NCBI GenBank assembly: GCA_001771535.1
Contig: MEUB01000017.1
Span: 1 to 64,000 of the forward strand
Source of the DNA: a candidate division WOR-1 bacterium RIFOXYB2_FULL_37_13
GTDB lineage: Bacteria; Margulisbacteria; WOR-1; XYC2-FULL-46-14; XYC2-FULL-37-10
DNA length: 64,000 nt
Direction of reading: 5' to 3'
Below the pieces are notes generated by a model, which had not been told where the DNA came from, ran no database searches, and saw only the letters and a program-made list of their open reading frames with translations. This document shows, piece by piece, positions 1 to 64,000 of the stretch; within the stretch, counting starts at the first letter, position 1, and every line of letters starts with the position of its first letter. The position numbers and the translations under genes were made by a program.

Positions 1-727
1 TGTCATAGTAATTGCCAAAAACGCCTACTTTTTCAAAATATTTTGAAACATTTTTATTGTAATAATTTTCAAAGCTGAATAAATTAAAAGTGTTGAGCCC
101 CATATCTGCGAGAAGAGCTTTTGTAGCAAGCCTTGATGTCCTGCCATTTCCATCTATAAACGGATGAATTATTACAAATTGCTTGTGAAATATGCCGGCA
201 AGGATTAAGGGATCAACGAATCCCCTGTTCTTTGATACAAATAAAATTAAATCATTTATAAGCTTCCTTCCGTCTTGATGATCTGGTGGGAGATATATCG
301 GCCGCTTAAGCCTTGGATCATTTACAAAAACAGGCTCAACCCTTAGCTTTCCGCATCTGTGCTTTTCAATTAAGCCGGTAGTTATTTCTTTTTGAATGCT
401 AAGTACGAGCTCTAAATTAAAAACTGTGTCTTTTATTATGAGTTCCTCATTTAGCTTTTCAAGGGCATTATTATAATTTAAAACTTCTTTTTCACTGTCT
501 CTTATGTTTTTGGGGGCAGATTTTAATATTTTTTTAACTTCTGTCAGCGGGAGTGGATTTCCCTCGATACTGGTTGAAGAATAAGAAGATATTGCCCGTG
601 CGCTTCTTTCCATTTGAACCAAAACCAATTTTGAAGGCTTTTTAAGATTTGCAGTTGCCGTAAGCTCTGCAATCCTTTTTATATTGGCCAGCAACTTTTG
701 CGTAATCCTATATTTAGGCTTAAACAT
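1..727 (-). CDS. Fic family protein (partial, 3' end outside window)
   Basis: My translation gives 242 codons before the window edge. It contains the Fic core motif HPFIDGNGRTSR (about residues 188-199), which binds nucleotide and supplies the catalytic His. Upstream is a class II inhibitory motif, S-T-S-I-E-G (residues 51-56), whose glutamate normally blocks ATP binding until relieved. Fic enzymes transfer AMP or another phosphate-containing group to target proteins; the target here is unknown. No partner antitoxin gene is visible upstream, as expected when the inhibitory helix is in the same chain. The ATG at 727 lies 7 nt after a good -10 box, so the mRNA is probably leaderless. The part after the Fic core, often a winged-helix domain, is missing from the window. 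Confidence 0.9.
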   Translation of the reverse strand, partial: MFKPKYRITQKLLANIKRIAELTATANLKKPSKLVLVQMERSARAISSYSSTSIEGNPLPLTEVKKILKSAPKNIRDSEKEVLNYNNALEKLNEELIIKDTVFNLELVLSIQKEITTGLIEKHRCGKLRVEPVFVNDPRLKRPIYLPPDHQDGRKLINDLILFVSKNRGFVDPLILAGIFHKQFVIIHPFIDGNGRTSRLATKALLADMGLNTFNLFSFENYYNKNVSKYFEKVGVFGNYYD

Positions 728-763
728 TAGACGAATATTAGACGAATATTAGGCGAATGTCAA
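726..763 (-). promoter_or_regulatory. fic promoter overlaid by three 11-bp tandem repeats
   Basis: Read on the minus strand, TTGACA (758-763) and TAATAT (735-740) are separated by exactly 17 bp, and the ATG at 727 follows 7 nt later. The plus-strand unit ATTAGACGAAT occurs three times head to tail (726-736, 737-747, 748-758; the third copy has one change). The repeats cover the spacer, the -10 box and the start codon. The unit is itself a partial dyad. This looks like an operator array for a repressor, but no repressor is identified. Confidence 0.6.
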
Positions 764-787
764 GGCTCCCGTGGGCGTTGAGGTTGC

Positions 788-816
788 TTGTAAAGCGATT
801 TTTGCTATGTTAAAAT
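788..816 (+). promoter_or_regulatory. Promoter of the M23 peptidase gene
   Basis: TTGTAA (788-793), a 17-bp spacer and TAAAAT (811-816) end 6 nt before the ATG at 823. No Shine-Dalgarno site is present, so a leaderless transcript is likely. The fic promoter lies about 30 bp away and fires in the other direction. Confidence 0.55.
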
Positions 817-822
817 CTTAAA

Positions 823-1980
823 ATGCTTTTCCGCGTGATTTTATCTCTATTTTTAATCTTTTTTTTTATAGGAACCCCCTTGATTGCAGATCCCGCAACT
901 ACAGGTGAAGCGGTCAAAAAAACAGCGGAACAGCAAAAACTTGAAAAAATCAATAAAGAGCTTCAAGAAAAACAAAAAAAACTTACCGAAACTAGAGCCA
1001 AGGAAAGAGCCGCGCTTTCAAAGTTTGTAGTTACAAAAAAACAATTAGCAAAAACCAGAGAAAACCTTAATCTTGCCAACAATAAAATCGTAAAAAACCA
1101 GAAAAAACTAAATAAGCTTGCCTCAGATATAGAGGCAACTCGAGATACAATTGACATAAAATCAAAAAAGTTGAAAAAAAGAATTGTTGAAGTATATAAA
1201 AGCAGCTCTGTTAATTATTTAGAAATGCTTTTTTCCGCGACCAGCATGGCTGACTTTATAAACAGGTCATACTTTTTTTCCAAAGTAATAGGGCTTGATG
1301 CTTCGCTGGTTCAAAGCATTTCACAGACTTATCATAAAATTAAAGGAGAAAAAGAAGAGTTGTCTGATACTACAACCCAGATAAGGCAATTGGCAGCCGA
1401 CATATCTGATAAAAAGAAAAAAATAGCAGCTCAAGCCGAAGAGATAAAAGACCTCTATGATGATTTAAAAGACAGGCGACAACGATATGAAAAACAAGTC
1501 GCGGAACTTGAAGCCAGTTCTGCGAAATTGGAAAAAGAAATTCTTGCCAAGACTTCCGGCAAATATGGTCAAATGCCCGATACCAGAGGAAGCACGGGGT
1601 CGCTGGATTGGCCGTTACGTGGTAGAATTACATCGACCTTTGGTTATCGCCGCAATCCTTTTGGCCGAGGCAGAAACTTTCATACAGGCCTTGATGTCGC
1701 AGCGCCGTATGGAGAAGTTATTCGCGCGGCTGACGGGGGCGAGGTTATTTTGGCGGGATGGTGGAACGGCTACGGGAAAGCAATAGTAATAGATCATGGA
1801 AAAGGACGAACAACTGTCTATGGGCATATGTCTAGGCTTTATATGCAAGCGGGGAACCAAGTGAAAAAAGGACAAATAATAGGCCTTGTTGGAAGCACGG
1901 GGTATTCAACCGGCCCGCATTTGCATTTTGAAGTGAGGATAAAAGGGAAACCTACTAACCCTAAACAGTTTTTGCCTTAA
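823..1980 (+). CDS. M23 murein hydrolase / EnvC-like activator with coiled coil
   Basis: A 385-aa exported protein. The N-terminus is a signal peptide (hydrophobic residues about 5-21). A long charged coiled coil fills residues about 25-245, and a LytM/M23 domain ends the chain. The zinc-site residues are intact: H287 and D291 in HTGLDVAAP, H335 in YGHM, and H366/H368 in GPHLHFEV. It is therefore probably an active endopeptidase that cuts peptide cross-links in murein, unlike EnvC itself, whose LytM site is degenerate. Coiled coil plus LytM is the usual plan of EnvC/NlpD-type division factors. The ctpA-like gene follows after 34 bp, the common envC-ctpA order. The start is set by the promoter only 6 nt upstream. 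Confidence 0.9.
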   Translation: MLFRVILSLFLIFFFIGTPLIADPATTGEAVKKTAEQQKLEKINKELQEKQKKLTETRAKERAALSKFVVTKKQLAKTRENLNLANNKIVKNQKKLNKLASDIEATRDTIDIKSKKLKKRIVEVYKSSSVNYLEMLFSATSMADFINRSYFFSKVIGLDASLVQSISQTYHKIKGEKEELSDTTTQIRQLAADISDKKKKIAAQAEEIKDLYDDLKDRRQRYEKQVAELEASSAKLEKEILAKTSGKYGQMPDTRGSTGSLDWPLRGRITSTFGYRRNPFGRGRNFHTGLDVAAPYGEVIRAADGGEVILAGWWNGYGKAIVIDHGKGRTTVYGHMSRLYMQAGNQVKKGQIIGLVGSTGYSTGPHLHFEVRIKGKPTNPKQFLP

Positions 1981-2014
1981 ACAAAATAGAAATAGAAAAG
2001 GAGCATAAATAATT

Positions 2015-3187
2015 ATGCACAGATTTAAAAAGTTTTTTGCAGGGTGTTTGCTGGCAACATTTGTTTTTTCAGCTGGATTTTTTTATGGCAAAAGCCGCGC
2101 GACAGAAGATTTGGAAGCACGACTGGAAGTTTTTTTGGAAGTACTCAGTTTGGTAAAAAATCAATATGTTGAAAAAAAATTGGACAATTCCAAACTTGTA
2201 TATGGAGCTATACGCGGAATGCTTGGAGGATTAGATGATCCTTATTCAAGGTTTTTGGAGCCAAAGGCGTATTCTGAAATGCAAATCAGAATGCAGGGAA
2301 GCTACAGCGGAATAGGTATTTACATAGGGATGAAAGATAACCAGCTGATTGTTATTTCTCCTATTATAGGAACCCCTGCATATAAAGAAGGAATAAAGTC
2401 AAAAGACTTAATTATGAAAATTGATGATAAACCTACCAAAGATATGGCGCTTGAGGAAGCTGTTTCTCATATAAGAGGAAGACAGGGAACCAAAGTCAAG
2501 CTTGCCATAATGAGAAGCACGTTTAAAGAGCTAAAAGATTTTATAATTACCAGAGATAAAATAGTCATAAAAAGCACCGAATATAAAATGCTTCCTGATA
2601 GTATTGCTTATATAAAATTTAATACCTTTGAAAAGCAAGGAGCCCCCGCGGAATTTAAAAAAGCAATTTTAAAAGCGGAAAAAGAAAAAGCGGCAGGATT
2701 GATTTTGGATCTCCGCGGAAACGGCGGAGGGCTTTTAAGCAACGCCATTGAAATAGGGAGCATGTTTATCCGTTCCGGAGCTATTGTCCAGACGGTTGAT
2801 AGAGAAGGAATGCGAGAGGTCCAATATTCAACGGGAGATATAACTTGGCAGGGGCCTCTGGTTGTATTAATTGACGAATCTTCCGCTTCGGCATCAGAAA
2901 TTTTGGCAGGAGCCCTTCAGGATAATAAAATTGCAAAAATTGTGGGGACAAGGTCATTTGGCAAAGCATCAGTCCAATGCGTAAAAGTTTTGCAGGATAA
3001 TTCAGCCGTACTTCTTACTATTGCAAAATACTTAACCCCGAGCGGTAAAGATATATCAAAAAAAGGCATTATTCCTGATGTAGAAATAAAATTGCCGACT
3101 GAAGAAGCAGCAGTTAAAAATATTGAAGACTCCGGAATTGATATTCAACTTAATAAAGCTGTAGAGGTTTTAAAGAGCTTACTTTAA
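2015..3187 (+). CDS. ctpA: C-terminal processing protease, S41 family (CtpA/Prc-like)
   Basis: A 390-aa serine protease with an N-terminal membrane anchor or signal (residues about 8-27), then a PDZ domain (about 95-180) and the S41 catalytic domain. The Ser/Lys dyad is readable: S292 in SASASEI and K317 in TRSFGKASVQ, 25 residues apart as in the family. It should act in the periplasm, trimming C-termini of exported proteins; in other bacteria CtpA controls murein hydrolases. A neighbouring M23 gene fits that role. A GGAG site lies about 12 nt before the ATG. The stop overlaps the next start (TAATG), so it is translationally coupled to the sugar isomerase gene. Confidence 0.92.
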   Translation: MHRFKKFFAGCLLATFVFSAGFFYGKSRATEDLEARLEVFLEVLSLVKNQYVEKKLDNSKLVYGAIRGMLGGLDDPYSRFLEPKAYSEMQIRMQGSYSGIGIYIGMKDNQLIVISPIIGTPAYKEGIKSKDLIMKIDDKPTKDMALEEAVSHIRGRQGTKVKLAIMRSTFKELKDFIITRDKIVIKSTEYKMLPDSIAYIKFNTFEKQGAPAEFKKAILKAEKEKAAGLILDLRGNGGGLLSNAIEIGSMFIRSGAIVQTVDREGMREVQYSTGDITWQGPLVVLIDESSASASEILAGALQDNKIAKIVGTRSFGKASVQCVKVLQDNSAVLLTIAKYLTPSGKDISKKGIIPDVEIKLPTEEAAVKNIEDSGIDIQLNKAVEVLKSLL

Positions 3188-4239
3188 TGTCATATCTTGA
3201 TAATCTTGAATATATAAAAGAGATAGATAAAGCAGGGATGCTTTCTTGCGTGGAAAAGGCGCCGGAGCACATTCTCAATGCTTTATGCTTTGATGTTTCT
3301 CTTGAAATAAAAGACGAATATGACGGCATTGTTATTTCTGGGATGGGTGGATCTGCGATTGCGGGAGATATGCTGATAGACCTTTTTTGTGACTCTTTAG
3401 AAAAAAGAATTTATGTTAACCGCGGTTATAGGCTGCCCTCTTTTATCGGCAAAAAAATGCTTTTTCTTGCCATTAGTTATTCAGGAAATACTGAAGAAAC
3501 TCTAGCTGCCCTGGGAGAAGCAGAAAAGCGTGGGATGCCGATTATCTGCTTGAGCAGCGGCGGAAAATTAAAAGAAATTGCAGAGAAAAAGAAATATCCG
3601 TTTGTTTCGCTCCCTCTTGGATTTGAACCGAGAGCTGCTTTTTATTCTATTTTTACTTTATTAATACGAACTCTCGAGGAGATCAGTTTTATTCCCTCCC
3701 TTTCCGCGCAATTTAGGGAAGCGGCAGAAGAATTGAAGAAGTTGAAAAATGATTTAGGATCACAAAAACCGGAAAAAGAGAACGAATTAAAAAAGATTGC
3801 TCAACAGATCAAAGGAAAAATTCCTGTAATTTTTTCAAGTAATTTATTAACCGGCGCCTGCGGATTGAGGCTAAAGAACCAGCTTAATGAAAACAGCAAA
3901 CTTGTTGCGCTTCTTTCTCTCTTTCCTGAAATTGATCATAATGAAATTGTTGGCTTTGCTGGGTTAGAAAAAAACGGGAACCCTTTTTCGGTAATAATTT
4001 TGAGAGATCCCGAGGAAAGCGGACGTCTTAAGAAACGGATTGAAATTACAAAAAAAGCGCTTAAACCGGCGTTTGAAGATATAATAGAGCTTTTCCCAAA
4101 AGGGAATACAAAGTTATCAAGATTTTTTTCATTTGTTTTTATGGCCGATTTGTTGAGCGTTTATGTTGCAATTCTTAATGGAGTCAACCCATCTCCGGTT
4201 GATGCTATTTCCCGTTTAAAAATGGAGTTAAAAGATTAA
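3187..4239 (+). CDS. Bifunctional phosphoglucose/phosphomannose isomerase
   Basis: A 350-aa two-SIS-domain protein of the archaeal/deep-bacterial PGI/PMI family. It interconverts glucose-6-P or mannose-6-P with fructose-6-P. Family marks are GMGGSAIAGDM near residue 50 and the phosphate-binding AISYSGNTEET near residue 97. A conserved C-terminal part ends in NPSPVDAISRLK. It overlaps both neighbours by one base (TAATG at each end), so it is in one operon with ctpA and a sugar-phosphate nucleotidyltransferase. That partner suggests supply of mannose-1-P or glucose-1-P for activated sugars, although no phosphomutase is visible here. Confidence 0.88.
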   Translation: MSYLDNLEYIKEIDKAGMLSCVEKAPEHILNALCFDVSLEIKDEYDGIVISGMGGSAIAGDMLIDLFCDSLEKRIYVNRGYRLPSFIGKKMLFLAISYSGNTEETLAALGEAEKRGMPIICLSSGGKLKEIAEKKKYPFVSLPLGFEPRAAFYSIFTLLIRTLEEISFIPSLSAQFREAAEELKKLKNDLGSQKPEKENELKKIAQQIKGKIPVIFSSNLLTGACGLRLKNQLNENSKLVALLSLFPEIDHNEIVGFAGLEKNGNPFSVIILRDPEESGRLKKRIEITKKALKPAFEDIIELFPKGNTKLSRFFSFVFMADLLSVYVAILNGVNPSPVDAISRLKMELKD

Positions 4240-5318
4240 TGCGCAAAAAAGCGGTTATTATCGCGGGTGGGTTGGGGACAAGGCTTAGGCCTTTGACTTA
4301 TGACACTCCCAAGCCGATTGTCCCTATTGTTAACCAGCCTCTTATTGTCCATCAAATTGAACTTTTAAAAAGACATGGAATTGTTGATATTATTTTGAAT
4401 TTGCATTACCTGCCCAACGCCATAAAAAAAATCTTGGGGAATGGAAGCGCTCTTGGAGTTAAGCTGTATTATTCCATTGAAAAAGAACCTCTTGGGACTG
4501 CGGGCGCAGTAAAAAACGCCGAAGAATTTTTTGGAGACTGCGAAGTTTTAGTCGTTTTTAACGGTGATATTTTATACGACATAAATATTTCCAAGATAAT
4601 AGATTTTCATACAGCAAAACAATCTCAAGTTACGTTGGCCTTGACTTCCGTGGAAGATCCAACTCCTTATGGACTTGTTTTGACTGACGAGAACGGAAAG
4701 ATTAAGGATTTTCTGGAAAAACCGAGTTGGAACATGCTTGAGGGGATTGATTGCAGAGAAATTAATGCGGGAGTTTATGTTTTGGATCCAAAGGTGTTTA
4801 GCGATATTCCCAAGGAAACCCATTACATGTTTGAGCATCATCTTTTTCCTAAGATGTTGAGTGAAAGAGCTCCTATGTATGCTTATAAATCTGACAGTTA
4901 CTGGATAGATGTCGGGAATGCCGTTAAATATTATCTTGCGCACGAGGCTATATTGAGGGGAGAGATGCCTGTTAGGATCTTTGGCGATAGAAATAATATG
5001 GGATGTTGGGTTGGGAAAAAAACTGAAATTGATAAAACATCAAAAGTTTTTTGTCCGGTCGTAATAGGAGAAGGCGTAAAATTAGGCAAAGAAGTAATTC
5101 TTAAGGATTATACAGTTGTTGGTGATAATGTTGAAATAGGGGAAGGGGCAACTCTAGAGCGTTGCATAATTTGGCGAGGAGTTAAAATAGGAAAGCATGT
5201 TAAACTTTCAAATTGCATAATAGGATTTGATTGTAAAATTGAAGATTGCTGTGTTATAAGCGGAGCAGTGCTCGCGAATAAGACCCATCTTACAAAAGGA
5301 TCAAAAATAAATGTTTAA
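4239..5318 (+). CDS. Sugar-phosphate nucleotidyltransferase (mannose-1-P guanylyltransferase-like)
   Basis: A 359-aa enzyme. The N-terminal Rossmann-like transferase domain opens with IIAGGLGTRLRPLT and continues with TPKPIVPI, the NTP and metal-binding signature. The C-terminal third (after about residue 250) is hexapeptide-rich (IGEGVKLGKEVILKDY and similar), a left-handed beta-helix. This matches the GDP-mannose pyrophosphorylase/ADP-glucose-like family; the exact NTP and sugar cannot be read from sequence. The start codon overlaps the PGI/PMI stop, and its own end overlaps hisD by 8 bp. It probably makes a sugar nucleotide for polysaccharide or storage-sugar synthesis. Confidence 0.85.
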   Translation: MRKKAVIIAGGLGTRLRPLTYDTPKPIVPIVNQPLIVHQIELLKRHGIVDIILNLHYLPNAIKKILGNGSALGVKLYYSIEKEPLGTAGAVKNAEEFFGDCEVLVVFNGDILYDINISKIIDFHTAKQSQVTLALTSVEDPTPYGLVLTDENGKIKDFLEKPSWNMLEGIDCREINAGVYVLDPKVFSDIPKETHYMFEHHLFPKMLSERAPMYAYKSDSYWIDVGNAVKYYLAHEAILRGEMPVRIFGDRNNMGCWVGKKTEIDKTSKVFCPVVIGEGVKLGKEVILKDYTVVGDNVEIGEGATLERCIIWRGVKIGKHVKLSNCIIGFDCKIEDCCVISGAVLANKTHLTKGSKINV

Positions 5319-6579
5319 TGTTTTTAAGGGCAAAAAAATAAAAGAAGAGATTGATAGGATCAAAAAAGAAGAAATATTTGATGAAAAGCTTGAATCAAAA
5401 GTACGCAAAATCTTAAATAATGTAAAAAAATCAGGCAATTCCGCTCTTGTCTTATATGCTCAAAAATTTGACAATATAAAAATCAGCAAAGCGAAAATAA
5501 AAGTTTCCCAGAAAGAAATTTATTCTGCTTGTAGAAAAACAGGCAAAGAGTTTTTAAAAACCTTTGAAAAACTTGCCGAGAATGTCAGAGCCTTCCATAA
5601 AAAACAGAGAGAAGAAGAATGGTTTGAGCCTTTGGCTGACGGGGCGCTTTATGGGATGCGCAACATGCCAATTGATAGTGTTGGCGTATATGTCCCGGGT
5701 GGGAGGGCTTCCTATCCTTCTTCTGTAATGATGAATATTATTCCCGCGCAACTTGCCGGAGTAAGGAGAATTGCATTAGCTTCCCCTCCTCCAATCAATT
5801 CCTATGTTTTAGCTGCCGCAGACTCTCTTGGTATTAGTGAAATATACAAAGTCGGCGGGGCGCAGGCAATAGGGGCTCTTGCCTATGGAACTGAGACTAT
5901 TGCTCCCGTTGATAAAATTGTAGGACCCGGAAATGTTTATGTTGCCCTTGCAAAAAAGATGGTGGCAGATAAAGTCGGGATAGATTCTTTAGCGGGGCCT
6001 TCTGACATTTTGATAATTGCGGACAGAGAGGCTGACCCAAAATTTGTTGCTGCCGACATGCTTTCGCAATGCGAGCATGACCCTTTTGCTAGGGCTATTC
6101 TTATTACGACATCGGAGGATTTGGCAGTCGATGTTTTGTGCGAGAGCAGGAGACAGTTTAAAAACTTAAAGCGCAAAAAGATTATTGCCCAAGCGGCGGC
6201 ACGCGGGAGGATTTTTATTGTTGAAAATCTTTCTTCCGCGGCTTGGCTTTCGAACATTATAGCGCCAGAGCATTTGGAAATTATAACTTCATCGCCTCAA
6301 AAGCTTTTAGGTGAAATTAAAAACGCGGGAGCGGTATTTTTGGGCGGCTATTCTCCAGTGGCATTGGGAGATTACGGCGCAGGCCCTAATCACGTGCTTC
6401 CAACTTACGGAACGGCAAGATTTGCTTCTCCTCTTGGGGTATATGATTTCATAAAGAGGCAAAGCTTTTTGGCATATACCAAAGGATCGCTTGCGAAAAT
6501 TAAAAAAGAAATTACCATGATGGCGGACATTGAGGGTCTTGACGCCCACGCTGCGGCAGTTAATGCGAGGTATTGTTAG
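5311..6579 (+). CDS. hisD: Histidinol dehydrogenase
   Basis: A 422-aa protein of full family length. HisD oxidises L-histidinol to L-histidine in two NAD-dependent steps with a bound zinc. Diagnostic segments are YVPGGRASYPSSV, VGGAQAIGALAYGTE, GPGNVYVALAKK, LAGPSDILI, the catalytic APEHLEI and GAVFLGGYSPVALGDY followed by GPNHVLPT. It overlaps the nucleotidyltransferase by 8 bp and is the last gene of the run that begins with the M23 peptidase. It is detached from hisB, which lies near 22.3 kb. Its 3' end overlaps the convergent miaA by 20 bp, so transcription of the two genes collides there. Confidence 0.96.
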   Translation: MFNVFKGKKIKEEIDRIKKEEIFDEKLESKVRKILNNVKKSGNSALVLYAQKFDNIKISKAKIKVSQKEIYSACRKTGKEFLKTFEKLAENVRAFHKKQREEEWFEPLADGALYGMRNMPIDSVGVYVPGGRASYPSSVMMNIIPAQLAGVRRIALASPPPINSYVLAAADSLGISEIYKVGGAQAIGALAYGTETIAPVDKIVGPGNVYVALAKKMVADKVGIDSLAGPSDILIIADREADPKFVAADMLSQCEHDPFARAILITTSEDLAVDVLCESRRQFKNLKRKKIIAQAAARGRIFIVENLSSAAWLSNIIAPEHLEIITSSPQKLLGEIKNAGAVFLGGYSPVALGDYGAGPNHVLPTYGTARFASPLGVYDFIKRQSFLAYTKGSLAKIKKEITMMADIEGLDAHAAAVNARYC

Positions 6580-7471
6580 CCTCTATCCACAGAACCCCCT
6601 CAAAACGCCTGAACCATGTCATCTGACGCCGCGCGAAGTTGCGAGTCCGCTTTTTAAGCTCTTCAATCATCTTTTCTTTTGTCCACGTTCCTTTTAAATA
6701 TGTAATGACCTCTTTGTAGCCCAAGGCTTGAAAAGACCTTAAGTTTTTTGAGTAACCTTTTTCCAAAAGCCCTTTAACCTCATCAACAAGCCCTTTTTCA
6801 ATCATATTATCAACGCGAAGATTTATTTTTTCGTAAAGAATTTCGCGCGGAAGATTAAGCCCAATCAAAATTTGACTTTCTGTTCTCTTCTTTCTGCTTT
6901 CTCTTTTTTGTATCTGTGAAATCGGATTTCCGGTCAATTCATAAACCTCAAGCGCACGGATAATCCTTTTGCGGTCATTTTGATGGATTTTTTCACAGCT
7001 TTTTGAATCGATTTCCTTTAATTTTTGATAAAGCTGAGGAGTGGTAAATTTTTCTAATTCAGCACGAACTTTTTCATCTGCCGAAACAAGAGGGAAAGAA
7101 AATCCGTTAACAAGCGACCAAAGATAAAGCCCTGTCCCTCCTACAATTATTGGCGTTTTATTGCGAGCCATAATTTCCGGCTCAAGTCTGTTTGCATCTT
7201 CTACAAAATCGGAGACTGTCCATTCTTCGTCAGGATTTTTAATGTCTATTAGGTGGTGGGGGACACCCTCACGATCTTTGATTGTTGGTTTTGCTGTTCC
7301 GATGTCCATTCCGCGATATACTTGCATAGAATCGGCTGAAATTATCTCCCCATCTAATTTTTTTGCAAGGTCAATTGCGTATTTTGTTTTTCCTGCGGCG
7401 GTGGGGCCTAAGATTATTATATTTTTTTCTTTAAGAGATTTTAAATCCACCGTGTTTTTTAAAGTGCTCAA
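6560..7471 (-). CDS. miaA: tRNA dimethylallyltransferase
   Basis: A 303-aa enzyme that adds a dimethylallyl group to A37 of tRNAs reading UNN codons. The P-loop is GPTAAGKTKYAIDLAK near residue 22. ISADSMQVYRGMDIGTAKP, VGGTGLYLWSL and the C-terminal RNFARRQMTWFR are also typical. I chose the TTG at 7471 because GGAGG lies 5 nt upstream, inside leuD. A GTG at 7450 is an alternative. Either start overlaps the leuD end, so leuC-leuD-miaA reads as one operon. Confidence 0.93.
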   Translation of the reverse strand: MSTLKNTVDLKSLKEKNIIILGPTAAGKTKYAIDLAKKLDGEIISADSMQVYRGMDIGTAKPTIKDREGVPHHLIDIKNPDEEWTVSDFVEDANRLEPEIMARNKTPIIVGGTGLYLWSLVNGFSFPLVSADEKVRAELEKFTTPQLYQKLKEIDSKSCEKIHQNDRKRIIRALEVYELTGNPISQIQKRESRKKRTESQILIGLNLPREILYEKINLRVDNMIEKGLVDEVKGLLEKGYSKNLRSFQALGYKEVITYLKGTWTKEKMIEELKKRTRNFARRQMTWFRRFEGVLWIEANNTSH

Positions 7472-7937
7472 TTAGGCCTCCATCCGAAAGGAGTATTTGC
7501 ATTGTTTTTGGAAGCGGAGCGATTTTTATCCCGACATTTTTTGTTTTGTTTTTTATGATTCCTTGATCTATGTCTATTCCCAGCTCATCTTCTTCTTCGA
7601 TTTTATCCGTATCGCATTCTATCGCGAGAATCCCCAGATTGAAGCAATTCCTGTAAAAAATTCTTGCAAAAGATTTTGCCAGAACCGCTTGCAATCCCGC
7701 ATATTTTATAGCTTGAGGAGCCTGTTCGCGCGAAGATCCGCAGCCGAAGTTTCTTCCCGCCACCAAAAAATCTCCTTTTTGCACGCGGCTGTAAAATTGG
7801 GGATCCAAATCTTCCATGACATGTTTTGCAAGTTCGTTGGGATCCTGGATTTTAAACTTATAACGCCCCGAGATTATATAATCGGTATTTATGTCATCCC
7901 TTGTTTTTGGAACTCTTGCCTTTCCTGTAAGATTCAT
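7431..7937 (-). CDS. leuD: 3-isopropylmalate dehydratase small subunit
   Basis: A 168-aa swivel-domain subunit. With LeuC it isomerises 2-isopropylmalate to 3-isopropylmalate in leucine synthesis. The short form and motifs FLVAGRNFGCGSSREQAP and FARIFYRNCFN identify it. This short type is shared with archaeal and deep bacterial isopropylmalate/homoaconitate enzymes. AAGGT lies about 7 nt before the ATG. It follows leuC by 12 bp and runs into miaA. leuA and leuB are not in the window. Confidence 0.93.
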   Translation of the reverse strand: MNLTGKARVPKTRDDINTDYIISGRYKFKIQDPNELAKHVMEDLDPQFYSRVQKGDFLVAGRNFGCGSSREQAPQAIKYAGLQAVLAKSFARIFYRNCFNLGILAIECDTDKIEEEDELGIDIDQGIIKNKTKNVGIKIAPLPKTMQILLSDGGLIEHFKKHGGFKIS

Positions 7938-7949
7938 TATTTTTACCTT

Positions 7950-9209
7950 CTAATTTATAAAATTTCTTGGATCGGAAATTTTGCCTTTGAGCATGGAAGC
8001 TGCGACTGTCGCGGGAGATCCCAGATAAATAAATGAATTTACATTCCCCATGCGCCCTTTGAAATTCCTGTTTGCTGTGGAAATTACGTTTTCTCCGTCT
8101 GACGGAACTCCGTTATGGGTTCCAACGCATGGCCCGCAGCCTGGCGTTACCGCGATTGCCCCTGAATCAAGAAGTGTTTGGTATGTCCCATCTTTTATCA
8201 TATCAAGCAAAATATCTTTTGAGGCAGGCGCAATAATTAATCGGCAGTTTGAATTAATCTTTTTTCCTTTAAGTATTTTTGCGGCAATTTGAAAATCTTC
8301 CAGTCTCCCGTTTGTGCAGGTTCCAATATATCCTTGGGCGACTGTGGTTTCTTCCAGTTTTGAAATTGGAACCACATTGTCGACTGTATGTGGTTTTGCG
8401 ATTTGCGGTTCGAGTTGTGCAATGTTTATTTCTATCGTTTTTGCATATTTGGCCTCTTTATCTGCAAATACAGGGCTAGGTATTTTTTTAGAATGTCTGT
8501 TAACCCAATCCAGAACTTTTTGATCAGTTTCCATGAGCCCCGCTTTTGCCCCACATTCTATGGCCATATTTGAAATAGTAAATCTCGCATCGACTGATAA
8601 TGAGGAAATGGCTTCTCCCCCAATTTCAAGAGCCATGTATGTTGCTCCATCGGCGGTAATATCTCCGATCAGTTTTAAAATCAAATCTTTTGAAAATACC
8701 CCTTTTGGCAGTTTACCTCTATACACTACTTTTAAAGTTTCAGGAACTTTAAACCAGAGTTTTCCTGAAATCATTCCTGCCGCAAAGTCCGTTGATCCGA
8801 TCCCTGTAGAAAAAACATTTATTGCCCCATAAGTACAAGTGTGAGAATCGGCTCCAATTACAAGATCCCCAGGAACGACATGCCCCTGTTCCGGAGTAAT
8901 TTGATGGCAAACGCCGCAGCCAATATCGTAAAGCTTTATTCCGTAAGTTTTTGAAAAATCTCTTATTTTTTTATGAATTGCAGAAACTCCGGAATTTGGA
9001 GAAGGAGAACTATGGTCGACTATTATTGCGATTTTTGAAGGATCAGAAATTTTTTCTGCCCCCATCTTATTAAAAGAATCGATCGCAACTCCTGACGTGC
9101 CATCCTGTCCTATCATGAAATCAAGATCGGCAATTACAATGTCTCCGGCGTATGAATCGGTGTTTGAATGAGAGGATAAGATTTTTTCTGCTATTGTTTT
9201 TCCTGCCAT
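7950..9209 (-). CDS. leuC: 3-isopropylmalate dehydratase large subunit
   Basis: A 419-aa aconitase-superfamily subunit. The three cysteines for the 4Fe-4S cluster are in YIGTCTNGR and TPGCGPCVGTHNG. Substrate-pocket segments DHSSPSPNSG and GADSHTCTYGA are also present. The length fits the shorter LeuC/HacA-type branch rather than the roughly 465-aa enterobacterial form, so homoaconitase activity cannot be excluded from sequence alone. Pairing with leuD favours leucine synthesis. A minus-strand TATAAT (about 9217-9224) lies about 9 nt before the ATG, so the operon probably starts here with almost no leader. Confidence 0.93.
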   Translation of the reverse strand: MAGKTIAEKILSSHSNTDSYAGDIVIADLDFMIGQDGTSGVAIDSFNKMGAEKISDPSKIAIIVDHSSPSPNSGVSAIHKKIRDFSKTYGIKLYDIGCGVCHQITPEQGHVVPGDLVIGADSHTCTYGAINVFSTGIGSTDFAAGMISGKLWFKVPETLKVVYRGKLPKGVFSKDLILKLIGDITADGATYMALEIGGEAISSLSVDARFTISNMAIECGAKAGLMETDQKVLDWVNRHSKKIPSPVFADKEAKYAKTIEINIAQLEPQIAKPHTVDNVVPISKLEETTVAQGYIGTCTNGRLEDFQIAAKILKGKKINSNCRLIIAPASKDILLDMIKDGTYQTLLDSGAIAVTPGCGPCVGTHNGVPSDGENVISTANRNFKGRMGNVNSFIYLGSPATVAASMLKGKISDPRNFIN

Positions 9210-9237
9210 AATAAGTTAATTATACCATCAATTGGGA

Positions 9238-10152
9238 TTATTTTTTTGACTTCAACTCTTCTTCCAATATTTTTATCTTTTGTTCCGTGTATGCGTCTAA
9301 CCCTTTCATATCTTTTAACTGATGCAAAAACCTGATGGCCTTTTCCCCTTTCAGCATTTCTGCAAGAGAAAGGGCTGCCCTTGAATAAAGATCCTGATAG
9401 GGAGGACAATCCTTGACAATCGCATGCAGCAAATGTTGGGCCTTGTTTAAGTCTTGCCCTCTTCCTCTGCGCCTGATTAATAATGCTTTTATAAGCATTG
9501 CTTTTGTAGTGAAATAATCATCAGGCCTAGTTTTTAATGTCCGTTCCGCTTTTTCGCAAAGGATTACGGCTTCTGCGATTCTCTTTGGAAAGTGATATAA
9601 AATCAATTCTGCTTTTCCAATATGAGCCCTTGCTCTAAAATACCAGTTTGCATTCCGTTCTTTTATAAGTTTTTCATGAAGAGCCATGGCCTTTGCGTGA
9701 TCTTTCTCTTTTTTATTGTCACGAACCAGCCGTAAGTCGGCTTCAATTATATAAGTTTTGGCCATAAAAAAATCAGAAAGATCAGCCTGTAAGTTTTTTC
9801 TTGAAACTCTACATAATTCCAACGCAATCGGGATCTCTTCAGGCCTGATTCCAGGGGTCATAAGTTCTGCTTTGCCGACTTGAACGCGCGCCCTAAGATA
9901 TGGAGATCCGTATGTTTTTAATATTTCATCATAAATTATTCCGGCTCGCTCATAATCTCCGGGGCAGCCTCTGCCGACAAACGAATCTGCCAGGCGAAAT
10001 TTTATCTCACCGATATCAGCTCTGGCAGGATATTGCTTTATTAGTTTTGTATCGCTTTCTATAAGCTTGTTTAATTGGGATCTTTGCGATGGAGCGGGAA
10101 AATCATCTTCCATTTTTAGTGAAAAAGCGGTAATTGGGGATATTATATTCAT
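9238..10152 (-). CDS. TPR/Sel1-like repeat protein of unknown role
   Basis: A 304-aa soluble protein built from helical hairpin repeats (for example YERAGIIYDEILKTYGSPYLRARVQVGKAE and later similar units), consistent with a TPR scaffold. No catalytic motif or signal peptide is seen. I start it at 10152 because AAGGAG lies 6 nt upstream. The longer reading to 10209 adds an unlikely leader that overlaps the rnc promoter region. It is divergent from rnc and lies just upstream of leuC on the same strand, with 28 bp between them. Function unknown; a protein-protein interaction role is inferred from the repeats. Confidence 0.7.
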   Translation of the reverse strand: MNIISPITAFSLKMEDDFPAPSQRSQLNKLIESDTKLIKQYPARADIGEIKFRLADSFVGRGCPGDYERAGIIYDEILKTYGSPYLRARVQVGKAELMTPGIRPEEIPIALELCRVSRKNLQADLSDFFMAKTYIIEADLRLVRDNKKEKDHAKAMALHEKLIKERNANWYFRARAHIGKAELILYHFPKRIAEAVILCEKAERTLKTRPDDYFTTKAMLIKALLIRRRGRGQDLNKAQHLLHAIVKDCPPYQDLYSRAALSLAEMLKGEKAIRFLHQLKDMKGLDAYTEQKIKILEEELKSKK

Positions 10153-10173
10153 TTTTGCTCCTTGGTGCCTTTC

Positions 10174-10204
10174 TCTTGATTTTTCGATAAAGTTAACGTA
10201 TAAT
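10174..10204 (+). promoter_or_regulatory. Candidate rnc promoter
   Basis: TTGATT (10174-10179) is followed by the AT-rich TATATAAT (10197-10204). Depending on the register, the spacer is 17 bp (TATATA) or 19 bp (TATAAT). The ATG of rnc at 10214 comes 9 nt after the later register, and no Shine-Dalgarno site lies between. Confidence 0.4.
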
Positions 10205-10213
10205 AACATATTA

Positions 10214-10969
10214 ATGCAGCGCGATAAAGAGCTATCTGACCTTGAAAGAAAACTTCGGATCTTTTTTCTTAATAAACAACTGTTAAACCAATCACTGACA
10301 CATTCTTCTTATGCCAACGAATCTGAGGTTCCAGACAATGAGCGTTTGGAGTTTTTAGGCGATGCCGTTATTAAGCTGGCAGTGTCTGAATATATTTATA
10401 ATCGTTTTCCTGCCAGACCGGAAGGTGATTTAACTAAAATCAGAGCTGATGTCATTTCCGATGAGACTTTGGCCCGAGTTGCGACGCGAGTTAGGCTTGG
10501 CGAATATCTTCTTCTTTCTGAAAACGAGAAAAAAACAGGCGGAGATAAAAGAAGATCAAATGTCGCAAACGCTTTTGAATCTTTAGTCGGGGCTATTTAT
10601 CTTGACGCGGGGTTGGGAAAAGTACGCGATTTCCTTATCGATTTCTTGAGAGGCGAAATAGAAAAAGTCAGCAGGGAAGGATATATAAAAGATTACAAAT
10701 CAGCCTTGCAGGAATTTGTCCAAAAAAAGAAATGGCCTTTACCTCAATATAAAGTTTTAAACGAAACCGGGCCTAAACATGAAAAACAATTTGTTATAGG
10801 TGTTAGGATTAAAGGGAGTATCATGGGGCAGGGGGAAGGGATGAACAAAAAAGACGCAGAACAAAAAGCGGCTGAAAAAGCGTTAAACCAGTTAAATTCG
10901 ATGGAAAAGAAAAAGGTCAGCCCTATTAAAGGAATTTTCCATAAGGTTAAAAAATCTATATGGGTATAG
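10214..10969 (+). CDS. rnc: Ribonuclease III
   Basis: A 251-aa double-stranded RNA endonuclease for rRNA and mRNA processing. The RNase III signature NERLEFLGDAVIKLAVSEY lies near residue 45 and supplies the metal-binding acidic residues. A second acidic patch, FESLVGAIYLDAG, lies near residue 122. The C-terminal 70 residues form the double-stranded RNA-binding domain (KSALQEFVQ... MNKKDAEQKAAEKAL). A longer in-frame reading to 10067 would run through the promoter and the divergent gene, so I reject it. The end overlaps pyrC by 10 bp. Confidence 0.95.
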   Translation: MQRDKELSDLERKLRIFFLNKQLLNQSLTHSSYANESEVPDNERLEFLGDAVIKLAVSEYIYNRFPARPEGDLTKIRADVISDETLARVATRVRLGEYLLLSENEKKTGGDKRRSNVANAFESLVGAIYLDAGLGKVRDFLIDFLRGEIEKVSREGYIKDYKSALQEFVQKKKWPLPQYKVLNETGPKHEKQFVIGVRIKGSIMGQGEGMNKKDAEQKAAEKALNQLNSMEKKKVSPIKGIFHKVKKSIWV

Positions 10970-12249
10970 TGATTCGCGGCGGAAAAATTTTAGAGGGGTC
11001 TTCTCAAAAAGAAATAAAAAAAGATATTTTCATTCAAGAAGGCATAATAAAATCCATCGCTGAAAATATAGCTCTACCTAAAAATGTCCAAGTAATAGAA
11101 GCAGAAAATTTAATCGTTATTCCTGGGCTTGTTGATATGCATTGTCATTTGCGTGATCCTGGAGATCCGGAAGAAGAGACGATAGCTTCAGGGACAATGT
11201 CTGCCGCAAAGGGAGGCTTTACTTCAATTGCCTGCATGGCAAATACAACTCCTCCAATTGATAGCCCCGCGGCTGTCAGATATGTTGTTTCAAAAGCAAA
11301 ACAAGAAGGGATTGTAAATGTTTTTCCTATTGCAGCTGCAACTCTGGGATTAAAAGGAACTCATCTTGTTGAGATGGAACGCATGATAGAGGAAGGGGCT
11401 GTCGCTTTTTCAGATGATGGAAATCCTATTTCTGATCCAAGGATACTGCGCTTGCTTTTAGAATATGCTAGGCCTTTTGGAGTAAAAATTATATCTCATC
11501 CTGAAGTTCTTGCGATGTCAAAAAATGGCCAGATGAACGAAGGGGTTCTCTCTACCATGTTGGGGCTTGAAGGTATTTCTTCCCAAGCTGAAGAGCTGAT
11601 GGTTGAAAGAGATATTTTATTGGCTGCCAAGTTTGGGGCTATCCATATTACTCATGTTTCAACTGCCCAATCTGTTATTATGATAAGAGAAGCAAAAAGT
11701 AAGGGGATTCCTGTTACATGTGATACCTGTCCGCATTATTTTTCGCTTTCGGAAAAAAATGTTGACGGATTTAATACGTTTGCAAAAGTAAATCCTCCTC
11801 TTAGAACCGAAGAAGACGTAAAAGAAATAATTAAAGGGCTTAAAGATGGGACAATAGACGCGATTGCAACAGACCACGCGCCTCATAGAGAAGAGAAGAA
11901 AAAGGTTGAGTTTGGCCTTGCTGCCAAAGGAATGGTTGGGTTTGAAACGGCATTACCTCTTGCTTTGACTTTTTTATCAAAGGAAATCCCGCTCGCAAAA
12001 ATAATTAAAATGATGACAATTAATCCGGCAAAAATTCTTGGGATACCAAAAGGAGAGCTTAAGGAAGGAGCTGCTGCTGATCTTGCCATTATTGATCCCA
12101 ATGCCAAACATAAAATTGACATTAAGCAATTTGCATCGAAGTCCAAAAATTCTCCGTTTGATGGAATGGAGGTTCAAGGGGAAATTGTTTATACAATCGT
12201 CGAAGGGAAAGTAGTTGTAAAAGAAGGAAGGCTTGTCCCCCTTAAATAA
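10960..12249 (+). CDS. pyrC: Dihydroorotase (class I)
   Basis: A 429-aa zinc amidohydrolase that closes carbamoyl-aspartate to dihydroorotate in pyrimidine synthesis. Metal ligands are in DMHCHLRDPGDPEEE, IISHPEV, IHITHVS and ATDHAPH; the substrate-contact SDDGNPI is present. Length and motifs match the active class I type (bacillus PyrC-like) rather than the inactive PyrX. It overlaps rnc by 10 bp, so it is probably co-transcribed with it. No other pyrimidine gene is nearby. Confidence 0.95.
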   Translation: MGIVIRGGKILEGSSQKEIKKDIFIQEGIIKSIAENIALPKNVQVIEAENLIVIPGLVDMHCHLRDPGDPEEETIASGTMSAAKGGFTSIACMANTTPPIDSPAAVRYVVSKAKQEGIVNVFPIAAATLGLKGTHLVEMERMIEEGAVAFSDDGNPISDPRILRLLLEYARPFGVKIISHPEVLAMSKNGQMNEGVLSTMLGLEGISSQAEELMVERDILLAAKFGAIHITHVSTAQSVIMIREAKSKGIPVTCDTCPHYFSLSEKNVDGFNTFAKVNPPLRTEEDVKEIIKGLKDGTIDAIATDHAPHREEKKKVEFGLAAKGMVGFETALPLALTFLSKEIPLAKIIKMMTINPAKILGIPKGELKEGAAADLAIIDPNAKHKIDIKQFASKSKNSPFDGMEVQGEIVYTIVEGKVVVKEGRLVPLK

Positions 12250-12306
12250 TTGACCAGGTTTCTGCCTGTTGCTGTCTAACTTTCGTCACTTTATCGGGTT
12301 TTCTCT

Positions 12307-12322
12307 TGGCATGAAAATTGCT
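12307..12322 (+). promoter_or_regulatory. Sigma-54-type -24/-12 promoter
   Basis: TGGCATGAAAATTGCT matches the RpoN consensus TGGCAYGRNNNTTGCW at every fixed position, with the GG and GC dinucleotides correctly spaced. The predicted start site is near 12333, 2 nt before the GTG of the ATPase gene. No sigma-70-like promoter is obvious in this 85-bp gap. The activator protein and its upstream site are not identified. Confidence 0.6.
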
Positions 12323-12334
12323 TGTTAACATTAT

Positions 12335-13303
12335 GTGAGAGAAAAAATTGACGAAATCATATCAACTGCTATAAGTAAAAATTCATCAGATATTCATATT
12401 GAGCCGCGTGAAGAATTTGTAAAAATTCGCTATAGGATAGACGGGATTCTTTTTGATCAAGACACAATACCTAAAAAATTTCAATCCGCGTTAATTTCAA
12501 GCATTAAAATAATGGTCAATCTTGATATAGCTGAAAGTCGTATGCCTCAAGATGGAAAGCATAAAATAAAATCAGGGAAAAAGGCTTATGACCTTAGGGT
12601 TTCTACTTTGCCAACGATTTATGGAGAGAAAATAGTTGTCAGGATATTGGAGAGAGACAAAATTCAGCTTACTCTTTCTGACATCGGATTTAGGGATGAA
12701 TTATTAAGCTCGTATCGACAGATGATATCGAAGCGCAATGGAATGATATTGATTACAGGCCCTACGGGATCAGGGAAGACCACAACTCTTTATGCCACCT
12801 TAAAAGAGTTAAACCATAAGGAAAACAACATAGTCACGATTGAGGACCCTGTCGAATACCAACTGCCGGGAATTAGCCAGACGCAGGTTAATTATAAAAT
12901 AGGGTTAACTTTTCCCAAAATTCTTCGGTCTGTTTTAAGGCAGGATCCGGATATTATTCTTGTAGGAGAAATTCGCGACCTTGAAACGGCTAAAATTGCC
13001 GTGCAAGCAGCCCTGACTGGCCATTTAATTTTAGGGACTTTGCATACAAGAGATGCTAAAGGAGCTTTTTCGAGACTTGTTGAGTTGGGAATAGATGAAT
13101 ATCTGGTAAAAGATGTTTTGCTTGGTGTTATCGCGCAAAGATTGGTAAGGGTTATACCGTTCGGCAGAATGCCTGTTTTTGAAATTATGGAAGGATATTC
13201 TCCTAATAAAGGGATGAGGACTTTAAAGGATGAAGCTTTGCGGCTTTTTGCGGAAGGACTGACAACAAAAGAAGAGATTGCAAAAATTATTGATATTAAC
13301 TAG
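12335..13303 (+). CDS. Reduced GspE/PilB-type secretion or pilus ATPase
   Basis: A 322-aa hexameric motor ATPase of type II secretion/type IV pilus systems. It starts directly in the N2 subdomain (SSDIHIEPREEFVKIRYRIDG), so the usual N1 domain of about 150 residues is absent. Walker A is GPTGSGKTTTLYATL, the Asp box is VTIEDPVEYQL, Walker B is DPDIILVGEIRD and the His box is GHLILGTLHTRDA. The four-cysteine zinc subdomain of GspE/PilB is missing; the chain passes straight from QRLVRVIPFG to RMPVFEIME. The start is GTG, behind a sigma-54-type promoter. No pilin or secretin gene lies nearby. Confidence 0.85.
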   Translation: MREKIDEIISTAISKNSSDIHIEPREEFVKIRYRIDGILFDQDTIPKKFQSALISSIKIMVNLDIAESRMPQDGKHKIKSGKKAYDLRVSTLPTIYGEKIVVRILERDKIQLTLSDIGFRDELLSSYRQMISKRNGMILITGPTGSGKTTTLYATLKELNHKENNIVTIEDPVEYQLPGISQTQVNYKIGLTFPKILRSVLRQDPDIILVGEIRDLETAKIAVQAALTGHLILGTLHTRDAKGAFSRLVELGIDEYLVKDVLLGVIAQRLVRVIPFGRMPVFEIMEGYSPNKGMRTLKDEALRLFAEGLTTKEEIAKIIDIN

Positions 13304-13583
13304 TCTCTTCTTCGGATGGGGGAATTGCCGTGTCGGTATCTTTTCTAGGGCAAAAAACAGACATAAGGTCTTTTGCTCTTTTTATGATTTCATCAAACAG
13401 CCTTGGGATAGCTGTTTCCATTGTAATTGCTTTGCATCTGTGACATTTGACACAAATTTTAAATTGAATTTGGTAGGGTTTGCATATTTTGTCTTTGTAA
13501 AAGATACATTTTACGAGTTCATTGCTGATATTGAGTTTTTTGTATTTTTCTTTTATTCTCATAGAAGCAATTTCTTCTATCAT
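13296..13583 (-). CDS. Small cysteine-rich protein, hypothetical
   Basis: A 95-aa protein with cysteines arranged C-x7-C-x9-C-x2-C-x2-C and a further one near the C-terminus (FKICVKCHRCKAI, VFCPRKD), suggesting a small metal-binding fold. I do not recognise a family. The ATG at 13583 follows a minus-strand TATAAT (13591-13596) by 7 nt; the ATG at 13592 overlaps the -10 box and is less likely. The 3' end overlaps the ATPase gene by 8 bp on the opposite strand. A longer plus-strand reading across the same bases has no promoter or familiar content. Confidence 0.55.
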   Translation of the reverse strand: MIEEIASMRIKEKYKKLNISNELVKCIFYKDKICKPYQIQFKICVKCHRCKAITMETAIPRLFDEIIKRAKDLMSVFCPRKDTDTAIPPSEEETS

Positions 13584-13684
13584 GTGGGACATTATAACCT
13601 AAAGGGCTATTTTTTTACAGGACATTTTTTGTAATCGCCATTTTCGCTATTGCTTGGGTTTATGAAATAGTATAAAATCAGGAA

Positions 13685-13885
13685 ATGTTAGATAAAAAAG
13701 AATTTAAGGTTTTAGGGAATTTTTTTCTTGATAGTTCTAAATTAATATTTGCATCTCTAGTTATTGGAGTTTTTGTCCCTAGTGCTGCGGGAAAGGTGCC
13801 ATGGCTTACTTTTTTGCTTGGCATTGTAATGACAACATTATTTCTGGCGATAGCTGTAAAACTCTCAAAAAAAGGAGAACAATAA
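13685..13885 (+). CDS. Small two-helix membrane protein
   Basis: A 66-aa protein with a charged N-terminus (MLDKKEFK), two hydrophobic helices (about residues 18-35 and 40-59) and a basic tail. The family is not recognised with certainty; similar short proteins occur in many phyla without known function. A TAAAAT box (13673-13678) ends 6 nt before the ATG, so the transcript is probably leaderless. It heads a run of three tiny membrane proteins with good ribosome sites between them. Confidence 0.6.
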   Translation: MLDKKEFKVLGNFFLDSSKLIFASLVIGVFVPSAAGKVPWLTFLLGIVMTTLFLAIAVKLSKKGEQ

Positions 13886-13886
13886 A

Positions 13887-13967
13887 ATGGATCTTTTGAC
13901 TTTTTATTTATTTGCAGCAATCTTGGCTTTTATTATACTTTTATGGGTATTTTTAGCAAAAAGGTAG
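13887..13967 (+). CDS. 26-aa single-span membrane peptide
   Basis: AAAGGAG lies 8-9 nt before the ATG and the reading frame encodes one hydrophobic helix (about residues 6-22) ending in AKR. It starts 1 nt after the stop of the preceding 66-aa gene. Size and form are like KdpF or CydX, accessory peptides of membrane complexes, but no such complex is nearby. The spacing, ribosome site and tail charge argue that it is translated. Confidence 0.5.
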   Translation: MDLLTFYLFAAILAFIILLWVFLAKR

Positions 13968-13975
13968 GAAAAAAT

Positions 13976-14059
13976 ATGCAAGATTATGTTATATATATTT
14001 TTATATCTGTTTTTTTAATTATTGATTTTCTTCTGGTTTTCTCATTAAAAAATGGATAA
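13976..14059 (+). CDS. 27-aa single-span membrane peptide
   Basis: A second short reading frame, 8 bp after the first, with AGGA about 7 nt before its ATG. It encodes one hydrophobic stretch and a short polar end (SLKNG). Together with the two preceding genes it forms an operon-like set of membrane miniproteins. It ends about 45 bp before the conserved block upstream of the giant gene. Function unknown. Confidence 0.4.
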   Translation: MQDYVIYIFISVFLIIDFLLVFSLKNG

Positions 14060-14103
14060 ATCTTTCTAAACAAGAACCACCTCGCACTTATTAAGCCATA
14101 AAT

Positions 14104-14145
14104 CCGCAATTTCAACCTGTTTTTTTCGATATATATGTAGGAAAT
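14104..14145 (+). promoter_or_regulatory. 42-bp conserved block upstream of giant gene 1
   Basis: This block matches 30044-30085, upstream of the second giant gene, at 39 of 42 positions with no gaps. It ends in TGTAGGAAAT, a possible ribosome site 10-12 nt before the ATG at 14152. It starts CCGCAATTTCAACCTG and contains a T-run and an AT-rich ATATATG. Strong conservation outside coding sequence suggests a shared promoter, operator or 5' leader. Confidence 0.7.
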
Positions 14146-14151
14146 TAGCCT

Positions 14152-17100
14152 ATGACAATTAAATCGACAATGGAAATTCAAGGTGCTTCTAGAGTAGCTT
14201 TTTCTCCACGAAGCGCTATCAATCTACAATCCTTTCCTCTTTTGGGTAGGGTTCTTTCTTTTGCAAAAAATTGCGCCATGTATGGCTTCCCAGATTATGA
14301 CCGCCTATTTTCGGATCCATCTTTTTTCTCTACTGAAGTTGCAAAGACAAGTCATTTAAAAGAAGAAGCTATTGATCCACTACTCAGACAAGGTGCGGGT
14401 TTAAAGCAATGCATTAAAGAGCTTGGAACAAACAGCGTAGAAGAAATTAGAAGAGAAAAAATGGTCGGAAGGTTTGGGCGTGGCAGGTTTAAGGCTCTTG
14501 TTATTTTGATGGATAATATTGGCAGTTCACTTTATGAGGTCAGAAGCAAAGTGGCTAACAGTATTGGTAGTTTTGTCAGATTTTATGGAGAAAACAATAT
14601 TCCTGTTGAACTTGGGGAAGAAAAGAGCAATGAATTTGGATTTCAAAAAGGAACAAGGGTATCTCTTTCTGCTCCTTTAAGTGAGGATACTGTTTCAGAA
14701 ATGGTAGCAGATGTTCATCATGCTTTTAGATTTGTAAAAGATGTCAGCGTTAAAGTAAATAATCAACTTGTGAATGAGCCAGGAAAGTATCAAAGCTTGA
14801 GGAGTGAACAAGAAAAGCAGATCAAAGGAACCGTTGATATCGCAATAACAAGGGAGGGGTTTTTGGTCGCGGATGATGGGGGAGGGATGGATAGAAAAGA
14901 TTTGGTTGAGAGAATTTTAACTGTTGGGAATTCTTCTGGCAAGGTAAGTAATGGTTATAACGATGCGGTGCAGGCTCCTAATTTATATTATTCCACAGAT
15001 ATTGACTCTGAGAATCCAAGCAAACCCAAAAAAGGAAGAGTCAGCATTTTAATGTGTGGCATTGAAATGCAGGGGGTTGAAATAGAAGGAGTGAATATTA
15101 AGCGTTATTCTGGGTATGAGCTTGGGACGGGGTTTAAACTTGATTTATCAAAAGAGGAAGTAATAATCGGGCAGGAAGAAGCGACTCGTATTGCTGGAAT
15201 TGTTGTTGATATTTTAAAAATGGAAGGGAGTCGCAAATGGGCGATTTTAAACAGCTTAATGAAAGCCATAGATAAACTTCAATTTGAAAATGGGGAGAAA
15301 GAGATTTTAATAAGAACGATAAGCGCTGAAGCTAAAAATGTTTCTGCCGAGGAAAATAAAGGAGAGATCTTATTTGTTCCAAATGAAGAAGGGTTTACTG
15401 CTTTATCGACTGATAGAAAAAAACTTTATGTGGATTCTCGATTGATAAACGAATTTGTGATAGCAGATGCAAGCCTTACCGCTTGTCCCAAGGAAAGCTA
15501 TAGAAGCGATGAGGGTTGTACAGCATTTTGGGGAAGATTTGAAACATCTGTCGTAGCGGTTGAAGTTGGCAAAAATATAGTTGTAAACGAAGCTTATCGC
15601 GAGAATCTTCTTCTGCTTAATTTGAGATTTAATTTTCATGATGGGTATTTGGAGAAGAGGAGTGAGAGGCTCCGGTTTTTTATGCCGTGGGAGGGGGAGG
15701 CTTGTGCCACATCCGCAGGTTTGCCTGCGATGGAAACAGCGTTAGGACAAGAGAGAATGGGAGAAGTAAAGCAAGCGGAAAAAACTGAAAGATCAGCATT
15801 TGATACTTTTTTACATGGCATAGAAGATGCAAAAGATAGAATTGCGGCACGGCTTTATTTTGATGTGTCGGGGTATACCGAGGCAAGCAGAGATAAAATC
15901 TCTGTTGCCATTGCAAGAAGAAATGCTTTATTGCAAGCTACAGGAGAAAGGGTCCCGTTAAATAAAGCTTTGTTCGATTGTGAAAGCTTTTTATTTGAAC
16001 ATCAAAATTTTCAAACTTATATTTTCGGAAAAAGAATCCTTTTTTCTGTTACATGGGGGGGCAGAGAAAAAGATAAATTGTTTAAGATTTTGCATGGAAA
16101 GCCTGTGTTGCTTGGTGAATTTGAGAGATTAGAAGAAGTATTTGTATTTGGGGAGGATGTAGTTGCTTTTTGTTCAACAGGAAAACAGCCTGACTCTCCA
16201 CTAGCTCTTCATGTAAAAAAAAGGAGTAGCCAATTCGTAAAAAGCTCGCTTGAATTTAATCATGACGTCGAAATTTATTGTAGCAAAAGAAAAATGTTTG
16301 TATTGGAGGGTAGATATAGCCATGGAAGTAAAACAATCTTTTCTGTTGATGCGAGAACATATTCAGAAAAAAAAGCAATTGTTTCTTTTGATGAAATAAT
16401 ATCAAAAGATTTCTATGACGGGAGCTCTCTTATTGTTGTTAAAAGGGAGGGGAAAATTGAAATATGGGAAGTGGATAATTTAGGAAATATTGTGCAAATT
16501 CCAACAAAAAAACTAACCGTTCAAAACTACACATTGATTTATGCTTGTAGACGCAATGGAAAACTATATTCACTTGTTAAAAATAAAAAAAATCAACATT
16601 TTCTTTTAATTGATGGGAGCATAAAACGGCCTCTACCTGTTGATCTTTGTAATCGCGTTTTTTTTGATGATAAAGGCGTTTGTTACTTTCTTGGACATGA
16701 AAATGTGTCCAATGAACAAAAACTTTTTATGGTTTCTGAACACCAAACAGCAACAGCTATTCCTTTAGAGATAGGCTCTTTAAGCGAATTTAGTGTTGAA
16801 AAAGGATTAATTATAGTTAGTAGCGGTAGAGGAGATATTGCTTCGATTGATGGCAAATCAAAAAAAACAGAAATGATAACTTCTTATTCTCATTCGAGCA
16901 TAGAAAGCAGTAGATATTTTGCTTTCTTTAGTCGCAATCATGACATAGAAAGGAATTTACTTGTTACTTTTGATGATGATATTAACACAATTCCGTTGAT
17001 CTCACGCCACGAAGAAGAAGTAATTATATTCCGAAACCAAGCCAGCAGAGTAGCTCATTTTAGGTCTTTGCCTATAGAGGGATTATCTATACCACAAAAA

Positions 17101-19560
17101 CAATTATGGTTATCTTCCTACGAAGAACAAGCCTCTTATGAAAAGCGCAGGACCGAAATGCTATCTCGCATCGCCGCAGGAGATATTGTAGAAAGTCATA
17201 ATCTGATTTTAGCTTCTTATATTCCAGCGTCAGCTATTGAATTGTTAGGAGATGAAACTATCGCAAGAATGGAAGCAAGGCTTTCTACAACAGGAAGAGA
17301 TCTTTTTAGTTTTCAAGAGCTATACCTTAGTTTTATTGAAGATTTGTGGCTTGCAAGCGATGGAAATATTGCGCAAGATAGATTTAGGCAAGTCGTTTCA
17401 CGATGGGATGAATTGGTCTCATCTTATGCAGGAGATTTTGAAGAACTTCAGCAACTTGCTCAATCTTTCAAAGAACAAAATCTTATCGAATATTTACATG
17501 ATGAAGGAGCGATTCCAGCAAACCAAAATATAAAGGAAAGCGTTGAGTTTTTCACAGACCCGAACTTGAAATATTCTGCGGAAGCTTCCGCGCTATCAAG
17601 CCGTCTAAAAAGCGGAGAGCTTCTTTGGAGCACTCCTGCATCTCATTCGTTAGCATTTTATCGTTGGGCGGGGTTTGCGTATCAAGGCTGGTCAGAAAAT
17701 ACAAAATTGATGCATGAAAAGTTGTTAGCAAAATATAATGCAATCCCAAATAAGAGTCCTATGCAAAAAGCTATCGAAGGGGATGTTGTGCAGGATTTAA
17801 AGCCAGATATTTATATAAGAGAATTTGTTCAAAACAGCCATGATGCAGGCGCGACCGAAGTTAAAATATCAACTTATACAAGAGAAATAAAAGATGATCT
17901 TTATCATTTTACAGCCTATGCGGACAACGGATGTGGTGCAACAGATTCCGATGTAAGGGAAGGGCTTCTTAATTTTGGAGGATCGAAAAAAAGAAAAAGC
18001 ACAAAGGCTCCTTCTGGCAGAAAAGAGATCGGGTGTGACGGCATTGGATTTAAAAGCGTTTATAACGATGCAGATATTGTTGTTGTAAGGACAACCTCTG
18101 GAGATGGAAGAGTATCTGAAGTTAAGACTTTTAAAAGAAGCAAAAAAGGTGAGCCTCTTGATATTGTGATTTCTGAATATTGCGAGAAAAAGACGCAAAA
18201 GGGCGTTACAGGATTTGAAGTTCATGTTGGAAAAAGAGTAGGAAAAAAGAGTGAAACTTCTGCTAATGCGTTAAGAATAGCCCTAAGAAACATGATGCTT
18301 GGATTTAGAATTAAAGAATATGTAGGGCTTATGGATCCTGAAGTACTGCGCATTGATTATAACGGTGAAACAATAAATGAGCCTGTTTTAGCAAGAGAAG
18401 AGTATGCTTTTTCTGACGGTGGCGCATATTCATTGCTTGAGGTTTCATCCACAAGTTCCGCAACAAGAGTTGCGCAAAATAGATTGATTGTAAATAGAAA
18501 GAAAAAACATCTTGTTGATAAATATTCCCCAAATAGTTTAAAGCGATATGTTGAAAATGATGTGTTTCAACTAGGAGAAGATGAGGATTTGACAACGCCG
18601 CGCAATAATCCGATGAGAAGCGAAAAAAAGATTGCGAGCAGATTTATATATCTTGCTGTAAGAAAGGCGCTAAAGAATGCCTTTGAAACAGGAGAAACAA
18701 TAGAAGGGATTGTCCCCGATTATTTATATAGCCAACATGAAGATATGTGCCTTACTAATTTGGAAAAAGCAATTACTCCAGAGATTCGAGATGACGCAGG
18801 CAAATTAAATTCTGGAAACGCGCACGAAGTTAATTTTAGTAAGTATTTGGACGATGTTGATAATCTTGGTTTGCTTATGAGTCTTGTTGAAGTTGAAGAT
18901 GAGCAAGGGAAAAGAGTCAGTTTGCAAGGCGTGAGAAATGCGGTTGCCGCATTATCAAAAGACGAAGACTCTCCTGATGTTTTGAATAGTCCATTGATAG
19001 GAGAAAGATATAGAGAAAGAATAAGGGCTGCGGTTATAGAAAGAAAAACACTCATTTCAGGAAGTGATTCTTCAAATAGGGAATCGGTTGCTTCTTTGTC
19101 GGAAGAACTAAAAGCTTACGCGAAGTTTGTACTTGAATTATACAATGGCATTGGCGTTCCTGTGGGAGTTAAGTTCTTTAGAAATACGGGAGAAACAAGC
19201 GAGATGAGGTTGGCAGATTTTACGGCCAGGACTGTTGATTTTAGGGAGGAGGCGGTTAGCGGTCAAGGAGCTAGGTTGCAAGGAGCTTTGGCTCTCAGGG
19301 ATTCGGGTTTAATTCCGAAAGCTATGCAACGATGGGATGGTAATTTTTCGAGGGAAGAGAGAGATACGTTGTCTCAAGCATATGGAACTTTTTACGAAGT
19401 TGGAGAAGATGCCGCTCATGAGCTTAAGCATCAAAGCTATGTAAGGCATGGACAAATAGAGCTTAACAGCCATGGTGCAACTTTTAGAAAAGATGTTATC
19501 GCAAGCATAGATTCTGCGATAATACGCAAATACAATCCCTTATCACGGCCGCTTAACTAG
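14152..19560 (+). CDS. Giant double-GHKL ATPase with C-terminal HExxH metalloprotease signature (copy 1)
   Basis: An 1802-aa protein of no family I can name, homologous along its length to the protein at 30095. The C-terminal GHKL module is canonical: N-box E1224...N1228...D1231 (REFVQNSHDAGA), D1258-N-G-x-G1262 (ADNGCGA) and G1294-x-x-G-x-G1299 (GCDGIGFKS). An N-terminal module also looks GHKL-like but is out of order: E90...N94, then GRFGRGR (106-112), GTRVSL (168-173) and only then DDGGGM (241-246). Residues about 600-980 are strand-rich repeats, possibly a beta-propeller. The end has HELKH (1756-1760) and HGATF (1774-1778), the SprT-like HExxH...HGxxF spacing. No signal peptide or membrane span. 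An ATP-driven clamp coupled to proteolysis is my inference only. Confidence 0.85.
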   Translation: MTIKSTMEIQGASRVAFSPRSAINLQSFPLLGRVLSFAKNCAMYGFPDYDRLFSDPSFFSTEVAKTSHLKEEAIDPLLRQGAGLKQCIKELGTNSVEEIRREKMVGRFGRGRFKALVILMDNIGSSLYEVRSKVANSIGSFVRFYGENNIPVELGEEKSNEFGFQKGTRVSLSAPLSEDTVSEMVADVHHAFRFVKDVSVKVNNQLVNEPGKYQSLRSEQEKQIKGTVDIAITREGFLVADDGGGMDRKDLVERILTVGNSSGKVSNGYNDAVQAPNLYYSTDIDSENPSKPKKGRVSILMCGIEMQGVEIEGVNIKRYSGYELGTGFKLDLSKEEVIIGQEEATRIAGIVVDILKMEGSRKWAILNSLMKAIDKLQFENGEKEILIRTISAEAKNVSAEENKGEILFVPNEEGFTALSTDRKKLYVDSRLINEFVIADASLTACPKESYRSDEGCTAFWGRFETSVVAVEVGKNIVVNEAYRENLLLLNLRFNFHDGYLEKRSERLRFFMPWEGEACATSAGLPAMETALGQERMGEVKQAEKTERSAFDTFLHGIEDAKDRIAARLYFDVSGYTEASRDKISVAIARRNALLQATGERVPLNKALFDCESFLFEHQNFQTYIFGKRILFSVTWGGREKDKLFKILHGKPVLLGEFERLEEVFVFGEDVVAFCSTGKQPDSPLALHVKKRSSQFVKSSLEFNHDVEIYCSKRKMFVLEGRYSHGSKTIFSVDARTYSEKKAIVSFDEIISKDFYDGSSLIVVKREGKIEIWEVDNLGNIVQIPTKKLTVQNYTLIYACRRNGKLYSLVKNKKNQHFLLIDGSIKRPLPVDLCNRVFFDDKGVCYFLGHENVSNEQKLFMVSEHQTATAIPLEIGSLSEFSVEKGLIIVSSGRGDIASIDGKSKKTEMITSYSHSSIESSRYFAFFSRNHDIERNLLVTFDDDINTIPLISRHEEEVIIFRNQASRVAHFRSLPIEGLSIPQKQLWLSSYEEQASYEKRRTEMLSRIAAGDIVESHNLILASYIPASAIELLGDETIARMEARLSTTGRDLFSFQELYLSFIEDLWLASDGNIAQDRFRQVVSRWDELVSSYAGDFEELQQLAQSFKEQNLIEYLHDEGAIPANQNIKESVEFFTDPNLKYSAEASALSSRLKSGELLWSTPASHSLAFYRWAGFAYQGWSENTKLMHEKLLAKYNAIPNKSPMQKAIEGDVVQDLKPDIYIREFVQNSHDAGATEVKISTYTREIKDDLYHFTAYADNGCGATDSDVREGLLNFGGSKKRKSTKAPSGRKEIGCDGIGFKSVYNDADIVVVRTTSGDGRVSEVKTFKRSKKGEPLDIVISEYCEKKTQKGVTGFEVHVGKRVGKKSETSANALRIALRNMMLGFRIKEYVGLMDPEVLRIDYNGETINEPVLAREEYAFSDGGAYSLLEVSSTSSATRVAQNRLIVNRKKKHLVDKYSPNSLKRYVENDVFQLGEDEDLTTPRNNPMRSEKKIASRFIYLAVRKALKNAFETGETIEGIVPDYLYSQHEDMCLTNLEKAITPEIRDDAGKLNSGNAHEVNFSKYLDDVDNLGLLMSLVEVEDEQGKRVSLQGVRNAVAALSKDEDSPDVLNSPLIGERYRERIRAAVIERKTLISGSDSSNRESVASLSEELKAYAKFVLELYNGIGVPVGVKFFRNTGETSEMRLADFTARTVDFREEAVSGQGARLQGALALRDSGLIPKAMQRWDGNFSREERDTLSQAYGTFYEVGEDAAHELKHQSYVRHGQIELNSHGATFRKDVIASIDSAIIRKYNPLSRPLN

Positions 19561-19578
19561 TCTATTTAAACAAAAAAA

Positions 19579-21105
19579 CTATTTTTCTATATTTAACGCC
19601 CTAAATTGAACTGCTTCTGCTATGTGTTTTGTTTCTATGTTTTCCATCCCTTCTAAGTCTGCTATTGTTCGAGCCAATTTGATAACTCGATCATAGGTTC
19701 TCCCGCTTAATTTGTAGTGGACAATGGCTGATTTCAAAAGATCTCCGGCCTCGGGGTTTAGTTGGCAAAAAACGCGCATATGTTTTGGCGTTAAGCTTGA
19801 ATTTGAATGAAAGGGAAGCCCCTTGAATCTTTTTTCCTGAGTTTTTCTTGCGTTACAAATGCTTTCTCTTATTTCTGCCGACGTTTTGCCTTGGGGAAGA
19901 GAGACTAATTCTTCTTTTTTTAAACGTGGAACTTCTATATGAATATCTATGCGATCAAGTAGAGGCCCCGATATTCTACTCCAGTATTTTTGCACTTTAT
20001 TTGGATGGCACGAGCATGCTTTTAGCGGATCCATGTAATTACCGCAGGGACAGGGGTTCATGGCTGCAACAAGCATAAAATTGGAAGGATAAGTTATAGA
20101 AGCTAAAGCCCGTGAGACTGTTACTTTGTTGTCTTCCAAAGGTTCGCGCAAAACTTCCAAAACATCACGGCCAAATTCCGGCAGCTCATCCAAAAATAAT
20201 ACTCCAAAGTGAGAAAGGGAAACTTCCCCGGGGCGCGGAATTCTTCCTCCCCCGATTATTCCGATATTGGATGTTGTGTGGTGGGGAGATCTAAACGGGC
20301 GTCTTGTTATTAAGCCGTTTCTTTTGTTGGTAAGCCCTGTTATGGAATATAATTTTGTTACCTGTAGGGCCTCATCAACTGATAAGGGAGGAAGAATTGT
20401 CGGAATTCTTTTTGCCAGCATGGTTTTCCCCGAACCGGGAGGCCCTACCATCAGAATATTGTGGCTTCCTGCCGCGGCTATTTCCAATGCGCGTTTAGCA
20501 TGAGACTGGCCTTTGATTTCAGAAAAATCCATATCGAATTCCTGATTGTTTAAAAAAAGAGAATCGATATCCACTTTATGCGGGATAATATCTTTTTCAT
20601 TGTTTAAAAATTCAACAGTCTCCCTAAGGTTTGAAATCGGGATTACTTCAAGCTCTTTAATCAAGGCTGCTTCATCCGCGTTTTCTTTTGATACAATTGC
20701 TTTTTTGAGTCCTTTTTTATAGAGCGAATGGCAGATTGGCAGTATCCCTGAAATCCCTTTAACATCTCCATTTAATGAAAGTTCTCCAAGAAAAAAAGTA
20801 TCGATCAGCTTTTCGCTTGAAATTTGGCCTGACGCGCAAAGTATCCCTACTGCTATAGGAAGGTCGTAAAGAGACCCTTCTTTTCTGATATCTCCGGGGG
20901 CAAGGTTTATTGTTATATATAGCGGAGGAAATTCGAAATTGGAGTTTGTTATAGCGCATCTTACGCGATCACGGCTTTCTCTTACCGCCGCATCGGGTAA
21001 GCCGACAATGCTTTGTCCTGGAAGTCCTTTGCTTGCGTCTATTTCAACCCGAATTATATTTCCTTCAATTCCGTTTAGAGCCGCGCTTTGTAATTTTACC
21101 AGCAT
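19579..21105 (-). CDS. yifB: YifB/ComM-family Mg-chelatase-like AAA+ ATPase
   Basis: A 508-aa AAA+ protein. The N-terminal Lon-S5-like fold has GLPGQSIVGLPDAAVRESRDR. The central ATPase has Walker A GPPGSGKTMLAKRIP and Walker B GVLFLDELPEF. Cysteines CPCGNYMDP and CSCH form the zinc patch, and a C-terminal Mg-chelatase domain ends at RTIADLEG. ComM is a hexameric branch-migration helicase that helps integrate DNA during natural transformation. The length matches the family. AAAAGGAG lies 8 nt before the ATG. It follows yraN by 14 bp, a common pairing, and converges on the giant gene with only 18 bp between stops. Confidence 0.92.
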   Translation of the reverse strand: MLVKLQSAALNGIEGNIIRVEIDASKGLPGQSIVGLPDAAVRESRDRVRCAITNSNFEFPPLYITINLAPGDIRKEGSLYDLPIAVGILCASGQISSEKLIDTFFLGELSLNGDVKGISGILPICHSLYKKGLKKAIVSKENADEAALIKELEVIPISNLRETVEFLNNEKDIIPHKVDIDSLFLNNQEFDMDFSEIKGQSHAKRALEIAAAGSHNILMVGPPGSGKTMLAKRIPTILPPLSVDEALQVTKLYSITGLTNKRNGLITRRPFRSPHHTTSNIGIIGGGRIPRPGEVSLSHFGVLFLDELPEFGRDVLEVLREPLEDNKVTVSRALASITYPSNFMLVAAMNPCPCGNYMDPLKACSCHPNKVQKYWSRISGPLLDRIDIHIEVPRLKKEELVSLPQGKTSAEIRESICNARKTQEKRFKGLPFHSNSSLTPKHMRVFCQLNPEAGDLLKSAIVHYKLSGRTYDRVIKLARTIADLEGMENIETKHIAEAVQFRALNIEK

Positions 21106-21119
21106 TTGTATTTCTCCTT

Positions 21120-21488
21120 TTAATTTATTCCAAAAGCATTTTTAATATGTTCAAAAACCATTTCTCCGTTTGGCTTTTGGTAGATGGCGACAAGGTCAAA
21201 CCTGCTTAATTCATGGTAAAGCTTTTTCTTGTAGACATAATATTTTGCCGCACGGATTATGGAACCTTTTTTATCTTTTGTTATGGCATAAATAGGCGGA
21301 TAAAAACTTCTATATGAATATGATTTAACTTCCACAAAAACCATGCAATCTTTTTCTTTCGCGATAATGTCGATTTCGCCTTGTTGCGCGCGGAAATTTC
21401 TTTCGATAATCACAAAACCTTTTTGAAGTAAATATTTACACGCAAGCTCTTCACCGTTTTTGCCCAATTCATAACTTTCTCTTCCCAT
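21120..21488 (-). CDS. YraN family protein (UPF0102), endonuclease-like
   Basis: A 122-aa protein with the UPF0102 pattern: GKNGEELACKYLLQKGF, then GEIDIIAKEKDCMVFVEVKS, which contains the D-x-E/V-x-K active-site layout of restriction-endonuclease-like folds. KKGSIIRAAKYYVYKK is the usual third block. The cellular role of the family is unsettled; links to DNA uptake and repair are suggested by its regular proximity to yifB/dprA. It is the first gene of a short operon with yifB. Confidence 0.88.
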   Translation of the reverse strand: MGRESYELGKNGEELACKYLLQKGFVIIERNFRAQQGEIDIIAKEKDCMVFVEVKSYSYRSFYPPIYAITKDKKGSIIRAAKYYVYKKKLYHELSRFDLVAIYQKPNGEMVFEHIKNAFGIN

Positions 21489-21571
21489 GCTATGTTATCA
21501 GCAATTTTTATGCCAGGGGTTAACTTGCGGGGCAAGAGAGAAGAAAAGTCAAAAATTGACGATTTTCAAGC

Positions 21572-22306
21572 TTATGCTGACGATTTTTGGACGAAATGGA
21601 TTTTTCCCCAACTTCCCATCTTCTTTTCTATAATTATTAAAATTCCTAAAACCCCTTTAATTTTTTTGCCTGCATCAACAGCTTTTTGTATGTCATCGGG
21701 GGTTTTTACCAGATTGCATACGGCGGTGGCCGCAGCATCGGCGAGAGAGGCTGATTTCGCGATTATTGTTGCCGCATCCGCCTTGCCAAAAGAAAATGAA
21801 TGGCCGACGGTTCCAGAGGAGGTACACACGCCGCATGGAGTATCTTCCGGTTTTATTTCAATTGCAAGTTTGTTGGACAGTGGAGAATTTCCTGCAAATA
21901 TTCCTATTTTTCTAGGTTTATCGATTTTTAAGAATATATCTCCGCCGTTTTCGACTATTATCTCTTTAGAATGTTTGAGTAAATCGCGCCCAGCAAATTC
22001 CGCGACAGCCCCCGCGACAGCCGCCATCGGCCCGACATTCGCAAGTTTTGCGGCATGCGCCATCTCTTTTATTATTTGAGGGGCAAAAAGAGGGACTTTA
22101 AGCGGAGTAAAAGATTTTTCAAAATTATTATCTTTTAAGAGGTAGTCTTCTAGAATTTTGCGGTATTTGAAGATCGATTTTTTTGCCTCTTGCGTTAAGT
22201 CTTTATCTGCAAAGATAAAAAGATCAGTCTCTTTTTCTACAACTTCAAACCCGACAAGCCCTTGCGCGCTAAATTGCTTGCGGTATTTGCGTTCTTCATA
22301 AGGCAT
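21572..22306 (-). CDS. UPF0280 family protein (ApbE-like)
   Basis: A 244-aa protein with the UPF0280 hallmarks VGPMAAVAGAVAEFAGRDLL, VENGGDIFLKI and a glycine-rich GVCTSSGTVGHSFSFGKADAA. This resembles the flavin transferase ApbE without the full ApbE length. The family is widespread in archaea and anaerobic bacteria; its reaction is not established. It starts 11 bp after the hisB stop on the same strand, so the two are probably co-transcribed. The order carries no clear histidine link. The extreme C-terminus (WGKIHFVQKSSA) is variable. Confidence 0.82.
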   Translation of the reverse strand: MPYEERKYRKQFSAQGLVGFEVVEKETDLFIFADKDLTQEAKKSIFKYRKILEDYLLKDNNFEKSFTPLKVPLFAPQIIKEMAHAAKLANVGPMAAVAGAVAEFAGRDLLKHSKEIIVENGGDIFLKIDKPRKIGIFAGNSPLSNKLAIEIKPEDTPCGVCTSSGTVGHSFSFGKADAATIIAKSASLADAAATAVCNLVKTPDDIQKAVDAGKKIKGVLGILIIIEKKMGSWGKIHFVQKSSA

Positions 22307-22317
22307 AGAAATCTTTT

Positions 22318-22944
22318 CTACAAAACGCCTTTTGTTGAAGGGATCCCTTTTTTTTGCGGGTTGATTTTGCAGGCTTTGGAGAGGGCTACACCAAAAGCCT
22401 TGAAAAGTGATTCGATTTTATGGTGAGTATTTTTCCCGCGGATAAGGTCTATATGCAGGGATATCGCCGCTTTGTAAACAAATGATTCAAAAAATTCGCG
22501 CAACATCTCGGGATCAAGCACTAGGTTAATATTTTCTTTCTTGAATTTTGCAAGCAATACTTCCGGCTCAAATTTAACTTTGTAGGTTAAATGCGGCCTG
22601 CCGCTTATGTCAATTGCCGCTTTGACATCAGACAGCGATTCGTCCATAGGGATTATCGCATGCCCGTATCTCTCAATCTGCTTCTTATTACCAAGTGCTT
22701 TGGCAAAAGCCTCTCCGAGGCAAATCCCAGTATCTTCAAAGAGATGATGTATATCTACATCAATATCTCCTGTCGCTGTGAGAGCTATGTCAAAAAGGCC
22801 GTGTTTAGCAAAAAGGGTGAACATGTGGGAGAGAAAAGGGATAGGGTAGTCGATTTTGCTTTTGCCGGTTCCGTCGATGACCAGCTTTAAGCTGATATCA
22901 GTCTCTTTAGTTTTTCTTTTTATTGTAGAGGATCGTTTTTTCAT
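22318..22944 (-). CDS. hisB: Imidazoleglycerol-phosphate dehydratase
   Basis: A 208-aa manganese enzyme of histidine synthesis. It has the two inverted-repeat halves with metal ligands: FLSHMFTLFAKHGLFDI and DIHHLFEDTGICLGEAF in the first, FFESFVYKAAISLHIDLIRG and NTHHKIESLFKAFG in the second. A GGGAG site lies 5 nt before the ATG. It stands alone, away from hisD. Its first 97 bp is repeated at 24363-24459 beyond the MazF module, suggesting that the module arrived by insertion at this gene while leaving one complete copy. Confidence 0.95.
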   Translation of the reverse strand: MKKRSSTIKRKTKETDISLKLVIDGTGKSKIDYPIPFLSHMFTLFAKHGLFDIALTATGDIDVDIHHLFEDTGICLGEAFAKALGNKKQIERYGHAIIPMDESLSDVKAAIDISGRPHLTYKVKFEPEVLLAKFKKENINLVLDPEMLREFFESFVYKAAISLHIDLIRGKNTHHKIESLFKAFGVALSKACKINPQKKGIPSTKGVL

Positions 22945-22966
22945 GGCGTCTCCCTTTTATAACGTA

Positions 22967-23311
22967 TTATAACGTAGATTTTATTTTGTTTATAATTAAA
23001 TTGTACTTTTCGTCTTTTAAGACATCGAGTTTTTTTATTATTTGATCTTCTGATAGAGTAAAGAGTTTCATGTATAAAACTTTGCTTGGTTTAATTGGCG
23101 TGCCTTTTATTAAATTATCTCTTGTTATTTCTTCGTTTTCTTGGGATGGGTTGGGATTTGAAGTAATGGCGGCTATTAGAATATCCCCTAATTGATTTTT
23201 ATACAGTACTAAGGCGGGCCTTTGTTTAACTTGAGATAAATCGGTGAAAGGATATGGAACTAATATTAGATCTTTTTTGTTATAATTTGTTCCAATACTC
23301 ATCTTGTGCAT
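22967..23311 (-). CDS. MazF/PemK-family endoribonuclease toxin
   Basis: A 114-aa protein (111 aa from the ATG at 23302). The MazF/PemK fold is shown by DLILVPYPFTDLSQVKQRPALVL and a C-terminal DEKYNLIINKIK helix. Such toxins cut single-stranded mRNA at short motifs. It overlaps the preceding 80-aa gene by 23-32 bp, the tight coupling usual for antitoxin-toxin pairs. It ends 22 bp before the hisB start, so the whole module sits just upstream of hisB. Confidence 0.88.
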   Translation of the reverse strand: MHKMSIGTNYNKKDLILVPYPFTDLSQVKQRPALVLYKNQLGDILIAAITSNPNPSQENEEITRDNLIKGTPIKPSKVLYMKLFTLSEDQIIKKLDVLKDEKYNLIINKIKSTL

Positions 23312-23522
23312 TGTCCCAGAAAGATAAATTTTGTTCAGATAATTTCTGAAAATGTTTATTAATTAATTTGTTTTCTATTATAGAATTGTCATATAACATG
23401 ATAATTTTAGATGTGGAATTTGCATATTTCCAAGGGAACCCGCTATGAATTTCCATATAATCAAAAGAATCATAACAGATTGTTTTTCTTTCTGTTTGAA
23501 AGTCAAGTTGGCTTGTTATCAT
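23280..23522 (-). CDS. Probable antitoxin of the MazF pair
   Basis: An 80-aa protein ending LSFWDNAQDEYWNKL. A tryptophan and acid-rich tail of this kind is common in antitoxins that precede MazF/PemK or PIN toxins and is the part that masks the toxin. The N-terminal half (MITSQLDFQTERKT...) is not a DNA-binding fold that I recognise. It overlaps the upstream TIGR04255-type gene by ATGA and the toxin by at least 23 bp. Antitoxin status rests on position, size and tail. Confidence 0.6.
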   Translation of the reverse strand: MITSQLDFQTERKTICYDSFDYMEIHSGFPWKYANSTSKIIMLYDNSIIENKLINKHFQKLSEQNLSFWDNAQDEYWNKL

Positions 23523-24292
23523 ACTTTTAATTCTCCTTTGATTTTATCGCCTATTGAAAAGTAGAAAACATCAAATATCTTATCATTGATTTTTTTAAAC
23601 TTTTCAATCAATGTTTTTTGAGATAAATCATCAAAAGAATAACCATCTATATCTAAAATAAATCTTCTTATTTTCTTTTCTTTCTCTTCAAATACTGAAG
23701 AACCATATCTGAAATTTATACTAAACCCCTCATTATTTTCTCCTTTTATAATATAACTATGTATGTCTTGAGAAAGGGTTGTGCCTAAATATTTTTTGTT
23801 TAATTCGGGGAGCAGTGAATCATTAAAATATTCTTCAAAGGTTATTAATTGGTCTTTTTCTTCCTTGTCATAAAAGTTTATTTTTCTAAGGCCTATTCTT
23901 AGGATGTTATTATTAGGGTAAAGTGAAAAATAAATAGATAATATTTCATTAAATAATTGTAGTAGTCCATTAAAATTTTCATAGGTTTTGCACTCAATTA
24001 ATATGGAATTTTGATTAATTTTTATGTAGTTTTTATTTTTATTATTTTTTAATATATAAGAAACTATTTTTTTAATTGGTATTAGCGCGAATTCTGTTTG
24101 CCCAAAAATTTCCTCAGTCTCTTCCCCTCTTTCAGGGAAATCAGATGCTAATTTAGCAACCACCTTTGATGCAAAATCTTTTGAGTCAAAAATATCGGCA
24201 AAATCCATTCGTAAAATAACGGTATTAATCAGATGCTTTTTAAATGTTTGGATTATCTCTTCCCGATTAACTTTTGGAATATTAAATGACAT
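23519..24292 (-). CDS. TIGR04255-like protein of unknown function
   Basis: A 257-aa protein with the shape of the sporadically distributed TIGR04255 family: an opening VNREEIIQTF segment, a central strand-rich YPNNNILRIGLRKINFY, FEEYFNDSLLPEL, and a C-terminal FILDIDGYSF...LIEKFKKINDKIFDVFYFSIG. Family assignment is from memory of these patterns, not a search. AAAGGAAA lies about 6 nt before the ATG and a minus-strand TATAAT lies about 30 nt upstream. It heads the three-gene module with the antitoxin and MazF, coupled by an ATGA overlap, so it may regulate or extend the toxin system. Confidence 0.65.
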   Translation of the reverse strand: MSFNIPKVNREEIIQTFKKHLINTVILRMDFADIFDSKDFASKVVAKLASDFPERGEETEEIFGQTEFALIPIKKIVSYILKNNKNKNYIKINQNSILIECKTYENFNGLLQLFNEILSIYFSLYPNNNILRIGLRKINFYDKEEKDQLITFEEYFNDSLLPELNKKYLGTTLSQDIHSYIIKGENNEGFSINFRYGSSVFEEKEKKIRRFILDIDGYSFDDLSQKTLIEKFKKINDKIFDVFYFSIGDKIKGELKV

Positions 24293-24362
24293 TTTTATTT
24301 CCTTTAATCAATGGAGGCATTATAACTTAGAATTGTCGTTTTTTCTATGTATTTTTAATATA

Positions 24363-24459
24363 AGTCGATTTTGCTTTTACCAGTTCCATCGATGAGCAAC
24401 TTTAAGCTGATATCGGTCTCTTTTGTCTTTCGTTTTATTATTGCGTTTCGTTTTTTCAT
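24363..24459 (-). pseudogene. hisB 5' fragment (duplication of hisB codons 1-32)
   Basis: This 97-bp stretch aligns without gaps to 22848-22944, the start of intact hisB, at roughly 85-88% by eye. It encodes MKKRNAIIKRKTKETD..., matching HisB for about 32 residues; past codon 32 the frame reads L-Y-stop. Most differences are at third codon positions, so both copies evolved under protein-level selection before one was cut off. It therefore probably reflects a resident gene displaced by an insertion carrying a related hisB, rather than a fresh duplication. Confidence 0.8.
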
Positions 24460-24675
24460 TTTATGTTATGGATCAAGATTTCGAGTGTTTAGGATCTAAC
24501 GAAATTGAAGCCTTGATCTTATAAACTAATTTTATCATTAAGTTAGTTGTAAAAACAGCTGAAATTTTTTTCAAAATGATGCGAGGGAACAAGCACAAGG
24601 TGTAAAGACTCTAAGCTTTGAAAGTAAGTTAAGACTATAGACAAGGAAAAACCCAAAAAAAAGGAGCAGATGAAA
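24460..24675. other. Intergenic region between the hisB fragment and the 245-aa gene
   Basis: About 215 bp without a convincing gene. The part nearest the fragment may be the old upstream region of the displaced hisB. The last 16 bp hold the AAGGAG ribosome site of the next gene. No tRNA, clear terminator or insertion-sequence end was seen. Confidence 0.4.
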
Positions 24676-25407
24676 ATGAGCAAAGTTACCAGGATTCTTG
24701 AAAGATTACCGAAAGCAAACCCCTCCTCCTCATTACGGCAACTTGAAAAAAAACCGTCAAAGCCGTTGCAATTGTTATTATCTGCTTCAAACGCAACCCA
24801 TGATTTAGCAGGGGGTGGAAGAACCGCGAAGTTTTCTAACATGGTCTTTATTGGGAATTATGATGGGACAATGGGAGTAGGGAGAGTTGTTGGTGAAAGG
24901 GTAGGAGAGATGAAAGGGCTTCGGTTGCCAGATAGATTGGGATTATTGAAAGAACTACATGGGAAAAGCATTTCTTCTCCTATTGAAGTTTTTCCTTTGG
25001 GTTATGACGACTTTTTGGGGGATGAAATATGTTGTTCCCGTGGTTTTTATGAGGCAGCGAAATGTCTTTTCACAGAGTTTTTAAGGCAAGAAAGACCGTT
25101 GCCAGATTTAAAATGTAACGAAATAACAAGGACAGACAAGATAAGAGAGCATTTAGCTGTTGATCCTCAGTTACTGAAGGGGAAAAAAGTGTCTTTGCTT
25201 GAGATTGAGGTTATCTTAAATGAGGTTGCCATTGAGTTGCTTATGCCCGCTTTGCATAAAACTGAGGGTTTTGCGTATAGCAGAAGATCTTTATCTTCTC
25301 GGCATCGTGCATATATAAGAGCTGAAGGATTTAATCCCTCAAGCGGAGAGGTTGCTGCCTTTATCCAATGTATTGCCGGGAGAAAAGTATATATTGAAAT
25401 TGTGTAA
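24676..25407 (+). CDS. Hypothetical protein, no family recognised
   Basis: A 243-aa protein (245 aa if started at 24670). GGAG at 24663-24666 is 9 nt from the second ATG but only 3 nt from the first, so I prefer 24676. It is soluble, without signal peptide or membrane span. It opens with a basic, proline and serine-rich segment, has a pair of cysteines (EICCSRGFYEAAKCL) and a helical middle. The C-terminus, FNPSSGEVAAFIQCIAGRK, resembles no motif I know. It lies alone between the hisB fragment and the ruvB operon (opposite strand). It may be part of the inserted material. Confidence 0.55.
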   Translation: MSKVTRILERLPKANPSSSLRQLEKKPSKPLQLLLSASNATHDLAGGGRTAKFSNMVFIGNYDGTMGVGRVVGERVGEMKGLRLPDRLGLLKELHGKSISSPIEVFPLGYDDFLGDEICCSRGFYEAAKCLFTEFLRQERPLPDLKCNEITRTDKIREHLAVDPQLLKGKKVSLLEIEVILNEVAIELLMPALHKTEGFAYSRRSLSSRHRAYIRAEGFNPSSGEVAAFIQCIAGRKVYIEIV

Positions 25408-25503
25408 GAATCGTTTGTTTATACGAGCTGTTTTTTAAAAAGACCTGCGCGTTGCGTAAAAGAGGGATCCCGTTATTTTTTATAATAATTGTGTCTTCCA
25501 TAT

Positions 25504-26532
25504 TTAAAACAACTTTTCTGCGACAAACGGCTCTTTTTTGATGTTAATTCCTAGGTGCTCATATGCTAGAGCAGTTGCAACTCTTCCCCTTGGGGTTCTT
25601 TGTAAAAAACCTATCTGCATAAGGTACGGCTCGTAGATGTCTTCTATTGTATCAGCTTCTTCGGCGGTTGAGGCCGCAATTGTTTCAATGCCTACAGGAC
25701 CTCCCTCATATTTTTCAATTATTGTCTTTAAAACTTTTCTGTCTGTATTATCCAAACCCAAACTATCTATCCCAAGGTTATTTAACGCTTCATGCGCGAC
25801 TTCAAGAGTAATTATTCCTGCGGCTTTTACCTGTGCAAAATCCCGCACCCTGCGAAGCATTCTGTTTGCTATGCGCGGTGTTCCCCTTGCGCGGCGGGCA
25901 ATTTCCCTTGCTCCTTCATCTTTTATCTGAATATTGAGAACCTTTGCCGCACGGGTGATTATTTTTTCCAGTTCCACCGGTCTGTAAAATTCAAGCCGTC
26001 CGATCATTCCGAATCGGTCTCTTAACGGGGAAGACAAAAGTCCTGCTCGGGTTGTTGCTCCTATTAGCGTAAATTTTGGAAGATCAAGCCGTATACTCCT
26101 TGCGCTTGGGCCTTTTCCTATAACAATATCAAGAGCAAAATCTTCCATCGCGGGATACAACACTTCCTCGACAATTTTATTTAAGCGATGTATTTCATCG
26201 ATAAAGAAAATATCAAATTCTTTAAGGTTTGTGAGTATCGCGGCTAAATCCCCCGGCCTTTCAATTGCCGGACCCGATGTTATTTTAATTTGTACTCCCA
26301 TTTCGGCGGCAATGATGTGCGCGAGAGTTGTTTTTCCAAGCCCGGGAGGGCCGTAAAAAAGAAAATGTTCCAGCGGTTCTCCCCTCTTTCTTGTTGCCTG
26401 CATTGCGATTTTTAAATTGTCTTTGAGTTTTTCCTGCCCGATAAAAGAGTCGAGTTTTTTTGGACGAATTGAATTTGTATCCAAGTCGTTCTCTCTTTTA
26501 TCCAAAGAAACTATTCTTTCTTCTTCAGTCAT
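25504..26532 (-). CDS. ruvB: Holliday junction branch migration helicase RuvB
   Basis: A 342-aa AAA+ motor that drives branch migration with RuvA. Walker A is [19 protein letters not shown], Walker B FIDEIHRL and sensor 1 [20 protein letters not shown]. The C-terminal winged helix includes [17 protein letters not shown]. Full family length. It overlaps the 3' end of the lytic transglycosylase gene by 8 bp and is co-transcribed with it. ruvA and ruvC are not in the window. A gap of about 95 bp separates its stop from the 245-aa gene. Confidence 0.97.
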
Positions 26533-28666
26533 AAAGCCTCTTATATTGATAATAACTTCCCATTACTTTTTGGACATAATAGCGGGTTTCGCGAATCGGT
26601 ATGTTTTGTACAAATTCATCAATGTCTAGGTTTTTTGTATCTCCTCCATACCATTCATTTACCCATTTTTTTACCCTCGAAGGACCTCCGTTATATCCTG
26701 CCAAAGCCAAAAAGACATTTCCATCAAATCGTTTAATTAAGTTTGACAAATAATAAGTTCCCATTTCTATGTTTGTGCTGATATCGTACATTTTGTTTCT
26801 TGAAAAAGGATCTATGGAAAGTTGCTTTGCCAAGATTTTGCCTGTTGAAGGAATGATTTGCATTAAGCCATGGGCGCTTGATCGTGATAATGCTTTTGGA
26901 TTGAACCTGCTTTCTTCGCGAATAACAGCCAAGGTTAAATAAGGGTCAACTCCATACTTGTTTGCCGCGTCAAACACTTTATCCCAATAACCTTTTGGAT
27001 AGGCTATCTGCCAAAGATTTTGGGAGACGCTGGAAGAAGTCCCGTCAAGAATGGCGTTTGCAACTTTTTTTTCTACATATTTTAAAGGAGTTGAATATTC
27101 TCCCGATTTTTGCATTATTGTTGCAAGAGTGTTTTCCGCGGAATCTTTTAATTCCCCTTTTGTATGCGATAGGATGTTTTTTGCCTCCTGTGCCGCGAAT
27201 TTTGTAAGACCTGTATCCATAAGCAGCTTATAACTTTGCAAAGCTTTTGCTATTTCTTTTGAACCTAAAAGGCGGCCATTTTTTGCCTGCCAATCATTCA
27301 TAGTTTTGGTGAGTTCTTCTTCGTTGATTTCTTCACTGGCTAAAATTTTCTCCTCTATGTTTTTCCCTTTAAATGAAGATTCGGGAGCTTTATAGCCTAG
27401 TTCGTTAAGTTTCTCTTTTGCCCTGTATGCTTGATATGTGTGGTCAAATCTTTGGGCTAAATAATAATAAATCCCTGCCGCGTCTTTTGGGCGGCCAAGC
27501 TGTTCTGCCAGTTTTCCCCACCAAAATAAACATTGGGGGGTTTCGCTCCCTACGCGATGAGTTTGAGCTTGAGAATATATTAAATAAGAATTCTCATAAT
27601 CTCCAGTTTCATAGTAAAGATGTCCCGCGCGTAAAATTGCTCCATCCACATAATAGCTGCTTGGATGGTCTAAAACTAATTTAACATAATAATTTAGCGC
27701 GGCTTTAGGGCTGGCATATCGTTCGCTGTACATGCCAAGATAATAAAGCGCCCTGTCTTTATATTTGTTTTTTGGATAATCATCAATTGATTTTTTTAAC
27801 AGAGAAATTGCCTTGGCATACTCTCCTTTTTGACCATATTTCCTGCCGAGCTTGTACAATCGCAGAGCCTGTGAATCTTCTTTAATTTCGGGGTAGTATT
27901 TTTCTGTTGACGCTATAATCTTTTCTTCGTCTTCTGATGTGTCTTCTATTTCTCCGAGTTTTATTAGGGCGTTTTTCGTATATTTATGTTTTGGATAATC
28001 TTTTGCCAGCCTGCTGAAAATTTTTGAGGCGCTTTCGTAGTCCTTTTTATTATAAAATGAGAGTCCTTTTGAATAGAGTTCATCAGGAGAGGGCTTAAAC
28101 TTTAAAAACTTATGCTGGATTGAAAGTTTTGCCATTTCCTGCCTTGCTAATTTGGCGGAATAGCTTAGCGGGTAAAACAGATCGGAACTGTTAAAAGCTC
28201 CGTAGGCGGCCTCCCAATCCTCTTTTTGCTTGAAGATTTCGCCCCTGATAAAAAACATTCTGCTTCCCCATGAACCGTCAGGAAAAAAGTCAAGATATTT
28301 TTTTGTTTGAGCCAGCGCGTCATTAAATCTTTCTCCCTTAAAAAAGCTTTCTGCAAGGAGATAGTTTGCGTTTTCAAAAAGGACGCTTTCTTTGTATTTT
28401 TCAATAAAGCTTAAAAGTTCATATGCTGAGTAATTATATTCTCCCATGGCATAATAAGCTTGCGCGAGCCCATATAGCGCGTAGGGAATTAAAGGCTCAA
28501 AAGATTCTTCCGTGCTGTTTGCCGCTTTAAAGAAATAAGGAAGAGATTTTTTGGGGCTGTTTTTATCCAAAAGATCAAACCCTTGCGCTAGGTCTTGTTC
28601 TGTCTGCGCTTCCGCGATCAAGGTTAAACAAAAAAGAAGCATTAAAACGGAGATAAAAAACTTCAT
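26525..28666 (-). CDS. Soluble lytic murein transglycosylase with TPR repeats
   Basis: A 713-aa exported protein. I start it at 28666, where [20 protein letters not shown] forms a clean signal peptide; a reading to 28720 would put 18 polar residues before it. Tetratricopeptide repeats fill residues about 20-480 (for example YASALN- and [16 protein letters not shown]-type units). The C-terminal SLT domain has [25 protein letters not shown] with the catalytic Glu, then [12 protein letters not shown] and [14 protein letters not shown]. It cleaves murein glycan strands to 1,6-anhydro ends in the periplasm. It overlaps ruvB by 8 bp. Confidence 0.92.
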
Positions 28667-28738
28667 TGGATTTGAAATTCTAACACATTTAAAGGGTATA
28701 TGCCAGAAATTTTCCTTCAATTCGAGTCGTGCAAACTT

Positions 28739-29953
28739 TTAAATCTCATAGGGCAGCAAAGCTTTTGAGGAAGTGTTTTTTTTATAGACAACAAAAGTAA
28801 TACTTATTTCAGGATAAAGCTCCGAGAAACTTCGATATTTTGATAAATTGATCAAAGTTTCATTGCTTTTTACTTCATAAGCCTCTTTGTCTGAAACAAT
28901 AAAATCAACTTCATTATGCTGAATAGTCCTCCAAAATTTTATCTTGTCTACATCTCCATTCTTATCAAGTAGCCAACGAAAAACAGCATTTTCCATGAGA
29001 ATTCCAATATTTTTTCTAACAGAAGGCATAGAAAAATCATTCAATAAGAAGTTCATAAGTCCAGTGTCGTAAAAATAAATTTTGGGCATTTTGGTTAATT
29101 CTTTTCTGGCGTTCTTATAAAAAGGTCTAATTAGCGCTAGATGGTAAGATTTTTGGAGAATATGAAGATAGTTATCTATAGCTGTCTTGGAAACTCCGAG
29201 AGTACGGCTTAATTCGTTTACATTAACAAGTCCGCCGATTTGAGTGGCTAAAATTTTTAGAAGTTTAAAAACCATTTCATCCTGCTTGATTCGGGATTCA
29301 TATATATCCTTCTTAATGTAGGAATAAACAAGTTCCTGAAGAAGTGCTTCTTTTTCGTTTAAAGGGGACAGAACAACTTTTGGATATCCACCCCATACCA
29401 TATATTCATCATACAAATCGCTTGTTTCTCGCTGTTCATCGATGGAAAGGGCATTTCCTTTAACGGGTAAATTTTCTTTTCCTTTAAAACGCAGGAATTC
29501 ATGAAAAGAAAGGGTTCTTATCTCAAATATTTTTTTTCTTCCTGCAAGAGAATCCTTGAATTTTTCGTCAATATAAAACGCCGAAGAGCCTGAAACTATA
29601 AGCTTGATATTTTCTTTGTAATCATCATAAATAAATTTTAAAAAATTCGTAGGATTTTTTAGATATTGGATTTCATCGATAAAGATGTAATTCTTTCGCT
29701 TGATATCAATAGGAAATATCTTGAGGAGATTTCTGGGATGTTCGTTTAAAAGATCAAGATATGTCGGATCTTCAAGGTTTATAAAATAAGTTCCACCATC
29801 ATTTTTTAATAAAAACTCTTCAAGCAAAAACTGTTGAAGTTGCTTCAATATGGTTGTTTTGCCTGTTTGCCTTGCGCCAACAAGGATAAGAATGTCATTA
29901 TTTTCAATTTCTTTAACCAGTCTGTCGAATATATCTCGCTTAATTCCAATCAT
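28739..29953 (-). CDS. AAA ATPase with DUF4143 domain (copy 1)
   Basis: A 404-aa protein: N-terminal AAA_14 ATPase with Walker A VGARQTGKTTILKQL and Walker B YIFIDEIQYL, sensor IVSGSSAF, then the C-terminal DUF4143 domain whose end (HNEVDFIVSDKEAYEVKS) has a nuclease-like D-x-V...E-V-K pattern. A winged-helix-like insert (LSRTLGVSKTAIDNYLHIL) joins them. The family is very common in anaerobes and archaea with no firm role. The ATG at 29953 lies 6 nt after the -10 box; a reading from GTG 29995 would include the promoter. A second family member is at 42188. Confidence 0.85.
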   Translation of the reverse strand: MIGIKRDIFDRLVKEIENNDILILVGARQTGKTTILKQLQQFLLEEFLLKNDGGTYFINLEDPTYLDLLNEHPRNLLKIFPIDIKRKNYIFIDEIQYLKNPTNFLKFIYDDYKENIKLIVSGSSAFYIDEKFKDSLAGRKKIFEIRTLSFHEFLRFKGKENLPVKGNALSIDEQRETSDLYDEYMVWGGYPKVVLSPLNEKEALLQELVYSYIKKDIYESRIKQDEMVFKLLKILATQIGGLVNVNELSRTLGVSKTAIDNYLHILQKSYHLALIRPFYKNARKELTKMPKIYFYDTGLMNFLLNDFSMPSVRKNIGILMENAVFRWLLDKNGDVDKIKFWRTIQHNEVDFIVSDKEAYEVKSNETLINLSKYRSFSELYPEISITFVVYKKNTSSKALLPYEI

Positions 29954-29959
29954 GAAGTT

Positions 29960-29988
29960 ACTATAATCCAATAATTTGCATTTGTCAA
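29960..29988 (-). promoter_or_regulatory. Promoter of AAA/DUF4143 copy 1
   Basis: On the minus strand TTGACA (29983-29988), a 17-bp spacer and TATAGT (29960-29965) end 6 nt before the ATG at 29953. The spacer contains TGCAAAT near the -35 end, as does the promoter of the second copy at 42154-42181. A leaderless transcript is expected. Confidence 0.7.
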
Positions 29989-30043
29989 GTGACAATTATT
30001 CAAATAAGGCATTGTTTTGTGTCTGCGATAAATTCAATTTAAC

Positions 30044-30085
30044 CCGCAATTTCAACCTGTTTTTGTCGATACATATGTAGGGAAT
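30044..30085 (+). promoter_or_regulatory. 42-bp conserved block upstream of giant gene 2
   Basis: It is the partner of 14104-14145, differing at 3 of 42 positions. It ends in TGTAGGGAAT, so a GGGAA ribosome site lies about 9 nt before the ATG at 30095. The bases just before and after the block do not match between the two loci. Confidence 0.7.
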
Positions 30086-30094
30086 ACATAAAAT

Positions 30095-33000
30095 ATGACA
30101 TCAATCGGCGCCAAAATGAAAGAGGTAGTTTCTTCTTTTCACAGCTTTGGAAGAAAAGAATCTAATGTTACAGCATTTTCCCCAATCTTTGGAAGAATTA
30201 TCCCTTTTGCCATGGATTGTGCTTCACGATCGCCTGAATTTTGTGCCTCTTTGTTTAAGCCGAATAATCTTCAAAAAGAACTTTTGAGGACAAAAGATAT
30301 GCGGGTTGTTGATTGGGAGTCTTTTTTAAGGCAGGGAGCCAAGCCGGAACAGTTTGCAAAAGAGCTTATTGTGAACGGACTTGAGGCTGTAAGGGGCATA
30401 AAGATTGTTGGAATGTATGGGATGGGAAGACTCATGTCATTAAGATATGTAAAAGGGGTTTTAAATGCTTTTCTTGAAGTTACGACAAAAATTACTTCTG
30501 ACATGGGACGAGTTATTAGGTTTTTTAGCATGGAAGAAGAAGGGATCAAAGATGTTTCGGTAGAATTAAGGGAAGCCAACGACGATATGGTTGAATTTTC
30601 TCATGGGACCAGAGTTGAATTGAGGAGCAGCCTCATTATTAACATAAACGATAAAATTTTAGAAGGAATTAGGAATGCATTCAGGTTTGTAATGGATGCC
30701 AACGTTCCCGTCAATTCTGATAGGGCTAATAAACCCGAAAAGTGGAAAAGCTTAAGACATGGTGAGATAAACAGAGAAATAAAGGGGAATGTTGAGGTGT
30801 TGGTTTATGGAGATACGTTTTGCGTGAAAGATGATGGCCCTGGGATGGGGGCGGAGAGAGCCGTTAAGGGATATTTGGGTGTTGCAAAATCTGAAGGGAG
30901 TTTGCAGCGTGAATATCGGGACGATATACAGGAAGCGGATATTTATTACGCAAAGGACTTTTCTGAAATAGATGCGAATACCAGCCGCAAAAGCAGAGTC
31001 AGTTTTTTGATGTGCGGGGTTGAGATTATTGGAATAGAGGTTGAAGGGGTAAATGTTGAGGGAAATTTGGGAGTCGAGCTTGGAACGGGGATTAGGCCTC
31101 CTCAGTCAAAAGATAAAATTAAATTAGGGGCAGAAGAAGTTAAGAGGATAAACGGTTTAATTAAAGAGGTGTTGAAGATAGAAGGGTATCGCAAATGGAG
31201 CATATTAAACAGTTTGGTTGCGGCGTTAGAATCAAACGAGCTTTTGTTTGAGGCTGGAGAAAGAGAGGCGTTACTCAAATTTGCATGTGTGGAGGCGAAG
31301 GAAGTTCCTCATAATGAAAGCAGGGGAGAAGCCCTTTTTCTGCCGAATGAAAAAGGCTTTATAGAGCTGAAAGCGTCAGGAAAAAAGGTTTATGTGAAAA
31401 GTGAATTGCTGGCAGAGTTTAAGGTAAAAGACGCGGGGATAATAACCTGTGACAGCCGACTGTATGAAAGCAAAAGAGGATATACTATCCACTGGGCGCA
31501 GTTTGATAGCGATGAGGTATGGGTTGAAGTTGGTAAGAACGTGATAATAAACAGGAGATACGAAAACAATAAGTTAATGTTGAATTTGCGTGCAGGGTTT
31601 TATATTGGATACGGAGAAAGGGAAGAGCCTAAATTTAAATTGTTATGGCCGTGGGAGATTAAAGCTAAAGAAAAGACAAGGGAGTCAGCTCAAAAGAGTG
31701 ATACAAAGGGTCTTGCCCCTGCTTCTGCGCATGAGAAGACAAAAGCAAAAAGGGTTAAAAGCTTTTTGGCAGGGCTGAAGGGATCTGACAGGATGGCGGC
31801 AGTTGCTTATTTTGCGATATCCGGGCGTACATTAGAAAGCGTAGAAGCCTTAACATCTGCGATTGCAAGAAGGGATGAATTTCATAAGAGATTTGGAGAG
31901 AGAATAGGCTTGAAAGAGATATTATATAGAACTCGTTCATTGAATGACCTAAAGGCTGTTGATAGTTACTTTATTAGTTTGGGAGGAAGACAATTTTTGC
32001 AGATTAAAGATTGTTATAACAGGCACTCCTTATATGAAATTGTCGGCAGACAAGTGGAATTGGTGGCAGAATTTAAAAACGAAGCTGAACTGGCAATTAA
32101 TGAATTTGACCCATATTTGTTTAATAGCGGAGGAAGCGATTTATTTCTGTTTGTGGTTTCTTGTTATAACTTACCAAATGGGAAAAGGCATCAAAAGGTT
32201 TTCCTGAAAGATAAAACAGGATATAGGCAGCTTCCTGCTGATTTTGATGAAATTATAGGCGTTGAATTTTATGATGGGAAGATAATTTTAGCAGAAGTAG
32301 ACGACAAATATAACACTAAAAAAATCCGGCTTTGGGAGATAGCCCAACATGAAGAAAGCCAATTACAACCAGCCTTACATTTGGAAGGGAGTTATAAATT
32401 TAATTTTTGCAATGGGAGCTCTTTGCTTTACGATAGAACAAAACACAGATTTTATGAAAAAAAAGTTGGGGAGAAAGAAAAACCAATTAATGCTTTGATT
32501 TCCAAAAAGATTTCTAACGTTTTGCAGGTGCATAAAGGTGAGGATGGGTTTTTAATAATAAGAAATGATGAGCCTTCAATATTTATAAGAAATGACGGCC
32601 AAGCTGAAAATACGCCTGAAATAGGGCTGAATGGTGTATTTGATTCTGTTTCGTTTGTAGATGAATGCGGAAATTTTTGGCTTAATGATTATAAGCAGAA
32701 GAGCTTTTGGGTTAAAAGGGGAGGGCGCGCCTTTGAGCCAACCACGCAAGAAAAGTTTGCTTCTGTTGAATTGCGCCAAAAAGCATCTTCTAAGACATAT
32801 TTTAATTATATTATGGATGATAGCGAAGATGTTGATGTTTACTATTTGAAGGAAGGAACATATCCTGTAATTTCAAGATGCGGAAAACAGCAGCATCCCA
32901 ACCATTATGATTTAGACATTTTATTGGAAAAAAGATTAAGCTTAGGCCGAATCCCAAGCAGCCTTCCAACTCAGCAACCCTGGTTTTCTTCCAGCGAAGA

Positions 33001-35437
33001 AAGGCTTGCCTATGAAGCCCGCCGCCATGAAATGATATGCCGTCTTGCGGCAGGAGATTATTCAGAGGAGGTAAAAAAAGTTGAGCTCTTTGGATATTTA
33101 AACCGACAGGCAGTTCAAAGATTGGGATCAGAGTTGATTGCTCAAATTGAAAAAAAATTTGAAACAAAAATCGGTGGAACATTTAGATATCAAGAAGCAT
33201 ATTTATCTTTTATAGAAAAATTATGGGATGCGAGCGAAGGGGAAATAGATGCCGATCGGTTTAGAAGAATTGTTTCAAGGTGGAATAGCTTCGTTGGCAT
33301 TTTAGAAGCAGATCTTGATGAACTTGAAAGGTTGTTAAGCTATTTTGACAAAACAAGGCTTTACAGCTATCTCCATGATGGAGAAATGCTTCCTGATGAT
33401 CCTGAAATAAAAGGATTTGTTCATATCTTTACATTAGAAAACATAAGAGAATCTCAAATGGCTGATTCTTTTGCAATGGCAAAACTAATGCCGACAAGAA
33501 AAATTACGTTTAGAATTGATGATCCTTACGACCTAGCTTTTCATTATTGGGCGGGGCTTTACAACCCTGGATGGTCAAAAAACAGAAGGCAACATCTTGA
33601 ATTGTTGGAAAAGTATAAGGGCGGAGTTTATAGGGGGGAACCCATTGAACATAAGACTTTTAGAGATTATGTGAGAGGGGAAGTTAAAGGCCAGGATTTA
33701 AAGGGGGATATTTGCGGGAGGGAGTTTATCCAAAACGCGATAGACGCGGGAGCGAAACATATGGATATAACAACTTATTCAAAAAAGAGGGAGGATGGAT
33801 ATATATACCATTTTGCGGCTTATCGTGATGACGGGAAAGGATTGTCCTCTTCAGGGGTTAAAGAGCTGCTGCTTAATTTAGGAGTATCAGACAAAAAAAG
33901 CGAGGCCGCGGACGCGAAAAAAAATATAGGGAAAAACGGGATAGGATTTGAAAGTTCGTTAAATGACAACGATCTCGTTATGGTCAGGACATCAAACGGA
34001 GACGGAACTTTTACGGAAGTTGAACTTGTCGGAAATAATTTGGACGCGCGGGTTTTAAGATATGTTGAAGGATTGACAGACAAGAGCATGCGCGGACTTG
34101 AGGTTCATGTCGGCAAAAAAATTGGTAAAGAGGAAGAAGAAGAGCAAAATAAGATAAAAACAATATTTAGGGAAATGATATTGGGTTTTAGGCTTAAGGA
34201 TATGGCAGGATTAGTTGATCCGTCTGTTTTAAGTGTTTCTTATAGAGGGGCTCCAATCGCAGAGAGAATTTTAGATAGGGAGAGCGTTGTTTTGGAGGGG
34301 AAAGGACGATATTCATTACTTAAAGTAGGGAAAGAGAGAGAGGCGCGAGTTGTTCAGAATGGATTGATAGTAAATCATTCCAAAGAGAAATATTTAAGAT
34401 ATTTTCCCGAGTTTTTAAAAAAATATGTCGAAGATTGCGCCTTTGAGATTGGGGAGGATGAAGAGTTGACGAGGGGCAGGGACGATGTGATGGAAGATGA
34501 ACGAGTTGTCGCAGGGATATTTATACAGCTTGCAATGCGGAAAGCAATAAAAGAATATCTTCAAACAGGAGAAGAATTTGGGAATCTGCCAAAAGATTAT
34601 CTCTATTCACAGCATCTTGAACTGGGGAACGGAAATTTGGAGGGATATATACCTGAAGGAATCGAAGAAGATAAAGAGAGGATAAATATTGGGAATATAT
34701 GTGATGTAGGATTAACGAAATATCTTGGAAGGGAAGATGATTTGACAATGCTCATGACATTGGTTAAGTTAAAAGACGGAGAAGGAAACGCGATTTATTT
34801 GCAAGCTATTCGAGATGCAATAGCCGATGTGTCAAAGGGAGGAAAAGAGATTCCAAGATTTTTTAGTAGTCCCATAATATCAGCTTTTTTTAGGGAAAAA
34901 ATAGAGAGCGCCGTTAAAAAGAGAATAGACTATCTTGCCGCGCATCGTTCTGAAGGCAAAAGAAAAGCTGTTGCTGATCTGCCTGAGCAACTTAGATTGT
35001 TTGCTGACACAATGTTAGATATCTATACAGCCATGGGACTTACTGACCCTGAAGTTGATTTTTATTCAAATCCTGATGAGGTGAGGATCGCCACTTATGG
35101 ACTAAATCATTTTAGGTTTAGAATAGAAGCAATTGAAGAAAGAGCAAGAAAATTAAAGAGAGGATTAGAATTAAAGAAGCAGGGACAACTTGCGAAAATT
35201 GCAATAAATGGCGAAAAGTTAAATGATAGAAATATTGTCTCTTCTGTGGCGGAGGCAATAGATGTGTTTTCATATTTAATAGAAGAGCCCGGCATTCATG
35301 AAGGGGTTCATGATGTGTTTGGAAGTTCTGAAGGGTGGAGCCATGGCAGCAGATTTAAAGAAAGGGCGATAGGCTTTGTTGATGTTATGCTAAAAAATGG
35401 CTATAATCCTCTTTTGCCGCGGGATATGCTACAATAG
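30095..35437 (+). CDS. Giant double-GHKL ATPase with C-terminal HExxH metalloprotease signature (copy 2)
   Basis: A 1780-aa homologue of the protein at 14152, colinear throughout. C-terminal GHKL motifs: E1210...N1214...D1217 (REFIQNAIDAGA), DDGKG (1245-1249) and GKNGIGF (1279-1285). N-terminal permuted module: E90...N94, GMYGMGR (106-112), GTRVEL (171-176) and DDGPGM (246-251). The middle is strand-rich; the segment before the second ATPase (IVSRWNSF..., HYWAGL) is well conserved between copies. The end has HEGVH (1735-1739) and HGSRF (1750-1754). All candidate catalytic residues are kept in both copies, arguing that both are functional rather than one decaying. galT begins 5 bp after the stop. 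Confidence 0.85.
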   Translation: MTSIGAKMKEVVSSFHSFGRKESNVTAFSPIFGRIIPFAMDCASRSPEFCASLFKPNNLQKELLRTKDMRVVDWESFLRQGAKPEQFAKELIVNGLEAVRGIKIVGMYGMGRLMSLRYVKGVLNAFLEVTTKITSDMGRVIRFFSMEEEGIKDVSVELREANDDMVEFSHGTRVELRSSLIININDKILEGIRNAFRFVMDANVPVNSDRANKPEKWKSLRHGEINREIKGNVEVLVYGDTFCVKDDGPGMGAERAVKGYLGVAKSEGSLQREYRDDIQEADIYYAKDFSEIDANTSRKSRVSFLMCGVEIIGIEVEGVNVEGNLGVELGTGIRPPQSKDKIKLGAEEVKRINGLIKEVLKIEGYRKWSILNSLVAALESNELLFEAGEREALLKFACVEAKEVPHNESRGEALFLPNEKGFIELKASGKKVYVKSELLAEFKVKDAGIITCDSRLYESKRGYTIHWAQFDSDEVWVEVGKNVIINRRYENNKLMLNLRAGFYIGYGEREEPKFKLLWPWEIKAKEKTRESAQKSDTKGLAPASAHEKTKAKRVKSFLAGLKGSDRMAAVAYFAISGRTLESVEALTSAIARRDEFHKRFGERIGLKEILYRTRSLNDLKAVDSYFISLGGRQFLQIKDCYNRHSLYEIVGRQVELVAEFKNEAELAINEFDPYLFNSGGSDLFLFVVSCYNLPNGKRHQKVFLKDKTGYRQLPADFDEIIGVEFYDGKIILAEVDDKYNTKKIRLWEIAQHEESQLQPALHLEGSYKFNFCNGSSLLYDRTKHRFYEKKVGEKEKPINALISKKISNVLQVHKGEDGFLIIRNDEPSIFIRNDGQAENTPEIGLNGVFDSVSFVDECGNFWLNDYKQKSFWVKRGGRAFEPTTQEKFASVELRQKASSKTYFNYIMDDSEDVDVYYLKEGTYPVISRCGKQQHPNHYDLDILLEKRLSLGRIPSSLPTQQPWFSSSEERLAYEARRHEMICRLAAGDYSEEVKKVELFGYLNRQAVQRLGSELIAQIEKKFETKIGGTFRYQEAYLSFIEKLWDASEGEIDADRFRRIVSRWNSFVGILEADLDELERLLSYFDKTRLYSYLHDGEMLPDDPEIKGFVHIFTLENIRESQMADSFAMAKLMPTRKITFRIDDPYDLAFHYWAGLYNPGWSKNRRQHLELLEKYKGGVYRGEPIEHKTFRDYVRGEVKGQDLKGDICGREFIQNAIDAGAKHMDITTYSKKREDGYIYHFAAYRDDGKGLSSSGVKELLLNLGVSDKKSEAADAKKNIGKNGIGFESSLNDNDLVMVRTSNGDGTFTEVELVGNNLDARVLRYVEGLTDKSMRGLEVHVGKKIGKEEEEEQNKIKTIFREMILGFRLKDMAGLVDPSVLSVSYRGAPIAERILDRESVVLEGKGRYSLLKVGKEREARVVQNGLIVNHSKEKYLRYFPEFLKKYVEDCAFEIGEDEELTRGRDDVMEDERVVAGIFIQLAMRKAIKEYLQTGEEFGNLPKDYLYSQHLELGNGNLEGYIPEGIEEDKERINIGNICDVGLTKYLGREDDLTMLMTLVKLKDGEGNAIYLQAIRDAIADVSKGGKEIPRFFSSPIISAFFREKIESAVKKRIDYLAAHRSEGKRKAVADLPEQLRLFADTMLDIYTAMGLTDPEVDFYSNPDEVRIATYGLNHFRFRIEAIEERARKLKRGLELKKQGQLAKIAINGEKLNDRNIVSSVAEAIDVFSYLIEEPGIHEGVHDVFGSSEGWSHGSRFKERAIGFVDVMLKNGYNPLLPRDMLQ

Positions 35438-35442
35438 TTGCT

Positions 35443-36450
35443 GTGCCAGAGCTTAGACAAAATCCAGCGACAAAAGAGTGGGTTATAATTGCAACCGAGC
35501 GCGCTAGGCGCCCTGAAGATTTTCCCCAAAAACCGCCTGAAATACAAACCCCCGAGGAGATAGAAAAATGTCCTTTTTGCGAAGGGCATGAAAGTGAGAC
35601 CCCACCTGAGATATTTGCCTATCGCGAGTATGGGACAGCTCCAAATTCTCCTGGCTGGTGGATAAGAGTTATTCCAAATAAATTTGCCGCGCTTATCCGT
35701 GACGGTTTGCCAAAAAGAGAAAAGATTGACCATTTTTTCCGCCGGATGGATGGGATTGGAGAACATGAAGTCCTGATAGAACATCCAAAGCATGATTTTA
35801 CAATAGCTACAATGGAAGAAAAACAGGTCGAGGAGATTTTTTTGGCGTATCGTGAAAGATATTTGGATTTGTGCAAAAACCCGAAATTTGAGCTTGTAAT
35901 GGTATTTAAAAATCATGGACAGGCAGCGGGCACATCTGTTAGGCATCCTCATTCACAGATTATAGCGAGTCCTGTGACTCCCCAGCATGTGCGCCACAGA
36001 CTTGAAGAGGCAATGAGATATTTTGATGATAATGGTGTATGCGTGTATTGCGCAATGATCGAAGAAGAGCTTAAAATGAAAGAGCGGTTAGTCTTGGAAA
36101 CGGACAATTTTGTAGCTTTTGAACCGTTTGCTTCCCGTTCCCCATTTGAAACGTTAATACTGCCAAAAAAGCACAGTTCCTCTTTTCAATTTATAACTTC
36201 CGACGAAACAAAGGAAATGGCATATGTTACAAAGGCCATACTTTCCAAACTTTATAAATCACTAAAAGACCCTGATTATAATTATGTTATTCATTCTTCT
36301 CCGTGCCACGAAAAGGAGCTGGAATATTATCACTGGCATATGCAAATTTTGCCAAGGATAACAGCGCTTGCCGGGTTTGAACTTGGATCCGGCATTTATA
36401 TTAATACCGTGATCCCGGAAAAAGCCGCGGATTTTCTAAGAAATGCCTAA
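35443..36450 (+). CDS. galT: Galactose-1-phosphate uridylyltransferase
   Basis: A 335-aa Leloir-pathway enzyme that swaps UMP between UDP-glucose and galactose-1-P. The first zinc pair is CPFCEGHE; the active-site histidine triad is in NHGQAAGTSVRHPHSQ; HWHMQILPR gives further ligands. GTG is the start, 7 nt after a TACAAT box that overlaps the stop of the giant gene, so it is probably transcribed separately and without a leader. In deep bacteria such enzymes may act on other sugar phosphates (GalT/ADP-glucose phosphorylase-like). It overlaps the next gene by 8 bp. Confidence 0.9.
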   Translation: MPELRQNPATKEWVIIATERARRPEDFPQKPPEIQTPEEIEKCPFCEGHESETPPEIFAYREYGTAPNSPGWWIRVIPNKFAALIRDGLPKREKIDHFFRRMDGIGEHEVLIEHPKHDFTIATMEEKQVEEIFLAYRERYLDLCKNPKFELVMVFKNHGQAAGTSVRHPHSQIIASPVTPQHVRHRLEEAMRYFDDNGVCVYCAMIEEELKMKERLVLETDNFVAFEPFASRSPFETLILPKKHSSSFQFITSDETKEMAYVTKAILSKLYKSLKDPDYNYVIHSSPCHEKELEYYHWHMQILPRITALAGFELGSGIYINTVIPEKAADFLRNA

Positions 36451-36958
36451 CGTTATAATCTTAATTTCGGGTATATTTTTAGGGATTGTGGGCTTCTATT
36501 TATTCTATAAATTTTTGTCCAAAAAAAAACTTCTTACTCCGGCAGATTGCAATTCCAGAGATGCCGAAGATTTTCTTAAAAAAAGAGGATTTCAAATTGT
36601 AGAAAAGAAGAGGCAGTCGTCCGTCGTAGTTTATGTAAACGGCAAAGGGCATTTGAATACAGAAGCCGCGGATTTTATAGTTGAAAGAGACAGGAAGCGT
36701 TATGTTGTGAAGGTTGTAAATGAGATTGGCGTTGATCCAACTGAACCTGCGATGCGCCGAAAGTTAATTGAATTTTCAAAGCTTTTTCCCGGGCTTGAAA
36801 TTTTGCTTCTTAACTTAAATGGCGGAGAACTTCAGGAAATAAAACTTAAATTTCCCAAGTCAGAAACTGAACTTTTGTTTACAGTTTTTGTTGCATCTTT
36901 TATTGTTTTAGGGATTGTTGCTTTGGTTGTTTTGCTGGTACAATTGAAATTATATTAA
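36443..36958 (+). CDS. Membrane protein with two terminal helices, hypothetical
   Basis: A 171-aa protein with one hydrophobic helix at each end (about residues 4-23 and 146-168). A soluble middle contains LNTEAADFIVERDRKRYVVKVVNEIG, a pattern like the D...V-K core of restriction-endonuclease-like folds. That likeness is weak and no nuclease activity should be assumed. It overlaps galT by 8 bp and precedes nadK by 58 bp. Family not recognised. Confidence 0.65.
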   Translation: MPNVIILISGIFLGIVGFYLFYKFLSKKKLLTPADCNSRDAEDFLKKRGFQIVEKKRQSSVVVYVNGKGHLNTEAADFIVERDRKRYVVKVVNEIGVDPTEPAMRRKLIEFSKLFPGLEILLLNLNGGELQEIKLKFPKSETELLFTVFVASFIVLGIVALVVLLVQLKLY

Positions 36959-37016
36959 ATGATTTTTGGAAGTATGGAATTTTACCTGCTTGATGCCAAG
37001 CAGACGGAGGCATATT

Positions 37017-37802
37017 ATGAAGAAAGTAAGCATAATTCACAAAAAAGAAGATAAGTTGATTGCCGGTACGGCAAAACAATTAACAAAAGAGCTTTCGCCT
37101 TCTTTTGTTTTTGTTGCCGACCCCAGAAAGGCCGATTTTATAATAACTTTAGGCGGAGACGGGACTGTTTTGCGTGCCGCGCACATTATTTCTCAACACG
37201 ATATCCCTCTTTTAACGGTTCAGCTCGGAGGACTCGGGCTTTTAACAGAATGCTCTTTGGGAGAATTGCCTGCCGCATTGGAAAGTATTAAAAATAAAAA
37301 ATATCAGATCGATTCAAGATTAATGCTGAAGGTTCATGTTGTAAGAAAAAACAAAATTGTTAAAGAACTTTTCGCATTAAACGACGCGGTTGTCTGCAAA
37401 AATGATATTGCTCGCATTATCAAGCTTAGAGCTTTTTTGGGCGATGATCTTTTGGGCGAATATGCCGCGGACGGGATTATTGCTTCAACTCCTACCGGTT
37501 CGACGGCTTATAACTTTGCCGTAAACGGGCCTATTTTGCCTGTCCATTCAAAATCGTATATCCTCTCTCCGATATGTCCGCATCGCGCAACCGATCGCTC
37601 AATCGTTTTGGAAGAAGATGTTACACTTGCGATTATAAAAGGAAAAGACGTCCTTCTTACGGTAGACGGCCAGCAGACCTTATCGCTAAAACCTGATGAT
37701 ATAGTGAAGATTGGTGTTTCAAAAGAAAAAACGAGTTTTATAAGGTTTAAAGAGTACGACATTTGGGGGCTTTTGCGTAGTAAATTGGGGTGGGGAACGT
37801 AA
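37017..37802 (+). CDS. nadK: NAD kinase
   Basis: A 261-aa enzyme that phosphorylates NAD to NADP. The GGDG motif is in ITLGGDGTVLRAAH near residue 45. NDAVV, the diacylglycerol-kinase-like TPTGSTAYNFAVNGP and LTVDGQ further mark the family. I start at the ATG at 37017 because GGAGG lies 6 nt before it. A longer reading from 36966 has no ribosome site. It is the last gene of the plus-strand run beginning with galT. Confidence 0.95.
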   Translation: MKKVSIIHKKEDKLIAGTAKQLTKELSPSFVFVADPRKADFIITLGGDGTVLRAAHIISQHDIPLLTVQLGGLGLLTECSLGELPAALESIKNKKYQIDSRLMLKVHVVRKNKIVKELFALNDAVVCKNDIARIIKLRAFLGDDLLGEYAADGIIASTPTGSTAYNFAVNGPILPVHSKSYILSPICPHRATDRSIVLEEDVTLAIIKGKDVLLTVDGQQTLSLKPDDIVKIGVSKEKTSFIRFKEYDIWGLLRSKLGWGT

Positions 37803-37869
37803 AAAATAAATGTCCAAAAAATAGACATTAAGGTAATTAAAAAGCAGGAAATGCAACCCTCCAATTCTT

Positions 37870-38487
37870 TTATATTGAAATAGTCCTTGCTCTTTCTGAA
37901 TAAGCATCTGAGGTGCCAGCATGAAGGGGAGGATAAAGATTTTTTGTTGACGGGAATGCGGATAATATGGATTCCGTTTCTAAAGAGACAGTTTTGTCTC
38001 TGTTTATTTCAATTGACATAATTGTAAAATTTAAAATTATACGCGCCCTTGATGGGAGCGGCTGTCCTGCTTGAATCGCAACTCCTTCGCCTTTTTTATG
38101 GCTATTTTCAGAACAAAAAACCATGTGATATCTTTCTTCGGGACTTATTAACTTAAGAATGGCCCCTAATTCGTGATCAGTAACATTTAATTTAAAGGAG
38201 ATAGTATCCTCTTCTGGAAACTTAAAAGAGAGAGGACTTTTTCTGCCTGAAACAGCTTTTGTCACGTTGCGTAAAAATATCGTAGCAGCTTTTAAAGAAC
38301 CCTCTATTTTTAAAGTTATTGTTTGCTCCCTAATAGCAGAAGAAGAAGGATTATGTCTAATTTCTCCAATAAAGGCCAAACCACTTCTGATCACTTTTGA
38401 AGAAAAAAAACTTGTTGGAGAACAGCCTCTGCCAAGAATTAAGTATGGAGATGAGCCTGGCAGAATATTATTGTTTGACCCTATCAT
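37870..38487 (-). CDS. Hypothetical protein (third gene of a small operon)
   Basis: A 205-aa protein of no family I recognise. It is rich in beta-strand patterns (TITLKIEGSLKAATIFL, TISFKLNVTDHELGAILKL) with no signal peptide, membrane span or catalytic motif. Its ATG comes 1 bp after the stop of the 69-aa gene, so it is translationally coupled to it. No terminator is obvious downstream; a weak hairpin lies near 37810-37830. Confidence 0.6.
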   Translation of the reverse strand: MIGSNNNILPGSSPYLILGRGCSPTSFFSSKVIRSGLAFIGEIRHNPSSSAIREQTITLKIEGSLKAATIFLRNVTKAVSGRKSPLSFKFPEEDTISFKLNVTDHELGAILKLISPEERYHMVFCSENSHKKGEGVAIQAGQPLPSRARIILNFTIMSIEINRDKTVSLETESILSAFPSTKNLYPPLHAGTSDAYSERARTISI

Positions 38488-38488
38488 T

Positions 38489-38698
38489 TTAATTGATATT
38501 CCAACGAAGTAAGTCGCTAAGAACTTCAGGGTTTAGGATTTTTGCGAAATATCTGGGGTCAGAAATGTTTGGTGCTCCTGTAATGGGAAAGGTTGTAAAT
38601 AAAACAACTTTGGAAAATTTAACTTTGATAAGTTTGTCGACGTAATCGGTAACAAGATGGTTGCTTATATATTGAATTACATTGGCCTGGTTTTCCAT
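38489..38698 (-). CDS. Small hypothetical protein (second gene of operon)
   Basis: A 69-aa protein with AAGGGG about 7 nt before the ATG. It contains a hydrophobic stretch KVVLFTTFPITGAP and ends DLLRWNIN. No family is recognised. It lies between the 66-aa and 205-aa genes with gaps of 17 bp and 1 bp. Confidence 0.55.
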   Translation of the reverse strand: MENQANVIQYISNHLVTDYVDKLIKVKFSKVVLFTTFPITGAPNISDPRYFAKILNPEVLSDLLRWNIN

Positions 38699-38715
38699 CT
38701 AAATCCCCTTCTTTC

Positions 38716-38916
38716 TTAAATAGCTTTATCAATCTTTTTTGATTTTTCTGAGAAAACCGATTCAAATTTTGCCATTAGAACATCAACAAAGCGACCCGGG
38801 CTTTTTTCAAGGATTGTAGCCCATGCTTTAGGCCCAAATTCTGCTTTTGTATAGGTTTTATTGCCTATACTGTATACATCGTGAGAGCTATTTGTTGAAT
38901 TTTCATTTGCTAACAT
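38716..38916 (-). CDS. Small hypothetical protein (first gene of operon)
   Basis: A 66-aa protein with AGGAG 8 nt before the ATG. It reads as soluble and mixed, with an ending VFSEKSKKIDKAI. No family is recognised. It opens a compact three-gene operon that runs away from cutA; the 147-bp gap between them holds both 5' regions. Confidence 0.55.
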   Translation of the reverse strand: MLANENSTNSSHDVYSIGNKTYTKAEFGPKAWATILEKSPGRFVDVLMAKFESVFSEKSKKIDKAI

Positions 38917-39063
38917 AACATTTACTCCTGCGTTTCTAAGTATATATCGAAATATTTTTTCAGGAATTTCACATTAACTTTTAAACAGCATGTTTTTATG
39001 GCAAACGATCAAAAAGGTTGATACAATTAATGTTTATAAACTAATTCTCTGGAGGAATTTGAT

Positions 39064-39381
39064 ATGAAACATTATATACAAATTTCAACCACTGTCAATC
39101 ATAAAAAAGAAGCCAAAAAGATAGCCCGAGCGTTAATAAAAGAAAAGCTTGCCGCATGCGTACAGATTTTGGGTCCTATTTTGAGCATATACGAATGGAA
39201 AGGCAAACTGGAAGAGGCAAAAGAATGGATGTGCATTATCAAGACGAGGGAAGACTTGTATCAAAAAGTCGAGACGGCTATAAAAAGGCTTCATTCTTAT
39301 GAAACGCCGGAAGTTATCGCGATGCCGATAACTTCTGTAGATAAAGATTATTTTGATTGGATGACTACTGGAACTCTTTGA
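39064..39381 (+). CDS. cutA: Divalent cation tolerance protein CutA
   Basis: A 105-aa trimeric ferredoxin-like protein. The family marks are LAACVQILGPILSIYEWKGKLEE and YETPEVIAMPI. Its physiological role is unsettled beyond metal tolerance in E. coli. GGAGG lies about 8 nt before the ATG; a TACAAT box lies near 39022-39027. It ends 9 bp before the convergent rlmD stop. Confidence 0.95.
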   Translation: MKHYIQISTTVNHKKEAKKIARALIKEKLAACVQILGPILSIYEWKGKLEEAKEWMCIIKTREDLYQKVETAIKRLHSYETPEVIAMPITSVDKDYFDWMTTGTL

Positions 39382-39389
39382 TTGGCCTG

Positions 39390-40649
39390 TCACATAGAAG
39401 CCAAATGTTTTAAGAGTACCACGTTCTCAATATGCGGGGTATGAGGGAACATATCGATCGGCTGGATTTTTTTAATATGATATCCGCCCTCTAAAAACAG
39501 ATTAATGTCTTCTCTTTGAGTATTAGGATTGCAAGAGATATATACTATCTCTTTTGGTTTTGCTTCGACGATTTTTTGTAGTACTTTTTTGTGTATTCCC
39601 GGTCGCGGTGGATCGAGAATTATTTTGTCAGACTTTAAATCAAGGCTTTTGATAACATCTTCAACCCTGCCTGCTATTGCGGAAAAGTTTTCCATTCCGT
39701 TTAATTCCGCATTTTCCAAAGAGAGTTTTGTTGCCGCCTCATTTTCTTCTATCCCTATAATTTCCTTTGCCTTTTTCGCAAGAGATAAGCCAATGCTGCC
39801 CGTACCGGAATAGAGATCAAAGACTTTTTCATCCCCTTTTAGATTTGCAAATTCTGTTATTATTTGAATCAGCCTTTCTGCCTGCTTTGTATTGGTTTGG
39901 AAGAAAGATTGGACTGGAATTTTGAATTTTATCTTGTTTAATGATTCTAAAAGATAGTCCTGCCCGATGCTTTTTTGTATTTCACCATAAGACCTGTCGG
40001 CAGGGGAGAGGTTGTGGCTCCAGGTGATGCCTTGTACGACATCTTTTAATTCTTCCCACAATTCTTCAAGAGGGAATTCGCCTTTATCGGAAGTTAAGAT
40101 GCTTAAAATCGTATTTTTTATGTTTTTCCCTTCACGAATAACAACATGTCTCATAATCCCTTCTGGATAACTTCTCAAGTCACTTGATTTTATGAATTCT
40201 CTCAAGCGGGCTACTATTTCATTGCTATCTTCTGATAACAGCCAGCATTTTTCTATGTCTAAAGTTTTGTTTTTGTCATCTTTTAGTCCAATAGAAAAAT
40301 CAGGACCGAATGCAAAGTCCATCCTATTCCTGTAGAAAAATTCCTGAGGGGCTGGAATTATCGGTTCACAAAACCCAAATAGCCCTTTTATTTTTTCTTC
40401 TTTTATTTTAAGCTGATTTTCATATTTTAATTGCTGCCAGGGGCATCCTCCGCATTGCCCTGCATATTTACACGGCGCATTTTTGCGAAGAGGCGAATCT
40501 TTTATGACTTTTTCAAATCTTCCAAGTTTATTTCTTTTGCTTATAATATAGCCTTCTATAATATCTTCTGGATAGGCAAAACGAAAGCTAATCCCTTCAC
40601 GGCTTACTCCCCGACCTTTTTTATCAATATCTATTATTTCAAACTGCAT
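39390..40649 (-). CDS. rlmD: 23S rRNA (uracil-C5)-methyltransferase, RumA/RlmD family
   Basis: A 419-aa SAM-dependent methyltransferase. The N-terminal TRAM-like domain is followed by an iron-sulfur cluster motif C-x5-C-x2-C (CKYAGQCGGCPW) near residues 59-70. The SAM site is VFDLYSGTGSIGLSLA and the catalytic blocks are DPPRPGIH and YISCNPNTQ with the nucleophilic Cys. Which uracil (1939 or 747) is modified cannot be read from sequence. The ATG follows a minus-strand TATAAT by 6 nt, within the 23-bp gap it shares with the divergent thioesterase. Confidence 0.9.
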   Translation of the reverse strand: MQFEIIDIDKKGRGVSREGISFRFAYPEDIIEGYIISKRNKLGRFEKVIKDSPLRKNAPCKYAGQCGGCPWQQLKYENQLKIKEEKIKGLFGFCEPIIPAPQEFFYRNRMDFAFGPDFSIGLKDDKNKTLDIEKCWLLSEDSNEIVARLREFIKSSDLRSYPEGIMRHVVIREGKNIKNTILSILTSDKGEFPLEELWEELKDVVQGITWSHNLSPADRSYGEIQKSIGQDYLLESLNKIKFKIPVQSFFQTNTKQAERLIQIITEFANLKGDEKVFDLYSGTGSIGLSLAKKAKEIIGIEENEAATKLSLENAELNGMENFSAIAGRVEDVIKSLDLKSDKIILDPPRPGIHKKVLQKIVEAKPKEIVYISCNPNTQREDINLFLEGGYHIKKIQPIDMFPHTPHIENVVLLKHLASM

Positions 40650-40672
40650 TATTTCATTATATAATGGTACTC
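40650..40672. promoter_or_regulatory. Shared 23-bp divergent promoter with palindromic -10 box
   Basis: The palindrome ATTATATAAT (40656-40665) reads as TATAAT on both strands. It ends 6 nt before the rlmD ATG on one side and 7 nt before the thioesterase ATG on the other. The -35 boxes must then lie inside the opposite coding sequences: TTGATG for rlmD (40679-40684, minus) and a weak TTTCAA for the thioesterase (40637-40642). Confidence 0.55.
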
Positions 40673-41092
40673 ATGAACCATCAAACGAAGATAAGGGTTA
40701 TATACAAAGATACAGATGCGGGCGGGGTCGTTTATTACGCAAATTATTTGGGGTTTTTTGAGCAGGGGAGGACTGAATATATTCGCAGCCTTGGCTTTTC
40801 CCTTAAGGCGTATGAACAAAGAGGAGTTCTTTTTGCCGTGGAACATGTAGACTGCAATTACAACTCTCCGGCTTTTTACGATGATGAAGTTGTCATAGAG
40901 ACAGAGGCTGAAAAGATAACAGGGGCAAGAATTGTCTTTTTTCAAAAATGTTGCAGAGGAAATCAGCCTCTTGTAACGGCAAGAACGACGCTTTTTGCGA
41001 TGGACGTAAAAAATTTTAGGCCAATGAGGATCCCTCAGGAGTTTTTGGAAAAAATTCGTGACAACTCTTTACACATTGAATCTAAAACTTAG
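40673..41092 (+). CDS. ybgC: Acyl-CoA thioesterase, YbgC/4HBT family
   Basis: A 139-aa hotdog-fold thioesterase. The active-site pattern YKDTDAGGVVYYANYLGFFEQGR carries the catalytic Asp and matches YbgC. It hydrolyses acyl-CoA thioesters; in proteobacteria YbgC works with Tol-Pal, but no tol gene is nearby. I start at the ATG at 40673, since the earlier in-frame ATG (40664) is part of the TATAATG box. Its end overlaps the convergent YchF-like gene by 24 bp. Confidence 0.9.
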   Translation: MNHQTKIRVIYKDTDAGGVVYYANYLGFFEQGRTEYIRSLGFSLKAYEQRGVLFAVEHVDCNYNSPAFYDDEVVIETEAEKITGARIVFFQKCCRGNQPLVTARTTLFAMDVKNFRPMRIPQEFLEKIRDNSLHIESKT

Positions 41093-42094
41093 TATATCCC
41101 CGTCCTCAACTAAATAATCTTTCCCTTTAAGATGAAATTTGCCAAGCTCTTTTAGTTTTGCTTCTGAGCCTGCTTCTATAAGATCGGAGTATTTAAACAT
41201 CTCCGCTTTTACAAAGCCTTTTTGGATATCCGTATGAATGGCAGCTCCTGCTTCCGGCGCGAAAGCTCCGCGCCTTATCGGCCATGCCCGCACTTCATCT
41301 TCTCCCACAGTAAAGTAAGAAATAAGCCCAAGCCCTTCGTAAGTTAGTCTATTCATTTTATTGACAGCTGGTTCATCAATCCCAAGCTCTTTCATGAATT
41401 CCTGCTGATCGCTTTCCGGAAGATCGGCAATTTCTTTTTCAATGGCGACACTTAATGGAATTGTGGGGATATTAAAAGATGATGTTATTTCTTTGCAAAG
41501 AGAATCACCTTTAATTTTATCTTCGGAAACATTTAGCGCGATAAAGATTGGTTTTAACGTATAAAACTGATAAGTTTTTAAAAGTTTTACTTCTTCTTCT
41601 GACCAATTAAAGTTTTTTATATGCTTTTCTTCATCAAGCAGTTTTTTACATTTGTCCATGATTTCTTTTTCTTTTTCTCTGGTTGCCGCAAATTTAGAGG
41701 TTTTGTCTTTTGCCATAGTTTCAATCCTTTTTTCCACAAGGACAAGATCGGCAATTAAAAGATCTGCCAAAAAATTTGGGATCTCACTTTTTGCCGATTC
41801 TTCTTTCGCAACAAAGCATATCTCGTCGGCATTTTTCAGGTTGTCCATTATAAGTTTTTTTGTGGGACCTTCCATGTCCAGGTTAGGGAGCAGCAGGTAT
41901 TCAATTTTTACGTAAGTTGTCTTTTTGGGGTTGTACATGGAGATAAGCTTGGCAATTCTTGGGTCTTTGACATTGCATGTTCCAATATGAGATTCGAGCG
42001 GTTTTTCTGTTATTTGATCAAGGCCAATGCCTGTTACCAGGCTAAAAAGCTCTTCTTTTTCTGACTGTGAATTCCCGATTATTGCAGTTTTCAT
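41069..42094 (-). CDS. YchF-like (DUF933) protein with degenerate P-loop
   Basis: A 341-aa protein clearly related to the ribosome-associated ATPase YchF. The C-terminal TGS half is well kept (AWPIRRGAFAPEAGAAIHTD, FVKAEMFKYSDLIEAG, GKDYLVEDGDILSFRFNV) and LKTYQFYTLKPIFIALNV is typical. In the N-terminal GTPase fold, the P-loop GxxxxGKS reads GNSQSEKE, so the Gly, and the Ser/Thr after Lys, are replaced by Glu. Nucleotide binding is probably lost or altered. The ATG follows TATAAT (minus, 42101-42106) by 6 nt. A canonical ychF may exist elsewhere in the genome. Confidence 0.82.
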   Translation of the reverse strand: MKTAIIGNSQSEKEELFSLVTGIGLDQITEKPLESHIGTCNVKDPRIAKLISMYNPKKTTYVKIEYLLLPNLDMEGPTKKLIMDNLKNADEICFVAKEESAKSEIPNFLADLLIADLVLVEKRIETMAKDKTSKFAATREKEKEIMDKCKKLLDEEKHIKNFNWSEEEVKLLKTYQFYTLKPIFIALNVSEDKIKGDSLCKEITSSFNIPTIPLSVAIEKEIADLPESDQQEFMKELGIDEPAVNKMNRLTYEGLGLISYFTVGEDEVRAWPIRRGAFAPEAGAAIHTDIQKGFVKAEMFKYSDLIEAGSEAKLKELGKFHLKGKDYLVEDGDILSFRFNV

Positions 42095-42153
42095 TTATTT
42101 ATTATAGCAGATTAAGGCGCATCTGACATGTCAAATCGAGGCCGCATGCCTCC

Positions 42154-42181
42154 TTGACATTTTGCAAATATAATGTATACT
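42154..42181 (+). promoter_or_regulatory. Promoter of AAA/DUF4143 copy 2
   Basis: TTGACA (42154-42159), a 16-bp spacer and TATACT (42176-42181) end 6 nt before the ATG at 42188. Just upstream is a small inverted repeat, GAGGC-CGCAT-GCCTC (42138-42152), ending 1 bp before the -35 box. The spacer contains TGCAAAT, as at copy 1. Confidence 0.65.
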
Positions 42182-42187
42182 TTGTTT

Positions 42188-43420
42188 ATGCAAGGTAAAA
42201 ACAAAGTGTTACTTAGAAATCTTAAAAAAGAAATTGAGAAGCTGATAAGAGGAAGTCAGTCAGCTTTGATTTTTGGGCCTCGCCAGGTAGGAAAGACCAC
42301 CTTAATTAAAGAAGCTCTTTTAAATGCTCCAAATGTCAGGGAGTATCCTTTGCAGAACCCTGAAATACGCGCTGAAATAGAAAAAGATCCCGCCATATTA
42401 TCCAGGCAGTTGCTGGCAAACAAAAATAAACCATATGTCTTTGTTGATGAGGCGCAAAAAGTTCCAGAAATTTTTGATGGTATACAATACATTTTGGATG
42501 AGAAAAAAGCGAAATTTTTAATAACAGGATCATCTGCGAGGAAATTAAGAAGAAAAGGCTCAAATTTATTGCCAGGCAGGGTAAAAATATTTCATTTGGA
42601 TCCTCTTCTATGGAATGAGTTCGGATGGATAAAAGAAAACAATATAAAAGAATTGGAAATAAAAAATATAAATAAAAAAGTTGATTATTTCTTTGAAAAA
42701 TCTTTAATTTTTGGAGCTTTACCTGGAATTGTTAACCTGAACAATGATAATGATAGAAAAGATTTTTTAAAAGCTTATGCCCATATTTATCTTGAAGAGG
42801 AAATAAGAGCCGAAGCATTAAGCAGGAAAATAGGAGCTTTTTCAAGATTTTTGGAGCTTTCAGCAAATGAGTCGGGAACTTCTCCTAATTTTACCAAACT
42901 TTCAATGGAATCGGGCGTAAGCATGCCTGCAATTAGAGAATTTTATAATTTACTTGAGGATACTCTTATCGTCGAAAGAATAGATCCGTATCTTAAGAAC
43001 GCAAGAAAAAGAATATTGGCTTCGTCCCGTTATTATTTTTTTGATTTGGGAGTCAGGAATTCATTGGCAAGATTTTCTTTGAATAAAGAATTAATTAACT
43101 CTCAAAAAGGAATATTGTTTGAGCATGCTATTATTCTTGAAATTATAAGAAGGATAAGATCTTTAAATAAAGAGTTCAAGGTTTGTTATTGGCGAACTTC
43201 AGGAGGGGCAGAAGTTGACTGTGTTATAGATTTGGGGCATAAAGTAATCCCTGTTGAGATTAAAGCAAGCAAAAAAATTGCCTTGTCTGAACTAAAAGGG
43301 CTTAAGATTTTTTTAGACGATTATAAAGATGTTGCAGATATTGGCTATGTCATAACTTGGGGAGATAAACCAGAGCAATTAGCTGATAATATTATCGCCT
43401 TGCCTTGGTCTTTCATTTAA
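42188..43420 (+). CDS. AAA ATPase with DUF4143 domain (copy 2)
   Basis: A 410-aa member of the same family as the gene at 28739, but clearly divergent. Walker A is FGPRQVGKTTLIKEAL, Walker B YVFVDEAQKVPE and sensor ITGSSARKLRR; DUF4143 ends with TSGGAEVDCVIDLGHKVIPVEIKAS, the nuclease-like core. A winged-helix-like segment (KLSMESGVSMPAIREFYNLL) lies between. The reading frame extends to 42173, but that ATG sits before the -10 box. A strong terminator follows the stop within 5 bp. It opens the accessory island. Confidence 0.85.
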   Translation: MQGKNKVLLRNLKKEIEKLIRGSQSALIFGPRQVGKTTLIKEALLNAPNVREYPLQNPEIRAEIEKDPAILSRQLLANKNKPYVFVDEAQKVPEIFDGIQYILDEKKAKFLITGSSARKLRRKGSNLLPGRVKIFHLDPLLWNEFGWIKENNIKELEIKNINKKVDYFFEKSLIFGALPGIVNLNNDNDRKDFLKAYAHIYLEEEIRAEALSRKIGAFSRFLELSANESGTSPNFTKLSMESGVSMPAIREFYNLLEDTLIVERIDPYLKNARKRILASSRYYFFDLGVRNSLARFSLNKELINSQKGILFEHAIILEIIRRIRSLNKEFKVCYWRTSGGAEVDCVIDLGHKVIPVEIKASKKIALSELKGLKIFLDDYKDVADIGYVITWGDKPEQLADNIIALPWSFI

Positions 43421-43424
43421 AACA

Positions 43425-43453
43425 AAAAGCCCGCCAGCCTCTGACGGGCTTTT
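43425..43453. terminator. Bidirectional intrinsic terminator (copy 1)
   Basis: The stem AAAAGCCCGCCAG / CTGACGGGCTTTT (13 pairs with one C-A mismatch) has loop CCT and A/T runs on both sides, so it can stop transcription in both directions. It lies between the AAA gene and a convergent hypothetical gene. The arms are identical to those at 45433-45461. Confidence 0.9.
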
Positions 43454-43491
43454 ATCTAAGCCTATGGAGCTTTAATCTGGTTTTTGCGTGT

Positions 43492-43932
43492 TCACCAGTG
43501 CTTTAAATTCTTGTTTGGTGATACGAGGTCGAGAAGTCCATTCATCCATAATAAGTTTTCTACTGAGGAATAAATAGGTGCATCAGGATATTTTTTATTT
43601 AAATCTGATAACATTTTAAGACAGAATAAATCACCAATTGTAGCTACTATCTTTGCAATATGTTGAATTTCTTCATAATTCTTGCCCTCACTTATTTCTT
43701 CTTGAGTTTGAGCTCCATCTCTATTTATCCTAGAAAATTCATTTAATAAAAATTTTCCAACTGCGCGTGTCGCAGGTAGTGGAACTCCTGTCTCCCTATT
43801 TATAGGATCATTTTCCATTAATTTAAGATAAGCCCTTCTTGGTAGCCTACACAACATATTTTTTATGACTCTTTGCCTCCCCCATCTTATTTGCCCACTG
43901 TCTCCAATTCTTGCGGATATCCCATAACTCAC
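43492..43932 (-). CDS. Hypothetical protein beside AbiE pair 1
   Basis: A 146-aa soluble protein, family not recognised. AGAGGTGG lies 5 nt before a GTG at 43932, which I take as the start; an earlier GTG at 43941 overlaps the ribosome site. The chain has a basic start (RWGRQRVIKNMLCRLPRRAYLKL), a helical middle and a C-terminal YPDAPIYSSVENLLWMNGLLDLV. It is divergent from abiEi 1, with about 110 bp between the starts, and ends at the shared-type terminator. Confidence 0.6.
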   Translation of the reverse strand: MSYGISARIGDSGQIRWGRQRVIKNMLCRLPRRAYLKLMENDPINRETGVPLPATRAVGKFLLNEFSRINRDGAQTQEEISEGKNYEEIQHIAKIVATIGDLFCLKMLSDLNKKYPDAPIYSSVENLLWMNGLLDLVSPNKNLKHW

Positions 43933-43980
43933 AAAAACCACCTCTTACTCTATTATCGCCCCCCCCGCAGAAATTTCAGC

Positions 43981-44009
43981 TTGATTTTGATTTTTTGATG
44001 TATTATAAT
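43981..44009 (+). promoter_or_regulatory. Promoter of AbiE pair 1
   Basis: TTGATT (43981-43986), a 17-bp spacer and TATAAT (44004-44009). The run GAAATTTCAGCTTGATTTTGAT around the -35 recurs almost unchanged upstream of AbiE pair 3 (50203-50224). Between -10 and the ATG lies an imperfect dyad whose ends are ATTTCA (44011-44016) and TGAAAT (44043-44048). Confidence 0.65.
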
Positions 44010-44041
44010 CATTTCAGTTTCTTATTAAAAATGATAATAAA

Positions 44042-44659
44042 ATGAAATACATAGATTTTGTGGCTAAAATTGATTCACCTGTATTTACAAGGCAGGAAAT
44101 AAAACTTTTAAGCCTTAAAGTTTTTGATTGGCAACTTTCTTTATGGAAGAAAAGCGGTTACATCTTAAAAATAAGAAACGGTGTTTATGCCTTTTCTGGA
44201 AGATTGAAAGAAATTTCAGGCGAAGAACTCGCTCAAAAAATTTATTCTCCAAGCTATTTAAGCTATGAAAAGGCATTGTCTTATTATGGATTTATTCCTG
44301 AAATGGTTTATGCTTTTACTCTCGCAACCCCTAAAACAACCAGAACTTTTGATAATAAATTTGGCAGATTTATTTATCATAATATAAAGAAAAATTTGTT
44401 TTTTGGATATGTCCAAATAAAAGAGGGAAATGAGCCTTATCTTGTTGCGGATCCCCAAAAGGCGTTGATTGATTTTTTATATTTGAAAAAGAGCAAAATA
44501 AAAAACAAAGAGGATGTTTTATCTTTTAGATTTAACTGGAAAGAGATAAAGAAAAAAGTGGACATCGGAAAACTAAAAAAATACCTGGAACTTTTTAACA
44601 ATAAAAAACTCGGGGAAATTATGAAAATCTTTTTTGAGGCAGGCGATTTTAATGCTTAA
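44042..44659 (+). CDS. abiEi: AbiEi-family antitoxin (pair 1)
   Basis: A 205-aa protein of the type IV AbiEi family: an N-terminal winged-helix DNA-binding region (VFTRQEIKLLSLKVFDWQLSLWKKSGYILKIRNGVYAF) and a C-terminal antitoxin domain with SPSYLSYEKALSYYGFIPE and ADPQKALIDFLYLKK. AbiEi opposes the toxin without a stable complex and represses its own promoter through inverted repeats. It overlaps abiEii by 8 bp. Two further, divergent pairs lie downstream, at 46136 and 50256. Confidence 0.88.
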   Translation: MKYIDFVAKIDSPVFTRQEIKLLSLKVFDWQLSLWKKSGYILKIRNGVYAFSGRLKEISGEELAQKIYSPSYLSYEKALSYYGFIPEMVYAFTLATPKTTRTFDNKFGRFIYHNIKKNLFFGYVQIKEGNEPYLVADPQKALIDFLYLKKSKIKNKEDVLSFRFNWKEIKKKVDIGKLKKYLELFNNKKLGEIMKIFFEAGDFNA

Positions 44660-45428
44660 TTTAAATCAAATAGAAGAATATTTTGAAAAAAACCTAACTA
44701 GGATTAATCCTAAAGGAGTTATCATTGAATATTTGCAATATGAGGTTTTAGATTCTCTTTTCAAGCAAAGGGGCAGTGAAAATTTAAGCTTTATTGGAGG
44801 AACCGCGATAAGAATTATTCATAACAGCCAAAGATTTTCGGAGGATTTAGATTTTGACAATTTTGGCTTGAATTATAATGAATTTAAAGAGATTATGGCT
44901 AGAGCACTTAAAGAACTTGAACTTAAAGGCTTTTCTGTTGAGGAGAGATTTTTATCAAAAGATAAAAATTATCATTGTTATATAAAATTTAAAGATATTC
45001 TCCAGAGCTTTGACATAGCAAAAGATAAGAAAGAAAAGATTTTTTTAAGCATTGATGTCGAGAAGAAAGAAAAAATAGGTCAATCGGAACTTAAAATAAT
45101 AAATAAGTTTGGTGTTTTTAGGAAAATACCTGTGAATCTTCCGCAAGTGCTTTTGTCGCAAAAGCTTTTGGCTATTCTTTTTAGGAAAAGGGAAAAAGGG
45201 AGAGATTTTTATGATACCTCATTTCTTTCCGCAAAAACCAAGCCTGATTATGAATATATAGAAAAAATAACGGGGTTGGATAAACAGGAATTTATAGATA
45301 AAATTAAGACAAAATGTGCCAAGTTGAATTTCAAGCATTTAGCAAACGATGTTGAACCTTTTCTTTTTGATGTACAGAAGAAAGACAGGGTTTTGGACTT
45401 TAAAGAGGAACTTGATAATATTTTATAA
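44652..45428 (+). CDS. abiEii: AbiEii-family nucleotidyltransferase toxin (pair 1)
   Basis: A 258-aa protein with the AbiEii/AbiGii (DUF1814) nucleotidyltransferase signature: FIGGTAIRIIHNSQRFSEDLDFD near residue 45, carrying the GG/S and D-x-D metal site, and the later LSQKLLAILFRKREKGRDFYD. AbiEii toxins add nucleotides to tRNA or related targets and arrest growth, aborting phage infection. I start at the ATG at 44652, which overlaps the antitoxin stop; a TTG at 44634 lacks support. A terminator follows 4 bp after the stop. Confidence 0.9.
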   Translation: MLNLNQIEEYFEKNLTRINPKGVIIEYLQYEVLDSLFKQRGSENLSFIGGTAIRIIHNSQRFSEDLDFDNFGLNYNEFKEIMARALKELELKGFSVEERFLSKDKNYHCYIKFKDILQSFDIAKDKKEKIFLSIDVEKKEKIGQSELKIINKFGVFRKIPVNLPQVLLSQKLLAILFRKREKGRDFYDTSFLSAKTKPDYEYIEKITGLDKQEFIDKIKTKCAKLNFKHLANDVEPFLFDVQKKDRVLDFKEELDNIL

Positions 45429-45432
45429 AACA

Positions 45433-45461
45433 AAAAGCCCGCCAGAATCTGACGGGCTTTT
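45433..45461. terminator. Bidirectional intrinsic terminator (copy 2)
   Basis: The same 13-bp arms as at 43425-43453, with loop AAT instead of CCT. It separates abiEii 1 from the convergent 181-aa gene. The first copy and this one bracket AbiE unit 1 as direct repeats of about 30 bp. Confidence 0.9.
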
Positions 45462-45468
45462 AAAATGA

Positions 45469-46014
45469 TTATTTTGCCGAAAGATGTTGTTTTCTCTTGG
45501 CAACTTCTTCAAGCTGGGCGCTTATATAAGCAAAGTTATCCAAAAGTGCCTCATGGTTTTGACGAATTTTATCTAGTCTGTCAGCGGCTGATTCACCTGC
45601 AGTAATCGTCCCGTCCCCTGCGATATTTTCCAATAGTTCTTCTTTGGTGATTGGAACCTTCTCCCCGCTGTTGGTATAAAGCTCAAGGGAATACTCATGG
45701 TCTTTCAAAAAACCAGCTATGGCTTCCTGCCTAAGTCCCATAAAGGTGCCAATTCTTACCGGTTTTTTGTCTACTGTTATTTCGAGCGGCGCATGTCCAC
45801 GAAAATGTGAAAGTTCCATCTCCCAAAGGTTGGGTTCGCCACCGCCATACCCATCAGCTCCAAAGGCAGGCTCCCACCCTATTTCCTTGTACAAGCCTGG
45901 ATTTTTTTCAGGCGGGAGTATATGCTCCACTCTATCTTCCCATTCGCGCCTTCGACAAGATGCTATCTGTTGAGGTAATACACCAAAGAGTCTTGGGGTT
46001 TTTGTTATTTCCAT
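45469..46014 (-). CDS. Hypothetical protein beside AbiE pair 2
   Basis: A 181-aa protein, family not recognised, with an exceptionally strong ribosome site (AAAGGAGGTGA about 7 nt before the ATG). The N-terminal half is rich in Trp and Gly (WEPAFGADGYGGGEPNLWEMEL) and the C-terminal half is a probable helical bundle ending EEVAKRKQHLSAK. No signal peptide. It is divergent from abiEi 2 and unrelated to the hypothetical genes beside pairs 1 and 3. Confidence 0.6.
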   Translation of the reverse strand: MEITKTPRLFGVLPQQIASCRRREWEDRVEHILPPEKNPGLYKEIGWEPAFGADGYGGGEPNLWEMELSHFRGHAPLEITVDKKPVRIGTFMGLRQEAIAGFLKDHEYSLELYTNSGEKVPITKEELLENIAGDGTITAGESAADRLDKIRQNHEALLDNFAYISAQLEEVAKRKQHLSAK

Positions 46015-46084
46015 AATAAAATCACCTCCTTTAATTGTTTTATATCTATCAGCCCCCTGAAAAATTTCAAGTGAATTTCATGGG

Positions 46085-46136
46085 TTGACAGGTTTGTTTC
46101 AGTTAAGTATAATATTGTTTACCTTAAGTGAAACAA
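46085..46136 (+). promoter_or_regulatory. Promoter and operator of AbiE pair 2
   Basis: TTGACA (46085-46090), a 17-bp spacer and TATAAT (46108-46113) form a consensus promoter. A large inverted repeat overlies it: TTGTTTCAGTTAAG (46094-46107) and CTTAAGTGAAACAA (46123-46136), pairing at 13 of 14 positions with the -10 box in the loop. The right arm reaches the first base of the ATG. Autorepression by AbiEi is expected from family precedent. Confidence 0.8.
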
Positions 46137-46774
46137 TGCGATTTGAAGAAATAGATCAAAATATTCCCTTTATAAAAAAGGAGAATTTTAGGCTTTTGTT
46201 CCCCGAAATAAAGCCTAGTTCGTTTACGCAAAATATAAAAAATTGGATAAAAACAGGTAAGATTGCTCCTTTAAAACGAGGTTTTTATGTTTTTAAACAT
46301 TATTGGAATAATTGCGCTGATAAAGATAATTATTTAGGCTATTTGGCAGGGATGCTATATACCCCATCATATGTAAGCCGAGAAACAATCCTTGCAAAAT
46401 ATGGAATGCTAACAGAAGCTGTTTATGGAATATCTTCCGTAAGCATTAAAACAACTAGAGTTTTTAAATCGGATTTATCAATTTTTACTTATTCCAAAAT
46501 CAAAGAGGCTCTTTTTGGCGGATTTGTTGAAGGCGCTTTTATGGGCAATAAATATTATATAGCAACCAAAGCCAAGGCCTTATTTGATTATTTATATTTT
46601 TACAAAAGAAGGATGAAAAATATAACAGAAAAAGCTATAGACGAATTAAGAATAAATTTTGAAGTTATGAAGAATTCCGATTGGAAAGAATTTAGAAAAT
46701 ATTTAAAACTAGCAGAAGATAAAGCTCTTGATAAAATTTATAGCCTTATAATAAAAGGAGAAAAACTTGCTTGA
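46136..46774 (+). CDS. abiEi: AbiEi-family antitoxin (pair 2)
   Basis: A 212-aa AbiEi-type protein: winged-helix start (NIPFIKKENFRLLFPEIKPSSFTQNIKNWIKTGKIAPLKRGFYVFK) and the antitoxin part with TPSYVSRETILAKYGMLTEAVYGI and ATKAKALFDYLYFYKRRM. I start at the ATG at 46136; a TTG at 46085 is the -35 box itself. No Shine-Dalgarno site is seen. The stop overlaps the toxin start by 8 bp. Divergent in sequence from pairs 1 and 3. Confidence 0.87.
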   Translation: MRFEEIDQNIPFIKKENFRLLFPEIKPSSFTQNIKNWIKTGKIAPLKRGFYVFKHYWNNCADKDNYLGYLAGMLYTPSYVSRETILAKYGMLTEAVYGISSVSIKTTRVFKSDLSIFTYSKIKEALFGGFVEGAFMGNKYYIATKAKALFDYLYFYKRRMKNITEKAIDELRINFEVMKNSDWKEFRKYLKLAEDKALDKIYSLIIKGEKLA

Positions 46775-47624
46775 ACAACTAAAAATATTTGTAAACGTTT
46801 TAAGGGCAAAAAAGATGCATAATGATTACATTATCAATGCCTTAAAGGAATACCTGCAAATCAGGCTTTTGGATTTTATATATAACAACAAAAAATACAA
46901 TGAAAAGCTTATTTTTACAGGCGGCACATGTCTAAGATTTTGCTTTAACCTCCCACGACTTTCTGAGGATTTAGATTTTGATTTTGAAGATAGTTTAAAT
47001 ATTATAAACCTTAAAGATGAAATTGTGGATTATTTCAAAAAATCCTTAAAAATGCCGCAAGTATCCGCTTCAATAAAAGGCAAAAATAAAAAAATTTATT
47101 TGAAATTTCAAATACTCAAAGGACTCGACCTTTCTTTTGGCGGCTCTAAAATTTTATTTCTAAAAGTTGAAACATCTAAAACTCCTCATGCAACAAAAAA
47201 AATTGAACTATCCCTAATTAATAAAGATGGCCTTTATTTTTACATAAGAAGATATTCTCTTCCTGATCTTATGAGCGGGAAGATATCCGCGTTTTTAAAT
47301 CGGTCATTCTTTAAAGGAAAAGATAATGAAATAGATTTCAAAGGTCGCGATGCTTTTGATTTGATTTGGTATATGGGACAAAATATCATCCCAAATTATG
47401 AAAAATTGGGAATTTTATTAAAAGCCAGTAAATATAAGAATTTAAACCCACAAGAACTTTTAATAGAAATTGGAAAAAAGTTGAAATCTCTTAAAATTCA
47501 ACACTTAAAGTCTGACCTTTTCCAATTTATTGAAAATCCTAAACTATTAGACCAATTTTTGACCAATTATTTAATAATTTTTGACCAATATTATTTGGCA
47601 CAAAAAACTGAAGAAAGGAAATAA
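46767..47624 (+). CDS. abiEii: AbiEii-family nucleotidyltransferase toxin (pair 2)
   Basis: A 285-aa protein with FTGGTCLRFCFNLPRLSEDLDFDFED near residue 50, the GG...D-x-D nucleotidyltransferase core, and FKGRDAFDLIWYMGQ further on. The start is TTG at 46767 with AAAGGAG 6 nt before it; no in-frame ATG lies close. This arrangement, TTG plus overlap with the antitoxin stop, would keep toxin output below antitoxin output. nadC starts only 8 bp after the stop and may depend on read-through from here. Confidence 0.88.
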   Translation: MLEQLKIFVNVLRAKKMHNDYIINALKEYLQIRLLDFIYNNKKYNEKLIFTGGTCLRFCFNLPRLSEDLDFDFEDSLNIINLKDEIVDYFKKSLKMPQVSASIKGKNKKIYLKFQILKGLDLSFGGSKILFLKVETSKTPHATKKIELSLINKDGLYFYIRRYSLPDLMSGKISAFLNRSFFKGKDNEIDFKGRDAFDLIWYMGQNIIPNYEKLGILLKASKYKNLNPQELLIEIGKKLKSLKIQHLKSDLFQFIENPKLLDQFLTNYLIIFDQYYLAQKTEERK

Positions 47625-47632
47625 CTTCTTAT

Positions 47633-48481
47633 ATGCAAATAAAAAAAACTCGAAACAATTCAATAAAAACTTTAATAAAAATGGCATTAGCCGAGGATCT
47701 CGGATCCGGCGATATTACAACAGATTCTATTGTAGATAGAAAGAAAGTTGTAACAGCTGAATTTAGAGCCAAAGAGGACGGCATTATTGCCGGGTTTCCT
47801 ATGGCGCAGATGGTTTTTGAGGTTTTGGATAAGAAAGTAAAGTTATCTGCGAAAGTTTCTGATGGGCATAAAGTAAAAAAAGGACAAGTTTTTGCAACCA
47901 TTACAGGCCCTGCTCATTCTGTTCTAAAAGGGGAGCGTCTTGCGTTGAATTTTCTGCAAAGGATGTCTGGCATTGCGACTTTAACTTCTAAATATGTCGA
48001 GGCTGTGAAAGGGACAAACGCGAAAATTTTAGATACCCGCAAAACTACCCCTCTTTGGCGAAAAGCTGAAAAGCAGGCTGTTTTGGCCGGGGGAGGAGAA
48101 AATCATAGATTTGGGCTTTATGATGCCGTTCTCATAAAAGACAACCATATAAAATTTGCTGGTGGGATTGATTTTGCTATCGCAAAAGTTAAAAGCAAAA
48201 AGAAAAAAGTAAGTTTTGTGGAAGTTGAAGCTAAAAATTTGGAGGAAGTTCGCAAAGCAATAGAGGCTGGAATTGATAGAATTCTTTTAGATAACATGAA
48301 TTTACATGACTTAAAAGAGGCGGTCAAAATCTGCAAAAAATATCATGTTTCAACTGAAGCATCAGGGAATGTTTCTCTTGACAATGTCAGAAAAATTGCG
48401 CAAACAGGAGCCAACTTTATTTCTGTCGGAGCATTAACTCATTCTGCGAAGGCACTCGATATCAGCTTAAAAATTGTATGA
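47633..48481 (+). CDS. nadC: Nicotinate-nucleotide pyrophosphorylase (quinolinate phosphoribosyltransferase)
   Basis: A 282-aa enzyme that converts quinolinate and PRPP to nicotinate mononucleotide in NAD synthesis. Diagnostic runs are ALAEDLGSGDITTD, LDTRKTTPLWRKAEKQAVLAGGG, NHRFGLYDAVLIKDNH and TEASGNVSLDNV. Full length. It overlaps the transglutaminase gene by 4 bp (ATGA). Its place between two AbiE units suggests the island formed by repeated insertions around core genes. nadA and nadB are not in the window. Confidence 0.95.
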   Translation: MQIKKTRNNSIKTLIKMALAEDLGSGDITTDSIVDRKKVVTAEFRAKEDGIIAGFPMAQMVFEVLDKKVKLSAKVSDGHKVKKGQVFATITGPAHSVLKGERLALNFLQRMSGIATLTSKYVEAVKGTNAKILDTRKTTPLWRKAEKQAVLAGGGENHRFGLYDAVLIKDNHIKFAGGIDFAIAKVKSKKKKVSFVEVEAKNLEEVRKAIEAGIDRILLDNMNLHDLKEAVKICKKYHVSTEASGNVSLDNVRKIAQTGANFISVGALTHSAKALDISLKIV

Positions 48482-49452
48482 CCAAAATTATTTTGAGCCT
48501 GATTTTTTTGCTTCTTCTTTTCCTTGTTGTTCCTGTTTTTTCTGATACAGCGGATACTCGCGCTGATGAGATAATAAAAGAGATTATTCTGCCAGAGTAT
48601 AACGATTTTGAGAGAGCTCTTGCCATTCACGATTACATTGTTCTACACAGCAAATATGACTGGGATAGTTTTATAAGCGGAACGATACCTCCTGAATCTT
48701 ACACAGCTTACGGGATTTTAAATCTTGGAGTAGGTGTTTGCGCGGGATATGCTGAAGCGGTCAAACTGCTTCTCGACAAAGCGGGGGTTGAAAATATTAT
48801 CATTTCAGGAAGGGCAGAGGGACCTAACGGATGGGATAACCACGCCTGGAATCTGGTTAAAATAAAAGGGGACTGGTACCACATGGATACGACATGGGAT
48901 GACATGATGGTAAAGCCAAACGAGAGGGAAGAGGCGCGGTACAATATTTTTCTAATTGATGATTATAGTATTTCTCTTATAGGAAATCGCGAGTGGAATC
49001 GTGAAAGCTATCCAAAAGCCGACAGTCAGAAGTTTTCTTACATGCATGCCATAAAAGTTGACGGAGGGGTTTCTAAAAACGCCTATTTTAAATATGGCAA
49101 CTGGATCGAATTTTACAAACTTGAAAAAGTGGAATATAACGGGAAGTATGTTGATGGAGGGAAAGTTTCTTGTGATAAAATATGGAGAATAGAACTAACT
49201 TCCAATTATAATGTTTCTAAATTTCTTCAAAGTGTTATGGTTATTTCTGTCAGATGGGGAGTTTATGATTATTATGCTTGGGAGCGCATTCCTGTCAAAG
49301 TAGAGCTTTTAGAAGATAAGAAAACTGTGATTATTTCACCTCTTGAAGGCGGCTATCAACTCGGCTTCTACTGGCTATTCATCAGTCGATACGGATTTGT
49401 TGATACAGAATCAAACAAGCCGATTAAGATGGGTTTTGAAGTTGTTAAATGA
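48478..49452 (+). CDS. Exported transglutaminase-like protein
   Basis: A 324-aa protein with a signal peptide (hydrophobic residues about 4-20, cleavage near FSDTA). Next comes a transglutaminase-like domain with all three catalytic residues: Cys in LGVGVCAGYAEAVKLLL, His in WDNHAWNLVKI and Asp in HMDTTWDD. Such domains in bacteria act mostly as cysteine proteases or in cell-surface remodelling. The C-terminal 130 residues are strand-rich without a known motif. It is translationally coupled to nadC by ATGA, with no obvious functional link. Confidence 0.85.
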   Translation: MTKIILSLIFLLLLFLVVPVFSDTADTRADEIIKEIILPEYNDFERALAIHDYIVLHSKYDWDSFISGTIPPESYTAYGILNLGVGVCAGYAEAVKLLLDKAGVENIIISGRAEGPNGWDNHAWNLVKIKGDWYHMDTTWDDMMVKPNEREEARYNIFLIDDYSISLIGNREWNRESYPKADSQKFSYMHAIKVDGGVSKNAYFKYGNWIEFYKLEKVEYNGKYVDGGKVSCDKIWRIELTSNYNVSKFLQSVMVISVRWGVYDYYAWERIPVKVELLEDKKTVIISPLEGGYQLGFYWLFISRYGFVDTESNKPIKMGFEVVK

Positions 49453-49559
49453 GCCCCGATTATTCACGGACGAACAAATAATTTTTTCTAAAGTGCAAGA
49501 GACGGCTATAGGTATAACTAATCGGAGTTAACTATTCAGATAATGTTAACTTCAAGACA

Positions 49560-50117
49560 TCAATCGTCAACAAGCATTAATTCATACAAAGATAGCTCAA
49601 AAGGTATTTTAGTTAATTTGATTCCACCTGAATTTTTTAAATCAAAAAAGATTCTAGGGTGTGCATCGGCCTCGCTTTCTCCCAACCAATAGTTAACAGT
49701 TCCATTGCTTTGCAAATGATTTCTTATAAACCTTGCGAAATCTTGTGGAGCTCCATTTAAAAATAATGAGTATCCCTCTGTCCTATCTGTTGTTTTTTTA
49801 CCTACAAATCCATAGCTTTTTCTTAAAAGAGACTGAATCTCACCATCCACTCTGCCGTGCCAATAACCTTCTACGCTTATCTTTTCATTTATTGCAAAAG
49901 CTTGATGTATAGCAAAATTTGCGCAATGAACATTAAATCTAACGCCGCGATTAACAGGTTTCAAGGCGGTTTCCGCGACTTTAAGTTCTTGAGCTAATGT
50001 TGGTCTTATTGTAGAAGAGTTGCCAATAAGCACTCCCCTTGGTTTCTTATAAAATCTGCCATAATATTTACTATTATGATACTCGCCAATTACAACTTGA
50101 TAACTTTTTACTGTCAT
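49560..50117 (-). CDS. Hypothetical protein beside AbiE pair 3
   Basis: A 185-aa protein, family not recognised, with AAAGGAG 9 nt before the ATG. It looks globular and mixed alpha/beta: GEYHNSKYYGRFYKKPRGVLIGN near the start, NVHCANFAIHQAFAI in the middle and PRIFFDLKNSGGIKLTKIPF towards the end. A conserved-looking His/Cys pair could be catalytic, but this is a guess. It is divergent from abiEi 3. The 107 bp behind it hold a small inverted repeat (AGTTAAC/GTTAACT, 49526-49551) and nothing else recognised. Confidence 0.6.
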   Translation of the reverse strand: MTVKSYQVVIGEYHNSKYYGRFYKKPRGVLIGNSSTIRPTLAQELKVAETALKPVNRGVRFNVHCANFAIHQAFAINEKISVEGYWHGRVDGEIQSLLRKSYGFVGKKTTDRTEGYSLFLNGAPQDFARFIRNHLQSNGTVNYWLGESEADAHPRIFFDLKNSGGIKLTKIPFELSLYELMLVDD

Positions 50118-50214
50118 TTTCTTTTGCTCCTTTAATTTTCAACTAAAAAGCTTATGCTGATTGCTAGTCCAGTTTCTTATTTTGTTATCGTTTTTTTTTT
50201 TTGAAAATTTCAGC

Positions 50215-50263
50215 TTGACTTTGATGTTTCTAATAGTATACTGTTGCAGTATATTATGAGAAA
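50215..50263 (+). promoter_or_regulatory. Promoter and operator of AbiE pair 3
   Basis: TTGACT (50215-50220), a 16-bp spacer and TATACT (50237-50242). A 17-bp inverted repeat (50227-50243 and 50247-50263, 15 of 17 pairs, 3-bp loop TTG) starts TTTCTAATAG and ends GAGAAA. It covers the -10 box, the start site and the ATG at 50256. It differs in sequence from the pair 2 operator, so the three antitoxins probably do not cross-bind. Confidence 0.8.
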
Positions 50264-50903
50264 CGGTGTAAAATCAAAAATCAGCGAGATAGTTTCATTG
50301 GTAGAGAAACTGCCTTATTTTACTTTGGATAATCTGATTGGATTAAGTAAAAATAAAAATTATCTTAAAATACTTCTTTCTCGTTATCAAAAAGCAGGGA
50401 AACTTATTCGCTTGAAGAAAGGATTTTATACCTCTAAATCATATGTTGACGCTGTCCAAAAATCAGATGGTTTTTCGCCATACATTGAATTTGTTTCGAA
50501 CCTTTTGTGCGAGCCGTCATATTTGAGTTTAGAGTATGTACTCTACGAGCATAATATATTGACAGATGTGCCTGTGAATTTTACATCCATCACAAAAAAC
50601 AAAACCAACCGTTTTATAAATAAATTCGGCAATTTTTTCTACCATAAGATAAGTAGTCGTCTTTTTTGCGGTTTTAACATATTGAAAAAGGGCGGTCTTA
50701 TAATTTATAAAGCGACAAAGGCCAAGGCTCTTTTTGATTATATATATTTGAGGAAGAATGTTTTGACAACTGAAGATTCTATCAAAGAACTGCGTTTGAA
50801 TTTAAATGATTTTAGCGAAAAAGATTTAAAAGAATTTAAAAAATACATTAAAATGGAAAAATCAAAAAAATTAAGAAGCATTACAGGATTTATTTTTAAG
50901 TAA
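50256..50903 (+). CDS. abiEi: AbiEi-family antitoxin (pair 3)
   Basis: A 215-aa AbiEi-type protein: winged-helix start (YFTLDNLIGLSKNKNYLKILLSRYQKAGKLIRLKKGFYTSK) and antitoxin domain with EPSYLSLEYVLYEHNIL and KATKAKALFDYIYLRKN. I start at the ATG at 50256; the TTG at 50244 lies in the operator loop before the likely transcription start. The 5' leader would be only about 6 nt. Three bases separate it from abiEii. Confidence 0.87.
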   Translation: MRNGVKSKISEIVSLVEKLPYFTLDNLIGLSKNKNYLKILLSRYQKAGKLIRLKKGFYTSKSYVDAVQKSDGFSPYIEFVSNLLCEPSYLSLEYVLYEHNILTDVPVNFTSITKNKTNRFINKFGNFFYHKISSRLFCGFNILKKGGLIIYKATKAKALFDYIYLRKNVLTTEDSIKELRLNLNDFSEKDLKEFKKYIKMEKSKKLRSITGFIFK

Positions 50904-50906
50904 TTT

Positions 50907-51731
50907 ATGGAAGCCACAAAAGATTTATTGAAAAATTTGATACAAACTGCAGAATCGCAGAACAATGTTTTTAAAAGAAATATTTTAAAAGAACATTTAC
51001 AGCTTCTGATATTGGATTTTATGTATTCCAGTTCAAAATACAGTGAACTTATTTTCTATGGAGGTTCCTGCTTAAAGCATTGTTTTAACCTGCAAAGGCT
51101 TTCTGAAGATTTGGATTTTGTTGATGTAAAAAAAGAAATTAAGTTATCAGAGTTAGCAAGGGATATTGAAAGGTATTTCAAAGAAAAGACCGACTTGCAT
51201 TTAACTGCGGCTATCCAGAAATTTAGGATATATTTAAAATTTCCCATATTGCATGAATTAAAATTGTCGGAGAAGGGTGGATCTGATTTTCTGTTTTTAA
51301 AGGTAGAAGTTTTTAATGATTTTACATGTAAGGAATATACGACCCGGATTATTCCCATATTTAAGCAAAACAAATCAATTTTAATAAAAACATTTGATCT
51401 CCCAACCTTAATGGCTACAAAAATTATGGCAATTTTTCATCGCAAATGGGAAAAAAGAGATAAAAAGGGCAATATATTGGCGAGCGTAAAAGGAAGAGAC
51501 TATTTTGATTTGATGTGGTATTTACAGAAAAAAATTAAGCCAAATATAAAATGTTTAAAAGGAATTAAAGATGAAAAAATGCTTAAAGAAGAACTTTTAA
51601 CAGCTATTTCAAAAATTGATACAAGAAGTATCGCGTTTGATTTGGAAGCGCTTATCGGAGATATGAATTTTGTGCATAATTTAAGCGGCAACATTAAAGA
51701 AATTTTAAAACAAGAGATATTGAACATATAA
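50907..51731 (+). CDS. abiEii: AbiEii-family nucleotidyltransferase toxin (pair 3)
   Basis: A 274-aa toxin-family protein with FYGGSCLKHCFNLQRLSEDLDFVD (nucleotidyltransferase core) and VKGRDYFDLMWYLQKK. Among the three toxins it is closest by eye to that of pair 2. It has a strand-rich middle and a helical C-terminus. The ATG follows the antitoxin stop by 3 bp without an obvious ribosome site, so reinitiation is likely. Directly behind its stop lies what seems to be the cut-off remainder of another gene in the same frame. Confidence 0.88.
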   Translation: MEATKDLLKNLIQTAESQNNVFKRNILKEHLQLLILDFMYSSSKYSELIFYGGSCLKHCFNLQRLSEDLDFVDVKKEIKLSELARDIERYFKEKTDLHLTAAIQKFRIYLKFPILHELKLSEKGGSDFLFLKVEVFNDFTCKEYTTRIIPIFKQNKSILIKTFDLPTLMATKIMAIFHRKWEKRDKKGNILASVKGRDYFDLMWYLQKKIKPNIKCLKGIKDEKMLKEELLTAISKIDTRSIAFDLEALIGDMNFVHNLSGNIKEILKQEILNI

Positions 51732-52009
51732 AATCGTGCTATAAATTTTGCAAGAGAAATTGGCAAAATTTCAGGTGATTTTGAAATCGCAGAAATAATT
51801 GGAATCTTACGGGCAAAAGGTTGTGAAGAAATTAGAATAATACGCGCTATGGCGAAGAACTACCACCTTGTAAGAGAAGCTATTATATCTGACAAATTAT
51901 CAGTTAGGGATCTTCTAACAACAATAGTTGCGTTTTATCGTAGCGATACTCGAGATGAAGAAATCATACCTAGTAAATTAAGAGCTTTAGGCTGTTCAGA
52001 AAAAAAATA
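51732..52009 (+). pseudogene. Probable 5'-truncated gene remnant
   Basis: The frame stays open for about 92 codons after the abiEii stop and reads like real protein (DFEIAEIIGILRAKGCEEIRIIRAMAKNY). It has no ATG, GTG or TTG until an ATG at 51849. It ends in TAATG with the next gene. I read it as the 3' part of a gene whose start was lost when the AbiE pair arrived. A short 53-aa product from 51849 is possible. Confidence 0.45.
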
Positions 52010-52330
52010 ATGATTGCTGCATCAAACAGTTATGATAGTATATTCAGATTAACTGCTGCAGACTCTAATGCTACACCGATTGACCGGCTTTTTGTTCTAT
52101 CAAAAGACCATGATTTCAATGTTGCAGAAGCAGCAATTGATAATTTAAGAAGAAAAAACATTCCGGAAGCTACAATAATGGAATCTGCCGCTAGCGGAGG
52201 AGGAAGAATGAGATTTCTGGTAGCGCGATCTTCAGAGACACCTATAGCGACCCTTGCTTATGATGGTTCTGGACAGACCGAAACAGCCCTTGCCGCAACA
52301 GACAACTTGTTAAAGCGATTGTTTGAATAG
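52010..52330 (+). CDS. Hypothetical protein with two internal repeats
   Basis: A 106-aa protein with two similar units of about 32 residues: one begins NATPIDRLFVLSKD and ends AIDNLRRK, the other begins SETPIATLAYDGSG and ends ATDNLLKR. Repeats of this kind resemble HEAT or leucine-rich variant repeats, but I cannot place the family. The ATG overlaps the stop of the truncated frame before it (TAATG). It may be a broken piece of a longer repeat protein. Confidence 0.45.
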   Translation: MIAASNSYDSIFRLTAADSNATPIDRLFVLSKDHDFNVAEAAIDNLRRKNIPEATIMESAASGGGRMRFLVARSSETPIATLAYDGSGQTETALAATDNLLKRLFE

Positions 52331-52402
52331 TTACTACATCCCACTCAAAAATGCGAAGAGTGGAGGGCTGGCTTTAGCTTGTGCTATAATACTTCTATTC
52401 CC

Positions 52403-54547
52403 ATGGAAAAAACTTATACCTTGAGGCCTTCTTTTTCTCCAAACGGGTCAAATTATACAATTCCTTATGATAAGGATTTGACAGATGAACAGCTTCCTGT
52501 CGTAAAATCACAGGGAGGGCCGTCTCTTGTTATCGCAGGAGCTGGTTCAGGCAAAACTCGTACTATAACTTATCGCGTTGCTTATCTTGTCGAATCGGGG
52601 GTTCCACTACACAATATTTTATTGGTAACATTTACCAACAAAGCGGCGCGTGAAATGAAATTCCGCGTTGAAGGGCTCCTTCGCAGGGACTTAAAAGGAC
52701 TTTGGGCGGGGACTTACCATCACATAGGCAATTTAATATTGCGAAAACATGCCAAGAAACTTGGTTACGACAAAAACTTTACAATCCTTGACCGAGCCGA
52801 TTCAAAAGACCTATTCGACAAAAGCATAAAAGAGGCGGGGATCGATACAAAGACAAGAAAATTTCCAAAAGGGGATGTTTTGCAGGATGTTTACAGCTAT
52901 ATCGCAAATACCCTCCAGCCTTTTTCCGAGGTTATACAAAATAAATACCCGCATCTTTTTGAATTTCAGGCCGAAATACTGCCGGTCTTTCGCAAATATG
53001 AAGAGGCAAAACTTGCGCAAAACCTGATGGACTTTGATGACTTACAAACCAAATGGCTTTATCTACTGCAAAACCATCCCGAAGTTTTGGCTGAATATTC
53101 TCAAAAATTTGAACATATTCTTGTAGACGAGTATCAGGATACCAATTTGATCCAGTCGCAAATTATTGATCTTTTAGCTTCAACCCATCGCAACCTAATG
53201 GTAGTGGGGGACGATTCGCAAAGCATTTACTCCTTCCGTGGGGCGGAGTTCCGCAACATAATCGATTTTCCCAAAAGATACCCAAATTGTGAAATTTACA
53301 AACTTGAATTAAATCACCGCTCAACACCAGAAATCCTCGAATTTGCAAATGACAGTATAAGTAACGCGGTGGAACGATTTGAAAAAATATTAAGGCCTGT
53401 TCGCAAAAGAGGGGTAACTCCTGCGCTCGCTTCGTTCCAGGATGTTTACAAACAGGCCTCTTTTGTCGCGCAGAGGGTTTTGGAGCTTCATGATGAAGGG
53501 ATACCTCTTTCTGAAATGGCTGTTATCTATCGCTCTCATTACCATTGCCTTGAGTTGCAAATGGAGTTGACCCGCCGAAGGATTCCTCACGAAGTCAGGT
53601 CAGGGATGCGTCTGTTTGAAGAGGCTCATATAAAAGATATTTTGGCATACCTTAAAGTTTTTCACAACCCTGTCGATTCTTTATCTTGGTTGAGAATTTT
53701 AAAGCTTATCCCCGGAGTTGGACAGAAGACTGCGGAAAAGATAGTAAAGCTTGCCAAAAATTCCGCGGAACCTCTTAATGAAATAACAAAAGAATTTGTA
53801 TCGTCAAATGTTTCTCGAGGGAGTAAAGAGCCTTTTATCAAATTCCAGGCATTGATAAAAGTTTTATCCCAAATGATAAACAATCCTTCTATTATGATGT
53901 CGACTATTGTGGAAAATGGATATGCCGATTATTTGAGGATGACATATCCTAACGGCGGAATGCGGATTGATGAAATCGAAGAGCTTTCAAATTATGCGAA
54001 AGAATACGATATTGAAGGATTCCTTTCCACCTTGGCTCTTTTAGGCGGAGCGTCTGCAGAGGAGATTGCTCAAACACCGCAGGAAAAACAGAAAGAGTCG
54101 GTTGTTTTGACGACTGTTCATCAGGCAAAAGGGCTTGAATGGAAAATCGTTTTTGTCATTTGGCTTGCGGAGGGACGATTTCCTTCATATCTTACATTTA
54201 ATAATCCGAAAGAACTCGAAGAAGAGAGACGATTGTTTTATGTCGCGTCTACAAGAAGTAAAGATCAGCTCTATTTGACATATCCTATTGTTTATCATTC
54301 AAGAGAGGGCGAAATTGTTTTAAAGGCGAGCAGATTTATAAAAGAGATATCGGAACATCGTTATGAAAAATGGCTGGTTGAAGATGAAAAGCCGGTTTTC
54401 AAAAGAGATGACAACGATAATTTTACAATCAGCGGCAAAGAAGATGATGCGATCAGCTGGGACGATTACGGAGAGTTTAAAGAATCTGCTGTTCAAAGCA
54501 AAAAAGAAACCGGAATCCGCAAAGACAAGTTTTTTTGGGAAAAATAA
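52403..54547 (+). CDS. UvrD/PcrA-family superfamily 1 DNA helicase
   Basis: A 714-aa 3'-5' helicase. Motifs in order: Walker A VIAGAGSGKTRTITYRV, Ia TFTNKAAREM, II ILVDEYQDTN, III VVGDDSQSIYSFRGA, IV ELNHRST, V TTVHQAKGLEWKIVF and VI ERRLFYVASTRS. The family unwinds DNA in repair and replication restart. TGCTATAAT (extended -10, 52382-52390) lies 12 nt before the ATG at 52403, which I choose over 52379 since that start precedes the promoter. xseA follows 4 bp after the stop, making a repair operon. Confidence 0.92.
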   Translation: MEKTYTLRPSFSPNGSNYTIPYDKDLTDEQLPVVKSQGGPSLVIAGAGSGKTRTITYRVAYLVESGVPLHNILLVTFTNKAAREMKFRVEGLLRRDLKGLWAGTYHHIGNLILRKHAKKLGYDKNFTILDRADSKDLFDKSIKEAGIDTKTRKFPKGDVLQDVYSYIANTLQPFSEVIQNKYPHLFEFQAEILPVFRKYEEAKLAQNLMDFDDLQTKWLYLLQNHPEVLAEYSQKFEHILVDEYQDTNLIQSQIIDLLASTHRNLMVVGDDSQSIYSFRGAEFRNIIDFPKRYPNCEIYKLELNHRSTPEILEFANDSISNAVERFEKILRPVRKRGVTPALASFQDVYKQASFVAQRVLELHDEGIPLSEMAVIYRSHYHCLELQMELTRRRIPHEVRSGMRLFEEAHIKDILAYLKVFHNPVDSLSWLRILKLIPGVGQKTAEKIVKLAKNSAEPLNEITKEFVSSNVSRGSKEPFIKFQALIKVLSQMINNPSIMMSTIVENGYADYLRMTYPNGGMRIDEIEELSNYAKEYDIEGFLSTLALLGGASAEEIAQTPQEKQKESVVLTTVHQAKGLEWKIVFVIWLAEGRFPSYLTFNNPKELEEERRLFYVASTRSKDQLYLTYPIVYHSREGEIVLKASRFIKEISEHRYEKWLVEDEKPVFKRDDNDNFTISGKEDDAISWDDYGEFKESAVQSKKETGIRKDKFFWEK

Positions 54548-54551
54548 AAAA

Positions 54552-55808
54552 ATGGAGAAGACTTTTTCGGTAAGCGAACTTAACAATGCGGTTAAATACT
54601 ATTTAAAAAATCTTCATCCTGACGGAGTTTGGGTAAAGGGTGAAATTCTCGGGTTTAAGGCTGACAAAAGATATGCCAGTTTCCTTTTATGCGAAAAAGA
54701 AGAAGGGACTAATAATGTTTTAAGCCAGGTTCAGGTAATGTGTTGGGGAAATGATTTTTGGGATATTACGCGCGACCTTAGAGCTGTTGACAGGACATTG
54801 TCGCTTAAAGACGGGCTTTGCGTCCAATTAAAATGCCAACTTGATTTGTGGCCTAAGGCTGGGAGATTCCAACTTATTGCCAAAGAAATAGAACCTTCGG
54901 TGACTATTGGCGAGCTTCATATTACGCGGGCAAAAATTTACAACGAGTTAAAAGACCTTGGTCTGCATAACAAAAACAAACAACTTCCGATCCCTCTGTG
55001 TCCCTTGCGGATTGCCCTTATCGCCTCGCGTGGGAGCGCCGGTTTTAACGATTTTGTAAGCGAAATAAAATCTTCAAAATATGCTTTTGGAATAGATTTT
55101 TACCATGCTGCGGTTCAGGGGGAGATGGTTGAGAAGGAAGTTGTTTTGGCTTTTGATAAGATTGTTAAAAGAAAGAACGATTATGATGTTGTTGTTATTG
55201 TCCGTGGAGGAGGGGCTGTGACCGATTTGAAATGGTTTGACAACCAGAAAATCGGGAGAGCTATAGGAGAATGTCCAATTCCCGTCATTACTGGGATTGG
55301 TCATGAGATAAATTTATCCGTAACTGATATGGTTGCCAATATAAATTTCAAGACACCGACTGCTGTTGCCGCTTTTTTGGTTAATGCCGCCTTACAGTAT
55401 GAGATGGCAATATCGCAATTAATTGACGGAATTTACAGGGAAGCATGGGAGTTGTTGGGGCAAGGTAAAATGGATCTGCATGAAATAATAAAAGATATAA
55501 ATTCAGAAGGGAAATTTTATATTGAAAGCGGGAAAAGGGATGTTTCAGAATTGTCGGAGAATTTAACAAACTCTGTTTCTGTTTTTTTAAAAAGAGCAGA
55601 GGAAAACTTTAAGCATTATGAGGAGAAGCTCGCAATTTTTGATCCTGTTAATACATTAAGGCTGGGCTATAGCATTACAAGATCTACAAAAGGTAAAATC
55701 ATTAAGAAAATTGATGATGTCGCTATTTCTGAAAGGATTGCGGTTGAACTTAAGGACGGCCTTATTTACGGAGAAGTAGTTGAAAAGGAGGTAAAGCATG
55801 GCTGCTAA
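54552..55808 (+). CDS. xseA: Exodeoxyribonuclease VII large subunit
   Basis: A 418-aa subunit of the single-strand-specific exonuclease. It has an N-terminal OB fold (FSVSELNNAVKYYLKNLHPDGVWVKGEI). The catalytic domain has IALIASRGSAGFNDFVSEI, DVVVIVRGGGAVTDLKWFDN and PVITGIGHEINLSVTDMVAN. A coiled-coil arm follows and the LRLGYSI/ELKDG end is conserved. I begin at the ATG at 54552; a longer frame from 54363 overlaps the helicase. It overlaps xseB by 11 bp. Confidence 0.93.
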   Translation: MEKTFSVSELNNAVKYYLKNLHPDGVWVKGEILGFKADKRYASFLLCEKEEGTNNVLSQVQVMCWGNDFWDITRDLRAVDRTLSLKDGLCVQLKCQLDLWPKAGRFQLIAKEIEPSVTIGELHITRAKIYNELKDLGLHNKNKQLPIPLCPLRIALIASRGSAGFNDFVSEIKSSKYAFGIDFYHAAVQGEMVEKEVVLAFDKIVKRKNDYDVVVIVRGGGAVTDLKWFDNQKIGRAIGECPIPVITGIGHEINLSVTDMVANINFKTPTAVAAFLVNAALQYEMAISQLIDGIYREAWELLGQGKMDLHEIIKDINSEGKFYIESGKRDVSELSENLTNSVSVFLKRAEENFKHYEEKLAIFDPVNTLRLGYSITRSTKGKIIKKIDDVAISERIAVELKDGLIYGEVVEKEVKHGC

Positions 55809-56010
55809 AAAGGGGAGTTACAAAGTCGCGTATGAGGGACTTGAAAAGATTTTTGATGAATTGCGCGAAGGGAAGATTGAGATTGATGAGTTGGAAGAGC
55901 GGCTGAAAAAAGCTTTGGAATATATTAAAACCTGCAAAGACATACTGAAAAAACAGGAAACAAAAGTGACTGATATTTTGAAAGAGATTAAAGAAGAAGA
56001 GAAGGATTAA
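55798..56010 (+). CDS. xseB: Exodeoxyribonuclease VII small subunit
   Basis: A 70-aa helical protein with the XseB pattern YEGLEKIFDELREGKIEIDELEERLKKALEYIKTCKDIL. Several copies coat the coiled-coil arm of XseA in the active complex. GGAGG lies 6 nt before the ATG, inside xseA. It is the last clear member of the helicase-xseA-xseB operon. Confidence 0.93.
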   Translation: MAAKKGSYKVAYEGLEKIFDELREGKIEIDELEERLKKALEYIKTCKDILKKQETKVTDILKEIKEEEKD

Positions 56011-56072
56011 TCGCTTGCTTACACGCTTGATTCTGTTTATAATTATTTTGATTTAAAGGGGGTGTAGAAAAT

Positions 56073-56180
56073 ATGGCAAACAAGGAACAAGGCGGACAAA
56101 AAAACGTTAAAAAGGTTGCAAAATTATCACTTAAAGAAAAGCGCGCGTTAAAAAGGGAAAAGAAAGCAAATCAAGGTTGA
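56073..56180 (+). CDS. 35-aa very basic small protein
   Basis: The frame runs from an ATG behind AAAGGGGGTG (7-9 nt spacing) to TGA and encodes a Lys/Arg/Gln-rich peptide (MANKEQGGQKNVKKVAKL... REKKANQG). The strong ribosome site and lack of acidic residues argue for a real product, perhaps binding nucleic acid or ribosomes. It lies between xseB and the convergent bioF. No family recognised. Confidence 0.5.
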   Translation: MANKEQGGQKNVKKVAKLSLKEKRALKREKKANQG

Positions 56181-56194
56181 TTAAGTTAAGCTGA

Positions 56195-57340
56195 TTATAT
56201 CAGAGCTAGAAGGTTGCTAAGCATTTCTAGCTCTTTTTTTGAATGGTTTGCTGTAATTGTTATACGCAGGCGTGCCTCTCCTTTTGCAACTGTCGGGAAT
56301 CGTATGCCTGAGACGAAAAGACCATCTTCAAAAAGCTTTCTTGATATTCCCATAGTTTTTTCTTCGTTGCCGATTATAATCGGAATGATAGGGGTTTCCG
56401 TCGTAGGGTCGCGATTAATCGCGGCTCTACGACGGTTGAAAAAACCGATATTATCCCAGAGCCTCTTCCTCAATTGCGGCTCGTTTTCAATTATTTCTAA
56501 TGCGGCGATTGATGCGGCGCAAATAGAAGGAGGGAGAGAGGTTGTATATATAAAACTTCTCGCTTTATTCCTCAAAAAATCAATTAACTCAAAACTTCCC
56601 GCGATAAACCCGCCCAAACTCCCTACGGCCTTCGAGAGAGTTCCCATTACAATATCAATTTGTCCTTCAATCCCAAAATGTTCTTCGGCTCCCCGCCCGT
56701 TTTCCCCAAGAACCCCTGTCGCATGGGCGCAATCGATCATCGTTATCGCGTTATATTTTTTTGCAAGTTTTGCAATTTGTGGAAGAGGAGCGATATCTCC
56801 GTCCATACTGAAAATAGAATCGGTGACAATTAGCCGCTTTTTATATTTATCTGATTTTGCAAGAATTTTCTCCAAAGCTATCATGTCTTTATGGGAGTAT
56901 ACTTGCAGGCGGGCTTTTGACAATTTGCAGGCGTCGATTATTGACGCGTGGTTTAGGCGGTCGATAATTATTGTGTCTTTTTCGTCTGTTAATGCCGTTA
57001 TTGCGCCTATATTTGCCATGTAGCCTGTTGAAAAAACGATCGCGGACTCTCTTTTTTTAAACTTGGCGATTTTCTTTTCCAATTCTTCATGGATTATTGT
57101 ATTCCCTGAAATTAAACGAGAAGCGCCAGCCCCGACACCAAACTCTTTTATGGTTTCTATTGCCATTTTTTTTACTTTTGGATGATTGGAAAGGCCGAGG
57201 TAATCGTTTGAGCAAAAGCAGATAAGCTCTTTCCCGTCGATGTATATTTTGGAACCATCGATCTTTTCAATAGTCTTGAGCGGCCTGTAAAGGCCTGATT
57301 TTTTGAGACTCTCTAATTCTTGGTTTATAAATTCGAGCAT
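56195..57340 (-). CDS. bioF: 8-amino-7-oxononanoate synthase
   Basis: A 381-aa PLP enzyme that joins pimeloyl thioester and alanine in biotin synthesis. Marks: FCSNDYLGLSNHPKV, GVGAGASRLISGN, the Asp-containing MIDCAHATGVLG and the PLP-lysine segment GTLSKAVGSLGGF. I start at 57340, where MLEFINQELESLK matches usual family starts. A minus-strand TATAAT (57350-57355) lies 9 nt upstream. The longer reading from 57430 would overlap bioB. The related 2-amino-3-ketobutyrate ligase has similar motifs, but the bio neighbourhood favours BioF. Confidence 0.9.
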   Translation of the reverse strand: MLEFINQELESLKKSGLYRPLKTIEKIDGSKIYIDGKELICFCSNDYLGLSNHPKVKKMAIETIKEFGVGAGASRLISGNTIIHEELEKKIAKFKKRESAIVFSTGYMANIGAITALTDEKDTIIIDRLNHASIIDACKLSKARLQVYSHKDMIALEKILAKSDKYKKRLIVTDSIFSMDGDIAPLPQIAKLAKKYNAITMIDCAHATGVLGENGRGAEEHFGIEGQIDIVMGTLSKAVGSLGGFIAGSFELIDFLRNKARSFIYTTSLPPSICAASIAALEIIENEPQLRKRLWDNIGFFNRRRAAINRDPTTETPIIPIIIGNEEKTMGISRKLFEDGLFVSGIRFPTVAKGEARLRITITANHSKKELEMLSNLLALI

Positions 57341-57426
57341 AAGAAAAAAATTATAACACGGTTTTGTGAAATTATGAGTTGAACTACAAACTATGCTTTG
57401 GAAAAATTTTCTAGGAAAGCTTTTGG

Positions 57427-58416
57427 TCAAGCCGAATATTTGTCAATCTTAAGTCCCAAATCGGCAATCATTTGCAAATCTTTTTCCGGTGCTTGGCCTT
57501 TTGTCGTCAAATAATTGCCGACCAATGTAACATTTGCTCCTGCCATAAACATGAGCGGCTGAAGGTCTCGCAAGGCTCTTTCTCTTCCACCAAAAACTCC
57601 GATATCAGCCTTTGGCAGGATGAATCTATATGTTGCGATAAGCCTTAAAACTTCAAGAGGCTCCATCTGTTTATAGTTTTTTGCCGCAGGAGTCCCTTCT
57701 ATCGGATTTAATATGTTTATCGGAACAGATTCGACATCTAATTCTCTCAAAGTAAATGCAAGCTCAATTCTTTGTTCCAAAGTTTCTCCGAGTCCGAATA
57801 TCCCGCCGGAGCAGACGGAAAGCCCTGCCTCTTTCGCGGCTTTTATCGTTTCTAACCTCTCTTTGTAAGTATGAGTCGTGCAAACATTATCAAAAAAACT
57901 TTCCGCCGTTTCCAAGTTATGATGCAACCGCTTCAGCCCTTTTGATTTTAACTCCTCAATCTGGTTTTTTGACAATGTTCCCATAGAAACACAGCGGTTA
58001 AGGTTTGTTTTATCGGTTATATTTTTTATTGCGGAACCGATTGTTGAGAGTTCATCTTCTTTTACGATCGACTTTCCAGAAGTTACAACGCTAAAACAAG
58101 TAGCCCCCATTTTATCCTGCGAATTTTTCGCGGCGGAGAATATATCCTCATCCGACATCAGCGGATACACATCGGAGCTTGTTTTGTGATGAACCGATTG
58201 TGCGCAGAAGGAGCAGTTTTCAGAGCATTTTCCCGATTTTGCATTAATTATCGCGCAAAGTTTTACTTTATTACCTTTGAAATTTTGCTTAATATGGTTC
58301 GCGGCGGAGAGGAGATCGAAAGTGTCGCCATCAGAAGTTTTGATTAACTGCAGAGCTTTATCAAAGGAGATTTTTTTCCCTTCGATTATCTGCCTTGAAA
58401 GGGTTTTGTAAGTCAT
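57427..58416 (-). CDS. bioB: Biotin synthase
   Basis: A 329-aa radical-SAM enzyme that inserts sulfur into dethiobiotin. The SAM cluster motif is C-x3-C-x2-C in KCSENCSFCAQS. Second-cluster and substrate residues occur in HHNLETAESFFDNVCTTHTYKER and NPIEGTPAAKN. ATG at 58416 follows an extended -10 box (TGATATAAT, minus) by 5 nt. It ends 86 bp before bioF on the same strand, with a promoter for bioF in the gap. Confidence 0.95.
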   Translation of the reverse strand: MTYKTLSRQIIEGKKISFDKALQLIKTSDGDTFDLLSAANHIKQNFKGNKVKLCAIINAKSGKCSENCSFCAQSVHHKTSSDVYPLMSDEDIFSAAKNSQDKMGATCFSVVTSGKSIVKEDELSTIGSAIKNITDKTNLNRCVSMGTLSKNQIEELKSKGLKRLHHNLETAESFFDNVCTTHTYKERLETIKAAKEAGLSVCSGGIFGLGETLEQRIELAFTLRELDVESVPINILNPIEGTPAAKNYKQMEPLEVLRLIATYRFILPKADIGVFGGRERALRDLQPLMFMAGANVTLVGNYLTTKGQAPEKDLQMIADLGLKIDKYSA

Positions 58417-58487
58417 ATTAAATTATATCATGGTTATCTGGTGATATAGCCCATAGTTTCAATATGAAACTGTGATATAATTTAATA
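58416..58487. promoter_or_regulatory. Symmetric divergent promoter region between bioB and hicB
   Basis: Two perfect 15-bp inverted copies, TATTAAATTATATCA (58416-58430) and TGATATAATTTAATA (58473-58487), each hold an extended -10 box facing outward. Between them lies the dyad AGTTTC-AATAT-GAAACT (58455-58471), near the -35 zone of the hicB promoter. It looks like an operator, but does not match the BirA biotin-repressor sites I know. Confidence 0.55.
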
Positions 58488-58509
58488 AATCAATAGGGGG
58501 GTGTAGTTT

Positions 58510-58656
58510 ATGAGAGAGCCTACATTAACAGTATATATTCATAAAGGAGAAAAATATGTTGCTGAATGCCTTGAAATTGACGCTGTCTCACAAGGCGATA
58601 CAGTGGATGAAGCAATAAAAAACATAAAAGAAGCGGTTAGTTTATACTTCGATTAG
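58510..58656 (+). CDS. HicB-like (UPF0150) small protein
   Basis: A 48-aa protein with the HicB partial RNase-H fold pattern TLTVYIHKGEKYVAECLEIDAVSQGDTVDEAIKNIKEAVSLYFD. It lacks the C-terminal DNA-binding domain and no HicA toxin lies next to it, so it is probably a solitary UPF0150 protein rather than a working antitoxin. GGGGGGTG lies about 8 nt before the ATG. The next gene starts at the base after its stop. Confidence 0.75.
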   Translation: MREPTLTVYIHKGEKYVAECLEIDAVSQGDTVDEAIKNIKEAVSLYFD

Positions 58657-59313
58657 ATGTTTAGAAAAATGACAACACTCCTCTTCCTCCACGGGTTTGC
58701 AACAGGCTCTGCTATCTGGGATGCTCAAGTAAAAGAATTTTCAAAAGATTTTAACGTGACAACAGATGCCGAAAAAATTGATGAACTGGAAAACGTTGTT
58801 ATTGTCGCGTGGTCAATGGGGGGATGGAAGGCGTTTAAGTTATGTAACGAATATCCTCAAAAGGTTAAAGGATTGGTTCTTGTCTCCTCATTTGCAAAAT
58901 ATCTCAAAAGCAATGACTATCCATATGGCGTAAATCCTGCTCTTTTGCGAAAATTAGAGAGGAAATTTATGGCTGATTATAAAGAAGGGATGCGATATTT
59001 TTATCGGCTGATTTTTGGCAATAGCGATCATGATTATCTTATCGAAAAACTTCCCGCCCATAAAAAAGAAGACTTTGCTTTATGGTTTGAGCGCTTGAAA
59101 AAAGAGGATTTCAGAAGTTTTCTTCCGCAAATTAAAATTTCAACGCTTTTAATCCATGGAAATCAGGATAATGTGGTTCCAGTTGAGTCATCTAAATACA
59201 TGAACAGTCAAATATCAAATTCCAAGCTTGAAATTTTTAAAGGAGCAGGACATGCGCCTTTTATTGAGAAGGCTGATAAGTTCAGATTGTTATTAAAGCA
59301 ATTCATTGAATAA
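58657..59313 (+). CDS. Alpha/beta hydrolase, probable BioH-type pimeloyl esterase
   Basis: A 218-aa hydrolase: oxyanion segment LLFLHGFATGSAIW, nucleophile Ser in VAWSMGGWKA, acid Asp in IHGNQDNVVP and His in GAGHAPFIEK. It would free pimeloyl-ACP from its methyl ester, the step before BioF. The biotin role is inferred from position across from bioB and from similarity to BioH/BioV-like enzymes; no bioC methyltransferase is in the window. An ATG at 58669 (MTTLLFLHG) is an alternative start. Confidence 0.75.
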   Translation: MFRKMTTLLFLHGFATGSAIWDAQVKEFSKDFNVTTDAEKIDELENVVIVAWSMGGWKAFKLCNEYPQKVKGLVLVSSFAKYLKSNDYPYGVNPALLRKLERKFMADYKEGMRYFYRLIFGNSDHDYLIEKLPAHKKEDFALWFERLKKEDFRSFLPQIKISTLLIHGNQDNVVPVESSKYMNSQISNSKLEIFKGAGHAPFIEKADKFRLLLKQFIE

Positions 59314-59413
59314 TTTCAAAGAGAACAACTTACTCATTAATGGAAAATGTTTGTGATAAATCCAGAGATTTCTTGAAAAGGCAGGCGAAATTTGATATTC
59401 TTATAATATAGGC

Positions 59414-59485
59414 GGCCCCATCGTCTAGGGGTTAGGACATTAGCTTTTCAAGCTAACGGCCGGGGTTCGAATCCCCGTGGGGCTA
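59414..59485 (+). tRNA. tRNA-Glu (anticodon TTC)
   Basis: A full cloverleaf is readable: acceptor GGCCCCA with TGGGGCT (a G-U pair at the tip), discriminator A, anticodon stem TTAGC/GCTAA around loop TTTTCAA giving TTC, and T arm CGGGG-TTCGAAT-CCCCG. The 3' CCA is not encoded. A TATAAT lies at 59402-59407, 6 nt before the 5' end. Confidence 0.95.
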
Positions 59486-59486
59486 T

Positions 59487-59651
59487 TTATTTCTCCGGCC
59501 ATTTTGATATATCGGTACCGTATTTTTCTTTCTTTTTTAATAAGTTCTCTTTAAGTGTTGCTACGTTTTTTGAAAGATTGTGGACTGTTTCTTCAAAGTC
59601 GCTGATTTGTTTTAAGAGCTCATCAAATGAAAGTTTTTTTTCTTCTGTCAT
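59487..59651 (-). CDS. 54-aa coiled-coil small protein
   Basis: The frame starts at 59651 behind AGAGGTGA (5 nt) and encodes a helical, heptad-like peptide (SFDELLKQISDFEETVHNLSKNVATLKENLLKKKEKYG) ending DISKWPEK. A minus-strand TGCTATAAT lies about 17 nt upstream, overlapping the thiG promoter region. The family is not recognised; the size and ribosome site argue for a real gene. It ends 2 bp from the tRNA 3' end, on the opposite strand. Confidence 0.6.
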   Translation of the reverse strand: MTEEKKLSFDELLKQISDFEETVHNLSKNVATLKENLLKKKEKYGTDISKWPEK

Positions 59652-59695
59652 ACTTCACCTCTTAATCAATTATAGCACCATTTTAAGGAGCATAG

Positions 59696-59701
59696 TATAA
59701 T
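59696..59701 (+). promoter_or_regulatory. -10 box of the thiGHS operon
   Basis: TATAAT ends 6 nt before the ATG of thiG; no -35 match is convincing. The AAGGAG at 59684-59689 would be upstream of the predicted transcript start, so it cannot serve as the ribosome site if this box is used. Confidence 0.5.
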
Positions 59702-59707
59702 GGATGT

Positions 59708-60472
59708 ATGACTTTAAAAATTGCCGGTAAAACTTTTTCTTCGCGCCTCTTTCTTGGTACGGGCAAGTTTCCTTCAAATGAAATATTGTCAAAAGCTCTT
59801 GCCGCGGCAGAAACGGAAATTGTAACAGTTGCATTGCGAAGGGTTGACCTCGACGCAAAAAACGAAGATATCCTTGATGCTATTGATAAGAAAAAATATC
59901 TCGTACTTCCAAATACTTCCGGAGCCAGAGATGCGGATGAAGCGGTTCGTTTGGCTCGTCTTGCAAAGGGGATGGGAATTGGGAATTGGATAAAATTGGA
60001 GGTCACTCCCGATCCAAACTATTTATTGCCCGATCCCATAGAGACACTAAAAGCAGCCGAGATTCTTGTAAAAGAAGGGTTTATTGTCCTCCCTTATATA
60101 AATGCCGATCCTGTTTTGGCAAAGAGGCTTGAAGAGGCAGGCTGCGCAACTGTTATGCCGCTCGGTTCTCCAATAGGCTCGCATCAGGGGATCAGGACAA
60201 AAGAAGCGATTGAAATTATCATAGAACAGGCGAATATCCCAGTTGTTGTGGATGCGGGAATCGGAGCTCCTTCACATGCGGCACTTGCAATGGAGATGGG
60301 AGCGGATGCGGTGCTGGTAAATACCGCTATAGCAATTGCAAGCGATCCTATTAAAATGGCGGAAGCGTTTAAATTGGCAGTTATGGCGGGGCGCAAGGCT
60401 TTTTCCGTAGGGATTCGAGGATCACAAAAAACAGCTTCAGCGTCAAGTCCTTTGACCGGTTTTTTAAGATGA
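59708..60472 (+). CDS. thiG: Thiazole synthase ThiG
   Basis: A 254-aa TIM-barrel enzyme. It builds the thiazole ring of thiamine from deoxyxylulose-5-P, dehydroglycine and the ThiS thiocarboxylate. Marks: [22 protein letters not shown], the Schiff-base Lys region [28 protein letters not shown] and [15 protein letters not shown]. The gap upstream (56 bp) is too short for a TPP riboswitch. It overlaps thiH by 4 bp (ATGA). Confidence 0.95.
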
Positions 60473-61584
60473 AGTTTATTGATGTTTTAAATAAGACCGA
60501 TTTTTCAAAAATATCTTCTATTTCTGAACATGCATCTGATTTAGAGGTCAAAAGCATTTTGTCAAAAGAAAAAATAACATTTGAAGATTATATTATTCTT
60601 TTGTCTGAAACGGCGGTTAATTATCTGGAAGAAATGGCGAGAAAAGCTCAAATGATTACACAAAAGTTTTTTGGGAAGACGATTTTACTATATGCCCCAA
60701 TATATTTAAGTAATGAATGTGATAATTCTTGTATTTATTGCGGTTTCAACCAAAAGGTTTCAGGGAAGAGGATTTCTCTTTCTGTTTCTGAAGTTATAAA
60801 AGAGGCCGATTTTCTATATGATCGCGGATTTCGGCACATCCTTTTGGTCTCCGGCGAAAAAAAGGGTATTGTTTCAATTGCATATTTAAAAGAGATTGTT
60901 TCTACTTTGCACAAAAAATTTGAATCCATTTCTATCGAGATTTTCCCCTTGGAAGAGAACGAATATAAAGAGCTTTTTTCCGTTGGTGTAGATGGAATAA
61001 CTATTTATCAAGAGGTTTATGATAAAGAGATTTATAAAAAGGTTCATCCCGCAGGACCAAAATCCGACTATGAGTTTCGTTTGGCAACGCCGGAGAGGGC
61101 GGGGAGGGTGGGTTTCTACAGAATAAATATAGGAGCTCTTTTGGGGCTTGGGGAATTTCAAAAAGAGGCAGCTTGCGTCGGCCTTCACGCTTCATATCTT
61201 AGGAAAAAATTTTGGAAGTCGCAAATTTCAATTTCTTTCCCGAGAATACAGGGATCGGGAGCCAATTTCAAACCAATAAATCCTATTTCTGACAAGCAGC
61301 TTGTCCAGATGTTATGCGCCCTTCGATTGTTTCTGCCGCAAGCCGGGCTTGTTCTTTCTACTCGTGAGAGTGGAACCTTTAGAGATAATTTAATTTCACT
61401 TGGAACAACGCAGATGAGCGCGGAATCAAAGACAAGCCCTGGGGGATATTTAAATTGCAACCAAGAGGGTGAGCAGTTTAATGTGTCAGATAAGAGGAGC
61501 GTTGAAGAAGTTTCGCAAGCGATCAAGCTTAAAGGGTATGAGCCGGTTTTTAAGGACTGGGACAAAGCCCTCACCCAATCTTAG
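60469..61584 (+). CDS. thiH: 2-iminoacetate synthase ThiH
   Basis: A 371-aa radical-SAM enzyme that splits tyrosine to dehydroglycine and p-cresol for ThiG. The cluster motif C-x3-C-x2-C is in [15 protein letters not shown]. Other marks are [21 protein letters not shown] and SISFPRIQG. ThiH rather than ThiO implies anaerobic-style thiamine synthesis. It overlaps thiG by 4 bp and is followed by a hairpin and thiS. Confidence 0.93.
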
Positions 61585-61610
61585 GAGTTTTGAGAGTTTA
61601 CAGGTATGAA

Positions 61611-61631
61611 CCCTCTCCCAGAGGGAGAGGG
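61611..61631. repeat. 9-bp perfect hairpin between thiH and thiS
   Basis: CCCTCTCCC-AGA-GGGAGAGGG pairs completely with a 3-nt loop. No T-run follows, so it is not a standard terminator. Hairpins with these arms are a common dispersed intergenic repeat in many bacteria. It may attenuate or stabilise the thiGH message before thiS. Confidence 0.7.
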
Positions 61632-61677
61632 AGTTTCTAGGTGATATAAAAAAGAAAGATCAAATACAGAAAAAAAA

Positions 61678-61893
61678 ATGAGGGTTATGATAAAAATTAT
61701 TGTAAATGGAAAAGAATATCAGTTTGAAAAAGAGCTTACGGTTTTTACTCTCTTGCAGTATTTTAATTTAAACCCTTACAGGATTGTAGTGCAAATAAAT
61801 GAGAGTGAAGTTGTCCCTAAAGAGAGCTTTCAGAAATATAAAGTTAAAAATGGCGATAGGGTAGAATTTGTTAAGTTTATGGCTGGAGGGTGA
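61678..61893 (+). CDS. thiS: Sulfur carrier protein ThiS
   Basis: A 71-aa ubiquitin-like protein (68 aa from the ATG at 61687). The start IKIIVNGKEYQ and the C-terminal FVKFMAGG end in the Gly-Gly that is adenylated and thiocarboxylated. The activating enzyme ThiF is not in the window. It lies about 90 bp after thiH, with a hairpin between, and overlaps the convergent bioA by 17 bp. Confidence 0.9.
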   Translation: MRVMIKIIVNGKEYQFEKELTVFTLLQYFNLNPYRIVVQINESEVVPKESFQKYKVKNGDRVEFVKFMAGG

Positions 61894-63178
61894 TTTTTTT
61901 AATCGCCTCATAAGTTATCTCAAGAAGTTTCTTTAATTCTTGCAAAGTAATCCCAAGTGGCGGCATGAGGACTATTACATCTCCTAGCGGCCGCAGAATT
62001 GCGCCGCGCTTTCTGGCTTCCAAAATTACTTGATGCCCAACTCTCTTCTTGTCGGAAACCAGTTCAATTCCGACCATAAAACCACATTGCCTTATTTCAC
62101 CGACATGTTTTAGTTGTTTGAATTTCTCAAGCGATTTTTTCATGAACTTTATTTTAGGCTGTAGTTTTTGTAAAGTCTTTTCTTTTTCAAATATTTCTAA
62201 ATTGGCAATAGCCGCGGCGCAGCCGAGAGGGTTCCCCGTATATGTGTGGCCGTGAAAAAATGTTTTTTTGCTTTCATACGAGCCCAGAAATGCATTGTAA
62301 ATTTCATCAGTCGTCAAAGTTGCTGCTACGGGGAGATAGCCCCCTGTCAATCCTTTTGCGACGCACATAATGTCGGGAGAAACTCCCTCATGTTCACACG
62401 CAAACATTTTCCCCGTCCTGCCAAACCCTGTTGCCACTTCATCGCATATAAGCAGGATGTTGTATTTTGTGCAAAGGCTTCTCGCCCCTTTTAAAAATCC
62501 TTTTGGTTGAAGCAATATTCCCGCCGCTCCCTGGATAAGCGGCTCAACAATCATTGCCGCCACTTCTTTGTGATGGGTTTTCATAACTTTTTCCACTTCT
62601 TTTAAATTTGTTGAAACTTGGAAGGCTTTAAAGAGAAGGGGCTTGTATATTTCGTGAAACAGATCAATCCCCCCAACCGAAACTGACCCTACAGTATCCC
62701 CATGATACGCATTCTTTAATGTTATGAATTTTGTTTTTCTGTTTTTTAATTGGACATTGGACATTGGATGTTGGACATTTACTTGTTGCCAGTATTGAAA
62801 CGCAATCTTAAGCGCGATTTCAACAGCAGTCGACCCGTTATCAGAGTAAAAGACTTTATTTAATCCTTTTGGCGTTATCTCAACAAGTTTTTTAGCAAGC
62901 TCAATCGATGGAACATTAGCCAGACCGAGGAGCGTAGAGTGAGCTACTTTGTTTAATTGTTTAATTATTGCCTGATTGATTTTTTTTTTGCGATGCCCAT
63001 GTATTGTGACCCAAAGGGAAGAGATCCCGTCTATATATTTATTCTTATCCGTATCGTATAGATAGATTCCGTCTCCTTTTTCAATTACAAGCTGGTCGTT
63101 TTTTTCCCAATCTTCCATTTGAGTAAAAGGATGCCATATGTATTGTTTATCCTTGTTTTGAAGGCTCTTATTTGCCAT
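61877..63178 (-). CDS. bioA: Adenosylmethionine-8-amino-7-oxononanoate aminotransferase
   Basis: A 433-aa PLP enzyme that aminates KAPA to DAPA with S-adenosylmethionine as donor. Marks: YIWHPFTQMEDW, SLWVTIHGHRKKKI, KNAYHGDTVGSVSVGG, the PLP-Lys segment CVAKGLTGGYLPVAATL and GHTYTGNPLGCAAA. A short insert of repeats lies between FQYWQQ and KTKFITLKNAYH. The ATG follows TGCTATACT (minus, -10 at 63186-63191) by 7 nt. bioD lies beyond, on the same strand, with a small opposing gene between. Confidence 0.95.
   Translation of the reverse strand: MANKSLQNKDKQYIWHPFTQMEDWEKNDQLVIEKGDGIYLYDTDKNKYIDGISSLWVTIHGHRKKKINQAIIKQLNKVAHSTLLGLANVPSIELAKKLVEITPKGLNKVFYSDNGSTAVEIALKIAFQYWQQVNVQHPMSNVQLKNRKTKFITLKNAYHGDTVGSVSVGGIDLFHEIYKPLLFKAFQVSTNLKEVEKVMKTHHKEVAAMIVEPLIQGAAGILLQPKGFLKGARSLCTKYNILLICDEVATGFGRTGKMFACEHEGVSPDIMCVAKGLTGGYLPVAATLTTDEIYNAFLGSYESKKTFFHGHTYTGNPLGCAAAIANLEIFEKEKTLQKLQPKIKFMKKSLEKFKQLKHVGEIRQCGFMVGIELVSDKKRVGHQVILEARKRGAILRPLGDVIVLMPPLGITLQELKKLLEITYEAIKKITLQP
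62748..62780. repeat. Short tandem repeat inside bioA
   Basis: The plus strand shows ATTGGAC/ATTGGAC/ATTGGATG/TTGGAC head to tail. It encodes an extra segment, about VNVQHPMSNVQ, in BioA that I do not expect from the family, placed before a conserved active-site block. The frame is kept. Slipped-strand changes in copy number are possible. Confidence 0.55.
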
Positions 63179-63203
63179 TTTATTAAGTATAGCATTTTTT
63201 TAT

Positions 63204-63482
63204 ATGGACAAAATACAAGTTTTGCTCTGTTTGTTTCGACTGGAAAAGAACATGGCACACGAAATGATAATTAAGCTGCACGGATTAGTTTCCGCGCTTT
63301 ACGGACCACAGAGAGCCAAAACGCTTGATTATTTAAATAAAAATGCTGATGACTGGAAAACCAATGAAGAAATGTGCAGGGCTCTTAGGATTTGCAGCCA
63401 ACTTTATCCTGAAGACAAAGAGCATGCCGCCCAAATTTTGTCTAAAATTGAAAAATCTCCCTCCGAACAACCGCAGGTATAA
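63204..63482 (+). CDS. Small hypothetical protein opposite the bioD end
   Basis: A 92-aa helical protein (76 aa from the ATG at 63252, MAHEMIIKLHGLV) ending SKIEKSPSEQPQV. I do not recognise it. Its last 79 bp overlap the 3' end of bioD on the other strand, a large overlap for this compact but mostly non-nested window. The N-terminal part lies in otherwise free space between bioA and bioD. It is either a small gene or a chance frame. Confidence 0.35.
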   Translation: MDKIQVLLCLFRLEKNMAHEMIIKLHGLVSALYGPQRAKTLDYLNKNADDWKTNEEMCRALRICSQLYPEDKEHAAQILSKIEKSPSEQPQV

Positions 63483-64000
63483 TTAGGTATCTCTGAAATT
63501 TCAAAAAATGCCTCAGCATTTGTTTTTTCTGATAGGGTTTTTCCTGTATATTTGTTTATAACAATTCCGGCTATTTTTATTTTTCTTGCTTTTAGCGCTT
63601 CTATTGTTAAAAGGGTATGGTTTATTGTCCCAAGCCCCGGGCGAGCAACAATTAAAGCGGAAATGCCCATGTCTTTTATTAAATCCGCGACAAAATAATC
63701 TTTTAAAATAGGAACCAGGACGCCTCCTATCCCTTCGACAATGACAATGTCGTGAAGTTTTTGGAGTTTTTTAAAAGCGGCAAATATTTTTTTAAGCGCA
63801 ATTTTCTTTTTTAAGATTTTTGAGGCGGAGTAAGGAGCAAGAGGTAGTTTTAAGTGTATCGGATTGATTAGATCGAGAGGCTCTTTTAGATGAAGAATTT
63901 TTTTTAGATGTCTTGCGTCGTCATCTTTTGTAGAACCTGTTGAAATAGGCTTCATGACGCCGACATTATGGCCTTCCCGCATTAAATATTTTGCCAATAA
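63404..64000 (-). CDS. bioD: Dethiobiotin synthetase (partial, 5' end outside window)
   Basis: The visible 198 or so residues are the C-terminal bulk of BioD, which closes the ureido ring of dethiobiotin. The reading begins LLAKYLMREGHNVGVMKPISTG, so the P-loop (GTDTGVGKT type) lies just past the window edge. VIVEGIGGVLVPI, VARPGLGTINHTLLTIEALK and GIVINKY match the family. The annotated start cannot be given. Confidence 0.9.
   Translation of the reverse strand, partial: LLAKYLMREGHNVGVMKPISTGSTKDDDARHLKKILHLKEPLDLINPIHLKLPLAPYSASKILKKKIALKKIFAAFKKLQKLHDIVIVEGIGGVLVPILKDYFVADLIKDMGISALIVARPGLGTINHTLLTIEALKARKIKIAGIVINKYTGKTLSEKTNAEAFFEISEIPNYTCGCSEGDFSILDKIWAACSLSSG

Follow-up and report, generated by a model that had tools for sequence, protein, structure and literature searches.

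What do the two giant open reading frames of this locus encode, and what might such proteins do? The window, the whole stretch of 64,000 nucleotides analysed here, lies on contig C17 of a candidate division WOR-1 genome (1.79 Mb in 71 contigs). A first-pass annotation had described two homologous proteins of 1802 and 1780 residues, each with a GHKL ATPase towards the C-terminus, a GHKL-like region at the N-terminus, a strand-rich middle and a metalloprotease signature. Both reading frames are present:

14152–19560, + strand: copy A, giant putative ATPase-protease family protein (1802 residues; relatives found)
30095–35437, + strand: copy B, giant putative ATPase-protease family protein (1780 residues)

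Copies A and B are full-length paralogues with 36% identity over nearly their whole length. Complete members of the family share one order of domains: an N-terminal GHKL is followed by a middle that is rich in beta strands where it could be resolved, then by a helical region and a canonical GHKL of the HSP90 type, and an HExxH...H site lies at the C-terminus. This order and the rearrangement within the N-terminal GHKL are well supported, and the function is proposed conditionally. The architecture was unmatched in Pfam, NCBIfam, PADLOC, PHROGs and the PDB, and no characterised family of the same architecture was found, which agrees with the earlier statement that no such family had been described. 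The family is apparently rare and undescribed.

The C-terminal half and the middle region

The features of these regions in the two copies are as follows:

16009–16821, + strand: strand-rich middle of copy A, probable beta-propeller (residues ~620–890; model and fold matches, repeats in a relative)
17104–17706, + strand: helical region ahead of the second GHKL, copy A (residues ~985–1185; model)
17761–18351, + strand: canonical C-terminal GHKL, copy A (residues ~1204–1400), followed by an HSP90/MORC-like second domain
19165–19557, + strand: zincin-like domain, copy A (residues ~1672–1802)
19417–19431, + strand: HELKH putative zinc-site motif, copy A (H1756, E1757, H1760)
19471–19473, + strand: candidate third zinc ligand H1774, copy A (invariant)
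33677–34264, + strand: canonical C-terminal GHKL, copy B
35297–35311, + strand: HEGVH putative zinc-site motif, copy B
35342–35344, + strand: candidate third zinc ligand H1750, copy B

The C-terminal GHKL matched PF13589 above the curated cut-off in three members, with E-values of 2e-11 and 2e-10 in the window copies, and its profile matched HSP90 chains at 2e-10. Alignment to HtpG gave a single piece (E 9e-14) in which the N-box, G1 and G2 motifs follow the canonical order. Residues E1224, N1228, a lysine, G1294, G1297 and G1299 are conserved without exception in the ten proteins. Several distant members have a degraded G1 motif, so that ATP may be bound by the domain but not hydrolysed. Residues 980–1802 were modelled by AlphaFold with a mean pLDDT of 78, and the best PDB matches of this half were HtpG, TRAP1 and HSP90, followed by MORC3 and MORC4, over a span that exceeds the GHKL domain. 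The ‘LTRxR’ stretch of this module resembles, by eye, the arginine stretch of the catalytic loop in the HSP90 middle domain, and R1484 is invariant; the ‘SK/SR’ stretch of the N-terminal module aligned weakly to the ‘NISR’ of HtpG (E 0.39).

Residues 620–890 of copy A were predicted to be all-beta with moderate confidence. Among PDB folds, the N-half model matched mostly beta-propellers, starting from 6e-7 and including the prolyl-oligopeptidase type, TolB, sortilin and WD40, and the middle is probably a propeller, as had been suggested. The giant relative P0003 contains nine repeats of ~46 residues at the middle position. A profile built from these repeats fails to find copies A and B, and for the window proteins the propeller therefore rests on the fold match. 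The middle is shorter in the members of 1623 and 1599 residues.

All nine complete members carry an HExxH motif at the corresponding position downstream of the second GHKL. The alignment of the C-terminal region contained four invariant columns out of 280, corresponding to the H, E and H of the motif and a downstream H, which is the candidate third zinc ligand and lies at a variable spacing among members. The four residues are the sole invariant positions of the region, which would suit a catalytic site, and this domain may bind zinc and cleave protein. In the model a small sheet precedes the confidently predicted helix that carries the HELKH motif of copy A. The zincin region matched no Pfam family and no solved PDB structure. 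An HExxH with a further H, often within SHG or THG, is taken by us to resemble SprT/Wss1-type metallopeptidases at the level of the motif; in contrast to these enzymes the spacing of the third ligand varies, and none of the nine members matched the SprT/Wss1 Pfam models at E-values up to 3.

The N-terminal GHKL and the order of its motifs

The corresponding features of the N-terminal module are:

14329–15471, + strand: N-terminal HSP90-type module of copy A, GHKL with transposed segment (residues ~60–440; profile comparison and model)
14389–14451, + strand: N-box helix, copy A (E90 and N94 invariant)
14461–14490, + strand: G2 loop VGRFGRGRF, copy A, directly after the N-box (G106, G109 and G111 invariant)
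14776–14946, + strand: transposed segment, copy A (residues ~209–265), comprising a beta hairpin, the G1 motif DDGGGM (241–246) and a helix
30332–30394, + strand: N-box helix, copy B (E90, N94)
30410–30427, + strand: G2 loop GMYGMG, copy B
30830–30847, + strand: transposed G1 motif DDGPGM, copy B

In GHKL proteins from HSP90 to MutL and the histidine kinases the motifs occur in the order N-box, G1, G2. The N-terminal module departs from this order although every motif is present and invariant: the order is N-box, G2, G1 in all ten proteins, where the N-box leads directly into the G2 loop and the DxGxGM motif of G1 follows 127–168 residues later. The G1 segment and its hairpin come after all other parts of the ATPase domain, whereas in known GHKL folds they lie between the N-box and G2. 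As read from the sequence, this is the transposition of one segment and not a circular permutation. Residues E90, N94, G106, G109, G111, G167, D241, G243, G245 and M246 are invariant in the ten proteins, which come from two phyla, and because ten residues of the ATP site are invariant across ten proteins the likeness to GHKL domains is not due to chance. The GHKL-like region of the first-pass annotation is therefore a real GHKL with invariant ATP-site residues, but its rearranged motif order had been missed.

The profile comparisons located the same segment. In the native order Pfam returned only fragments of the N-terminal GHKL, below the cut-off, and when the G1 segment was moved back the scores rose in five of five proteins, the best reaching 34 bits and covering most of PF02518. 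A profile search of the PDB matched positions 82–210 of the module to chain positions 114–230 of TRAP1, and positions 212–262 to 48–98 of HtpG. When the native module was compared with the HtpG alignment using hhalign, query positions 37–54 fell on HtpG 27–44, 57–177 on 116–231 and 160–219 on 44–104. The reordered module gave one alignment spanning HtpG 27–216 with an E-value of 8e-16, compared to 4.6e-7 for the best native piece and comparable to that of the canonical C-terminal module. The N-terminal module is thus homologous to the GHKL domain once order is disregarded. The rearranged order was absent from every library searched.

An unguided scan of approximately 1000 block swaps per protein placed the best cut just past the N-box and ahead of the G1 hairpin in ten of ten proteins. 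The best-swap index was 136–152 (188 in G089) in all of the N-terminal domains and mostly at the far end in the C-terminal domains. As a control, the canonical C-terminal GHKLs of the family also gained 6–17 bits, in most cases because the best swap displaced a handful of residues at the end of the domain. How much a protein gains was therefore discarded as evidence, and the two kinds of domain differ only in the position of the best swap.

In the N-half model the pLDDT by block was mostly above 70 over residues 30–440, with confident secondary structure across much of the domain, and the G1 hairpin was modelled at ~85–91. Among the 50 Foldseek matches listed for the N-half there was no GHKL, and propellers and other folds appeared instead. 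This absence speaks neither for nor against the domain, because a sequential aligner handles a transposed domain poorly. It is highly improbable that the rearrangement is illusory, with G1- and G2-like motifs arising by chance in an unrelated domain: the swap scan alone is weak, its best of 1000 swaps lifting canonical GHKLs too, and the model was read at the level of secondary structure, but the G1 hairpin is modelled at high confidence, three shuffled HtpG matches collapse into one on reordering, and both the split against solved HSP90s and the Pfam scores agree.

Distribution, descent and genomic neighbourhoods

Members were found in three of 74 genomes of the same phylum. The window genome has three copies, a second genome of its family has two (1770 and 1599 residues) and a more distant genome of the phylum has two (2102 and 1623 residues). 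The third copy of the window genome is located on contig C20, which also bears rpoB and ribosomal protein genes, and is split into two overlapping reading frames of 924 and 954 residues. These lie at L006:5329–10904 on the minus strand and overlap by 64 bases. The two halves of the protein occupy different frames, which would fit gene fission, a frameshift or an assembly error alike.

A search across phyla, as the first-pass annotation had recommended, recovered members in one second phylum, where three of the 44 genomes searched contained them: one MAG labelled Chlamydiae and two further genomes of its phylum. Some of these relatives form part of proteins that are larger again, which had been missed previously. 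The Chlamydiae-labelled MAG contains an open frame of at least 3239 residues that runs off the contig end (L056:7064–16780), with membrane-spanning-like stretches located after the peptidase site. An open frame of 13,907 residues on this contig, in G074, was dropped because the contig begins with 32 kb of masked N; the supported length is the value of at least 3239 residues. A second member lies within a reading frame of at least 3026 residues (L070:3–9080, minus strand). Its N-terminus carries a hydrophobic stretch, and another HExxH, HELRH at residue 2860, occurs further downstream. The third is a divergent fragment of 1923 residues (L071:1–5769, minus strand) with both GHKLs, ~1500 residues apart, which ends at the contig end, ahead of any peptidase site.

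No family member was found in protein searches of plasmid and phage records, or when viral contigs were scanned using two alignments. Samples of 395 and 396 genomes from two further phyla gave zero matches in a search with no positive control inside them. Most near relatives of the window genome are without the family, so it is not essential housekeeping.

In a tree of nine proteins copy B paired with the 1770-residue protein of the sister genome and copy A was adjacent, so that these genes appear to have duplicated before the two genera diverged. Comparison of copy B with its nearest relative over 1692 codons gave a dN/dS of ~0.19, with dS near saturation. These are ancient paralogues maintained by purifying selection.

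Copy A is flanked by genes for a PilT-like ATPase and a ComM-like protein, and copy B by those for a DUF4143 ATPase and galT. Other loci, with neighbours named by sequence inspection, carry malate dehydrogenase and nusG, rpsB/tsf and rpoN, or hemC/hemB. No conserved neighbourhood or common partner was found across the member loci examined. Copy B ends 5 bases ahead of galT on the same strand (window 35437–35443), and because of this short gap the two may be co-transcribed. In the sister genome the orthologue of copy B is followed by an rpoN-like gene instead of galT.

Proposed role and relation to known GHKL proteins

HSP90 and MORC proteins are ATP-gated clamps. By analogy with these, the family is proposed to form a single-chain, ATP-gated protein-processing machine, a chaperone-protease in which a clamp captures and cleaves proteins; we assign this reading a probability of roughly 0.45. 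Two HSP90/MORC-type clamp modules would flank the probable beta-propeller, which would bind the target protein. Binding of ATP would then join the two GHKL domains, or two chains, so that the clamp shuts around the protein, which would be passed to the C-terminal zinc peptidase and cut. The reading is supported by the invariance of the ATP sites, the HSP90 and MORC folds, the alignment of both modules to HtpG, the zincin invariants, the propeller folds and purifying selection. All N-terminal ATP-site motifs, the C-terminal N-box and G2, and the HExxH...H site are conserved; that the proteins hydrolyse ATP, close as a clamp, bind zinc and cut protein, and what kind of substrate they act on, is what we infer. 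The mostly housekeeping neighbourhoods are compatible with a role in cellular upkeep. The first-pass annotation had offered protein quality control, removal of protein from DNA and defence as conceivable roles.

Defence is unlikely. Here the family would be large stand-alone GHKL defence proteins similar to Tiamat (TmtA) or to restriction enzymes that bear a GHKL, in which the propeller senses an invader, the ATPases act as a switch and the peptidase cuts a protein of the cell or of a phage. At the domain level, copy A matches TmtA, BbrUII-type restriction enzymes and a sacsin-type domain through its C-terminal GHKL, and the distribution is patchy with a variable copy number. Against this, inspection of the genes around the copies examined turned up no defence genes, PADLOC models matched none of four other members, the mobile-element searches were empty and the paralogues are ancient and constrained; neither neighbourhoods nor whole-length defence models lent support. 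It is similarly doubtful that these are surface-attached or exported proteins acting on neighbouring cells. Giant reading frames of Omnitrophota have been discussed as adhesion or predation factors (PMC10066038), and relatives of the window proteins occur within proteins of at least 3000 residues, one hydrophobic at its N-terminus and another with the membrane-spanning-like stretches. By inspection, however, the window proteins and their nearest relatives have no signal-like N-terminus, and two ATP sites imply a location with ATP. The earlier assignment to the cytoplasm fits the window proteins, but the relative at L070 is the one with the hydrophobic N-terminal stretch. An ATP-switched scaffold or regulator with a structural or silent HExxH site is likewise unlikely: it would accommodate the degraded C-terminal G1 and the want of a matching protease family, but the restriction of invariance to four zincin-site residues is the pattern that a catalytic site would give.

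The chaperone-protease reading can be taken one step further, to a naturally transposed Bergerat (GHKL) fold that would serve as one of the two halves of an HSP90-type clamp within a single chain and pass proteins to a zinc peptidase in the same polypeptide, and this combined proposal is tentative. Against the chaperone-protease reading stand the degraded C-terminal G1 of several distant members, the zincin region that matched neither Pfam nor the PDB, and the absence of the family from most near relatives; nor are we aware of an ATPase of the HSP90 type that hands its substrate to a protease within one chain. Each kind of domain has been described before, whereas the way they are combined and the transposed GHKL were absent from the family libraries, the PDB and the open-access literature searched, which contained no description of a GHKL domain with another segment order. 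If confirmed, the ATP site would survive relocation of the G1 segment, providing a natural test of which connections matter, and a GHKL clamp with a peptidase would be a second design of ATP-dependent proteolysis beside the AAA+ proteases, a chaperone-protease built on GHKL in place of AAA+ motors. Both the transposed ATP site and the clamp-peptidase are directly testable with purified domains.

Among characterised proteins, HSP90, HtpG and TRAP1 resemble the family in that both modules align with the HtpG N-terminal domain and the C-half match extends past the GHKL. They differ in that the family has two modules per chain, one of them transposed, together with the probable propeller and peptidase-like domain; whole-protein HSP90 models matched ~100–150 residues with bit scores far below the cut-off. 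MORC ATPases likewise have a GHKL followed by a further domain, and fold matches to the MORC3 and MORC4 ATPase cassettes were obtained, but the family has two GHKLs and a peptidase-like end and gave no match to a CW zinc finger. Sacsin is also a giant chain with several HSP90-like modules, and the C-terminal GHKL matched the model of its ATP-binding domain at 8.8e-11, below that model's cut-off. Sacsin has ubiquitin-like, DnaJ and HEPN domains (PMC3710099), none of which gave a Pfam match in the family proteins, whereas the family has the probable propeller, the zincin site and one rearranged GHKL. The likeness of copy A to TmtA and to BbrUII/HgiDII-type restriction enzymes consists of weak, GHKL-only matches that cover ~100 residues, score far below any cut-off that is set and lack a defence context; for whole-length TmtA ~90 residues were matched of models 1302–1486 positions long.

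Matches of 550–640 residues within the same phylum resemble MutL and HtpG and were set aside, as were loci L057, L058, L060 and L061, which encode HtpG or other GHKL proteins outside the family. Two of these, L057:8918–11485 and L060:695–3379, encode related proteins of 855–894 residues in Billgrantia and an Ignavibacteria MAG, in which a GHKL of canonical order follows a long N-terminal region.
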